Source: a virus
DNA: 39,669 bases
Direction: 5' to 3' (one strand)
Virus record (IMG/VR): IMGVR_UViG_3300035703_000191
Span: 1-39,669 of that record
Both the position numbers and the translations under genes were made by a program. Shown piece by piece: positions 1 through 39,669 of this stretch (position 1 is its first letter; each line of letters opens with the position of its first letter). The notes beneath the pieces were generated by a model that was not told the DNA's origin, made no database searches, and saw only the letters and a list, made by a program, of their open reading frames with translations.

Positions 1-156
1 ATGACACCAACGCAACGCCTAATGGCGGAAGCGCGGGCAAGTGAGTGGTTACTCGCTAGGGAAAGTGCTAAGGCACTATTCCAAGCCAACCTACTCGCAA
101 CCCCATGGCAACCCGCCACCAAGCAGACACGCCTCAAGGGGCTACAAGCAAGATGA
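1..156 (+). CDS. Hypothetical early protein, 51 aa
   Basis: The frame opens with ATG at base 1 and ends with TGA at 154-156. I do not recognise the product. It is a small, mostly helical, basic protein rich in Ala, Leu, Arg and Lys. If the window is circular, its ATG overlaps the TGA of the gene that starts at 39401 (ATGA across the junction), and its own TGA overlaps the next ATG at 153 the same way. This chain of four-base overlaps argues that it is translated by coupling, since no Shine-Dalgarno sequence precedes the ATG. A longer out-of-phase frame at 41-235 has no start signal and was not chosen. Confidence 0.6.
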   Translation: MTPTQRLMAEARASEWLLARESAKALFQANLLATPWQPATKQTRLKGLQAR

Positions 157-296
157 TTACGACATGGGATATGCTCGCTATCATCATCATACTATCGGTC
201 TCCACGACCCTAGTAATCACTACGGCTATCGCTAACGCGAAACTTACCCGCAGGGTGGAATACCTGCAACTACAACTTAATCGCCATGAGCGATAA
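153..296 (+). CDS. Small single-pass membrane protein, 47 aa
   Basis: The start is the ATG at 153, which overlaps the stop of the preceding gene (ATGA). A longer form from ATG 105 would overlap that gene by 52 bases and is less likely. Residues about 8-27 form one strongly hydrophobic helix rich in Ile, Val and Thr, followed by a basic, helical C-terminus with Leu at regular spacing (Arg-Arg-Val-Glu-Tyr-Leu-Gln-Leu). It is probably anchored in the inner membrane with a short cytoplasmic coiled segment. Function unknown; the early position suggests a host-takeover or exclusion role, which is inference only. Confidence 0.55.
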   Translation: MITTWDMLAIIIILSVSTTLVITTAIANAKLTRRVEYLQLQLNRHER

Positions 297-468
297 CCTA
301 CTACTAGACTTGACCCCGCGAGAGGTTGAAGTCATACGCATGGCACTACGCACCGAGCAAGAGAACCATAGGCGCAACGGCTTCATGGTACTAGCACAGG
401 AAGTAATGGTGTTACGCTCCAAGATAAGTGACGCTATCCTAGATAGCAAGAACTTGACAAAGGCATAA
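286..468 (+). CDS. Hypothetical helical early protein, 60 aa
   Basis: It starts at ATG 286 inside the end of the preceding gene and stops at TAA 466-468. The protein is predicted to be almost entirely helical, with charged residues and Leu/Ile/Val in heptad-like spacing after an N-terminal Leu-Asp-Leu-Thr-Pro-Arg-Glu segment. I see no catalytic motif. It is probably a small regulatory or protein-binding factor of the early operon. A frame on the other strand at 270-620 is a shadow. Confidence 0.6.
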   Translation: MSDNLLLDLTPREVEVIRMALRTEQENHRRNGFMVLAQEVMVLRSKISDAILDSKNLTKA

Positions 469-516
469 CACAATGCTATACTACACCTACAACATACAGG
501 AAGGGGGTGAGTGAAT

Positions 517-1827
517 ATGGAAGATAAAGAGCCTATCATATGTAGCCTATGTAGCGACATGATAGATGAAGGTGATGAACGCAACTTCGCTAACGGCGAT
601 ATTGCTTGCGAGAATTGCACAATATGGTGCGAGGATTGCGAGCAACTATCCTCGATAGATGACTCCGTTAATGACGGCAGTAACTACTATTGCTCAGACT
701 GCGGTAAGTTCTGCGAGCGTTGCCAAAATGCCTTCGCTGGCGAAGATTACTATGTAGACGGCGAGTCATGGTGCGAGTATTGCTACGAGAATTGCACCTT
801 CTACTGTGAGCCTTGTGGCACTAGTTATAGTGACCGAGACGACTACTTCATGGTAGATGATAATACATGGTGCGATAACTGCACTACCCGTTATGCGTGG
901 TACTGCAACGATTGTGACCAGTATAATCGTGAAGATAATGAGTGTAGCAACTGCGAGAGTGACGGAAGTGGAGTATCAGGTCGCTCATGCAGATGTCGCA
1001 ACATTATCCATGAATACTCATGCAAGCCACCGCTTGTATTTCATGGTCACTCCAAGCGTGGAGTCTATATGGGCTTCGAGTTGGAGACACAGATACATGG
1101 CAACATAGATACTGCCGCACAGTTCACTTCTCAAGCACTATCCAACGGAGATGTAGGTATCATCAAGTATGATGCCAGTATAAATCGTGACGGATATGGT
1201 GGCTTCGAGATAGTGACTCAACCACATACTCACTTGCAATATCGTGAGAATAGTGATATACTATGGGATACCATAAATAAACTACGCACCGAGCACAATG
1301 CTAGGTCATGGGATACCAAGTCATGCGGGCTACATATTCATGTCTCCCGCGAAGGCTTCAGTAGTGGCGCACACACGCACCGCTTCATATCCCTTGTCTA
1401 TTCCAACGCACCGCAGATGATGAAGTTTGCGGGTCGCAAGTCTGACTATGCTAGGTTCAATGATGTCTATACCTTCAATGAGTATGACATGCCAGTCAAG
1501 TCATTCAAGCACAAGGTAGGAGACCCACGCCGTCACCATACCGAGAGATATTCTGCGGTCAATACGCAGAACCAAGCCACACTAGAACTGCGGTTCTTCC
1601 GTGGCACTATGAACACCAGCACAATTCTATCAGCACTAGACCTAGTGCAAGCCATGGTAGAATATACTAGAGACCTACGACTTGATGAAGTCAAGTTGGG
1701 TGCGCTAGATTGGGCATGGTTCGCCGATTATGTACGAGATAATAACGGACTATATCCCGACCTATACTATCGACTCGACAAGATAGATAGTATCAACATA
1801 ACCAAGCCAACACTAGAGAATGCATGA
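517..1827 (+). CDS. Amidoligase (COOH-NH2 ligase family) with N-terminal zinc-ribbon array
   Basis: I chose ATG 517 (436 aa) because GGAAGGGGGTGA at 499-510 is well spaced for it; an in-frame GTG at 511 sits too close. Residues 9-146 carry ten CxxC pairs (for example 9/12, 31/34, 38/41, 59/62, 66/69, 86/89, 97/100, 119/122, 130/133, 143/146), with more Cys at 158, 160 and 169, so several zinc ribbons. From about residue 183 the glutamine-synthetase-like amidoligase core follows: GFELE 186-190, an Asp/Ser pair at 219/221, FEIVTQP 230-236, CGLHIHVSR 270-278, ERYSAVN 343-349 and ELRFFRGT 357-364. The family (Amidoligase_2) is predicted to join a carboxylate to an amine using ATP. The next gene is a glutamine amidotransferase, so the two probably act together. 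The substrate is unknown; the zinc ribbons may select a protein or nucleic-acid target (inference). Confidence 0.82.
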   Translation: MEDKEPIICSLCSDMIDEGDERNFANGDIACENCTIWCEDCEQLSSIDDSVNDGSNYYCSDCGKFCERCQNAFAGEDYYVDGESWCEYCYENCTFYCEPCGTSYSDRDDYFMVDDNTWCDNCTTRYAWYCNDCDQYNREDNECSNCESDGSGVSGRSCRCRNIIHEYSCKPPLVFHGHSKRGVYMGFELETQIHGNIDTAAQFTSQALSNGDVGIIKYDASINRDGYGGFEIVTQPHTHLQYRENSDILWDTINKLRTEHNARSWDTKSCGLHIHVSREGFSSGAHTHRFISLVYSNAPQMMKFAGRKSDYARFNDVYTFNEYDMPVKSFKHKVGDPRRHHTERYSAVNTQNQATLELRFFRGTMNTSTILSALDLVQAMVEYTRDLRLDEVKLGALDWAWFADYVRDNNGLYPDLYYRLDKIDSINITKPTLENA

Positions 1828-1835
1828 GGTGATGT

Positions 1836-2690
1836 ATGTGTATCCTTGTGGTGTGTGAACCTAATAGCACACCGACCAAGACAGACCTACACAATGGTGC
1901 TTGCAGTAACCCACATGGTTACGGCTTCGCCATTATCGCAGGAGATAAGATTATCTCCGAGCGTAGCATGTCTGCCAAGAAATCTATTGCGCGGTTCTTA
2001 GAACTACGCAAGCAGTACCCTAACGGCTACGCCATGTGGCATGCACGATACGCAACGCATGGTGTCAAGAACGAAGCCAACTGCCACCCATTTCAAGTCG
2101 GCGGTAGTGACTTGACATATCTAGCACACAATGGTATACTAGATGTAACAATTGACAAGGCAGACAAGCGTAGCGATACGCGTGTGTTTGCAGAAGATAC
2201 ACTCCCACTTATGGGTGGCGTATCAGTTCTAGATGACGATACAGTATGGACTATGGTTAGCAAGTGGGCTAGCGGTAGCAAGATATGTATCCTAACTCTA
2301 GACCCTAGTGCCAAGCACCAAATCTACCTAGTCAATGAGAATCTAGGTACATGGGATAACAATGGTGTATGGTGGAGTAATCAGTCGCACAAGCGCACGA
2401 CCTATACCGCACCAGCTCAAGTATGGTCAGCACCCAGTAGGGGCTTGGACGAATCCGAGCGACTAGCGTATGACTATGCACTCGAGCATTACTATAAAGA
2501 AGAAGGCGAAGAAGTATTAGATGTATGCCCTAACTGCGAAATGCTAACGGACATATACGAGAACCCATACTACTGCGTGGCGTGTGAGATTTGCTTCGAC
2601 TGTGATACCAATATCATAGACTGCCTATGCTACACACCCGACAAGAACTGGTCTACTAAGCGTGACCTTAGTGACTTGTTCATACTATAA
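1836..2690 (+). CDS. Class II glutamine amidotransferase with C-terminal zinc ribbon
   Basis: This 284-residue Ntn hydrolase begins Met-Cys, so removal of Met exposes the catalytic N-terminal cysteine, which fixes the start at ATG 1836 (SD GAGGTGAT just upstream). The family signature is complete: HGYGFA 27-32, HARYATHG 69-76, NCHPF 82-86, AHNGIL 97-102 and an SDT motif at 113-115. These residues bind glutamine and release ammonia. The glutaminase domain ends near residue 175. A Cys cluster follows (CPNC 231-234, then Cys 247/250, 253/256, 263/265), echoing the Cys-rich front of the amidoligase eight bases upstream. No synthetase domain is fused, so ammonia is presumably passed to the neighbouring amidoligase or another acceptor enzyme. 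Function of the pair is inferred. Confidence 0.88.
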   Translation: MCILVVCEPNSTPTKTDLHNGACSNPHGYGFAIIAGDKIISERSMSAKKSIARFLELRKQYPNGYAMWHARYATHGVKNEANCHPFQVGGSDLTYLAHNGILDVTIDKADKRSDTRVFAEDTLPLMGGVSVLDDDTVWTMVSKWASGSKICILTLDPSAKHQIYLVNENLGTWDNNGVWWSNQSHKRTTYTAPAQVWSAPSRGLDESERLAYDYALEHYYKEEGEEVLDVCPNCEMLTDIYENPYYCVACEICFDCDTNIIDCLCYTPDKNWSTKRDLSDLFIL

Positions 2691-2742
2691 TTCCACATGG
2701 AAAGTCCATGCTGGAGTAACACCAACTAACGAGAGGTAACAC

Positions 2743-3012
2743 ATGTCAGCAACACAGATTCAAGAAATCGCAGATGAAATTTCTGCGCTCGCTTCCGAGG
2801 TAGCATACCTCGCACTATCGGTAGACACTTCATCAGATTACCCTAAGCGTGGTACTGTGGTGAAGGCTCTGCCTACACAAAATCGTTTCAAGGCTAAGTC
2901 AATGTGGGTGTCGCTGGGCGACGGCACTTATAAGCACTTGACTGGTAGCAAGGGTCTCATCACCACCCATGCACGCCTTGACGGGTATGTCTCGACTGTA
3001 TTCGAGGCGTAA
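2743..3012 (+). CDS. Hypothetical early protein, 89 aa
   Basis: It starts at ATG 2743 behind AACGAGAGG (2728-2736), a leader sequence that recurs before two other early genes. The N-terminal 27 residues are an acidic helix; the remainder looks beta-rich, with a basic patch around the motif RFKAKSMWVSLGDGTYK. I do not recognise a family. It stands alone between two gaps of about 50 and 125 bases, so it may be separately translated rather than coupled. Confidence 0.7.
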   Translation: MSATQIQEIADEISALASEVAYLALSVDTSSDYPKRGTVVKALPTQNRFKAKSMWVSLGDGTYKHLTGSKGLITTHARLDGYVSTVFEA

Positions 3013-3136
3013 CCAACTGACCTGAGCATGTCATTAAACTGCTCACTAGAGTTACTGCCAGTGCTGCAGCGAGGCAAGTGCGTTCCTGAACATGAACTAA
3101 AACTGTTCATTATTTATATCAACGAGAGGATATACT

Positions 3137-3493
3137 ATGGCACGCAAACCTACACGCGCTGAAATTATCGAGACCAACGAGAACATGACACAGAAATGTG
3201 ACTCATGCTTCTTGGTCATGCACGCAGATAAATACTACGGCACATTCGATAACATGCTAACCTTCAGGGTAAGCGGTGGGTATGGCGAGTATGTAGATAC
3301 TATCTATCCCGATAGCAAGGAGTTCGAGTTCAACCTATGCCACAAGTGTGCGCATAGAATGATGAGCAAGTTCTTCCCGCACTACGACTTATCGGGCTGG
3401 CATCCACGCACAGATGATAAGTTCTGTAATGGTTGGCGACGACAAGATGTGCCACCATATAACCTATACAGTCACTACACGGAGGGAGATTGA
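3137..3493 (+). CDS. Zinc-binding hypothetical protein, 118 aa
   Basis: The ATG at 3137 follows AACGAGAGGA at 3121-3130. Two CxxC pairs (CDSC near residues 20-23 and CHKC near 73-76) are separated by about 50 residues in a beta-rich segment with a GGYGEYVD motif, the layout of a split treble-clef or zinc-ribbon fold. No catalytic residues are evident. It belongs to the run of Cys-rich small proteins in this operon; a role in binding host proteins or nucleic acid is possible. Confidence 0.75.
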   Translation: MARKPTRAEIIETNENMTQKCDSCFLVMHADKYYGTFDNMLTFRVSGGYGEYVDTIYPDSKEFEFNLCHKCAHRMMSKFFPHYDLSGWHPRTDDKFCNGWRRQDVPPYNLYSHYTEGD

Positions 3494-3496
3494 CTA

Positions 3497-3637
3497 ATGG
3501 CTAAGTATGTGGTACTATGTGAAGCAGAAGAATGCGAAGCAGAGAATGAGGAATGGGAAGATGACGGCTCAACATACTGGTTCACATGCTCAACATGTGG
3601 ATACGACAACGAGGTGGTGCATTCACCATGGAAATGA
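3497..3637 (+). CDS. Small acidic zinc-ribbon protein, 46 aa
   Basis: The ATG at 3497 has a strong SD (GGAGGGAG, 3480-3487). The 46-residue product has cysteines at 8 and 13 and a CSTC pair at 31-34, so a single zinc ribbon, in a very acidic context (EAEEC, AENEEWEDD). Its TGA at 3635-3637 overlaps the ATG of the WhiB gene (ATGA), so the two are translationally coupled. Function unknown. Confidence 0.65.
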   Translation: MAKYVVLCEAEECEAENEEWEDDGSTYWFTCSTCGYDNEVVHSPWK

Positions 3638-3972
3638 GTAACATGACAGGACTATGTACGACACACCCTAACCCCGAACTATGGTTCGAGGATTCAGGTG
3701 ACTTGTTCGAGAAGCGTTTAGGTAGCACCAACCCTAACAAGAAGTTCGAGGCACGACGAGCTAACATGCTTATTGCTATGGAGATATGTACCAAATGTCC
3801 GATTCGTACCAAATGTCTATCCGAAGGTATGAAAGAAGAGAACTTAGACTATGGCATATGGGGTGGCTTGCTTCCAGGTGAGCGCATTCTGCTAGCCGAT
3901 ACCTTCAAAGCGTCGACCGACAGGAAGGCACGCATACAGACGGCACTCAACATAAGGAGTTTAGTAAAATGA
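3634..3972 (+). CDS. whiB: WhiB-family iron-sulfur transcription factor
   Basis: The 112-residue product has the full WhiB signature: Cys8, then CTKC at 52-55 and Cys61 (CxxCx5C), which bind a 4Fe-4S cluster, followed by the GIWGG turn at 74-78 and a basic C-terminal tail (RKARIQ). Host WhiB proteins bind the principal sigma factor and adjust transcription. Phage copies are known from actinophages, and mycobacteriophage TM4 WhiB interferes with host WhiB2. The start at ATG 3634 gives a four-base overlap with the preceding gene; ATG 3628 is an alternative. The next gene overlaps its stop (ATGA at 3969). WhiB is essentially restricted to actinobacteria and their phages, so it is the best host marker in the window. 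Confidence 0.93.
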   Translation: MSNMTGLCTTHPNPELWFEDSGDLFEKRLGSTNPNKKFEARRANMLIAMEICTKCPIRTKCLSEGMKEENLDYGIWGGLLPGERILLADTFKASTDRKARIQTALNIRSLVK

Positions 3973-4358
3973 AAGCAATAGTATTCTTGCTGTTAGTGGT
4001 TGCAGGGTTCTTCCTGTTTGCCCCTCCATCAAACGCACCAACACAATTCAAGGGCGTGCAGAGTGAATGGAGTAAGGCAGACAGTAAGGCTTATGCCCGA
4101 GACCAACTAAGTGAGTGGCAAGAAGAGCAGTGGTCATGCCTTACCAGATTGTGGGGCAAGGAATCCGCATGGAATCCCGAGGCATACAATACCATCAAAG
4201 TTATGGGGAAGAACGCTGGTGGTATCCCACAACTGTTAGGGCTTGACCCTGCAACACCTCCAACGAGGCAGATAGAACGAGGGCTGTCTTATATCTACTA
4301 TAGATATGATACACCATGCAACGCATGGGCGTTCTTCAAAAGGAATAACTACCACTAA
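3969..4358 (+). CDS. Secreted lysozyme-like transglycosylase
   Basis: Residues 1-23 are a signal peptide or membrane anchor (hydrophobic core FLLLVVAGFFLF). The mature part resembles actinobacterial lysozyme-like muralytic domains: QWSCLTRLWGKES with the likely catalytic Glu65, GIPQ at 85-88, QIERGLSYIYYRY and a closing Cys117-Asn-Ala-Trp; Cys57 and Cys117 can form a disulfide. At 129 residues it is just the minimal catalytic domain. It sits in the early operon directly after WhiB, far from the lysis genes at 11.3-12.2 kb, so it is unlikely to be the endolysin. Cell-wall remodelling during infection or superinfection control is inferred. Confidence 0.78.
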   Translation: MKAIVFLLLVVAGFFLFAPPSNAPTQFKGVQSEWSKADSKAYARDQLSEWQEEQWSCLTRLWGKESAWNPEAYNTIKVMGKNAGGIPQLLGLDPATPPTRQIERGLSYIYYRYDTPCNAWAFFKRNNYH

Positions 4359-4576
4359 TGATAACTAAAGATAAGCGTACGATGTGCGACTCATGTGGCA
4401 AGGAGATTGTCGGTGAGGCAAACACAGTCGCTTCTATCCCTACTGGTTGGGGTAAGACAAGAAAGCCTACCCACTTCCACCTTACACCGCTTGATTGCGC
4501 TAACGCAACCGAGCCTGTAAAGATATACCATGTTAAGTCAGTTCACGCAAACGAGAGGAGAGGCAAGAGTGACTAA
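4358..4576 (+). CDS. Small zinc-ribbon protein, 72 aa
   Basis: It starts at ATG 4358, overlapping the preceding stop by one base (TAATG). One CDSC pair near residues 10-13 and a later His-x-His plus Cys (THFHLTPLDC) could bind one zinc. The rest is basic. It ends inside the start region of the next gene. No family recognised. Confidence 0.65.
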   Translation: MITKDKRTMCDSCGKEIVGEANTVASIPTGWGKTRKPTHFHLTPLDCANATEPVKIYHVKSVHANERRGKSD

Positions 4577-4796
4577 ACATATTACAGAGATGAAGCCTGA
4601 TTACACCAAGGCTATGGACATACGAGGTGAACCAACCTCAGTATGCCCTTGCGGGTGTGAGATATGGAATGTAAAGACTATGTTCGACAGCGACAATGGT
4701 GAGATTACTATGTACTTCCTAGACATGGAGTGCGCAGAGTGTGGTACACTAGCGACCGCACCAACACCACCTAACCTGGAGGAAGATTATGAATAG
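4569..4796 (+). CDS. Small zinc-ribbon protein, 75 aa (GTG start)
   Basis: I place the start at GTG 4569, which follows AACGAGAGGAGAGG (4550-4563) at a good distance; an upstream ATG at 4530 lies inside the preceding gene without an SD. The protein contains CPCGC near residues 26-30 and CAEC near 55-58, a classic two-knuckle zinc ribbon, with an acidic C-terminal tail (EEDYE). Probably a nucleic-acid or protein-binding adaptor; unproven. Confidence 0.68.
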   Translation: MTKHITEMKPDYTKAMDIRGEPTSVCPCGCEIWNVKTMFDSDNGEITMYFLDMECAECGTLATAPTPPNLEEDYE

Positions 4797-4938
4797 TCAT
4801 AAGTACCTACATGAACTAGTCAAAGAGCAGGAACGAAATCAAATTATCTCCGAGCTTGTGAGTTCATTTGAGCCTGACCCATGGAGATACTCTGAGCCAC
4901 CACAGTGGCCACTAACATTGGTAGCACCTGATGCCTAA
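4789..4938 (+). CDS. Hypothetical protein, 49 aa
   Basis: ATG 4789 follows GGAGGAAG (4778-4785) and overlaps the preceding stop by eight bases. The N-terminal half is an amphipathic helix (HELVKEQERNQIISELV), and the C-terminal half is rich in Pro and Trp. Nothing recognisable. Its end overlaps the next gene by eight bases, consistent with a tightly packed operon. Confidence 0.55.
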   Translation: MNSHKYLHELVKEQERNQIISELVSSFEPDPWRYSEPPQWPLTLVAPDA

Positions 4939-5107
4939 CTATGAGTATAAGTGTGACACCTGTGGCACATCAGAGGAACATCAGCGCAAGGTAGATGATA
5001 GAGATATCTATCCGCCTTGCCAATACTGCGCACAACCAACGCGTAGAGTAATCAATCCAACGCCAGTCAAGTTCAACGGGACTGGCTTCTATTCGACGGG
5101 AGGGTAG
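4931..5107 (+). CDS. FmdB-like zinc-ribbon protein, 58 aa
   Basis: The opening MPNYEYKCDTCG, the second pair CQYC at 30-33 and the ending VKFNGTGFYSTGG match the FmdB-type putative regulatory zinc-ribbon family, which is common in bacteria, especially actinobacteria. Members are about 60-110 residues and of uncertain biochemical role, often suggested as regulators. It overlaps the preceding gene by eight bases and lacks a strong SD of its own. Confidence 0.8.
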   Translation: MPNYEYKCDTCGTSEEHQRKVDDRDIYPPCQYCAQPTRRVINPTPVKFNGTGFYSTGG

Positions 5108-5108
5108 C

Positions 5109-5315
5109 ATGACGCACGATGAATTACTGGCGAAGATTAATGGTTATTCTTGTTGCTCAGGTGCACATGAGATAGCTCTTCGTGCAGTCGTAGGATTGCA
5201 TAAACCGATAGAAGGAAACGACCACCTATGTAGTGGGTGCTGGTTCGGGGACGGAATGATGTCCTACCCATGCTTAACTATTCAGGCTATCGAGAAGGAG
5301 TTAAGCGATGTTTAG
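5109..5315 (+). CDS. Cys-containing hypothetical protein, 68 aa
   Basis: ATG 5109 follows GGGAGGGTAGC. The 68-residue product has CC near 15-16, CSGC near 41-44 and another Cys near 55, so one metal site is plausible. The segment around HEIALRAVVGLHKP, then a central CSGCWFGDG and a C-terminal helix (TIQAIEKEL), has the look of small conserved actinophage proteins, but I cannot name a family. Confidence 0.65.
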   Translation: MTHDELLAKINGYSCCSGAHEIALRAVVGLHKPIEGNDHLCSGCWFGDGMMSYPCLTIQAIEKELSDV

Positions 5316-5583
5316 TTATATATTACAAGCAGCACTTCTTTGTGGGTGGATTGTAATGTTATTTTTCTTTGTTGGCAGGGCCTTAGATGGTGACGGGTTG
5401 CTGTACATCATTGGTGCTGCGGTAATGACTGTACTAACTGTTGCAGTTGTTATTGGGGCAGCCTCTCAAGAAGAGGAAGAAGGCCCTTGCTTGAAGAAAG
5501 AAACTAGCTATGCCTATAACGCAGGAACTAAAACTATGATGCCCTACACTAAATGTGTAGAGCGAGGGGAGTGGATTAAATAA
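5308..5583 (+). CDS. Two-pass membrane protein, 91 aa
   Basis: It has an AAGGAG SD and starts at ATG 5308, eight bases inside the preceding gene. Residues about 3-24 and 32-51 are hydrophobic helices separated by a GRALDGDG loop. After them comes an acidic EEEEG stretch and a region with two cysteines (PCLKK, TKCVE) that could form a disulfide if periplasmic. Function unknown; it may alter the host membrane early in infection. Confidence 0.7.
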   Translation: MFSYILQAALLCGWIVMLFFFVGRALDGDGLLYIIGAAVMTVLTVAVVIGAASQEEEEGPCLKKETSYAYNAGTKTMMPYTKCVERGEWIK

Positions 5584-5783
5584 TGGCAATGCAAGACTTG
5601 ACAGCAGAAGAAGTGACTGCTATCGTGCGTGAGCACGTGCCTAACTGGGCAGACTATGAGACTGAAGATGACTGCATTGCAGACAACATCGACATTCTCT
5701 TTGAGTATCTGTGGGAGGGCGAAGAGGGCCCACTAGAAGACTACGAATTCGATGACATCGAGGACGAGTTTATAGATGAGTAG
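5583..5783 (+). CDS. Very acidic small protein, 66 aa
   Basis: The ATG at 5583 overlaps the preceding TAA (TAATG). More than a third of residues are Asp or Glu, with the C-terminal half almost a polyanion (EGEEGPLEDYEFDDIEDEF). Such proteins can mimic DNA and inhibit DNA-binding host defences, or act as assembly cofactors; here that is inference only. This is the last gene of the rightward operon and its end overlaps the convergent sigma-factor gene by 14 bases. Confidence 0.7.
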   Translation: MAMQDLTAEEVTAIVREHVPNWADYETEDDCIADNIDILFEYLWEGEEGPLEDYEFDDIEDEFIDE

Positions 5784-6516
5784 AGAAATCCTCGGAATCA
5801 TCAGAGGTTTCTTCGCTGTAGCCGCCTTCATAGGTGGCATCATCCTCGCCTACAAGTTCATTTGGTTCCTCAGTTACATCATCTGGAGAATCTTTGTCTA
5901 GGTATGGACGATAGCCACCCATAATCTTTACCAGTTTGCGTATTACTCTCGTTGTACGCATGCGAGTAGCGTCTGCGCTAGGGATTTCTAATTCCTTAGC
6001 AATGTCCGCATACTCCATTGACTCTGCATATCGCAAGAATAGTAAAGCTTTGTCTTCTTTACTTAACTTGTGGTATGCGGAGTCAATTTCTATAATCATA
6101 GCCTGCAAGTTACCGCCCTCGCTAGGTGCAATAGGACGACCTGGCCTACCAAGATTAAGTTTATGGGTTACACCCCACTCTTCACGGATTACAGCAGGAA
6201 GCAAGGCTTCCACCACTACGGGTTCATAGTAGTACAAGTCTGCTGTTTCATAGCCAAGTGTCTTGGCCTTCCAGTACTGACAATAATCTAAAGCCTTATT
6301 GCGTAGGCTACGATAGATTAAGTTCTTGGCATCCTTGCCACCCATTTCTTCCCACTTCTTGAAGTCATTAGGGTGTTCAGGAAACCACTGATACAGCTCT
6401 TGCTTTATATCTTCGAGTTCAATCATGCTAAACTTCTTATGATACTCAGAAGCAACAGCGACTACAATATAATCCCAAGGTTCAATTCGCGCCCAGTCCA
6501 TCATCAACTTTCTCAT
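5770..6516 (-). CDS. Phage RNA polymerase sigma factor (sigma-70-like)
   Basis: Residues about 16-85 resemble sigma region 2 (IKQELYQWF, then a basic LRNKALDYCQYWKAK helix). Residues about 149-196 resemble region 4, with LSKEDKALLFLRYAESMEYADIAKEL followed by a recognition helix and a basic RMRTTRVIRKL end. The C-terminal 40 residues are an acidic tail (EETSDDSEDF). The linker is longer than in typical ECF factors. ATG 6516 overlaps the preceding gene by 35 bases; GAGAAAG would better serve the in-frame ATG at 6501. As the last gene of the replication operon it could switch transcription to late promoters. It lies convergent with, and overlaps by 14 bases, the early operon. Confidence 0.72.
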   Translation of the reverse strand: MRKLMMDWARIEPWDYIVVAVASEYHKKFSMIELEDIKQELYQWFPEHPNDFKKWEEMGGKDAKNLIYRSLRNKALDYCQYWKAKTLGYETADLYYYEPVVVEALLPAVIREEWGVTHKLNLGRPGRPIAPSEGGNLQAMIIEIDSAYHKLSKEDKALLFLRYAESMEYADIAKELEIPSADATRMRTTRVIRKLVKIMGGYRPYLDKDSPDDVTEEPNELVGEDDATYEGGYSEETSDDSEDFSTHL

Positions 6517-6895
6517 TCTTGTATTTGCGGGTCATTGTAAGTAAATCTTCTACAGTAATCAGATAGCCCTTGCTCTTGTTAGGTGGAATCTCGCAAGAGA
6601 TTTCTCTGCCTAGTTCAAGCACACCCTTCTTAAGGATATGGGTCGGCACAATAAACACTGATTGTTCTAGCACGAACGCCCAGTATGCCGCTTCAGTAAC
6701 CATCAAACCTGACGGCTCCCAAGATTTAGACTTCATGAACCAACACTCTACCTCAATGTAAAGGTTGTTGGTAATCCACCACTTTCTGTCTCGCTTAACT
6801 TCAACAGTCTTGCCACCAGTAAGCAACTCTTCTACAAGTTTCTCACCTTTACGGCCATAGCCGAAGTCCAAATCAAAGGAACTCTTGTTAGTCAT
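6482..6895 (-). CDS. PD-(D/E)XK-like nuclease-fold protein, 137 aa
   Basis: The start FDLDFGYGRKGEKLVEELL, then VEVKRDRKW (Glu32-x-Lys34), NNLYIEVE and SGLMVTEAAYWAFVL, match a small phage family with the restriction-endonuclease-like fold: an N-terminal Glu, a beta-strand ExK and a late conserved Trp. The role is likely DNA processing, but the family is usually annotated as hypothetical. It overlaps the gene upstream by eight bases and the sigma gene downstream by 35 bases. Confidence 0.6.
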   Translation of the reverse strand: MTNKSSFDLDFGYGRKGEKLVEELLTGGKTVEVKRDRKWWITNNLYIEVECWFMKSKSWEPSGLMVTEAAYWAFVLEQSVFIVPTHILKKGVLELGREISCEIPPNKSKGYLITVEDLLTMTRKYKNEKVDDGLGAN

Positions 6896-7262
6896 TAGGC
6901 CAATGTCCTCTCAGTACTAGCAATCCTATGATTGCATAGTTAGCCATATCCTTGAAGGAATCCTCAAGGCTTTCGTGCTGTGGTCCTTTACTATTATCTA
7001 CTAGGTTATTGATACGTGCAAACTTATCCCACATGCGTACACGCAGGCCATTGATGGGCCCGCCTGGGCTCTTAGATATATTCGTTGGGCCGTAGTCTTC
7101 ATGCTTGCTAACAAGCAATCGATACAACTCATTGAATGTATCTTCCAAGTCATCTAGGAACTGAGCATCGGAATCTTTAACTGAAGTATCAGACTTTGGT
7201 TCTCCATGTGTGCTTGCGTCACCATAAAACCTTGACTCGCCAAGTACTGTATTATCTGCCAT
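6888..7262 (-). CDS. Nmad1-like (nucleotide-modification-associated) protein, 124 aa
   Basis: The C-terminal 80 residues contain HEDYGPTNI (54-62), GLRVRMWDKFARI (72-84) and HESLEDSFKDMANYAIIGL (96-114). This is the pattern of the Nmad1/DUF1599 family, found in many phages and predicted to be associated with modified nucleotides. The N-terminal 35 residues are polar and probably disordered. No obvious base-hydroxylating or thymidylate-synthase-like partner is present in the window, so the modification, if any, is unidentified. Confidence 0.72.
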   Translation of the reverse strand: MADNTVLGESRFYGDASTHGEPKSDTSVKDSDAQFLDDLEDTFNELYRLLVSKHEDYGPTNISKSPGGPINGLRVRMWDKFARINNLVDNSKGPQHESLEDSFKDMANYAIIGLLVLRGHWPND

Positions 7263-7268
7263 GCTTCC

Positions 7269-7604
7269 TCACTCTCCACCTTCGAGCAGTTGTTTAAGTT
7301 CTTCATCTAATCCCGCCATGCTGGAACCAACAATCATTTCTTCGATGACTTCAACAACTGTATCGGGTTCCATCTCAACAGTAAAGAGAGTCATGTACGT
7401 GTCTTGGGTTAAGTCCTTAATCTTCTCAGCATCATCAGCATAGCGATACATGCAACGCAGTAGCGAACCAATCATTAACCGATAGCCGTTAGGCAGGATA
7501 AGTGCAGGGTCAAACTCTTCGTCATCCTCGAGCAAGTGGTCAGTTGCATCGAACACATTGTCGAACTGCTCACCACACTCAGGGCATGGCTTAATCGGCT
7601 TCAT
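7269..7604 (-). CDS. Zinc-finger-start acidic protein, 111 aa
   Basis: CPEC at 7-10 followed by a His near residue 23 (DATDHLL) suggests one C2H2-type finger at the N-terminus. The rest is acidic and helical (LTQDTYMTLFTVEMEPDTVVEVIEEM; LDEELKQLLEGGE). It overlaps the primase gene upstream by 14 bases. It may be a replisome accessory factor, but nothing in the sequence proves it. Confidence 0.65.
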   Translation of the reverse strand: MKPIKPCPECGEQFDNVFDATDHLLEDDEEFDPALILPNGYRLMIGSLLRCMYRYADDAEKIKDLTQDTYMTLFTVEMEPDTVVEVIEEMIVGSSMAGLDEELKQLLEGGE

Positions 7605-8223
7605 TAGTTAATCCTGCTTTCTCTCTGATGTATTCCGCACCGAACTTGACGTAGACAGAATTGACATCCTCGCCGTCTGGCATGGAGACGATAGTAACTG
7701 GAAGTTCACGGGCAAGTCCCGCTGCAAATTCTTTGCCAGGTTGGTCCCCGTCAGCGAATACAAATACTCTTTCAAAATCTGCGAGTAATCTTGTGTAGTG
7801 TTTCTTCCATGAATTCGAACCTGGAACTCCAATGCAAGGGATACCGACACATCTGCTGAGTGTGATAGTATCGAGCTCTCCTTCACAAACGCCAATCCAA
7901 TCACCCGCCCTTTCAATGTCTAGTACGTTATACATCTTTGTGTCACTACCTGTCATGCCCATATACTTTGGTTCAACTGCAGGATTTAATGAGCGAAATC
8001 TAATATCTACTACACCAGTCTTGGTTATATAAGGTATAGATAGACGACCGATATACGCTTCGTGTCCAGTCTCAGGCTCCTCGACTACGCCTAATCGCGC
8101 CAGCCGTGCTACTTCGATTGGAATTCCCCGACTTGCTAGGTAATCTTCGGCCAGATAAATGCTTTCCTGGTACTTGCGTGTTGCTTGTCCCAGCAAATCC
8201 TTCTGCGATTCTCGCTGCTTCAC
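7591..8223 (-). CDS. DnaG-type primase, TOPRIM part
   Basis: This 210-residue product carries a TOPRIM domain: GVCEGELDT with Glu114 and Asp118, then VFVFADGDQPG with Asp158 and Asp160, the metal-binding acids of DnaG-like primases. Residues 20-100 match the region linking the zinc finger and TOPRIM (YLASRGI, RLSIPY, EPKYMGM). It starts at GTG 8223, preceded by GGAAGGAG nine bases upstream, a strong independent SD. It overlaps the zinc-finger ORF by 152 bases in another frame. Together the two make one DnaG-like primase, either as two subunits or through frameshifting. Helicase and nucleases are neighbours. Confidence 0.85.
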   Translation of the reverse strand: MKQRESQKDLLGQATRKYQESIYLAEDYLASRGIPIEVARLARLGVVEEPETGHEAYIGRLSIPYITKTGVVDIRFRSLNPAVEPKYMGMTGSDTKMYNVLDIERAGDWIGVCEGELDTITLSRCVGIPCIGVPGSNSWKKHYTRLLADFERVFVFADGDQPGKEFAAGLARELPVTIVSMPDGEDVNSVYVKFGAEYIREKAGLTNEAD

Positions 8224-8437
8224 GTATATTCACTCCTTCCTGCTGTGCTATAATTTGTAAACTGTTTCCTTGTACACCACATGCAAAGCAAACAAATAGA
8301 TTCTTATCTAAGTTTGCTGTGCCTGACTGATGGCTGTCACCATGGAAGGGACAGCGTAGATTAGCTTGGCCATGGTCACGCCTTAGCGTTGCACCATAGT
8401 GTTCAAGTACTGCTTTAATACTGGGAAGTTCAGTCAC
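8072..8437 (-). CDS. DnaG-type primase, CHC2 zinc-finger part
   Basis: Residues 28-61 form the CHC2 primase zinc finger (Cys29, His32, Cys50, Cys53 in LRCPFHGDSH and LFVCFACGVQGNSL). It recognises template DNA for primer synthesis. The start is GTG 8437, eight bases inside the preceding gene (TTG 8440 is possible). After about residue 80 the frame becomes low-complexity Ser/Arg-rich (SGRRLPSKSGNSNRSS). That tail lies over the real coding frame of the TOPRIM ORF and may be non-functional read-out. Conserved helix IREAARIAEG ends just where the TOPRIM ORF begins. Confidence 0.8.
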   Translation of the reverse strand: MTELPSIKAVLEHYGATLRRDHGQANLRCPFHGDSHQSGTANLDKNLFVCFACGVQGNSLQIIAQQEGVNIREAARIAEGFAGTSNTQVPGKHLSGRRLPSKSGNSNRSSTAGAIRRSRGA

Positions 8438-8801
8438 CAAAGACGTCTCCTAACCTTAGTACTAAATAAGAATCTTGTATTGATTTACCACGTGCTTTAA
8501 TTACTACCGCTGGAAGAATCGCGCTACGGTCCAACCCTCTTGCTTCTGCGTAGTTGTCCGCTTCGACTTGCGCCTCTTTCGTCCACCCGCTGAGGTCGAT
8601 TCGGTTGCTAGCTCCTGGAGCTTTGCATTCAAGGATGCCGATTGTTCCACCAATGAAGTCCGAACGGATGACAACATCACCTTCATCTTTGCTACCTCTC
8701 CTTGCAAGGCGCTCAGCGTCATATCCAAGTCTTCTAAATTCTTTTGTGATGTCGATTTCATATCCTGCTCCTCTTGCTTTGTGTGATTTGATAGTTGTCA
8801 T
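8430..8801 (-). CDS. Hjc-like Holliday-junction resolvase / PD-(D/E)XK nuclease
   Basis: The motif set is typical of archaeal-type Hjc and related actinophage resolvases: an N-terminal Glu15 in YEIDITKEF, RGSKDEGDV with Asp42, then ILECKA with Glu58 and Lys60, and a following IDLSGWTKEA helix. It would cleave branched DNA produced in replication or recombination before packaging. The ATG at 8801 overlaps the helicase stop by one base (TAATG). Another frame inside it (8504-8761) is helix-like but is treated as a shadow. Confidence 0.78.
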   Translation of the reverse strand: MTTIKSHKARGAGYEIDITKEFRRLGYDAERLARRGSKDEGDVVIRSDFIGGTIGILECKAPGASNRIDLSGWTKEAQVEADNYAEARGLDRSAILPAVVIKARGKSIQDSYLVLRLGDVFGD

Positions 8802-9583
8802 TATACGTTTTCTGGAATGTCGTCGATGAACATGTACTCAGGGTTGAATGCAACCCATGTCATTAATCCTCCGCCCGCATCTGCGCGGCCGTATCTATTC
8901 TTGACAGGCGCAACTCCCATACTAGTCCCGACAACTCCAAGCGTACATATGAGTGCGGGTAATTGCGCAACCTTTCCTTGGATAGCGCTTCGAGGCTGGC
9001 ATGGAGAGCCTTGGACAGCCTCCGATGTGTGATGTAGGACGACAACGGCCGCATTAGTTGCTCTAGCAAGATACTTCAACTCCTTCATTATCGCACGCAT
9101 TGATGCGAACTCTTCGCCACCATCGGTGGCTACATCCATTAGGTTATCTACTACAATCAAAACTGGTGGGCATCCCCATAGTTCTTCGAATGCCTGTACT
9201 TCTTCATCAATGTCTTGCAATGATGGTGCTGATTCAAATGACCACACAATGTGTGAGCCACGTGATAGTGTTGCTTTGGTCCAGCCATGGTCAGTATTCA
9301 TAAGTGACTCAACATCACCTTGTGACTTACCTGAAATCATTGAGGCCAATCGCATTGCCATAGTGTGTGCGTTGGTATCTGCTGATATATAGAGAGTCGG
9401 TACTCTCATCTTCAAAGCTAAAGCAAGTGCTAGTGTGGACTTACCTACACCTGGCGCTGCTGCGAACATTGAAACTTCACTTCGGCGTATGATAATCTTG
9501 TTCGATTCGAACGCCTTAAAGCAACTAGGGAGCGGTTCGCCACCGATACTGGTGCGACCAACGCTTCTGACAAGTGTACGCAT
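8801..9583 (-). CDS. RecA-fold replicative helicase-like ATPase
   Basis: A Walker A motif (AAPGVGKST, residues 42-50), a Walker B with Asp146 (VLIVVDNLMD) and a VVVLHHTSE motif near 181-189 identify a DnaB/RepA-type RecA-fold ATPase. At 260 residues it lacks the N-terminal DnaG-interaction domain of full DnaB, as is usual for RepA-like phage helicases. It has a good SD (AAGGGGATGAG). The primase fragments lie immediately downstream, so helicase and primase form the replisome core. A hairpin with a pyrimidine tract precedes it at 9611-9645. Confidence 0.82.
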   Translation of the reverse strand: MRTLVRSVGRTSIGGEPLPSCFKAFESNKIIIRRSEVSMFAAAPGVGKSTLALALALKMRVPTLYISADTNAHTMAMRLASMISGKSQGDVESLMNTDHGWTKATLSRGSHIVWSFESAPSLQDIDEEVQAFEELWGCPPVLIVVDNLMDVATDGGEEFASMRAIMKELKYLARATNAAVVVLHHTSEAVQGSPCQPRSAIQGKVAQLPALICTLGVVGTSMGVAPVKNRYGRADAGGGLMTWVAFNPEYMFIDDIPENV

Positions 9584-9597
9584 TTCTCATCCCCTTC

Positions 9598-9645
9598 TAG
9601 AAAGAAAGAACGTAGCCACCAACCTGGTGTGCACTGATGGCTACG
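9598..9645 (-). terminator. Hairpin with pyrimidine tract between replication genes
   Basis: Read leftward, CGTAGCCA (9645-9638) pairs with TGGCTACG (9618-9611), with an inner CACC/GGTG stem, and is followed by TTCTTTCTTTCT. This resembles an intrinsic terminator or attenuator between the Cys-tailed protein gene and the helicase gene. The arms are perfect over eight bases. The T-run is interrupted by C, so termination would be partial. Confidence 0.55.
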
Positions 9646-9658
9646 CTCAATCATATTA

Positions 9659-10075
9659 TTAGTTTACTGGCTTACATTGGTCAGGTGTGCCCTGAGGTGT
9701 CGGACATGCCCAGAAAGCGTAAGGCTTCCCACTTGTCTTGCTCACTCCCTGTCGGAAGATTCTCGCCCCGTGAACGCAAGTCGGGCTCGCTGTTCCTGAT
9801 GGAGTTACCGCGGACGGCGGCGCTCCAACGGATGCTGCTGCCTGCTGGATTGGAGCGGAGGATTGCAAGGGCGTTGTGCCTGCTGTTGAACCAGTGGTCC
9901 CCAAAGGGGCCGCGTTATATGCACCAACAACCAATCGCTGTACAGATGCAACTTGTGTAGAGTAGTCCCCGACACCTTCAAGCAACACGCTTAGTTCATC
10001 GGCTGTGTTAGCGCGAATATTAATCATGTCACCTGCTGGTGTTTTGTAAGAGACCTGTAGTTTCCAGTCTTCCAT
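9659..10075 (-). CDS. Cys-tailed protein, possible ssDNA-binding, 138 aa
   Basis: I start at ATG 10075, right after the preceding gene's stop and behind AGGATAAAC; a longer frame from 10123 would overlap that gene. Residues 1-50 look like a small beta domain (KLQVSYKTPAG, then ADELSVLLEGV). A long Ala/Ser/Thr/Pro linker follows, then a zinc-ribbon-like end: CVHG, FWACPTPQGTPDQC. The domain order resembles single-strand DNA-binding proteins of other actinophages, which fits its place between nuclease and helicase, but the assignment is tentative. Confidence 0.6.
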   Translation of the reverse strand: MEDWKLQVSYKTPAGDMINIRANTADELSVLLEGVGDYSTQVASVQRLVVGAYNAAPLGTTGSTAGTTPLQSSAPIQQAAASVGAPPSAVTPSGTASPTCVHGARIFRQGVSKTSGKPYAFWACPTPQGTPDQCKPVN

Positions 10076-10077
10076 GT

Positions 10078-10683
10078 TTATCCTATCTTTGTTGAGAACT
10101 GACAGTGTGCTGTTAGTCCACATTTATATTGGCAGTTGTTTGTGTTAGGCAAGAATATACCTGCCTTGCGTGCTCTGTCAAATCCATCTACCAAGTACTC
10201 CAGCTTCTCCTCTGTGTACTGGTCGAGGCTGACTAGCGGTGAGACTCCATGCTGTCGTGCCATGAAGTACGTGCCCCACTTGATATCAACTCCAAAGGTT
10301 TTCTGTAAACCAATCTTGTAGAAACCAAGTTGTAATGTATTGGAAGGTGTCTGTTGAGATGTCTTCAAGTCGACGATAACGAGTTCGCCATTGACTTCAA
10401 AGACTCTATCGAGAATCATCTTAACAGGAACACCAGCAAACTTGGGTAACATTTCAAGTTCGATGGCAGGTACACCTTGCGGTGTCTTCCATATCTTCCA
10501 ATCAGTATTGGCTTTGCGCCAATCAATGTAGGCTTGCACCCATCGAGGACCTGACTCATGCCAAAAGGATTCGTCTTCCTTGTTAGGGTTTGCCTTGGTT
10601 GCCCTACCGCCAACACGTGCGTTGGTTAAGTCGGTGTCACCAAGTTCTTCGGCCCATGCTTTAGACCATAGCTCATGTATCAT
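10078..10683 (-). CDS. Cas4/RecB-like exonuclease, C-terminal part
   Basis: The 201-residue product holds the PD-(D/E)XK core: VKMILDRVFEV, LVIVDLKTSQ (Asp-x-Lys) and LQLGFYKIGL (the Gln-x-x-x-Tyr motif of RecB/Cas4 nucleases). It ends with three cysteines (CQYKCGLTAHC), the C-terminal part of a Cas4/AddB-type iron-sulfur site. The fourth cysteine of that site lies in the separate upstream ORF (10680-10889). The start at ATG 10683 overlaps that ORF's TGA (ATGA). A longer in-frame extension to 10800 reads through the other ORF in the wrong phase. Confidence 0.8.
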   Translation of the reverse strand: MIHELWSKAWAEELGDTDLTNARVGGRATKANPNKEDESFWHESGPRWVQAYIDWRKANTDWKIWKTPQGVPAIELEMLPKFAGVPVKMILDRVFEVNGELVIVDLKTSQQTPSNTLQLGFYKIGLQKTFGVDIKWGTYFMARQHGVSPLVSLDQYTEEKLEYLVDGFDRARKAGIFLPNTNNCQYKCGLTAHCQFSTKIG

Positions 10684-10889
10684 ACGTTCTCCAAATCCCA
10701 TAGTTCGGTAGCACGGTGGAATGCTGACCCACCTACCGACCAAACAGATGGCGCTTCGGGTACCATCAGGAGTCGGCCCAGGTAATACTGGTACCCACAA
10801 TCCACATAGGTCGAGAACGCAGAATATGAGACATGCTCAGGTAATGTATATTCTCCGAGTTGTATCATCGTGGTGTAAGTATACACCAT
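10680..10889 (-). CDS. Cas4/RecB-like exonuclease, N-terminal part
   Basis: The motifs SYSAFSTYVDCGYQYYL and GGSAFHRATELWD are the usual N-terminus of RecB/Cas4-like phage nucleases (the first Fe-S cysteine and the His helix), yet the frame stops at TGA 10682-10680. The rest of the protein follows in another frame from the overlapping ATG 10683. The first gene of the leftward operon, it starts at ATG 10889 or ATG 10868. Neither has an SD; TATACT lies about ten bases before 10868, so a leaderless transcript is possible. The two parts probably form one enzyme. Confidence 0.72.
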   Translation of the reverse strand: MVYTYTTMIQLGEYTLPEHVSYSAFSTYVDCGYQYYLGRLLMVPEAPSVWSVGGSAFHRATELWDLENV

Positions 10890-11024
10890 CGGTCAGGCCA
10901 TGTAGGTTAGCAGCCTACCTTCTAGGTTCAGAGTCATGTGTATAATTATATATAATAATATAATATATAGACCCCGAAGGGGTCTTATATATATTATATA
11001 ATATATATATTATAAGGGGATATA
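10890..11024. promoter_or_regulatory. Divergent AT-rich control region with GACCCC hairpin
   Basis: This 135-base gap separates the leftward replication operon from a small rightward gene. Bases 10930-11015 are nearly all A and T, with several TATAAT-like boxes on both strands. In the middle, AGACCCC (about 10969-10975) and GGGGTCT (about 10979-10985) form a seven-base stem with a GAA loop, extended by pairing AT arms. Near the left end, GTAGG and CCTAC at about 10902-10918 form another short stem. It likely holds promoters for both directions plus an operator or terminator; exact start sites cannot be read. Confidence 0.6.
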
Positions 11025-11174
11025 ATGGCTGAAGTGATTATAGGTGCGCTAGTTGCACTAGCGATTCGTGATGTAGTCTACGAGATTGTAGATAGATACA
11101 ACAACTACCGACACAAGAAAGACTGGGATGCTTACTCTGAATACCTTGAGGATTTAGAGGCTGACGACGATTAG
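11025..11174 (+). CDS. Isolated rightward small protein, 49 aa
   Basis: The ATG at 11025 has a strong SD (AAGGGGAT, 11014-11021) and the frame ends at TAG 11172-11174. Residues 1-15 form a hydrophobic helix (EVIIGALVALAI); the middle is basic and aromatic (DRYNNYRHKKDW), and the end is acidic (LEDLEADDD). It is the only rightward gene between 5.8 and 39.4 kb. It is flanked by an AT-rich promoter region and by hairpins at 11177-11280, so it looks like a self-contained transcription unit. Function unknown; a small membrane-associated regulator is possible. Confidence 0.68.
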   Translation: MAEVIIGALVALAIRDVVYEIVDRYNNYRHKKDWDAYSEYLEDLEADDD

Positions 11175-11176
11175 AA

Positions 11177-11223
11177 TTTCTAGCTCCTGCCACCAGGGGT
11201 GGTCGGACTTGCTTGGCTAGAAA
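11177..11223 (+). other. Nested inverted repeat after the small gene
   Basis: TTTCTAGC (11177-11184) and GCTAGAAA (11216-11223) are perfect eight-base arms. They enclose a second perfect stem, CCACC (11190-11194) and GGTGG (11198-11202), with a three-base loop. The element begins two bases after the TAG of the 49-residue gene. It has no T-tract of its own and precedes the GACCCCC terminator, so it may be an RNA-stabilising or protein-binding structure. Confidence 0.5.
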
Positions 11224-11232
11224 TGACAAAAG

Positions 11233-11280
11233 GACCCCCTTCCATAGCAGTGATGCTAGGGTTGGGGGTCTTCTTGTCTT
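11233..11280. terminator. Bidirectional intrinsic terminator
   Basis: GACCCCC (11233-11239) pairs with GGGGGTC (11264-11270), with an inner TAGCA/TGCTA stem. On the + strand it is followed by TTCTTGTCTT, and on the - strand by CCTTTTGTCATTT. It lies between the rightward 49-residue gene and the leftward lysis genes, so it can end transcription from both sides. Confidence 0.72.
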
Positions 11281-11298
11281 AAAATGCCCTTCTAGGGC
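11278..11298 (-). terminator. Late-operon terminator
   Basis: Read leftward, GCCCT (11298-11294) and AGGGC (11290-11286) form a short stem with a three-base loop, followed by ATTTTAAG. It lies ten bases beyond the last late gene (holin, ending at 11308) and ahead of the stronger bidirectional hairpin. Together they probably close the late transcript. Confidence 0.55.
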
Positions 11299-11307
11299 TT
11301 ATAAAGG

Positions 11308-11514
11308 CTACTCTACAGAGCCAGGACCGTAGTCCTTTGAGTTCTTATTAGCCCATTTGGTCAGCGGTGCAGCCAATGCGCCGATTACTACAGCGTACTG
11401 AGGTGCCATGTCTGTAGCGAGGGCAATGCCCATGGTCACGGCAGCAGCAACAACTGCTAAAGCGTAGTCCTTGAGAGCCTTCTTATGCTTCTCGGTTAGT
11501 TTGAACTTCTTCAT
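11308..11514 (-). CDS. Holin-like membrane protein, 68 aa
   Basis: A basic N-terminus (KKFKLTEKHKKALKD) is followed by two hydrophobic segments at about residues 16-34 and 38-52 (YALAVVAAAVTMGIAL; YAVVIGALAAPL), then a charged tail. Size, charge pattern and position directly after the endolysin, overlapping it by four bases, fit a small phage holin that permeabilises the inner membrane. It is the last gene of the late operon. Confidence 0.68.
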   Translation of the reverse strand: MKKFKLTEKHKKALKDYALAVVAAAVTMGIALATDMAPQYAVVIGALAAPLTKWANKNSKDYGPGSVE

Positions 11515-11999
11515 TTTTTCTCCTTAGCGAACTTAGGTGAGCCGTATCCCTTGATGTAGACAGGCAGATTCTTTTTATTCTTTGGCTTAAAAGCCCGTAC
11601 CTTTTTGGCAACCTCGCCACCATTGGACTGGCTCCCCTTAGGCTTAGTATCTGGTGAAGTATTACCCTCAACAGTTACGACAAGTCCATCTGCATCTCGG
11701 ACTTTTATTACAATTCCAACATGGTCAATCTCTCGCCCACCTGGAAAATCAAAGAAGACAATATCACCAACGGCTGGCTTGTCTACATTTTTCCATCGCC
11801 CTTGTCCTTGAAACGCAGCAGCTCCTGCTGGAGTATACACAACATTGGGTAATTTAAGTCCTATTTTTTCAGCACACCACATTACAAAATATCCGCACCA
11901 AGGTTGCCCATTATTTTTATTATATTTAACCTTGTTCTCGGGAACCTCTGCGGTACCTACTTCTTCCTGTGCAACCTTAATGAACTCTTCCGCTGTCAT
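11511..11999 (-). CDS. Endolysin with CHAP domain
   Basis: The 162-residue protein is a CHAP amidase/endopeptidase. Cys35 lies in QPWCGYFVMWC, His93 in REIDHVGIV, and a Glu/Asn pair near 111-113 (VEGNT) completes the active site; AVGDIVFFDF is the usual strand before the His. No cell-wall-binding domain is fused; a basic C-terminus (FKPKNKKN, FAKEKK) may bind the wall. It is flanked on both sides by small membrane proteins and overlaps each by four bases, the expected lysis cassette. Confidence 0.88.
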   Translation of the reverse strand: MTAEEFIKVAQEEVGTAEVPENKVKYNKNNGQPWCGYFVMWCAEKIGLKLPNVVYTPAGAAAFQGQGRWKNVDKPAVGDIVFFDFPGGREIDHVGIVIKVRDADGLVVTVEGNTSPDTKPKGSQSNGGEVAKKVRAFKPKNKKNLPVYIKGYGSPKFAKEKK

Positions 12000-12202
12000 T
12001 CATTTCTCCCCTTTTGAATCATAATCTGGTAGAGAATCTCTACCTTTTCCTCAAGTCTAATGACCGAATCTTTTAATGAACTCCCAGAGTTCGGCTTGAG
12101 TTCACTAAGATAATGCTTGACTAACCAGCGCACGCTTCCAGCGAATGCGGTAACGATTGCAATGATTGATACGATTAGTCCAGCCCAGTTTTGTGCGGTC
12201 AT
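11996..12202 (-). CDS. Second holin-like / lysis membrane protein, 68 aa
   Basis: One transmembrane helix at about residues 7-29 (WAGLIVSIIAIVTAFAGSVRWLV) is followed by a charged coiled-coil-like tail (SVIRLEEKVEILYQIMIQKG). This is the layout of small phage holins or lysis accessory proteins of actinophages. It lies directly upstream of the endolysin, overlapping it by four bases. Which of the two membrane proteins is the actual holin cannot be told from sequence. Confidence 0.65.
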   Translation of the reverse strand: MTAQNWAGLIVSIIAIVTAFAGSVRWLVKHYLSELKPNSGSSLKDSVIRLEEKVEILYQIMIQKGRNE

Positions 12203-12220
12203 TGATTGCGCTCCTAAGAG

Positions 12221-14188
12221 TTATACGGTACGGATGGTTATGTTGATGACACCGCCGAAGCCACTGAAGCGCTTGTCAGGTGGTGTTGCTCTCTGAAATG
12301 ATACTTGTTCAATAACTGCTTGACGAGATTCGCCAGTAGTTAGGTCCTGCCAGGTGAGTACGTCACCCAATTCTTCTACATCTTCAAGTGCTTGAATCTT
12401 TTCAAAGGCTTTGCCTTCGTATCCAACCATTGAATTATATCTGTCGGTCTCTAAATCAAAGCAGTAAACAGGGAACTGGATAACACGTTGACGAGGTGTA
12501 GCAATAGTTGCCTTAGCCTGATAGCCCTTGAATACAGGACCCTTGGTGTTATCAGTGCCGTCACGATAGAGGATAAACTTATAGGCTACATATTCCTGCG
12601 CTGTTGCAGGAGAGGATGTAGTTACTTCGATAGGGTCGATGGATGCATCGTATGAGATATGGTCATACTCTGTACCTTCTTTGTCCACAGTCTCAAGAGT
12701 CATTGAGCCGTAGGTAAATTCACCACGTCCAAGTAGACGCTTAAAGTTCTTAGGCTCAAGTGTTCCGTATCGGATGTTACCTGTAGTTAGGTATCCAGAT
12801 GTGCGTAGGTTTGAGGCATCTTCGATGTAGATACCACCTGCTTCGCTGTTGGCGTATGCTGTTACAAATACAAGTTGCTCAGTACCGTTGGCAAAAGCAC
12901 AGCCCGTTGTTACGTGTCCAGTAACATCATCTATATACAAATCGTTAGCCCAAGCAAAGCGTAGGGTTTCTAATTCATTTGATAGGTCAATGCGGATAAC
13001 GCCAGGGTTTCCGTCTACGCCAGTAGCGCACCAGATGTAGTGGTCACGGGCAGCAAAGTCATAGCAAGGCTGTGATGTCTCCACGATAAGTGGACCATAG
13101 TTAAGTGAGCCATCTTGGTCAGATACCGCTGCTACTCGTACACCCTTGTTGGTGCCAATCAGCATATAGCCAAGGTAGTAATAAATCTTGTGGACAATCT
13201 CGCCGACTGGAAGTTCGGCTGCCACTACTGCAGATGTCAAGGTTGGCATTACGCCAGCAGTAGAGAGTGTAAACTTTTGAATGGTTGATTGGATTCCGTT
13301 GTAGCCAGCAATGTAGATAGCAGGACCTGATGCTGCTACGGATGTATATACGTGTGTAGAAGTTGGGTGTGTATATACAGCAGTTGGCATAGCCGATGCT
13401 GATGTTGAGAACTCATAGACTTTGTTATCCGCACATAGCACGATGCGGTCTTTGACATACTCCATAGCGGCATTAGATATAGTGCCAATTTCGTCAAACA
13501 TAAAAGTGTTGGCTGTTGCCGATGTGCCAGTTAAAGCCTTCTTGTACACAGTCTTCTTGGTTGCTGTATTAGTAATCCAGTATGCAAATGTTCCGTCGTC
13601 GCACATAGCAAAGACAGGAGCGTCTGTTCCTGCATTGTAGTCAATAAAGTGGGTGACTGTGCCGTCTAGTGCAATCTTATCTACGTCATACTCATCACGC
13701 AGCAATACACCTGAGGTGTTGTTCCACTTGATAGAGCGTACGTGCTGTTGCACATTGCCATTAGCAGCAATAGCACCAGTAGTTTCGTGAGTAGATGTAC
13801 AAGATGAGAGCAGTGTTACCTGCCCCTTGGTCCATACATCTACACCTTTAGAGTCAGCAAAGCGATAGCGCCCGTTCTCATCTGTTGTTGCAGGGTCAAA
13901 GAACTTGATACCTGAACCAGAGTGGAACGATGCTTGGCTGCGAATCCACCAACCAGTCAGAGACTGCTCGCCAGGCTCAGAGCCATTGTCGAACTGGTCC
14001 TTACGAAAAGGTGCAGTCTGACGGATATAAGGGCGTGCATCATTGATTGCATAAAAGAATGGAAGTCCACCTATTGCTACGTCGTAAGACATATCGGTGT
14101 TCTGCCAAATGGCTGTAGATGAAACTACACCAATGTCTACTGCAATAGCGTTACTGGCGCGACCTTCGGTTATATCTCTGCCTGCCAA
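12221..14188 (-). CDS. Large tail protein (nozzle/needle-like), 655 aa
   Basis: The frame starts at TTG 14188, six bases after GGAGG, so the rare start is credible. The sequence is beta-rich, with many aromatic-flanked strands and repeated blocks such as FAYWITNT, YIWCATGVDGNPGVIRI and GYMLIGTNKGVRV, suggesting a beta-propeller-like core. The C-terminal 200 residues (DKEGTEYDHISYD, LTWQDLTTGESRQAVIEQV) look like a separate beta domain. Its place between the fibre genes and lysis genes fits a tail tube tip or nozzle of a podovirus. No enzymatic motif is seen. Confidence 0.62.
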   Translation of the reverse strand: MAGRDITEGRASNAIAVDIGVVSSTAIWQNTDMSYDVAIGGLPFFYAINDARPYIRQTAPFRKDQFDNGSEPGEQSLTGWWIRSQASFHSGSGIKFFDPATTDENGRYRFADSKGVDVWTKGQVTLLSSCTSTHETTGAIAANGNVQQHVRSIKWNNTSGVLLRDEYDVDKIALDGTVTHFIDYNAGTDAPVFAMCDDGTFAYWITNTATKKTVYKKALTGTSATANTFMFDEIGTISNAAMEYVKDRIVLCADNKVYEFSTSASAMPTAVYTHPTSTHVYTSVAASGPAIYIAGYNGIQSTIQKFTLSTAGVMPTLTSAVVAAELPVGEIVHKIYYYLGYMLIGTNKGVRVAAVSDQDGSLNYGPLIVETSQPCYDFAARDHYIWCATGVDGNPGVIRIDLSNELETLRFAWANDLYIDDVTGHVTTGCAFANGTEQLVFVTAYANSEAGGIYIEDASNLRTSGYLTTGNIRYGTLEPKNFKRLLGRGEFTYGSMTLETVDKEGTEYDHISYDASIDPIEVTTSSPATAQEYVAYKFILYRDGTDNTKGPVFKGYQAKATIATPRQRVIQFPVYCFDLETDRYNSMVGYEGKAFEKIQALEDVEELGDVLTWQDLTTGESRQAVIEQVSFQRATPPDKRFSGFGGVINITIRTV

Positions 14189-14252
14189 GGCGAACCTCCA
14201 CTACTAGATGAAAAATTATTTGGGCAGTTTCCGTCCATACCCAGGGAACTTA

Positions 14253-14486
14253 TTACTTAGATAGTGCAGCGATTTCGTCAGCAGTCAAACCAAGTGCTGC
14301 TAACTTTGCTTCTGCAGATGCCTTAGCAGCCTCTGCTGCAGCCTTTGCTGCATCTTCTTCTGCCTTGCGAACAGCGTATGCTGCTGCATCTGCTTCACGT
14401 TGTGCAATCTCTTCTGCTGTTAGAGGGCGTTCAATAACTTCCCCTGTTTCGCAGTTAACTTCGATTGCTGTCAGTGTATCTGTCAT
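14253..14486 (-). CDS. Small Ala-rich helical tail-associated protein, 77 aa
   Basis: The first 20 residues (AIEVNCETGEVIERPLTAEE) resemble the start of tail-fibre assembly or chaperone proteins. Residues 28-65 form one long Ala/Lys/Glu helix (EEDAAKAAAEAAKASAEAKL) ending in LTADEIAAL. It follows the last of the six beta-rich proteins and may help them fold or attach. No start problem: ATG preceded by AAGGAGCAA. Confidence 0.62.
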   Translation of the reverse strand: MTDTLTAIEVNCETGEVIERPLTAEEIAQREADAAAYAVRKAEEDAAKAAAEAAKASAEAKLAALGLTADEIAALSK

Positions 14487-14504
14487 TGTATTGCTCCTTA
14501 GTTG

Positions 14505-15038
14505 TTATGAGTTTTTGATACCGTAAAGGTAAAATGTTGAGTTTTCTTTAATTGTTAAATCAATTGTTCCAGAGACAACAATTGATATACTAGTAATTGC
14601 TGCTGTGCCTGTCCATCTTCCACTTCGCATTGATGCAATTGATGTGCCAGTTTCGTTATGCTCCGATACGGAATCTCCGTTTACGGATTTTGGGTTAGAA
14701 CTTGTGTAGTTTGGAATGTACCAAAATCCATTACCAAATGTATTTGCGGTTGCTCCATCTGTTGTAATATATGCCCATTGAACTCCAGTATCTGGAATTG
14801 TTTCTGCTGAATAAACATTTGAACCAGTACCATAAACCATTTTAAAACCATAGTTACTTCCAGAATCACCATTAAACCTAATCGTAAGATTAGCATAAGC
14901 AGCAGATGTTTTGTTGCTACGAGCGGAATAAAAAATCTTTAAGTCAGTGTAAGTTTGTGGAATTGAATTAAAAGAAATGGTGCTTGTTCCACCAGAACCG
15001 ACAGTAGATGAACTAATAAGGGTCATTGTATTTGGCAT
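14505..15038 (-). CDS. Beta-rich tail/receptor protein, family copy C2
   Basis: This 177-residue protein belongs to a family repeated six times here. Shared landmarks are a SIPQTYTDLKI strand, RFNGDSGSNYGF, GNGFWYIPNYTSSN, a SGRWTGTAAITSI strand and the ending LYGIKNS. Its N-terminus (LISSSTVGSGGT) and ending match only the copy at 16187-16717, so I call both type C. The fold is probably a compact beta-sandwich used in trimers at the fibre tip. SD is AAGGAGAAAAT. It is the last copy in transcription order. Confidence 0.7.
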   Translation of the reverse strand: MPNTMTLISSSTVGSGGTSTISFNSIPQTYTDLKIFYSARSNKTSAAYANLTIRFNGDSGSNYGFKMVYGTGSNVYSAETIPDTGVQWAYITTDGATANTFGNGFWYIPNYTSSNPKSVNGDSVSEHNETGTSIASMRSGRWTGTAAITSISIVVSGTIDLTIKENSTFYLYGIKNS

Positions 15039-15047
15039 ATTTTCTCC

Positions 15048-15563
15048 TTAAGCCGCTGCGATTCCGTAAAGGGTAAATGTAGAACCAGCCTTAAAATTAA
15101 GGCTCAGTTCTGCGTAAAGAGTAATAGAAGAAATTGCAGCAGTAGAACGCCACAAAGTTCCTCTAAGAGAAGATGATTGATAAGCAGCGTCTACTCTAGC
15201 AATTGCAGTTTTATTAACTGAAGTATTAGAATAATTCATAATATCAACTGTAAAATTTGGCCAGTCATTTGCTGTATTATTAGATGATATTCCAAAATAT
15301 GCATAAGTTATATTTGAAGACCTGTTAGACGCTGCCGTAGTGCCATTACCATACAACTGAGTCATAGAATAATTGCTTCCTTGGTCTGCGTTGTAGTATG
15401 CATAAACATCTATACCACTGCTATTTTGTGCTCCGCTTACACGTGAAGAAACAACCAAGTAAAGGTCAGTATAAGTGCTAGGTATGCTTGAAAGAGTTAC
15501 GGTTGCGGTGTCTGAACCAAGAGTTGTGCTTGTTATTGGCGTATATGTTGAGCCTGCTGCCAT
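15048..15563 (-). CDS. Beta-rich tail/receptor protein, family copy B2
   Basis: This 171-residue family member shares SIPSTYTDLYLVVSSR, NADQGSNYS and a MNYSNTSVNKT strand with its relatives, and ends LYGIAAA. Its start (MAAGSTYTPIT) matches only the copy at 16710-17195, so both are type B. It is separated from the type C gene downstream by nine bases. Receptor binding is the likely role; no enzymatic residues are seen. SD is AAGGGGT. Confidence 0.7.
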   Translation of the reverse strand: MAAGSTYTPITSTTLGSDTATVTLSSIPSTYTDLYLVVSSRVSGAQNSSGIDVYAYYNADQGSNYSMTQLYGNGTTAASNRSSNITYAYFGISSNNTANDWPNFTVDIMNYSNTSVNKTAIARVDAAYQSSSLRGTLWRSTAAISSITLYAELSLNFKAGSTFTLYGIAAA

Positions 15564-15569
15564 TATATG

Positions 15570-16178
15570 TTACCCCTTAATTCCATAAAGCGCAAAATGC
15601 GAGCCAGCAACAATGTTGGTTCCTGCGCCGATTGCAACGGTTATTTTTGTAATTGCTGGCGTTGACATAAGCATACCTGAAGCAAGTCTAACCATACCAC
15701 TTCCATTCCAGTCCGAACCATTTCTATGGCGCATAACTTTATTTTTATTAGTGTTTGTATAATCTAAAATATCAATTACACCACCACCAAAAATATTACT
15801 ACCCTGAGTGCTGCAAGGCATTCTTTCTATAGTAAGGGCGCTGTAAGTTCCATCTGAAGCAGCATAAGTAGCCGAACCATTTCCTCTTACATAATGTTGA
15901 GTATAGTAATCGCTCGCTCCAGATAAGTCATTAAAACGCATAATTAAATAATCACCGTCAGATGAACTGGTCCTATCCGTTCTCGCAATGTATCTAATTT
16001 GAAGATGCTTATATGTGCTTGGAATAGATGTAAAAGAAATGCTTGATGTTGCAGTTCCAAGTGCTACTGTAGAAATAGATTCGAATGAGTTGTTTTGCAC
16101 TACAGCACTCTGGTCCCAGACCTTGCTTCGCTTAACGCCAGTAGATATGCTGGCAGTTGATAGACTTCGGATTCCCAT
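15570..16178 (-). CDS. Beta-rich tail/receptor protein, family copy A2
   Basis: At 202 residues this is the longer type. A 30-residue N-terminal extension with KVWDQS precedes the core landmarks TSIPSTYKHLQIRYIARTDR, MRFNDLSGASDYY, DILDYTNTNKNK and LYGIKG. The same extension and identical length occur only at 17202-17810 (type A). The HLQIR-to-YGIKG architecture is common among environmental phage structural proteins. It starts a second A-B-C block. Confidence 0.72.
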   Translation of the reverse strand: MGIRSLSTASISTGVKRSKVWDQSAVVQNNSFESISTVALGTATSSISFTSIPSTYKHLQIRYIARTDRTSSSDGDYLIMRFNDLSGASDYYTQHYVRGNGSATYAASDGTYSALTIERMPCSTQGSNIFGGGVIDILDYTNTNKNKVMRHRNGSDWNGSGMVRLASGMLMSTPAITKITVAIGAGTNIVAGSHFALYGIKG

Positions 16179-16186
16179 AGTGTGTC

Positions 16187-16717
16187 CTAACTGTTCTTAA
16201 TGCCGTAGAGAGTGGCTTCGCTAAATTGCAATAGATTTCCAGTCGCTGCCGAGATTTGTATGCTTGTAACTGGCGCAGAACTTGCCCACTTTTGTCCACT
16301 AAAACTAACTATCGAAGCAGTCGAGTTATTGTCGGCACCCGCATCTACAAGTATTTCTTTGTTGTTGCTTGTGGTGTAGTTCACAACGTATATCTGTGTA
16401 TTGCCAAATGTGTTTGTTGTTGTTTGCGAACTAGCCACATATATATTCTGAAATGAAGTTGTGTCGCCATTGCCAGATGCTGCCGTAGAAGAGTTGGCGG
16501 GCCAACCATAAATAAACTTATTGGAGTACGAAGAAGTACTACCATTAAATTTTATGTTTCCATTGTCAAATTTAATTCCATCATTACGTGCGCTTCTGCC
16601 AGAAAATTTAATACATAAATCGCTATAAATTTGTGGGATAGAAGTAAATTCTATCTGTGCTGCTCCACCAGAACCTACAGTGTATGAACTAATTAAAGTA
16701 AAAGTTGGACTAGGCAT
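16187..16717 (-). CDS. Beta-rich tail/receptor protein, family copy C1
   Basis: This 176-residue type C copy begins LISSYTVGSGGA, carries SIPQIYSDLCIKFSGRSAR, GNTQIYVVNYTTSN and SGQKWASSAPVTSI, and ends LYGIKNS like copy C2. The surface-loop region between the second and third landmarks is different from C2, as expected for receptor-binding loops under selection. Its start overlaps the end of copy B1 by eight bases, with SD TGGGGGAT inside B1. Confidence 0.7.
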   Translation of the reverse strand: MPSPTFTLISSYTVGSGGAAQIEFTSIPQIYSDLCIKFSGRSARNDGIKFDNGNIKFNGSTSSYSNKFIYGWPANSSTAASGNGDTTSFQNIYVASSQTTTNTFGNTQIYVVNYTTSNNKEILVDAGADNNSTASIVSFSGQKWASSAPVTSIQISAATGNLLQFSEATLYGIKNS

Positions 16718-17195
16718 TTAATATCCCCCAAATTGTAATATTAGTACCATCACTAAATGTTCCACTTCCAGCCGTATTTACTTGAACCGTAATTGTAGTG
16801 ATTGCTGATGAATTGTTCCAGCGCCCTATAACTAAATCTGTTCCACCACCTGATGCACCAGCCCTTGAAAGAACCATTTTATATTTTGATGTATCAGAAT
16901 AATTCATTATATTTGCTGTTACAATTCCATTCCCACCATAGTAAGATGTGATTGCACTTGTATCAGAATTGGTTCGCACACTAGATGCGGTGGAACCGTC
17001 ACCAGTAAGAATTGTCCATCCATAGTTACTTCCAGAATCGGAATTAAAACGCAATCTTGCGTTACCAGTACTTGTTCCCTGTATTCTCATAACTAAATCC
17101 GAGTATCCAGAAAATGAGTTAAAGGTAATTAATGTTGTTGATGTTCCACTTACAGTATAATTTGTAATAGGGACATAGGTTGAGCCTGCTGCCAT
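16710..17195 (-). CDS. Beta-rich tail/receptor protein, family copy B1
   Basis: At 161 residues this is the shortest member. It starts MAAGSTYVPIT like copy B2, has RFNSDSGSNYGW and IMNYSDTSKYK, and ends in the variant IWGILNA. The usual SIP-TY motif is replaced by FSGYSDLVMRI, so it is the most diverged copy. SD is AAGGGGT. It is likely a fibre-tip or decoration protein. Confidence 0.7.
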   Translation of the reverse strand: MAAGSTYVPITNYTVSGTSTTLITFNSFSGYSDLVMRIQGTSTGNARLRFNSDSGSNYGWTILTGDGSTASSVRTNSDTSAITSYYGGNGIVTANIMNYSDTSKYKMVLSRAGASGGGTDLVIGRWNNSSAITTITVQVNTAGSGTFSDGTNITIWGILNA

Positions 17196-17201
17196 ATCTA
17201 A

Positions 17202-17810
17202 TTACCCCTTAATTCCATAGAGTGCTACTCTAGTGCCAGTGCCTAGTTGAGTTCCTTCTCCGCCACGTAAGAAAATTTCTGTTACCGCGGCAGTGTTCAT
17301 CCATTGACCACTCTTGTAGCCTACTAATCCACCGCCACCAGGCTCATCCCAACCACTAATGCTTCTAGTTGTAGTATTTTTATTTGTATTTGTATAGTCA
17401 AAAATATCAATAATTGCAACACCCATAGATGTTGATGCCATAACAGTAGAGCCAATATTTCCACCATAATAAATCATACTATAACTAGCGGTTGTATTTG
17501 CTTCGGTTCCAGTTCCATTATCACCAATAATTTCGTGTGAAGAATAGTTGTTTCCAGTATCTCCATTAAACCTAAGTGCCACATTGTCATTTCTAAATGT
17601 TGCTCTAGTAGTTTTACCAAATATTCTTAACTGTAGATGCTTATAAGTTTGAGGTATAGAAGTAAATGTAACTGTTCCATTTGAGCCAAGGGCATAAGTC
17701 GCAATAGAGTCAAATCCTGGGCTTAAAATAACGGTGCTTCCATCCCAAACCTTTTGATACTTTGGCAACCCTTGGGCTACCGAAGACGTAGAAAATCTAC
17801 TGATTGCCAT
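17202..17810 (-). CDS. Beta-rich tail/receptor protein, family copy A1
   Basis: This type A copy of 202 residues is the first of six in transcription order. The N-terminal extension holds KVWDGSTVILSPGFDSI. The core has TSIPQTYKHLQLRIFGKT, RFNGDTGNNYSS, DIFDYTNTNKNTTT, SGQWMNTAAVTEI and the end LYGIKG. It has the best SD of the set (AGGAGGATACA), which may mean the block is translated strongly from here. Confidence 0.72.
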   Translation of the reverse strand: MAISRFSTSSVAQGLPKYQKVWDGSTVILSPGFDSIATYALGSNGTVTFTSIPQTYKHLQLRIFGKTTRATFRNDNVALRFNGDTGNNYSSHEIIGDNGTGTEANTTASYSMIYYGGNIGSTVMASTSMGVAIIDIFDYTNTNKNTTTRSISGWDEPGGGGLVGYKSGQWMNTAAVTEIFLRGGEGTQLGTGTRVALYGIKG

Positions 17811-17822
17811 TGTATCCTCCTA

Positions 17823-18152
17823 TTAAGAAATTTCTGAGCCGTAAGCGTTAAATGACATTGTTGCAGACGATGCGTAAATTGTCACTACGTCAGTTGTTGC
17901 AAGTGTCAAACCAAGTGTTAGTGCTGTTGTATCGTTAGCAGCAATTGCTACGTCGTATGCCACATAGTGCTGAGCAGCAAGTGATGCTCCACCTGGGCGT
18001 ACTGCGATACGGAATGAACCAGCAGATGCTGCTTGGTTACATACTGTAATGGTTGAAATTACTGCTGATGTCGAAGAAGGTACTGTGTATAGTGTTGTTG
18101 CGGTTGTGGCTGATGGGTTAGATTGAGCCAGGACCTTGTATACGTTTGGCAT
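17823..18152 (-). CDS. Small beta-rich virion protein, 109 aa
   Basis: The sequence alternates short strands rich in Thr, Ser, Val and Ala (TTLYTVPSSTSAVISTITVCNQ; SFRIAVRPGGASLAAQHYVAYD; TVTIYASS-like end) and lies between the fibre genes and the six-gene array. This pattern is common for small phage decoration or tail-knob proteins that form beta-sandwiches. No enzymatic residues. Confidence 0.62.
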   Translation of the reverse strand: MPNVYKVLAQSNPSATTATTLYTVPSSTSAVISTITVCNQAASAGSFRIAVRPGGASLAAQHYVAYDVAIAANDTTALTLGLTLATTDVVTIYASSATMSFNAYGSEIS

Positions 18153-18155
18153 TAA

Positions 18156-18362
18156 TTATGCTCCTATTAGTAGAAATGGGTTAAAGCCAGCCTCGGTCAA
18201 GGCTGATTCTTTTGCTAGTGGGATACCACCAGCGGTACTGCCATCGTGAACCACGACTGTATCTTTGTCGGTATCGATTGTAATCTCACCGACCAAGCCT
18301 GTAAATGAAGCGTGTTGCGCTGTAGTGCCTCTACGCTGTTGGATTGCGAATGAACTTGGCAT
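18156..18362 (-). CDS. Tail-fibre N-terminal-like (Mtd-N-like) protein, 68 aa
   Basis: The motifs IQQRRGTTAQH, LVGEITIDTDKDTVVVHDG and a final GGIPLAKE are the familiar 'RRGT...GEI..DT....V.DG' block found at the N-terminus of phage tail fibres and of the major tropism determinant. Here it stands alone as a 68-residue protein, without the usual fibre shaft. It may be an adaptor joining fibres to the tail. It follows the fibre gene by three bases. Confidence 0.72.
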   Translation of the reverse strand: MPSSFAIQQRRGTTAQHASFTGLVGEITIDTDKDTVVVHDGSTAGGIPLAKESALTEAGFNPFLLIGA

Positions 18363-18365
18363 TGG

Positions 18366-20177
18366 TTATGCTCCCATCATCATCATAATTTGTGGCAGTG
18401 GGTCTGTTGTAATGGTTGCCCAAGACGCTGCTGTTCCGTTGCTTGTTAAGTACTTTCCAGACGCACCTGATTGTGAAGGTACGACATAGACAGAAGTTGT
18501 ATCTAGGTTCAGCGTAACGGCACCAGATGTGCCACCACCTGTAAGACCAGTGCCTGCTGTTACCGACTCGATGTCTGCAGCGATAATTGCCCAAGATGCG
18601 GTAGTGCCATCTGTTGTGAGGTACTTGCCGCTTTCACCTGTTTGTGATGGAAGACTTACAGGGGCTGCTGCCCACTTGATACCTGGTGTCTCGGCTGAGT
18701 CTGCAGTGAGTAGGTATCCGTTAGTTCCAACTGGAAGGCGTGCAACTGTGTCATCTGCTGTACCTACAAGCAAGTCACCCTTTGCATCAATCAGTGTTCC
18801 TGATACTGCTGAGGCAACGATAACTGCTGCTTGTGATGCAGACGATGCAGCGCTAGTTGCGCTAGTGGCTGCTGCAGATGCACTTGCTGCTGCCGATGTC
18901 GCAGAAGTTGCTGCAGCGATTGCGTGATACTTAGCAGAATATTCTCCGCCAGCCACAGCACCGTCAGTCTTGGTTGCCCAGTTCTGAGCGGATACGTCAG
19001 ATGCTGCTGCGTTAGTTGCAGAGGTAGATGCGCTAGATGCTGATGTCGCTGCTGCGCTAGCAGATGCTGCAGATGATACTGCACTTGCTGCTGCGCTTGT
19101 AGCGCTAGTCGCTGCTGCTGCAGCAAAGGATGAGATATTTACGTAAGATGTTGTTGATGTATCCGCATCAGTGATTGAACCCATATCACGGATAAGTCCA
19201 GCACCAGTTAGGTCGGCTACACTTGTGTATGATGCTGCAGCGGAACTTGCACTTGCTGCTGCTGAGGTAGCACTGGTTGCTGCAGCCGTTGCTGAGGCTG
19301 CTGCTGATGTGGCTGATGTAGCTGCTGCAGTTGCACTGGCAGCCGCACTTGTTGCACTTGTAGCAGCGGCAGTTGCACTTGCGGCAGCAGAAGTAGCAGA
19401 TGTTGCAGCCTCGCTAGCCTTAGTGGTTGCAGTCGCTGCAGATGATGCAGACGCTGTAGCAGATGTAGCAGAAGATGTTGCAGAGGTAGCAGCAGATACT
19501 GCGCTAGCAGCAGCGGATGTTGCCGATGTTGCTGCAGCGGTAGCGCTAGAAGCAGCAGCAGTTGCACTGCTTGATGCTGCAGTTGCTGAACCTAAGATTG
19601 AATCTGTGTAGCCCTTAGTCGCTGCATCGCCTGAGTTAGTAGGAGATGATAGACCAGTGATTGTTCCACCAGCAATAGTTGCGGTGTTAATGATTGGGCT
19701 AGTTAAAGTCTTGTTAGTAAGAGTCTGTGTACCAGTAAGAGTTGCTACACCTGTAAGGGTGTTGCTTGCTGCAGAGATTGTCTTATTGGTAATTGTCTTA
19801 GTGTTAGTTGTTGTAATGACATCATCAATGGTAAGTCCGTGAGCGGTAGTCACGTTTGTGATGTGTGAGTTGGCTTCACGGTAATCGCGTCCGATTGCCA
19901 TATGGCGAACCACCGCACCAGCAGAGTGAGCCTGTCCAGTTGAGCCATCGATACCACGAACAATTGTTAGTGTGTTAGTGGAGATGGCAGTGACATCTAC
20001 AATTTCTTCAAGCGCTGTATCTGGGTCAATGACAACTGTAAAGGTTTCGCCTGCAGAGATGGTTACACCACCGAGCAGCGCTGTACCTGATACGACAGTT
20101 GCCGATGTATCAGATGAGGTTAAGCCCGAAGTCAGCGTTGTCTGCTGAGAGCGGGATGAGTATTTTCTAGTTGTCAT
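18366..20177 (-). CDS. Tail fibre with long Ala/Ser/Thr repeat shaft, 603 aa
   Basis: The N-terminal 115 residues form a beta domain (GETFTVVIDPDTALEEIVDV, TIVRGIDGSTGQAH) that likely attaches the fibre. TNKT repeats at 126-160 follow. Residues 197-316, 352-392 and 420-452 are low-complexity Ala/Ser/Thr helices, interrupted by NWATKTDGAVAGGEYSAKYHA, a motif common in tail fibres. The C-terminal 150 residues hold two similar units (SGKYLTTDGTTASWA and SGKYLTSNGTAASWA). It is a trimeric receptor-binding or shaft protein. SD is AAGGAAC. Confidence 0.82.
   Translation of the reverse strand: MTTRKYSSRSQQTTLTSGLTSSDTSATVVSGTALLGGVTISAGETFTVVIDPDTALEEIVDVTAISTNTLTIVRGIDGSTGQAHSAGAVVRHMAIGRDYREANSHITNVTTAHGLTIDDVITTTNTKTITNKTISAASNTLTGVATLTGTQTLTNKTLTSPIINTATIAGGTITGLSSPTNSGDAATKGYTDSILGSATAASSSATAAASSATAAATSATSAAASAVSAATSATSSATSATASASSAATATTKASEAATSATSAAASATAAATSATSAAASATAAATSATSAAASATAAATSATSAAASASSAAASYTSVADLTGAGLIRDMGSITDADTSTTSYVNISSFAAAAATSATSAAASAVSSAASASAAATSASSASTSATNAAASDVSAQNWATKTDGAVAGGEYSAKYHAIAAATSATSAAASASAAATSATSAASSASQAAVIVASAVSGTLIDAKGDLLVGTADDTVARLPVGTNGYLLTADSAETPGIKWAAAPVSLPSQTGESGKYLTTDGTTASWAIIAADIESVTAGTGLTGGGTSGAVTLNLDTTSVYVVPSQSGASGKYLTSNGTAASWATITTDPLPQIMMMMGA
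18822..19589 (-). repeat. Coding tandem repeats of the fibre shaft
   Basis: The coding DNA is built from repeated Ala, Ser and Thr codons giving seven- and fourteen-residue units of the type AATSATSAAASATA; three near-identical 14-residue units (42 bases each) lie at residues about 262-306. Codons differ between units, so the repeat is stronger in protein than in DNA. Such arrays can lengthen or shorten by recombination, changing fibre length. Confidence 0.75.
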
Positions 20178-20186
20178 TGCTGTTCC

Positions 20187-21119
20187 TTATCGGCGGGAGT
20201 AGTGAACGCGAATTGGGTAATTTGCTTGTTGTGATTTTGTCTCTTCATTAAGACGCTGTGTATACAATGCATAGAGTTGCTTGGTTGCACTCTGTGATGC
20301 ACCATATGGGCGCTTGCTGTCAGTCTCATCCGCCTGTGGGCTGACCTGCGCTGCACGTGCTGGGTCAAGGAATGAGAGTAAACGATAGGCTGCGCCTAGG
20401 ATTACTACATCTCTTGTTGACTCAGGTAGTCCAGTTACTGTTGTATATACATCTGTGTTTGCTGTAAAGGCACTAGGGTCTGTTGCATAGATAACCTTGA
20501 CTGTGCGACCAGAGATAGGCGCTTCACCTAGTGTAACAGTTTGCACCTGGTCGGTGCTGGTGTACCCAAAAGCCTGTGGGTTTGCTACTGCATCGAAGTC
20601 CCAGCGACGAATCGGAATCCACTCTTTGGTAGGTCCAATGTCTTGCCAGGTAAGACTCAAGATATTCTTGACATTCAGATTAGCAAATGCGTATGTAGAT
20701 ACCGCAGCAGTAAAGGTAAAGGTTGTTGTCTTGACTGCAAAGATGTTTGCTCCAAGGGAGCGGATAGTGTCGTTGATAGCACGCTTGACGCTATGGCGCG
20801 GGAAGGTAGGTGAGATAGTAACCTTTGCATCAGCAGCGTGTGTTGCTGCAGTAGTGCCAAGGTATCCGCGTCCGTAAGGAGATACTGTTGCAGTATTCGC
20901 TACGCGGTCAAATGAATCAACCCATAGCAACTCTTCGTCAATCTCAAGGATACCCTTACCAACTGAGTCAGTAGAACCGAGGTTTAGGATAAGCGGGGAA
21001 GCGCTTGTTGATGTAACCGTAGTCACAGCAGATGTCAGGTGTGTGGCTCTATCTTGCTGGAATGTATATCCTGCAAGGTTGATTAGAACCTCATCAATCA
21101 TATTGTTTAGAGTTGTCAT
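20187..21119 (-). CDS. Tail adaptor / head-tail connector-like protein, 310 aa
   Basis: The N-terminal part (NNMIDEVLINLAGY; ELLWVDSFDRVANTATVSPYGRGYLGT) is beta-rich. The centre has SVKRAINDTIRSLGANIF and a LSLTWQDIGPTKEWIPIRRWDFD block. The C-terminus is helical (DVVILGAAYRLLSFLDPARAAQV; LYALYTQRLNEETKSQQANYP). This strand-then-helical-tail layout resembles adaptor proteins that sit between portal and tail in podoviruses. It overlaps the upstream gene by one base. Confidence 0.6.
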   Translation of the reverse strand: MTTLNNMIDEVLINLAGYTFQQDRATHLTSAVTTVTSTSASPLILNLGSTDSVGKGILEIDEELLWVDSFDRVANTATVSPYGRGYLGTTAATHAADAKVTISPTFPRHSVKRAINDTIRSLGANIFAVKTTTFTFTAAVSTYAFANLNVKNILSLTWQDIGPTKEWIPIRRWDFDAVANPQAFGYTSTDQVQTVTLGEAPISGRTVKVIYATDPSAFTANTDVYTTVTGLPESTRDVVILGAAYRLLSFLDPARAAQVSPQADETDSKRPYGASQSATKQLYALYTQRLNEETKSQQANYPIRVHYSRR

Positions 21120-21385
21120 TAGGCGTTAATGCTCCTTAGCGCTGCAGGGGCTGCAAGCCCAGTTGTTCCAGCAAGTTCATTGCAGATACCATCAATGTCC
21201 TTGAACTTATCTCTTGTGCGTCCAGCCTGTGCTTTGATGTTAAGAGCACCTACAGTTGCAAGTCCAGTTGTTCCAGCCCAGGCATTAGCAGCGCCTTGTT
21301 CATCAAGGAATTTTGTGACATCAGTAATTCCAGCAAGCCTATTAAGTTCTGCTGTCAGACTGCTTCCCGCTTTGCCTAGTGCCAT
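21119..21385 (-). CDS. Small virion protein with internal repeat, 88 aa
   Basis: Two similar segments, AWAGTTGLATVGALN and ELAGTTGLAAPAALR, lie about 37 residues apart. The first part (LTAELNRLAGITDVTKFLDEQGAANAW) is helical. Proteins of this pattern occur in tail regions of many environmental phages. Function unknown, probably a minor structural component. Confidence 0.62.
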   Translation of the reverse strand: MALGKAGSSLTAELNRLAGITDVTKFLDEQGAANAWAGTTGLATVGALNIKAQAGRTRDKFKDIDGICNELAGTTGLAAPAALRSINA

Positions 21386-21388
21386 TGT

Positions 21389-22117
21389 TTAGCCTTTCTT
21401 GTAACGCTTCGGTAAAACTAAATTAGATTCCTTCGGCTGCTCAGGAGCGCCAAAGAATGCTTTGTAATAATGTTCGTCAAACGAGAATCGCTTCATATGT
21501 GGAACAAGTGCTGAGGTATCACACCAAAGTGGGATTTCTGCTTTGCCACATAGAGCGAAGAAGTAAATGTCTTCTCCGATGAATGCTTTATCTGCACCCA
21601 TCTCTGTAAAGAATGGAACACCTGGTAGGGCTTCCATAATTTTTGTTACTACGCTTCGGTGCATTAGGACGAACCCCATACCCGCTGCTTCCACCTGGAT
21701 AAAAGAGTCTTTAGGAAGCGGATGGACACGCTTGATTCCAAGCCCACCATCTAGTTCAGCGAACATATAAACCGTTGGCATAGGTACCATCAGAGGCTCT
21801 TCAGGGTTATCTGTTGTGAAGTACACACCAGTCAGAAGAGGCTTTGAGTCCTTGTCCTTTTTGTCCCATAACTTTAAGAAGTTTTCTGGGCTAAGAACAA
21901 TGTCTGAGTCTACCCAAAGTAGCCACTCAGATATGTTCTGCTCGTACCAAAACTTAATTACTTTCTCACGCTGTCTGGCAATCTGATTGCCCTGACTGCG
22001 GATAGAAGTTTCAAACTTGACGCCAGACTTAAGGAGTACATCGGTAACTCCCTGCATAAACTTACCGTCTACGTCTCCGCCGTCACACCACGCTACTGCT
22101 ACTGTCTCTTGTTCCAT
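21389..22117 (-). CDS. GT-A glycosyltransferase-like protein, 242 aa
   Basis: WLLWVDSDIVL (residues 65-75) holds the DxD motif of GT-A fold glycosyltransferases, which binds metal and a nucleotide sugar. It is preceded by ARQREKVIKFWYEQ, as in family-2-like phage enzymes, and a late GEDIYFFALC segment supplies the catalytic acid. The gene sits between capsid-side small genes and tail genes rather than with DNA-modification genes, so the acceptor may be a virion protein or a host surface glycan. SD is TAGGGGACA. Confidence 0.72.
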   Translation of the reverse strand: MEQETVAVAWCDGGDVDGKFMQGVTDVLLKSGVKFETSIRSQGNQIARQREKVIKFWYEQNISEWLLWVDSDIVLSPENFLKLWDKKDKDSKPLLTGVYFTTDNPEEPLMVPMPTVYMFAELDGGLGIKRVHPLPKDSFIQVEAAGMGFVLMHRSVVTKIMEALPGVPFFTEMGADKAFIGEDIYFFALCGKAEIPLWCDTSALVPHMKRFSFDEHYYKAFFGAPEQPKESNLVLPKRYKKG

Positions 22118-22131
22118 TGTCCCCTACTTTC

Positions 22132-22374
22132 TTACTTGCCTCTATACTTTGCTGTCTTCTTAGCAATTGACTTAGGTTGCTTTACAAACTGCTTACCCTT
22201 TGAATTGCCTTCAGCCTTAGCCTTGTTAGTTGCAGCCTTCTCTGCTGAGCTTAGAGCAGCCCACGCAGCCTCAGGTAAGTATCTCTTCTTACCCTTAGAT
22301 GGCTTACCATCAGAAGTCTTCCACTTCTGTGCAGTCCACTTCTTGAGTGACTTCTGTGACTTAGCGAGTGCCAT
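22132..22374 (-). CDS. Very basic small protein (DUF5872-like), 80 aa
   Basis: About a third of the residues are Lys or Arg. The block KKWTAQKWKTSDGKPSKGKK, RYLPEAAWAALSSAEKAATN and GKQFVKQPK matches a short basic family that also occurs in algal large DNA viruses. A role in binding packaged DNA or RNA is plausible. It belongs to a run of five tiny basic genes that overlap or abut. Confidence 0.65.
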   Translation of the reverse strand: MALAKSQKSLKKWTAQKWKTSDGKPSKGKKRYLPEAAWAALSSAEKAATNKAKAEGNSKGKQFVKQPKSIAKKTAKYRGK

Positions 22375-22562
22375 TACTTGTAACCTCCGCCAGCCTTCTT
22401 ATATTGAACCGCAAGCAACTGGGCTTTACGGGCTGACCATTCTCCAGGGTCTCCACCCTTAGAGCCAGCCTTAATCTTCTTAAATAAAGCAGCACGCATC
22501 GCAGGCTTAGTGTAGTTGCCAGCGGCATTTACTTTTGACTTAGCCTTCTTCTTTGCTACCAT
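22374..22562 (-). CDS. Basic small protein (DUF6321-like), 62 aa
   Basis: The sequence NAAGNYTKPAMRAALFKKIK, SKGGDPGEWSARKAQLLAVQYKK and GGGYK is a recognisable small family in environmental phages and cyanophages. It is strongly basic with a possible helix-rich core. It overlaps the next gene by one base. Probably virion- or DNA-associated; function unproven. Confidence 0.65.
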   Translation of the reverse strand: MVAKKKAKSKVNAAGNYTKPAMRAALFKKIKAGSKGGDPGEWSARKAQLLAVQYKKAGGGYK

Positions 22563-22813
22563 TTTACTTTATCCGCCCAGTATGCTGCACTCATCTTACC
22601 CTTAGCAATGTTCGCCTTGTGGCGAGCCTTGAATGACTTCTGACGGGCGGTTGGCTTCTTGTCGCCAGTAACACCCTGTTGACCAAAGCGAATAGTCTTA
22701 ACCTTTGCACCTTCTTTAGCCACAACAACGTGTGATTTGGTTGGGTGGTTAGGCGTACGCTTTGGCTTGTTAAAGCCTGATACTCCTGCTCGCTTTAGTC
22801 TTGGGTCACTCAT
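22556..22813 (-). CDS. Basic conserved phage protein, 85 aa
   Basis: The motif SHVVVAKEGAKVKTIRFGQQG, PTARQKSFKARHKANIAKGK and the final AAYWADKVKW recurs in podoviruses and cyanophages. Very basic, no Cys. It may coat DNA or be part of the head. It overlaps its neighbours by one and seven bases. Confidence 0.68.
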   Translation of the reverse strand: MSDPRLKRAGVSGFNKPKRTPNHPTKSHVVVAKEGAKVKTIRFGQQGVTGDKKPTARQKSFKARHKANIAKGKMSAAYWADKVKW

Positions 22814-23070
22814 TAGTAGTTGCTCATCCCTGGGTTATTCATGAAAGCCCATTTTTCTTCTGGTGTCATATTAGATGGGCTTGTACGGTCCTTGTATGCT
22901 TCTTGTGCTTTCTTGATGCGAGCACGCTCTTGCGCCTTGCGCTGCTCAACAGTAAGAGGAGGTGACTTCTTGACTGGTGGCTTTGGCTTAGGTGTAGGAG
23001 TTGCTTTCGCCTTAGAGTTCAAATAGTCCTGAACCGCTTTTCTGCGTTGAGCTTCGGTCCACTTTTCCAC
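22813..23070 (-). CDS. Basic, Pro-rich small protein, 85 aa (GTG start)
   Basis: It starts at GTG 23070 directly after the TAA of the gene upstream. An N-terminal helix (KWTEAQRRKAVQDYLNSKAK) leads to a Lys/Pro linker (TPTPKPKPPVKKSPP), then a charged helix (EQRKAQERARIKKAQEAYKD). The C-terminus is less charged (SPSNMTPEEKWAFMNNPGM). Function unknown. Confidence 0.6.
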   Translation of the reverse strand: MEKWTEAQRRKAVQDYLNSKAKATPTPKPKPPVKKSPPLTVEQRKAQERARIKKAQEAYKDRTSPSNMTPEEKWAFMNNPGMSNY

Positions 23071-23211
23071 TTACTTCTTCTTGCCCATCTTCTTCATAGC
23101 AGCCTTCTTGACAACCTTCTTCATTGGCTTGCCTGACTTCTTGGCTTCCATCTTTGCCATTGCCATGCCTTTTGCTGTGTATGGGAATTCTTTCTTTCCG
23201 ACCTTTGGCAT
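23071..23211 (-). CDS. Tiny Lys-rich protein, 46 aa
   Basis: ATG 23211 overlaps the preceding stop by one base (TAATG). The product has Lys in about 40% of positions, with a start MPKVGKKEFPYTAKGMAMAK that is conserved in many phages and a tail of Lys/Ala/Met repeats. Probably a histone-like or RNA-binding small protein; conserved but of unknown role. Confidence 0.68.
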   Translation of the reverse strand: MPKVGKKEFPYTAKGMAMAKMEAKKSGKPMKKVVKKAAMKKMGKKK

Positions 23212-23525
23212 TATACCGCTCCTATTTCCTTGAGTACTTCAGTTGTTTTCTTGTTTATATCTTTTGTCTTCGGCATAGTCTCGGCGTTATACGCTCTGCC
23301 TAGTGTCGCTGACGCTTCGTACGCTGCTTCAACGTGGGCACGTGTAGTGCCCGCTGGCTGTATACCTTGTGCTCTTGCATCTCGGTAAGCCTGCAACTCT
23401 GATGTCCATTTCTTGTCTGAGATGTCTCTGGTAGCATCACCAGTTCCCAGTTCAAGAGTTCCTATCTTACAACCAAAGCAACCTTCAACATATTCAGGAT
23501 GCTTCTGGATTTGATGTAGATTCAT
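23211..23525 (-). CDS. Conserved phage protein, 104 aa
   Basis: The N-terminus HPEYVEGCFGCKIGTLELGTG has a CFGC pair that could bind metal. The middle is helical (WTSELQAYRDARAQGIQPAG; HVEAAYEASATLGRAYNAET). This pattern is seen in other actinophages as an unnamed family. It is the first non-basic gene in the group after the capsid protein. Confidence 0.65.
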   Translation of the reverse strand: MNLHQIQKHPEYVEGCFGCKIGTLELGTGDATRDISDKKWTSELQAYRDARAQGIQPAGTTRAHVEAAYEASATLGRAYNAETMPKTKDINKKTTEVLKEIGAV

Positions 23526-23532
23526 TTGTCCC

Positions 23533-23802
23533 CTACTGTGCTGTAAAGTTATCCTCTGTTACTCCGATACCTGCTGCAAGCAGTTCAGCTTTAACAGTGT
23601 CATCTACTGTGTGGTTGTACCCACCACGGTAGACTGCGTCATAGTCAAGAAGGTCTTCATCTACTGCGTAGCGTAGCGTCGAGTATGTACCACCAGACTT
23701 AACTACAGTAATGCCACGCTTTAACTTGTAGAAGTAGAACAAGCGGGCACCGCCTGCTGGGCCTTCATCCACCGTTGGCGGTCTGAATGTATAGTTTGCC
23801 AT
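23533..23802 (-). CDS. Small capsid-adjacent protein, 89 aa
   Basis: A beta-rich small protein (YTFRPPTVDEGPAGGARLFYFY; GITVVKSGGTYSTLRYAVDEDLLDYD) lying directly after the major capsid gene. Such a position is typical for decoration or head-completion proteins. It starts after a hairpin at 23828-23849, which may set its expression relative to capsid protein. Family not recognised. Confidence 0.62.
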   Translation of the reverse strand: MANYTFRPPTVDEGPAGGARLFYFYKLKRGITVVKSGGTYSTLRYAVDEDLLDYDAVYRGGYNHTVDDTVKAELLAAGIGVTEDNFTAQ

Positions 23803-23827
23803 TGTTCTCCCTAATGAACTTACTGAT

Positions 23828-23849
23828 GAGGCTAGGTTTCCCTAGCCCC
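23828..23849 (-). terminator. GAAA-tetraloop hairpin after the capsid gene
   Basis: Read leftward, GGGGCTAGG and CCTAGCCTC form nine pairs (one G-T) closed by a GAAA tetraloop, 13 bases after the capsid stop codon. There is no T-tract, so it more likely slows polymerase partly or protects the 3' end of capsid mRNA than acts as a full terminator. Confidence 0.6.
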
Positions 23850-23862
23850 ACCCGTCAATCAA

Positions 23863-24816
23863 TTAAGCGATTGATGAACCTGATTCGATTCGGTATAGTG
23901 CTTCTTCGCGGTAGCGAGCAAAGCCTAGTACGCCGTACCAACCCATTGGGCGGTGACGCATGAGCTTGTCAACTACTGGTCCGATGACTACGTGTGGCTC
24001 TTCTGCCACTGCTTCTGCAAGTGCTTGCTGTCCGCAGATGATTGTGCGGTAGTTGCGTGCAGATGATGCTCCGTCTGTTGCGTTGTAGAGACGTGAGGAT
24101 TCTACGAAGTATGCACCTTCGTATGTTCCAATTTCTCCTGCCCAGATGCGGTCCTGTGATGAACCGTACTGGTTTGGAAGAAGCCATCCTGCTGAACCTG
24201 TCTCAGCGCGGAGGTCGTGTGATACTTCTGGGTGGATACCAGCCCAGTAGAGTGAACCCTTGCGACCTGTTGCCTTGTTAGCACGAAGCTTAGCAACTGC
24301 CTTGCGAACGTTTGCTGATGCAAGTGTCGCTGCTGCAGTAATTGTTGCTGTTGAAGTTGCTGTTGCACCTGCGTAGATGACGTTTGAGCCACCACGAAGT
24401 GTTGTCATTGCTACTGAGTCGATTGAGTCAGCGAGGTTGAATGCAATGATGTTAGCAATTGCTGGGTCAACATCAGCAAGTGAGAAGAGTTCAAGCGCAC
24501 GTGTTACCAATACTGAGTTACCGTACTCGTTAAGAGTAATTGTAACTGAGGTTGGTGTTGATAGCGCTACTGCATCTGGGTCAGTATCTTCTGTGAGTGC
24601 TGTTGTTGCAGCTGAAAGGTCAACGTACTTCTGGAGTACTACTGTTGAACCTGGGATTGACTGTTGTGCTGGACGCTTGTCAGCGACTGAGCGAATGAGT
24701 GGCTCTGAGCGGAGTGCGAACTCCAAGAGACGGTCATAAGCCTTTTGGACAAGACCAGCAGCACCAGCGGTACCACCAAGTGTGGCGGAACCTGTTGATG
24801 TAAATGCGTTTGCCAT
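23863..24816 (-). CDS. Major capsid protein (N4 gp56-like)
   Basis: The 317-residue protein matches the HK97-fold N4-gp56 family by its block LEFALRSEPLIRSVADKRPA, then GSTVVLQKYVDLSAATTAL, VTITLNEYGNSVLVTRALEL and IIAFNLADSIDSVAM, ending with RHRPMGWYGVLGFARYREEALYRIE. It forms the icosahedral shell. The scaffold gene lies 32 bases upstream, with SD AAAGGAATA. A strong hairpin follows its stop. Gene order scaffold-capsid is normal, although the very large internal virion gene comes before rather than after it. Confidence 0.87.
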   Translation of the reverse strand: MANAFTSTGSATLGGTAGAAGLVQKAYDRLLEFALRSEPLIRSVADKRPAQQSIPGSTVVLQKYVDLSAATTALTEDTDPDAVALSTPTSVTITLNEYGNSVLVTRALELFSLADVDPAIANIIAFNLADSIDSVAMTTLRGGSNVIYAGATATSTATITAAATLASANVRKAVAKLRANKATGRKGSLYWAGIHPEVSHDLRAETGSAGWLLPNQYGSSQDRIWAGEIGTYEGAYFVESSRLYNATDGASSARNYRTIICGQQALAEAVAEEPHVVIGPVVDKLMRHRPMGWYGVLGFARYREEALYRIESGSSIA

Positions 24817-24848
24817 TTAGGTTATATTCCTTTAGTTAGAAACTATGA

Positions 24849-25325
24849 TTATTTTTGTGAGTAGATAAGATTAATGACATCCTCTGCTGATTGTGCTTGG
24901 TCGAGGCGTAAGTTCATATCTTCTGCTCTGTCAGGTGTTATTGCACCCTGCGTGAGAATGTCTTGCTGACGTAATGCAGCACGGTCAACCTCACTTACTA
25001 CAGGTGCTTCCTGGCTAACTTGGATTCCGAACAAGTCCGCGTTATCATCGAGCCAGCCATTGACTGTCTCTTCGTTAACATCGTCTAGGTCCTTAAGAAT
25101 CAAGCGAGTTGCCTTTGGATTGACACCTTTCTTTTCTAAGACTTCTTTGACAGTTCGCTCACGCTGCACCTTGGATAGACTCTCAAGTTGCTCAGTAAGT
25201 TCCTTGATACGCTTCTCATCAGCACGCTTTGCCTTCCGCAACTGCTTTAGCAGATTGCTTCCGTCACCGTCCTGTGTTGGTGTATCGAGGTCATCGTCTT
25301 CGTCGTCCCAGTAATTGTTGCTCAT
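24849..25325 (-). CDS. Scaffolding protein, 158 aa
   Basis: I start at ATG 25325 (SD GAAGGGTGG); a longer frame lacks an SD. It is acidic at the front (NYWDDEDDDLDTPTQDGDG), then a long coiled-coil helix (LLKQLRKAKRADEKRIKELTEQLESL), and an acidic helical rest with a DRAEDMNLRLDQAQ segment. Length, charge and position just before the capsid gene fit a head scaffold. No protease domain is fused. Confidence 0.75.
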   Translation of the reverse strand: MSNNYWDDEDDDLDTPTQDGDGSNLLKQLRKAKRADEKRIKELTEQLESLSKVQRERTVKEVLEKKGVNPKATRLILKDLDDVNEETVNGWLDDNADLFGIQVSQEAPVVSEVDRAALRQQDILTQGAITPDRAEDMNLRLDQAQSAEDVINLIYSQK

Positions 25326-25445
25326 AGCAACCACCCTTCTCTCTTTGTTTGTAGTTCGCAGGCCACAACACATACTCGGGGAAGTATGCTGGCTCCTACT
25401 CTCGGTCTTTTACGCTGTACGGGGCCGATAGGTCCGTCCAGGAAT
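25326..25445 (-). promoter_or_regulatory. Leader upstream of scaffold and capsid genes
   Basis: This 120-base gap is the largest inside the late operon. It contains CATACT/AGTATG, a six-base stem with a six-base loop (about 25369-25386), and GC-rich stretches. It may hold a promoter or an RNA processing site that raises scaffold and capsid output; I cannot point to a convincing -35/-10 pair. Confidence 0.4.
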
Positions 25446-26579
25446 TTAAATTTGTCCTGCTGTTCTTCCAGTTGAAAGTCCGCCACGTGCTATACCAGCA
25501 GAACCACTAAAGGTTGCTGCTTCTGTAGCTGCCAGCTTCTGACGCTTACGCTGTGCAGATGCCAACTGGTTGAAGACTTCTTGCTCTGCTTCATCTTGGC
25601 CATAACTCTCAAGAGTTGCGCCATAGATTTCGCTGAGCTTGGAAGCAGTAGGTAGGATATCCGCAATTGTTGCGTAACCCTTCTGTGCTTCAGCTTGTGA
25701 TACACCTTGTGCAGCAAGCTGTTCAGATACTGCGACATCGGAACGTAGTCCCTGCTTAGCTGCAGCCACACCAATTTCGGCTGCTGCAACCTGACGCTGA
25801 ATCTTCTGGAACTGCTGGTTAGGGTCAAGTACATATGCGACTAGGTCGTTCTGTCCAATGCCGTAGTAGTCGGTAAGCTGTGATAGAATTGCTGGGTCAG
25901 CATTCTGTACACGCTGCACTGCTGTAACAACTCTGTTGGAAAGTTCAGTTGCAGATACATCGTTAGAGATAAACTGCTTGACATACTCGTCGGTATCGAA
26001 TCGTGTTAGTCCATATGAGCGCAATACCTGACGGTATGAATCCTCAAGGTTGAGATAATCTCCTGGGCTTAGAACCGAAAGGTTCTTCTTGATGCGGTCA
26101 GCGTTAGCTGAGAATCGCTTCTGATATTCTGGAGTCTCCTGTAGTGCAAGAGTAATTGTTGCCTCAGTTGCGCCGTCAATAGCCAGGTCTCTAATTTTGT
26201 TAGCAAGAGAACCAAGTCCATACTGGTTGAATCGAGCAGTGACTGCAGCAATTGCAGACTGACGATTCGCTTCTCTTGCACGTGCAGCTTCTGCTGCAGC
26301 CTGCTGCTGTTGAGCTGCAAGCATTTGCATTAGCGCATCGTTGTTTTCTTGAGCTGGTGACTTGGTTCTAGTAGGCACAAAATCTGGGTCTGGCTGAGTT
26401 TCAGTTGAGCCATCGTTGTAACGAACGGTTATTGTACCATTTGCGTTACGGGTCCTACTTACTTCAAATCTTGCAATTGGAGCAGTCAATCTTGCAACTA
26501 CATCAGGATTAGCTTCGTAATAAGGTTTATTTGAAAATTCTTCGGATTCTCTAAATGATACAAACTTACGTTCGGCCAT
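25446..26579 (-). CDS. Virion protein with Gln/Ala coiled coil, 377 aa
   Basis: ATG 26579 overlaps the preceding stop (TAATG). The N-terminus is polar, with a strand-rich DGSTETQPDPDF region. A long Gln/Ala helix follows (MLAAQQQQAAAEAARAREAN), then mixed helices and another Gln/Ala stretch (QRQVAAAEIGVAAAKQG). The C-terminus is Gly/Ser-rich. Such helical proteins upstream of the capsid genes are likely internal virion (ejection) proteins. No enzyme motif seen. Confidence 0.6.
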   Translation of the reverse strand: MAERKFVSFRESEEFSNKPYYEANPDVVARLTAPIARFEVSRTRNANGTITVRYNDGSTETQPDPDFVPTRTKSPAQENNDALMQMLAAQQQQAAAEAARAREANRQSAIAAVTARFNQYGLGSLANKIRDLAIDGATEATITLALQETPEYQKRFSANADRIKKNLSVLSPGDYLNLEDSYRQVLRSYGLTRFDTDEYVKQFISNDVSATELSNRVVTAVQRVQNADPAILSQLTDYYGIGQNDLVAYVLDPNQQFQKIQRQVAAAEIGVAAAKQGLRSDVAVSEQLAAQGVSQAEAQKGYATIADILPTASKLSEIYGATLESYGQDEAEQEVFNQLASAQRKRQKLAATEAATFSGSAGIARGGLSTGRTAGQI

Positions 26580-27457
26580 TATGCTAGACCCCAATCTTTA
26601 AGAACTTTGAGTGACAGGGTGTCCATTGTGTCACGTGCGTTGTTAGTGTATTCCCACTCAACTGTGTTGCGTAGTTCCTTTTCGAACTGCCAGATTGGCT
26701 TAACAAAAGGCTTACCATCTGGCCCTACAGACTGAAGTGCTTTGCGTAGATGTGGGTTAGTCCAGGTTACTGAATCTGGGTCAACCTCTAGAATGTTTGC
26801 AATAGAACTCTTGTATGCTGATGCTAAAGAGTCAAGGCTTACACCCTTTGAAATTTGTTCAGAGTATACTGGGTATGCACTTGCTGCGTCTACACGCACC
26901 TGGTTCTTCAGGTCATCAATTGTCATCATACCAGTGAATACATCGCGTGTCCACTTGTCGTACTGTGCTGGGCTGTATGACATGCCAAATGAGTTAGCGT
27001 ATGACTTAAGTGAGTCAGCAGTTTGTAGTGCGTCTCCACCTAGCTGCTTGCCTGCTGGCACCTTTGCGAGCGCCTTGGTGTCAACGATATTGTCTGACCA
27101 TCCAGCAAGGTATGCTTCCTCTAGGAAGGCATCATCGATTTCACGAATACCTTCTTGGGATAAGCGCTTGCGCTGCTTAATCTTATAGTCTTCAAGCTTC
27201 TGAGCATATATGCCAGGCTTGGCTGTCTTCTCAAGGGTACGAGAACTTGTTGCCTCTGATACGTTCTTGTAGTAGTCAGTCTTATAGTATTCGATTTCTG
27301 CCTGAGCATAATCCTTGGCTTGCCACAAATCATAGATGCGCTGTAGCTCAGGGTATGCCTCAATAAGTGCAGCAGTTAGACCAAACTTGTTTTCAATTGG
27401 TTGCTCTTCGTAACCTGCTGGCGCTCCGCCAATCGTAACTGTAGGTCTTAGCGCCAT
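26579..27457 (-). CDS. Virion protein, 292 aa
   Basis: Mainly helical and charged (LIEAYPELQRIYDLWQAKDY; QKLEDYKIKQRKRLSQEGI), with repeated Tyr-rich segments. It lies between two similarly helical proteins and overlaps the next by one base. The start TVTIGGAPAG is typical of a short N-terminal tag before the helical body. I infer an internal head protein, without a named family. Confidence 0.58.
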   Translation of the reverse strand: MALRPTVTIGGAPAGYEEQPIENKFGLTAALIEAYPELQRIYDLWQAKDYAQAEIEYYKTDYYKNVSEATSSRTLEKTAKPGIYAQKLEDYKIKQRKRLSQEGIREIDDAFLEEAYLAGWSDNIVDTKALAKVPAGKQLGGDALQTADSLKSYANSFGMSYSPAQYDKWTRDVFTGMMTIDDLKNQVRVDAASAYPVYSEQISKGVSLDSLASAYKSSIANILEVDPDSVTWTNPHLRKALQSVGPDGKPFVKPIWQFEKELRNTVEWEYTNNARDTMDTLSLKVLKDWGLA

Positions 27458-27458
27458 A

Positions 27459-28163
27459 TTACTTACCTAGCTTTCCAATAAAGTTAGCAAACTCAATGCT
27501 TTCTGCCTGTGCTAAATCTTCCTGAACTTCAGGTGCACCAGTTTCAATCTTCTGCTTAACCATGGCCTCAGCACCAGCTTGTGTGAATCCTGGTGTGTAT
27601 ACTGCTTTAGCTTCACCCTTAGGTGTAACAGTAGAACCCTTGTTAATGACAGCCTCTAATTCGCTGCGGCGAGCCGCAAACTCTTCAGCGTTAGGGTCAC
27701 GCCTTAGTGTTGACTGATATACACCACGGATAAGAGTATCGATAACTAACGGGTCCTGTAGTTGTACAGTAGTCTTTGGACCCTTGTATCCATCACCGTC
27801 AAGTCCTGGAATATAGTCAGCCTGTAGCTGCTGGTACAATTCACCAAAGGAACTTGCCTTTGATGTCATATCTCCATACTCAACTGTCAACGCAATCTTT
27901 GCTTCCTGCACTCCCTGTACTGGGCGTCCAAGCTTCTTAAGCATTGCAGCGATAGCTGACCATTGGTCACGGCTAAATGATGACAATAAGTCTACATCAG
28001 CCATGCCTCCAGCAAGTGGGTCTACCGTAATGCCGCGCTTTTTTAATTCAGCATTGATGCTATCCATAAATGGTTTTGACTGCATGGGGCTTTGTGTGGC
28101 CTGTGGGCTAGGTACAGCGCTAGGTAATCCCTGCTCTGAACCAGCTCCAATTCTATTTACCAT
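27459..28163 (-). CDS. Virion protein, 234 aa
   Basis: A Pro/Ser/Gln-rich N-terminus (about 30 residues) precedes helical segments (MDSINAELKKRGITVDPLAG; SSFSRDQWSAIAAMLKKLG) and a later LIRGVYQSTLRRDPNAEEF motif. That last motif resembles the DUF4214-type 'R.PD..G' lysozyme-adjacent loops, but this is weak. It overlaps the giant gene by one base, so the two are coupled and may act together. Confidence 0.58.
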   Translation of the reverse strand: MVNRIGAGSEQGLPSAVPSPQATQSPMQSKPFMDSINAELKKRGITVDPLAGGMADVDLLSSFSRDQWSAIAAMLKKLGRPVQGVQEAKIALTVEYGDMTSKASSFGELYQQLQADYIPGLDGDGYKGPKTTVQLQDPLVIDTLIRGVYQSTLRRDPNAEEFAARRSELEAVINKGSTVTPKGEAKAVYTPGFTQAGAEAMVKQKIETGAPEVQEDLAQAESIEFANFIGKLGK

Positions 28164-31100
28164 TATTCTTGCCCTTCGTATACAAAGTCAAACTTGTCAT
28201 TCTTGAAGTATCTGTCATGGAACTTAGCGAACTCAGTGTTCTGGGCACGCATAGCTGCCACGGTTGATGCAACTTCATCACGCAACCAGCTAACCTTCTT
28301 GGCATCGATAGTTGTATTCATAGCCTCTAGGCGCTTTGAAACATCATATCGGTACTGCATGTAGTTAAGGATAAGTTCCCACTTAGGTTGCTTTGAAAGA
28401 TTGTTCCATAGTTTATCGTCCTCGATAGCTACGGTCAATGCAATTACTGTGTCAGCCTGGCGGCTTCCAGCACCACCTTGAGCCTGCTTATCGTATTCGG
28501 TAAACCAGATAGGGTTATCCTTTTTCTGCGCTTCAACGAAGCCATCCACATACTTATTTACAATTGCCTGCCCATACTTACCTGTAGGGTCAATTGGGTT
28601 TGCTGCATTCTTTAGTTGCTCTTCAACGATTGATTGCAACTTAAAGAAGTCATTCCATCCCTTGCTGACTAAAGCGGAGCGGCCCTGCTGGAATGCATCC
28701 GCAGAATCTCTGAACCTCTTTGTTGTTCCAGGTATCTTTGTTCTGCTTAGATAAGCCTGAGCAGAAGAAGAGAACGCATAGTCTTCATCATTAAAGATTG
28801 AGCCAAGGGTGGTCAAGTCACCCTTCTCACCGATAGCTGAAACAATGTTTCGTATAGAATCTTTGTTACGCTTAATCAGGCTTACTGCTGTCTTGTCGGG
28901 GCGAATACCAGACACTGGGTCAGTAAGTCTCTCGGCAAGCATAAAGTATTCTGGGTACTTCTCCACGAACATCTCTGTTGCTTCAGCACCATAAGCATCC
29001 TGCATCTTGTTGAGGATATCTACATATCCACTAACAGCAGTAACCAATCGGCCCTGTACTGGTAGTGTGGATGCACTTAAGAAGCGCAGGATTGATGTGT
29101 AGAAAGACTTCTTCTCAGCCTGTACTGCAATCTCTGAGTACTCTTGAGCGTTTGGCTTGCGGCCATTATTGTCCTTGATGAACTGTACCATCTCAGTATC
29201 GATAAACATCTTAACATCTTTGTTAAACTGCTCACCGCTTTGAGAGAATCCAGCAGAAAAGACCTGAGATAGACGGCGAGCCGTGTTTGGAGTCAATGCA
29301 TTCAAAGAGTTCTGCTGCACACCAAATGGTAGAACCACGTCGATAAACCTATTTTCAATGTTCGTACGACGAGCAAACTCATTTACGCTTGCTGCTGCAA
29401 ATGGGTGGAACGAGATAATGTCGCCACCAGTTGGGTTATCTGGGTTGAACCAAGATGTAGGAATACGAGACTTTAGGCCGAAGTATGGTAGGTCAACTTC
29501 AAAGTACTGTGTACCATTTGAGTCTTCCTGTACATCTGAAATCATTTCTGGCAATGAAGCAAACTTGAGCTTCTTAACCAAGAAGTCAGGGTGTTCCATT
29601 GTGATTCGGCCGTACGCTCTGAACTGTTCTACTACCGCAGGGAAGAACGCTAGTAGATAGTTTGTCCATCCAGCGTAGTTCATGTTGCGGTGGAAGGAGT
29701 TAAGCTTCTCACGGTACTCACGTAGAGCAAACTCACGTGCACGCTGTTCAAAGCGAGCCTTATCCTTTGCAGTCAGTACGCGATTCTGGGAGTTAGCAAC
29801 CCATATCTGGGACTGCAATTCCTGCTCGTACTTAACTCTAAAGTATGGGTTAAATGCTAACTTAGATGTAGGCATAGTTGACAACCATGCAACCGCATCC
29901 TTAGTTAACTGACGACCCTGTGTATAAAAACCACTTGTTCCAATCATGTCATCAACCATGTCGCCAAATACTGGTGGACGCTGGTTAACATCTGGATATA
30001 GCTTCTTAAGTTCTAGGATAGATAGCTTGTCCTCAATAATCAGCTTCTTGAGCTGAGGTGTAGGAGCATACATATCTACAAGAGTCTTGACTCTTTCGTA
30101 TATTTCGATAGCATCGCTACGCTTAGCAGCGAATCGGTCCATATAACTGAAACCCTCGTTGCTCTTTAAGAAGCCCACAATAGTTGCATCGCTTCTTCCT
30201 TGAAGTACCATACGAGCTACTGGGTCAAAACGAATCTTGTCGTTAAGGATTTGCTCCCAAGCAAGGAGGTGGGTTGCCTCATCTGCTGGCAGAATAGCAC
30301 GTGAACCAGTACGGCTACGGCGTGCATTCTCAATAGCAAGTTCCTTGACGGATGCCATCGCTCGGCGAAGGTCATCCTTCTGTGTAATCTTGGACATAAA
30401 CAACTGGCCAAAGCGTCCCGCACCTGCAGCCTCGAATACTTCTCCGTCAACTTCAACTGTCTGTCTGCGAATTCTATTTGGCTTAATACCTTGAATCGCT
30501 GCATTCTCTCTAGCACGAAGCATCTTGATGTTGGACTCAATGGTTCGGTAATGTTCAACATCAACAAGCAAGCTTTCTTTAACTTTTTTTGCAGCCGACG
30601 AACCATCGTCAGACTTTACAAGAGCGTCCTTGTCAAAAATAAAACTTGGGTGCATCTCTGGGGGAATATATCCTTCGCCTACTGGCTTGCCAGATGTTGA
30701 ATCAACAAACTTAGTTTTTTTGTTGTTTTTAATCTGCTTAGGGTATCTTCCCTTTTGCACATCAACAACCATTTCACTCTTGTAACCCTTGACTACTCTT
30801 ACTGGAACGTAAGGAATGCCCTCGTCAATAGCAGCCTTGAGTCTATGGTTTCCTTCTCCAACAAAAGCTAGGCCAGTCTCATCATCGTATACCACCATGA
30901 TTGGGTCATTATACGGTTTGCCATTGTACTCTCTAATAGCAAAACCCTTGCCGTCACGAAGAGACTTTCTGTAACTAGCAACAGCCTCTAGGTTTCCAGG
31001 AGTATTTCCATTCATTCCCTCTAGGGCGGATGTCTTTACAAAACCAACCGTGCTTCTTGTTTTTGGCAATCCACCAGAACCGCCATCTTTATAATCTTGT

Positions 31101-33484
31101 AAATTAGGAAAAAATGGAGCCTTCTCGAAAGGTGGGTTTTTAGGGTCATAACCAGCAGCCTTAAGCTGTTTACCTAGGCTATTAAGAACGACCTGACGTG
31201 AATCAATTTCTTCACGCAAGAACGCAATATTCTTGTTCTTATCTAACTTACCACCAAGCCAGCGATTTGCACGCGTGACGGTGTTGCTTGTATTCAGGAT
31301 AGCATCGATAGCATCCTCGCCAAGCTTTGACCATACGTCAAACAGTACGGCATCCCCCCAGGCGCGAATGTGTGAATCCTTAATAACGTTAGCTGGGTAT
31401 CCAGTACGGAGCAATGTTCCTGTACGCCACAAACCATTGAGCTCGTCAGCAATCAAACGTGCCGCATCTTTAGTCTGCATCCCTATGGTTGCTGCTTGTC
31501 CGTTGCGCTTAGCAAATTCACCAAGTGCTTTGTCAACCATTGTCCAGTCTGGAAGCATGCTGCCATTGGCTAGCTGTGTAATAAGCTGAGGGTCGCTAAT
31601 CAAAGTCATAGGGTCTTGAGGGTCATTCATGTATCCCTCTTTGAAGCTGTTTGCGCGACGCGCTTCTACCTGAACTAGACGATGGTTGGTGATGTATGAT
31701 TCAATCGCATCATCAACAATCATAGGTGCAATCTTATGCTTGTTAGCTAGAAGCTTAAACCCAGTTGCAACGTATTCTTCAATAACAAGATTCTTTTCAG
31801 ACTCTGTTCGAGCTGTTGTCCACTTGTCAAATACTCTTACATTGTTGTCGGCAACAGATGCTCCGACCTTCTCTGCCTCGCGTAGGCTAGCAGCAATACG
31901 TGTGTTAGCAATTACTGGTTCATTATAGTTAACCACACCATTAGGGGCGTCGTTAGTAATTCTATCTACGCCACGGATGACTGGAGATAATGGGTTCTTT
32001 TGATAAGCCCACTGATATGCTCTACCAATTCCAGTTTCAGGAATAAAGTCTGATGTACCAGCAACAGAGCGAGCTGCAGTTTCCTTGGCAAAGTCATTGC
32101 GAATCTTCTCAATATAAGCCCAGCGAGATACGGTTCTATTCTTCATAGCCCCGTCTAACTGCAAAGCATCATCAAGCCACTGTGTTTCTTTACGTAGTGC
32201 TGCTGCTTCTGCCTTAACCAAATCAAGGTTATCGGTAAATCTCTTTGACAAAGGAATTAAATTACCCTTGTATTCAAAGTTAATGATGCCACCCTTGCTA
32301 ACCGACTGGATAGCATCTTCATATCTAGCAAACTCAGCAAATGTTGAGGCATGCTTTTGGGCTAACTCTTCGATAGCTGGGAGATATCCTCGACCAACTA
32401 GAAGCAGATTTCCGATTTCTTCAAAGCTTTTACCAGCAAATAGATGGGCAGATACCTGACCTATTTCGCTATCAAAGTCTTTGCGTGCACCAATTTCGTA
32501 GCCTTTGCTATTCTGAAAGAATTCAAAGACTGCCTTGTATGGTGTATCCTCACCAGCCATGGTACGCTTAATCAAATCTACATCTTCTTCAAGACGCTTA
32601 GCAACACGTTGTGCTTCATTAGCGCCGAATATCTTGCGCTGAAAACCAGTCATTGGTTCTGCAAGAGGGCGTACCCCAGCACTACGTACGGCAGCGCCCG
32701 TTAGTTTAGCAGCAGCAACGTCAGCACCAAATGCTAGTTCTGCGCCAAAGTTAAGAAATCCAGACGTGACGGCACCGATACCTTTACTGGTATCTCCCAT
32801 TGTCTTAAAGCCTGGAATCTGTGCAATAACGTTGCGAGTTACATCGCGGCCCAAGTTATATCTAACCTGACCAGCTTCACTTTCGGAAAACTTTGCAGAT
32901 GTGTTAAGAGTCTTGCTTAGCTGTGCACCAAACTCTGTTTCAGCTACATCGCGTTGAGCTTTACCAAGTAATGCTACACCGAGTGATGCACCAGCGATTG
33001 CTCCTGCTGGTCCAAGTGCTGAACCTAAGACACCACCAATAGCTCCACCTGCAAGCATAGTAAGACCAGTTAGCAGCCCCATGCCAGTGTTCTTTTCGCT
33101 TACGTCACGGACGAATGCATAGTTAGAACGAAAGTTTTTTGCACCAGCTTGGAGTAATGTTGTCGCTCCACCATTGGTTGCTTTGTCAATGCCGATAATT
33201 CCAAGGCCTGCACCTGCGCCTACGGCTGCTCCAACTGGTCCACCGACTAGGAGGCCGAGGGTTCCAGATGTGAGTACTGGGTTAAAGGTTGCCACATTCA
33301 CCGCAGTTTTGCGTACAGTTTCTACAGAATCATTCCAATGTCCTGGATTTTCTGGTAGTTTATTGGCAAGTTCCAGTGTGGTTCCGAAGCCGACACGGCC
33401 ACCAGTGACATCAGGTGGTAATGCTTTTGCGCCTCCGAGACCAAACTGAATCCCAGCCATTTTATCAAAGACATTTGGTGCCAT
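28163..33484 (-). CDS. Giant internal virion protein with ParB-like domain, 1773 aa
   Basis: Residues about 70-100 and 135-175 are Gly/Ala-rich hydrophobic helices (GTLGLLVGGPVGAAVGAGAG) that could insert into the host membrane. Residues about 815-905 form a ParB/sulfiredoxin-like domain, with GEGNHRLKAAIDEGIPYVPV at 876-895. A conserved block follows near 1230-1340 (FNPYFRVKYEQELQSQIW; NYLLAFFPAVVEQFRAYG). Size, membrane-like segments and place between portal and capsid fit a podovirus ejection protein delivered into the cell with DNA, in the style of polyvalent proteins. No peptidoglycan-cleaving motif was found. Confidence 0.68.
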   Translation of the reverse strand: MAPNVFDKMAGIQFGLGGAKALPPDVTGGRVGFGTTLELANKLPENPGHWNDSVETVRKTAVNVATFNPVLTSGTLGLLVGGPVGAAVGAGAGLGIIGIDKATNGGATTLLQAGAKNFRSNYAFVRDVSEKNTGMGLLTGLTMLAGGAIGGVLGSALGPAGAIAGASLGVALLGKAQRDVAETEFGAQLSKTLNTSAKFSESEAGQVRYNLGRDVTRNVIAQIPGFKTMGDTSKGIGAVTSGFLNFGAELAFGADVAAAKLTGAAVRSAGVRPLAEPMTGFQRKIFGANEAQRVAKRLEEDVDLIKRTMAGEDTPYKAVFEFFQNSKGYEIGARKDFDSEIGQVSAHLFAGKSFEEIGNLLLVGRGYLPAIEELAQKHASTFAEFARYEDAIQSVSKGGIINFEYKGNLIPLSKRFTDNLDLVKAEAAALRKETQWLDDALQLDGAMKNRTVSRWAYIEKIRNDFAKETAARSVAGTSDFIPETGIGRAYQWAYQKNPLSPVIRGVDRITNDAPNGVVNYNEPVIANTRIAASLREAEKVGASVADNNVRVFDKWTTARTESEKNLVIEEYVATGFKLLANKHKIAPMIVDDAIESYITNHRLVQVEARRANSFKEGYMNDPQDPMTLISDPQLITQLANGSMLPDWTMVDKALGEFAKRNGQAATIGMQTKDAARLIADELNGLWRTGTLLRTGYPANVIKDSHIRAWGDAVLFDVWSKLGEDAIDAILNTSNTVTRANRWLGGKLDKNKNIAFLREEIDSRQVVLNSLGKQLKAAGYDPKNPPFEKAPFFPNLQDYKDGGSGGLPKTRSTVGFVKTSALEGMNGNTPGNLEAVASYRKSLRDGKGFAIREYNGKPYNDPIMVVYDDETGLAFVGEGNHRLKAAIDEGIPYVPVRVVKGYKSEMVVDVQKGRYPKQIKNNKKTKFVDSTSGKPVGEGYIPPEMHPSFIFDKDALVKSDDGSSAAKKVKESLLVDVEHYRTIESNIKMLRARENAAIQGIKPNRIRRQTVEVDGEVFEAAGAGRFGQLFMSKITQKDDLRRAMASVKELAIENARRSRTGSRAILPADEATHLLAWEQILNDKIRFDPVARMVLQGRSDATIVGFLKSNEGFSYMDRFAAKRSDAIEIYERVKTLVDMYAPTPQLKKLIIEDKLSILELKKLYPDVNQRPPVFGDMVDDMIGTSGFYTQGRQLTKDAVAWLSTMPTSKLAFNPYFRVKYEQELQSQIWVANSQNRVLTAKDKARFEQRAREFALREYREKLNSFHRNMNYAGWTNYLLAFFPAVVEQFRAYGRITMEHPDFLVKKLKFASLPEMISDVQEDSNGTQYFEVDLPYFGLKSRIPTSWFNPDNPTGGDIISFHPFAAASVNEFARRTNIENRFIDVVLPFGVQQNSLNALTPNTARRLSQVFSAGFSQSGEQFNKDVKMFIDTEMVQFIKDNNGRKPNAQEYSEIAVQAEKKSFYTSILRFLSASTLPVQGRLVTAVSGYVDILNKMQDAYGAEATEMFVEKYPEYFMLAERLTDPVSGIRPDKTAVSLIKRNKDSIRNIVSAIGEKGDLTTLGSIFNDEDYAFSSSAQAYLSRTKIPGTTKRFRDSADAFQQGRSALVSKGWNDFFKLQSIVEEQLKNAANPIDPTGKYGQAIVNKYVDGFVEAQKKDNPIWFTEYDKQAQGGAGSRQADTVIALTVAIEDDKLWNNLSKQPKWELILNYMQYRYDVSKRLEAMNTTIDAKKVSWLRDEVASTVAAMRAQNTEFAKFHDRYFKNDKFDFVYEGQE

Positions 33485-33918
33485 CAGATAAGAGTCCTCA
33501 AGTAATTCATATACTCTTTAGTGGACTGTGGTGTATCAGGTTGGTTGGCCCATACTTCCATTAGTGGGAAAAAGCTGCGTAGTTGTTCCATATCAGGTGC
33601 AATTTCCTGCTGTGCAGGAGTGCCAAGCATCATACGTGTTTCTGGTGTAGAACCAAAACGTACATCTTGCTCTGGTAATTCAGTCTCCGCTGTTATTGGA
33701 GTTACTGCTGGCAGTGAAGGAACTGGCGTGCTTGGTGTTGCAGACGCAACGGTACGCAAAGCCTTATTACCTTCAACGCGTGATTCGTTAAGAGCCTTGT
33801 TTTGACCATAAGCAAAGTTCTTATAGTCGCCAGACTGTCCATCTCCACCAGTCAAAGAAACATTTGCTGGGTTATTCTGTGGGGCGTCTGGTCGCATTCC
33901 CCCTCTATTTTCAGCCAT
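33484..33918 (-). CDS. Pro/Thr-rich small virion protein, 144 aa
   Basis: The first 90 residues are disordered and rich in Pro, Thr, Asn and Gly (DAPQNNPANVSLTGGDGQSG; SATPSTPVPSLPAVTPITAE). A short C-terminal helix pair (LRSFFPLMEVWANQPD; TKEYMNYLRTLI) resembles a docking motif. Between protease and giant protein, it may be a connector or a protease substrate. Excellent SD (AGGAGGAAAC). Confidence 0.6.
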   Translation of the reverse strand: MAENRGGMRPDAPQNNPANVSLTGGDGQSGDYKNFAYGQNKALNESRVEGNKALRTVASATPSTPVPSLPAVTPITAETELPEQDVRFGSTPETRMMLGTPAQQEIAPDMEQLRSFFPLMEVWANQPDTPQSTKEYMNYLRTLI

Positions 33919-33926
33919 GTTTCCTC

Positions 33927-34469
33927 CTATTTAGAATGCTTAAATTGTGTTTTAGATATGTAAGGACCTGATGTAAATGCTGATACTTGAGATGCAATAT
34001 CCATCGCTTCGTATGCATCCGCTCCTGCGTATAGTGCACCTATTGCAAAATACGCTCCGCTGCCTGCTGCATATACGCCAGATTCATTCTGACTTACGCT
34101 AAGCTCGTCATCAATATCAAAGATTTCGCCACATACTGCAATCAGAAACTGGAATCTCTGCTCAGTCTTAGGCTCGTCAAAGTTGAATCCATTAGCAGAT
34201 AGAGTTCTGCGTAAAGATGGCATTGCTTTAGAAATCATGAAGTGGTACAAATCGGACTTATCCGACTTTGTGGGAGTTGGTGGGTCCCATATATGCTGTG
34301 CCACATCGCAAGGTAATACCTCGCCAGAACCTGCGATTAAATAACCGTTGCGCTCTGAAATCTTTTTTGTATTAGGATGCTTATAGATATAACCAGAATC
34401 ATCAGTAGTTTGGCTGTCAGCAACTAAGATGCAATCTTTATCGTATTGAATGCCGATAATCGTTGTCAT
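33927..34469 (-). CDS. Proteasome/HslV-like Ntn-hydrolase protease, 180 aa
   Basis: After loss of Met the N-terminal Thr becomes the nucleophile (TTIIGIQYDKDCILVADSQTT). The order Thr1, Asp17 and a KKI lysine near 34-35 matches HslV, where TT, D17, DGQAT and KKV fill the same places, with a two-residue insertion. YLIAGSGE and AAGSGAYFAIGALYAG plus YEAMDIASQVS match the later HslV strands and helix. It lies just after the portal gene, where phages carry the prohead protease, so capsid or scaffold maturation is the likely role. No HslU-like ATPase is present in the window. Confidence 0.85.
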   Translation of the reverse strand: MTTIIGIQYDKDCILVADSQTTDDSGYIYKHPNTKKISERNGYLIAGSGEVLPCDVAQHIWDPPTPTKSDKSDLYHFMISKAMPSLRRTLSANGFNFDEPKTEQRFQFLIAVCGEIFDIDDELSVSQNESGVYAAGSGAYFAIGALYAGADAYEAMDIASQVSAFTSGPYISKTQFKHSK

Positions 34470-34484
34470 TGTCCCCCGCCTTCG

Positions 34485-36257
34485 TTATCTACGTCGAATA
34501 GTTCTTACGCTTGCGGAAGGTGTTCCGCTGCTTGATAGTCCTGATAGTAAGCTCATAATATCTTGTGGTGCTTCAGGTGCTCCACCCATAGGAGAAGCGC
34601 CTCCTGCTGGAACGCCTTCAGGAGCAGGGGACGGTTGCTCAACTGATTCTGGTGCCCCAGCAGGAGGAACTGGTTGCTGCTGTGGCGCGAAGATGTCACC
34701 AACGACTTCTTCAATTGCCTGTCCCTTTTGGCGTGCCTTAATTACAGCGGCAATCTGACGCACTACTTCAGAAGCGTCCTGGCCTTGCATAGCCATCTGT
34801 GGTATCGCTTGAGAGAGTGCAGTAATGGAACCAAGAAGAGATTCTCTCATCTTCTCGATTTCAATCTTTTCTAGTTCTTGTGTTACGTTGACGGTGAATG
34901 GAAGTTCACGCATCGCCATATCTTTAGATATAAGCCCGCCGCCTAGGGCTTGCAACATAAAGATAAGTCCCTGTGCTGGGTTCAAACCAGCTAGCATTCC
35001 ATAACGAACATCAGCAGAGTAGTCTTGCTTGATATCCTTTGATGGCTTGTATGTAATTTCGTAAGGAGAGCCAGCGTCTACACCACGAATTGTCTTCTCT
35101 TCTGGGTAGATAAGCTCATCAACTTCAAAGCATAGGCTGATTACATCACGAAGTGCAGCAGCAAAGATAGCCTGAGCTGACTTAACCTGTGTATCAAAGG
35201 CTCCCATAAGAGCCTGTACGCCTTGTCCTGTAACAATAGACGCGTTGACGTTACCAGTACGTCCCTCAGGGTAACGAGTGCCAACGCGAAGTTCCTGGTT
35301 AAGAAGTGTTTGCTCAGTGAATGCACCTTGTGGGATTGTAAGTTCTACGCGGCGTACGCCTGCTGGGTTAGATGTGCGGATAACCGCATCTCCACCAAGT
35401 TGTAGTTCCTGTACATCCTGTGGTAGTACAATAGGTGACTGAACGGACTTCTCTGCAGCTTCCATAGCAAGCAACGCGAAGCGGTTGCGCAGAAGCTGGA
35501 TACCTAGTACATCATCAAACTGTCCACGTAGTTCACCATCGATAGATGGCTTACGTGCAACAACAATCATCATCTTTCCTAGTGGATTCTTTGCTTGTGA
35601 AAGAACTAGGTTATCCTTTGATGGGATGTAGATAACTGACTGGTCTTTATCGTAGTAGCGAATCAATTCAACTTGAGCAGTTAGGTCCTGCTTGTAACCC
35701 ATAGGTCCAAGTAAAGGTCTATCATACTCTGGGAACATTGAAACAAGTTCCCCTAGTGTCATTGTGTATCGCTTAGCGAAAGCTACGCAACGTCCATAGC
35801 GGTCAAATTCTGGGTAAGCACCAATTGGGTTTTCTATGCGGATACGTGGTAGTTTCGATTCCTCGTCCAATTCAATTAAGAATGGGAGGAAACCATATGT
35901 GATATACCAGTCAGCACCTGAGTACATCTGCACTGATAAATCTGAGTGCTGGAAGTAATTAGCCGCAATACGTGTGCGCTTATCAGCAAACTGACGCGCT
36001 CTATCTGAAGTCTGGTTGGCTGCTGAGCAGTTTACTGCTGGTAGTGGAGCCATAACTTCCGACAAGTCGCGGGCGACAATATCGACAAAGTTTGCTACTA
36101 CGTTAGTATCTACACCATCTGGAAAGAAATCTGGATAAACTTCTGAAATCTTTCCTTTACGGACAGCAAGGACGTCAAGGTTACGCTGGTCGCGGTCATG
36201 ATGGCGATAGCGCAGCGATTGCACACGGGCAGCAATCTGCTCCATTGATAATGTCAT
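34485..36257 (-). CDS. Portal protein, 590 aa
   Basis: Position directly after the terminase pair, length and sequence features (VANFVDIVARDLSEVMAPLP; a helical middle with LLRNRFALLAMEAAEKS; QALMGAFDTQVKSAQAIFAAAL) fit a podovirus-type portal. It forms the dodecameric channel through which DNA is packaged. The C-terminal 60 residues are Pro/Gly/Ala-rich (PPAGAPESVEQPSPAPEGVP) and likely disordered; such a tail may contact scaffold or protease. The start could be ATG 36257 or the in-frame ATG four codons later. Confidence 0.83.
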   Translation of the reverse strand: MTLSMEQIAARVQSLRYRHHDRDQRNLDVLAVRKGKISEVYPDFFPDGVDTNVVANFVDIVARDLSEVMAPLPAVNCSAANQTSDRARQFADKRTRIAANYFQHSDLSVQMYSGADWYITYGFLPFLIELDEESKLPRIRIENPIGAYPEFDRYGRCVAFAKRYTMTLGELVSMFPEYDRPLLGPMGYKQDLTAQVELIRYYDKDQSVIYIPSKDNLVLSQAKNPLGKMMIVVARKPSIDGELRGQFDDVLGIQLLRNRFALLAMEAAEKSVQSPIVLPQDVQELQLGGDAVIRTSNPAGVRRVELTIPQGAFTEQTLLNQELRVGTRYPEGRTGNVNASIVTGQGVQALMGAFDTQVKSAQAIFAAALRDVISLCFEVDELIYPEEKTIRGVDAGSPYEITYKPSKDIKQDYSADVRYGMLAGLNPAQGLIFMLQALGGGLISKDMAMRELPFTVNVTQELEKIEIEKMRESLLGSITALSQAIPQMAMQGQDASEVVRQIAAVIKARQKGQAIEEVVGDIFAPQQQPVPPAGAPESVEQPSPAPEGVPAGGASPMGGAPEAPQDIMSLLSGLSSSGTPSASVRTIRRR

Positions 36258-36287
36258 TGTAGTCCTATCAGTTAAAGTGAATAAAAA

Positions 36288-36533
36288 TTATTTTAGTTTA
36301 GGAGGTTTACGGTTTTGAAGAACTGCGCCTCGCAGATTGTTTTGAGCCTTTTTGAACTCTGGGCTCTGGCGTCCGTGGCGGCTTTCCATAATGTTTGCCT
36401 GACGGTAACCTTCTGCGGTGTTATCCATGTAACGGCTAACCGCTTGTCCAACTGCTAGAATTGGGCGGTAGATAGGGTTTACGTTTTTTCCACCCTTGCT
36501 ATAAATTCCGCCTTGTTGACGTGGTGTTGCCAT
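36288..36533 (-). CDS. Basic small protein between terminase and portal, 81 aa
   Basis: A basic protein (about 20% Lys/Arg) with the segment NPIYRPILAVGQAVSRYMDN and a tail FKKAQNNLRGAVLQNRKPPK. It lies in the slot between large terminase and portal. Function unknown; DNA- or portal-binding is plausible. SD AGGAAACT. Confidence 0.62.
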   Translation of the reverse strand: MATPRQQGGIYSKGGKNVNPIYRPILAVGQAVSRYMDNTAEGYRQANIMESRHGRQSPEFKKAQNNLRGAVLQNRKPPKLK

Positions 36534-36542
36534 TTTAGTTTC

Positions 36543-38411
36543 CTAACTATAAGTTTGTGACCATTGCTCTGCAAAGGCCTCATCTAAATTGATTGAACCG
36601 CGGTTATACATCTGTGCTCTTGTGGCCCAACGGTTTGTTTGGTACTGTCCCACTCTTGATGTATTCTGCATCAACTCACGAACGCGGATGATTGCAAACC
36701 ATAAAGCCATCACAGTATCTGTGGGGTTCTTGGTGTCTGGCTTCCAGGTAATCAGTTGCTGTACTAGCGTCTTGATACCTTCTGAGCCTTCGTTGCTTGG
36801 AATCTCTATGATGTTGTTGTCCTGGAAACGCCCATCGCGGGTGTTGCCAAAGAGCATAGCCATAGAAGCTACACCAAAAGAAGTGTCCCACTTGTTCTTA
36901 CCAGTAAAGTGTGAGTTTAACTGGCAGCCATATGAGGCTAAAAAGTTTCTTAGATTCTCATCCAGGGCGTAAGCCTTCTGGTGAGCATTGATTTCAATAC
37001 GCAGTTCTTGAGGGCGGTACTTGTCCACCCAGTCCTCAATCAGATTTTGAATCTTATCTGGTGAAGGCTCTGTCATATTGACACAATCAAGAATATAAAT
37101 CTTACCATCAGCCTTGTTGTATGTAACTACAACCGCACCTGTTGCTCCCTGCATTGCTGGGTCTAGGCCCATTACAGTGTAGCTACCCTCAACATGTCTA
37201 GGATGTCCTGGGGTACCTGGCTTTAGGACGCCCCTCTTTCGCATTCCATTGATGCTTCCTGCGACGCAGGTTGGGGAGAAGATTGAATCTTCTGTGACAT
37301 CTTCCTGCTGATAAACCATCGCCCATACTGCGGGAGAGACCTGAGCGCGACGCTTAAATAGCGAGGGTCCATCCCACTTGGGGAAGTTCCCATTGGGTAG
37401 TGGGTCATCTTTCGCATTTTCCTGTTGGTCGGACTCGGGCCAGAGTGTTTTCCACTTCTCTGGGTTCTCGTCAAATTCTAGTACGGCTGGCATAGCGCAG
37501 TATGTGAAAGGCGCTACACCACCGCTCCATTGTCCTGGGTCACGGAGCATCTTATAGAGGTCCACGGGCGCGACACGGGTTCCTACAATAATTAGTTTTC
37601 CGTGCCGCCCCAGGCGTGTGATGACTTCCTTCTGGAGCCATTCAAGTTGTTTTTCCCACTCATGGGCATTTGCTCCCATCACGGCGTCATCAACGATAAT
37701 CAGGTCAGCGCGAGCACCGTAAATCTGAGAGCCCATACCAAGGGCTTGAACGGTAGGGTCTTTCTCGCCTGAGTCACGTCCCGTACCTAGGTAAATCATA
37801 TCAGCAGACCATTGTGTTGCATCGGCCTTGTATCCGCCGTTAGGACCGAAGGCCGTCTGCAACTTAATATATGCTGGATGTGAAAGTCTTGTCTTAATCG
37901 CCCCAAGGAACTTGCGGGCCATGCCTTGCGTCTTAGAGACGATGATGACTCGCATGTTGGGGTTAGTCACGATTTTGTAGGTGACATAGTTTGTGGTGAT
38001 GGTAGTCGACTTGGCGTGCTCAGGTGGCACGTTAATCAGTACTCTGTCAGGCTCGCCTGGCTCGTAGGTCATACCCGCTGGTTGCCAGCGTGGGGGTAAA
38101 CCCTCCATCATATCCAGCCAGTTGAGCTGGTGGGGGAAGAGCTTGCTATCTAGGAACTGCTCGCAGAAGTCGACGAAGGAGATATCCTTTAAGTCGGCTA
38201 AGTCGGACTTGACGCCCTTACCCTCTAGGCGGGCCTTGTCGGCTCGCTCCTTGAAGTCGGCATCTGTAGCGCACCATTGACGGAAAGTCACATCGTTGCG
38301 GCCTACGGTGCCCATAGCGGCTATCACAGTCGCGCCCTGGGCTAGCGCCATCAGGACTCGCTCCTGGGCCTCAGCCTTCGGTACATCCTGTTTTCCTGGC
38401 TTGCGTCCCAT
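36543..38411 (-). CDS. terL: Terminase large subunit with HTH-like N-terminus, 622 aa
   Basis: The packaging motor shows a Walker A-like PPEHAKSTTITTNY, Walker B DLIIVDDAVMG, and a nuclease segment beginning VMGLDPAMQGATGAVVV with a metal-binding Asp. The first 60 residues (VLMALAQGATVIAAMGTVGR; FRQWCATDADFKERADKARL) resemble the helix-turn-helix of small terminase subunits. No separate small-subunit gene is visible, so the recognition domain may be fused. ATG 38411 has SD GAGGAG. It is the first gene of the late operon and borders the 1 kb gene-free region, which may contain the packaging site. Confidence 0.88.
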   Translation of the reverse strand: MGRKPGKQDVPKAEAQERVLMALAQGATVIAAMGTVGRNDVTFRQWCATDADFKERADKARLEGKGVKSDLADLKDISFVDFCEQFLDSKLFPHQLNWLDMMEGLPPRWQPAGMTYEPGEPDRVLINVPPEHAKSTTITTNYVTYKIVTNPNMRVIIVSKTQGMARKFLGAIKTRLSHPAYIKLQTAFGPNGGYKADATQWSADMIYLGTGRDSGEKDPTVQALGMGSQIYGARADLIIVDDAVMGANAHEWEKQLEWLQKEVITRLGRHGKLIIVGTRVAPVDLYKMLRDPGQWSGGVAPFTYCAMPAVLEFDENPEKWKTLWPESDQQENAKDDPLPNGNFPKWDGPSLFKRRAQVSPAVWAMVYQQEDVTEDSIFSPTCVAGSINGMRKRGVLKPGTPGHPRHVEGSYTVMGLDPAMQGATGAVVVTYNKADGKIYILDCVNMTEPSPDKIQNLIEDWVDKYRPQELRIEINAHQKAYALDENLRNFLASYGCQLNSHFTGKNKWDTSFGVASMAMLFGNTRDGRFQDNNIIEIPSNEGSEGIKTLVQQLITWKPDTKNPTDTVMALWFAIIRVRELMQNTSRVGQYQTNRWATRAQMYNRGSINLDEAFAEQWSQTYS

Positions 38412-38428
38412 TGGTTAAATCTCCTCAG

Positions 38429-38463
38429 ATATCGCTGTTATAACGGTACCTTGTTAGCGATAT
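38429..38463 (-). promoter_or_regulatory. Hairpin in the terminase leader next to the SD
   Basis: ATATCGCT (38429-38436) and AGCGATAT (38456-38463) form a perfect eight-base stem, with the palindromes GTTATAAC and GGTACC in the loop. In the leftward transcript it lies directly before CTGAGGAG, the terminase SD, so folding or protein binding could control translation. AT-rich TATAAT-like boxes at about 38470-38497 form the probable late promoter. Confidence 0.55.
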
Positions 38464-38498
38464 AACTCTCCCATATATATTATATTATATATTATATA

Positions 38499-38552
38499 GG
38501 AGTCGCGGAGTCTTAAACGGAGCGACTCCGTATATGTAATACTTTACATATA
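38499..38552. promoter_or_regulatory. Two adjacent perfect inverted repeats
   Basis: GGAGTCGC (38499-38506) pairs with GCGACTCC (38522-38529). One base later TATATGTAA (38531-38539) pairs with TTACATATA (38544-38552) around a four-base loop. The second, nine-base arm palindrome is operator-like. They lie just upstream of the presumed late promoter and could bind the phage sigma factor, WhiB or another regulator. Confidence 0.5.
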
Positions 38553-38606
38553 AGATAACTTGTTCAAAGTGCTAAAACGAACACATTCTGACTAAATATT
38601 TATAAA

Positions 38607-38637
38607 AGCCCTGGTCAGGGCTATATATTAGGCCCTG
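38607..38637. promoter_or_regulatory. Alternating GCCCTG/CAGGGC/GCCCTG element
   Basis: Three arms occur in a row: AGCCCTG (38607-38613), CAGGGCT (38616-38622) and GCCCTG (38632-38637). The middle arm can pair with the first or with the third but not both. On RNA this gives two exclusive hairpins, the second followed by AATATAATATAA. It is small, so a terminator or operator is as likely as an attenuator. Confidence 0.45.
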
Positions 38638-38713
38638 AATATAATATAACAGAAAATTATTTCCGTATACTATATACGCTCCTTCGAGCCAAATTAAAGG
38701 ATACTGGGTCAAA

Positions 38714-38950
38714 ATGTCGACAAATCGACATATATACATATAGATATTTTAGGGTTAGGGTTGAATTGTCGATAAATAGATTTATCTACATGCCGACTAT
38801 CCACCCCATGCACTAAATGTCCGATTTGGGGGGCTTAATATAAATTATATATAAATGTCGGAATAGTAGGGGCTTGTCCGTTATGCGTACTATGTGTGAC
38901 TTGCGTCACTTATACCATGATGCCCGTTATGTCCGAATTGTGGGGGTTCT
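38714..38950. repeat. TGTCSGA direct-repeat group with GGGG tails
   Basis: Three longer copies of ATGTC-[CG]-GA followed by a G-run occur at 38817-38835, 38855-38875 and 38929-38948. A related perfect inverted repeat, ATGTCGA/TCGACAT, lies at 38714-38731, a TTGTCGAT copy at about 38767, and CCGTTATG is repeated at about 38878 and 38924. Such spaced repeats are typical binding sites for a replication initiator or for terminase at a packaging site. Confidence 0.5.
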
Positions 38951-38980
38951 ATGTGTGTAGATACTCACAGAGACACCACA

Positions 38981-39120
38981 GGGTTCTCACAGGGTTTTCA
39001 CAAGATAGGCGTGTATCATGCTCACCATCAAGAAAAAAACTCTTGATGACAAGAAAATAGAGAGTGAAAATCTCACAAGGTTTTCACAGATTAAATACAT
39101 AGGTTTCACAAGAACCTATG
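38981..39120. repeat. GGTTTTCACA direct repeats (candidate origin iterons)
   Basis: Four copies of a 12-13 base unit RGGTT(T)YTCACARG are present at 38981-38993, 38992-39004, 39078-39090 and 39101-39113 (the last lacks one T). Between them lies a perfect eight-base stem, CATCAAGA/TCTTGATG (39026-39048), and the last repeat sits in another, CATAGGTT/AACCTATG (39098-39120). Repeats plus A-rich DNA resemble an iteron-type origin. Confidence 0.5.
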
Positions 39121-39134
39121 GTTTAATTCTCTTA

Positions 39135-39385
39135 TAGGTCGAAAACGCCACTAGCGATAGTGAGTTAAAAATTGACCTAATCGCTTAGGCGATAACCCGC
39201 TAATCGGGTCGTAGATTAGATACAACTCAATAGCGATAGGTAGGGCTCGACTAGTTACCTAGTAAAAGTGAGTCGCTCATGGGTATCACGACCCCTATCT
39301 ATCGACTATGAGTTACCGCGTGGCTACTTAGGGTAGCACTAGGCTCACGACCTAACCACGCACTAGCGCGGGGAGATACCCTGCG
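39135..39385 (+). ncRNA. Chain of six stem-loops before the early operon
   Basis: Consecutive perfect or near-perfect stems cover almost all of these 251 bases: TAGGTC/GACCTA (39135-39179) enclosing CACTA/TAGTG; ATCGC/GCGAT (39180-39193); ACCCG/CGGGT (39195-39209); a 22-base arm pair with one wobble and two bulges (39224-39245 with 39293-39314) enclosing ACTAG/CTAGT; GCGTGG/CCACGC (39318-39361) enclosing GCTAC/GTAGC and TAGG/CCTA; and CGCGGGG/CCCTGCG (39367-39385). The last ends one base before the SD of the first early gene. It may be a structured leader, a non-coding RNA, or DNA structure for replication or packaging. It is not a tRNA. Confidence 0.55.
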
Positions 39386-39400
39386 TGAAAGGATACGACC

Positions 39401-39669
39401 ATGCCTAACCCTTATGGGGGAAGCGGTAGTATCGTGATGACACCTACACGCCCACTAGTAACTAGCCGTAGGCTAGGCTCTAATGGGTGGCGATTACACG
39501 ACACGCCTAACGGACGCGCCTTCAAGCGCACACGCAACGGCAAGGTGACAAGTAATCGCGCTAAGGTGGAGCGCGTACTCCCGACCCTAGATGACGACAC
39601 CGCACTAGCACTAGTGGCGAAACTGGCTACCGCCGACACCGCGCCTACCCTTAATCTTAATATCCACGA
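39401..39669 (+). CDS. First early gene, basic hypothetical protein, runs over the window junction
   Basis: ATG 39401 follows GAAAGGAT (39387-39394). The frame stays open for 89 codons to the end of the window. Joined to base 1 it reads GAA then TGA, giving a 90-residue protein whose stop overlaps the ATG at base 1. The N-terminal 60 residues are basic (TSRRLGSNGWRLHD; GRAFKRTRNGKVTSNRAKVE) and the end is a short hydrophobic helix (DDTALALVAKLATADTA). No family recognised; a small DNA- or RNA-binding early protein is possible. A reverse-strand frame at 39412-39639 is a shadow. Confidence 0.7.
   Translation, partial: MPNPYGGSGSIVMTPTRPLVTSRRLGSNGWRLHDTPNGRAFKRTRNGKVTSNRAKVERVLPTLDDDTALALVAKLATADTAPTLNLNIH

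Follow-up and report, generated by a model that had tools for sequence, protein, structure and literature searches.

Which reaction is carried out by the products of two adjacent genes near the left end of a phage genome, one a predicted amidoligase and the other a predicted glutamine amidotransferase, and on which substrate would they act? The window, that is, the whole virus record of 39,669 bases analyzed here, also encodes a terminase, a portal and a major head protein, a DnaB-like helicase, a primase, WhiB and a sigma-like factor, and its WhiB gene suggests an actinobacterial host. We consider it somewhat probable that the two proteins are the subunits of a glutamine-dependent amidotransferase that amidates a target carboxylate.

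Gene Layout of the Window

The ligase reading frame opens at GTG 511 or ATG 517 and is separated by 8 bp from that of the amidotransferase, giving predicted products of 436-438 and 284 aa, respectively (Table 1). ATG 517 is the likelier start, as it follows an AAGGGGG ribosome site at a distance of about 8 nt, compared with only 2-3 nt for GTG 511. Both genes show purifying selection (dN/dS about 0.09-0.22, compared with relatives at 75-87% identity). The pair belongs to a plus-strand block (about 41-5783) running opposite to the replication and structural genes and has a promoter-like sequence just upstream, indicating that the two may be early genes, although the promoter-like sites of the region do not exceed the number expected by chance and this site is weak when taken alone. 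Neither the 60-aa ORF before the pair nor the 89-aa ORF after it matched Pfam or PHROG.

Table 1. Features of the window and of the related clostridial loci.
Feature	Position	Strand	Basis
Zinc-ribbon amidoligase (Amidoligase_2; predicted glutamine-synthetase-like ATP-dependent carboxylate-amine ligase)	517..1827	+	Profiles, fold, conserved columns
Putative N-terminal zinc-ribbon region, ten CxxC pairs, LIM/treble-clef-like in model	541..954	+	Cys pattern, model
Predicted ligase catalytic core: GFELE, KYDAS, GFEIVT, GLHIHV, LELRFFR motifs (aa 185-385)	1063..1665	+	Invariant columns
Predicted class II (Ntn-type) glutamine amidotransferase: Cys2 nucleophile, HARYATHG, HNG, SDT motifs	1836..2690	+	Profiles, alignment, fold
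Amidotransferase C-terminal Cys cluster (CPNC...CVACEICFDC)	2526..2603	+	Alignment, shuffle test
Promoter-like TTGACA-17-TATACT, TG before -10, just upstream of ligase gene	454..482	+	Consensus scan, 11/12 matches
60-aa ORF upstream of pair, position conserved	286..468	+	Homologues in 52/69 related phage loci
89-aa ORF after pair in most relatives	2743..3012	+	60/69 related phage loci
Butyricicoccus pullicaecorum unit copies	L151:5623-8151, L156:7-2534, L170:7-2520, L171:2799-5318, L174:5605-8129		
Tiny peptide gene	L151:8087-8161; equivalents in L160, L163, L182, L185, L198, L004, L192		

Elsewhere in the window, the minus strand encodes a proteasome/HslV-like peptidase just downstream of the portal gene (33927-34469; phrog_1040, E 5e-26), which is perhaps the prohead protease, a single ORF of 1773 aa between the HslV-like gene region and the head genes (28163-33484), and a glycosyltransferase-like gene near tail-related genes (21389-22117; phrog_34859, E 9e-73). 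A DUF1599 domain (nucleotide-modification-associated, E 1e-6) was also detected among the window proteins, probably in the minus-strand ORF 6888-7262. An encoded domain of this kind would suit a pair that amidates a carboxylated base in the phage DNA; however, the family lists of the window proteins contain no base hydroxylase, thymidylate-synthase-like or other hypermodification gene, and we regard DNA base modification as extremely unlikely.

The Two Enzyme Families

The first-pass annotation had read the two products as an amidoligase with ten CxxC pairs ahead of its catalytic domain and a class II glutaminase with all catalytic residues and a Cys cluster of its own, and profiles, alignments and models support both predictions. 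The ligase matched Pfam Amidoligase_2 (PF12224) at E 3e-7 and 31 bits, above the cut-off of 22, while a search of NCBIfam gave no ligase match. The best PHROG matches of both proteins were far better than those to Pfam (1.8e-25 for the ligase and 1.9e-37 for the amidotransferase) and were to families of unknown function. In an alignment of 48 ligase relatives, E190, E192, D221, E233, H275, E359 and R361 are invariant and H277 nearly so, and the metal/ATP motifs of Amidoligase_2 (ExE, HxH, and ExR) are conserved in the window ligase. Loss of the GFELE, HIHV and ELRFFR residues had been named as evidence against the assignment; all are conserved in the alignment, and the assignment is thus not refuted. 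AlphaFold models were built from the alignments of 48 ligase and 46 amidotransferase relatives. The nearest PDB folds to the ligase model (mean pLDDT 84.8) are YbdK-type ligases (Foldseek E 3.5e-6), glutamine synthetase (7.6e-5) and the Pup ligase/deamidase PafA/Dop, with gamma-glutamylmethylamide synthetase also among the matches. The TM-scores of the 21 matches with E <= 0.001 are low (0.26-0.34 by query length), and the family assignment is taken from the profile and the motifs.

For the amidotransferase, the match to GATase_4 was above the Pfam cut-off (E 1.7e-5) and that to GATase_6 just below (E 2.8e-5), and the NCBIfam matches to GlmS/PurF were sub-threshold only. Eight residues, C2, H69, R71, T74, G76, N99, G100, and D114, are invariant in 46 relatives, and they include the class II hallmarks, namely the N-terminal Cys nucleophile C2 and the glutamine-holding R71, N99, G100, and D114. 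The model (mean pLDDT 83.5) is closest to the glutaminase domain of GlmS (Foldseek E 4.9e-8), with a profile match to 1xff at E 9.5e-6, and EgtC and PurF are also found among the structural matches. At the sequence level, the amidotransferase is most similar to glutaminase domains that donate ammonia, such as that of GlmS.

The match to EgtC raises the main alternative, since hydrolysis of gamma-glutamyl compounds is another possible activity of class II folds, which is a point against a two-subunit amidotransferase. The ligase would then attach glutamate (alternatively, it would join an amine to glutamate), and cleavage of the gamma-glutamyl group by the class II protein would follow, as reportedly occurs with EgtA/EgtC in ergothioneine synthesis and PuuA/PuuD in putrescine use. 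EgtC, whose class II fold cleaves gamma-glutamyl amides, together with YbdK and gamma-glutamylmethylamide synthetase on the ligase side, are the structural matches that agree with such a ligase and hydrolase, and residues that hold glutamine would hold a gamma-glutamyl group too. On the other hand, the partner resembles the GlmS and PurF domains in sequence, not EgtC, and neither a gamma-glutamyl cyclotransferase nor a COOH-NH2 ligase companion gene was found in the related phages. We therefore judge the gamma-glutamyl scheme to be unlikely.

Inheritance of the Two Genes as One Unit

Lack of association of the two genes across relatives had also been named as an outcome that would speak against the first reading, but the association is widespread. 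We gathered 117 viral loci with either protein as query, and wherever these contained enough sequence both genes were present, in constant order, leaving no informative viral exception. As the viral loci are interrelated and were picked by one of the two genes, a bacterial set of 80 loci, collected with the ligase as sole query, provides the better test. Leaving out L141, whose sequence ends too early, the amidotransferase was found in 76 of the 79 informative bacterial loci (66 by tblastn with a clostridial amidotransferase and 10 more by profile), and in most of the bacterial loci it is the next gene after the ligase. Neither tblastn nor the profile detected it in the remaining three (L138, L139, and L200). 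Besides Clostridia, the pair is present in a Lokiarchaeota bin and a Phycisphaerales bin as well as on the Mycobacterium abscessus plasmid pGD21-2. Moreover, the divergence of the ligase mirrors that of its partner, with mirror-tree (Mantel) correlations of 0.895 for 64 viral and 0.946 for 27 bacterial loci, exceeding all 999 permutations; common ancestry of the host elements accounts for part of this correlation. These comparisons of sequences point to a real, co-inherited unit that is widespread in phages and bacterial mobile DNA, and they support the functional link that the first-pass annotation had drawn between the two genes.

The few relatives in which the ligase has no partner are a second point against a two-subunit enzyme; in addition to L138, L139, and L200, they include the Clostridioides difficile phage AR1086-1 (L006), in which the amidoligase lacks zinc ribbons as well as an adjacent amidotransferase and is followed by an unrelated gene. 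An apparent natural fusion of ligase and amidotransferase in an Atopobiaceae bin (L142) was rejected as a frameshift artefact, because L134, which is very similar to it, encodes the two proteins in separate genes that overlap. L124 (RFQY01000240.1), a contig of 3.3 kb assigned to a Rhodobacteraceae bin, encodes a ligase 47% identical to the phage one and is probably a phage contig put in the wrong bin.

Zinc Ribbons and Cys Clusters

The ten CxxC pairs of the window ligase lie at aa 11-148 (numbered from GTG 511). The first 185 aa hold 24 Cys, and when this segment was shuffled 10,000 times, it contained 3.0 CxxC on average and at most 10. In the model, this front part resembles LIM zinc domains. 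At aa 231-256, the amidotransferase carries four CxxC that overlap (shuffle P = 0.0008). Zinc binding is suggested by the Cys pattern, and a role of the putative ribbons in target recognition is plausible. The heavy decoration of both partners, which had been pointed out at first, was thus confirmed in the form of CxxC pairs, but the ligase ribbons are not special to this phage: the number of CxxC is mostly 8-10 in viral and mostly 6-10 in bacterial relatives, indicating that the ribbons are an old trait of the ligase subfamily. In contrast, the C-terminal Cys cluster of the amidotransferase is found in 111 of 112 viral relatives and in only 3 of 63 bacterial ones, and is largely an actinophage feature.

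Proposed Reaction

The enzyme assignments and the functional link are supported on several grounds: profile matches, modelled folds, the invariance of catalytic residues, the association of the genes and their mirrored divergence. If the two proteins do form one glutamine-dependent amidotransferase, the class II subunit would lose Met1 and, with the cysteine now at its N-terminus, hydrolyze glutamine and release ammonia. The glutamine-synthetase-like subunit would use ATP to activate a carboxyl group, presumably by forming an acyl phosphate. The ammonia would then be passed on and joined to the activated carboxyl, yielding an amide. The putative zinc ribbons of both proteins would most likely serve to bring the subunits together, to hold the substrate, or both. 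We think that this substrate would be a protein, a peptide or a cell-wall precursor from the host rather than a free small metabolite.

Clostridial Mobile Units and a Tiny Peptide Gene

The pair also occurs in Butyricicoccus, Flavonifractor, Agathobaculum and other Clostridia, where a zinc-ribbon ligase is directly followed by a class II amidotransferase, as in the window. In this clostridial version, a DUF960 or DUF3846 gene is often nearby, a tiny hydrophobic peptide gene is often behind, the amidotransferase mostly lacks the Cys cluster, and recombinase genes are frequent in the surroundings. Butyricicoccus pullicaecorum DSM 23266 contains five copies of a unit of about 2.5 kb, 86-88% identical and with unrelated flanks, consisting of DUF960, the zinc-ribbon ligase, the class II amidotransferase and the tiny peptide gene, with no transposase inside. 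A promoter-like sequence and an inverted repeat, GCCGAAGGA...TCCTTCGGC, lie near the start of the unit. Repeated units of a similar kind were observed in B. faecihominis (L160/L163) and Agathobaculum (L153/L168). We also considered an association with defence islands, but PADLOC matches, counted from the neighbour set alone, were few and scattered among 125 neighbour genes. The Pfam list of the neighbour genes is led by resolvase, integrase, RecT, and YqaJ, which favours an association with mobile DNA over one with defence.

In 18 of 71 loci, the amidotransferase gene is followed by a small ORF (22-35 aa) that has a ribosome site, a hydrophobic stretch and mostly an acidic tail; among the other genes of these loci, 4 of 316 are followed by such an ORF. 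The Butyricicoccus peptide (L151) reads MGLGTILVVIGEIIDLLEDEDDSCN, and its ORF differs between L151 and L171 by 11 synonymous and 3 non-synonymous codons, indicating purifying selection. In phages, no such gene was found behind the pair in any of 109 viral loci, and the window phage is likewise without one; a small membrane ORF of the window (105-296) was rejected as an equivalent, being found in only 9 of 69 relatives. The tiny peptide may be a substrate of the ligase and amidotransferase, and the repeated compact clostridial unit that often ends in its gene may be new. Hence, we speculated that the pair is a mobile peptide- or protein-amidating system, in which the clostridial operon carries its own hydrophobic, acidic-tailed peptide substrate and the phage version is aimed at a host or phage protein. 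Although we rate this extension as quite unlikely, it would, if true, represent an unrecognized post-translational system for carboxyl amidation that shares a related fold with Pup ligation.

Possible Roles and Comparison With Known Systems

Competing guesses on the pair (cell wall, metabolites, and nitrogen use) have been standing since 2009. Actinobacterial peptidoglycan is amidated at Glu and Dap, and the pair might modify host cell wall precursors, by amidation or added peptide links, and so block superinfection, a role that we find possible but doubtful and that is compatible with a two-subunit amidotransferase. The window has a weakly transglycosylase-like gene (3969-4358) and CHAP/NlpC-type proteins, though these are usual phage genes, and a cell-wall role was proposed for homologous cassettes of phiEco32 and RIO-1-like phages, as quoted in three reports (PMC10580990, PMC5498523, PMC11318856). 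The first of these credits Iyer et al. (2009) with the idea that genes of this type alter the cell wall and keep out other phages, and the Marvin genome paper (Mageeney, 2012) with a proposal involving secondary metabolites and phage-host interaction (PMC10580990). However, the COOH-NH2 ligase and GGCT companions of RIO-1/LUZ24 were not found here, and zinc ribbons have no obvious use on lipid-linked sugars; our literature search found no test of this role in any phage. Alternatively, the pair could make a small amide that aids the ammonium use of the infected cell, as argued for Phage-ZRK32; growth promotion is reported for a phage whose genes include an amidoligase, an amidotransferase, a glutathione synthase and a GGCT (PMC10945688). 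The available part of that report describes no single-gene test, and primary metabolism is not what the zinc ribbons and the broad distribution in mobile DNA would suggest. We consider a nitrogen role very unlikely.

A phage amidoligase and amidotransferase system had initially been taken to be new, yet the pair was already reported in Marvin (gp105/gp106), in the OM43 phages MEP401/402 and in LUZ24-like phages, with roles proposed (PMC10580990, PMC5498523, PMC3890496); in the literature, we found neither a biochemical test of the pair nor a report of its substrate. In LUZ24-like and RIO-1-like phages, it is part of larger cassettes (PMC3890496, PMC5498523). As in the window, LUZ24 gp18/gp19 and UFV-P2 have an Amidoligase_2 gene adjoining, or one gene away from, a class II amidotransferase gene, before primase/helicase, and LUZ24-type amidotransferases end in a Cys-rich stretch, whereas the LUZ24-type ligase lacks the zinc ribbon and was not matched by the ligase profile made here. 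Further members of the LUZ24/phiEco32/RIO-1 cassette are a COOH-NH2 ligase, an ATP-grasp enzyme and GGCT. The COOH-NH2 ligase (PF14395) was absent from the window and its relatives while being found in the LUZ24 positive control, and gamma-glutamyl cyclotransferase (PF06094) was found in 0 of 16 related phage records and had no match among the window proteins scanned; a search for a RimK-like ATP-grasp enzyme gave no match here and likewise none in the LUZ24 control. With these two companion genes (PF14395, PF06094) missing, we rejected membership in the full "peptidoglycan modification cassette."

The Methylophilales (OM43) phages MEP401/402 also have adjacent ligase and amidotransferase genes ahead of primase and helicase (PMC10580990), but their ligase has only 2 CxxC before the catalytic motif, and identities to the window proteins are 25 and 34%. 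In its modelled core fold, the ligase resembles PafA/Dop, YbdK, and glutamine synthetase at low sequence identity (9-15%); to our knowledge, none of these has zinc ribbons or a partner glutaminase.

The nearest relative in a named phage appears to be Marvin gp105/gp106, making the window pair one more case of a known pairing. Both Marvin gp105 (L001:8971-10332) and gp106 are annotated "glutamine amidotransferase domain protein," gp105 also in most relatives of Marvin; gp106 is the amidotransferase, whereas gp105 is in fact the amidoligase and thus misnamed. Marvin and other Marvinvirus pairs share with the window the gene order, the N-terminal CxxC ribbons of the ligase and the C-terminal Cys cluster of the amidotransferase, at identities to Marvin of 30% (ligase) and 35% (amidotransferase), but the Marvin ligase has 4 instead of 10 CxxC before its GxELE motif and a longer C-terminus. 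What is added here is that the zinc-ribbon ligase and its partner form one co-inherited unit, common to freshwater and mycobacterial phages and to repeated units of gut Clostridia, which narrows the question to one enzyme class and offers compact test systems, including a candidate peptide substrate.
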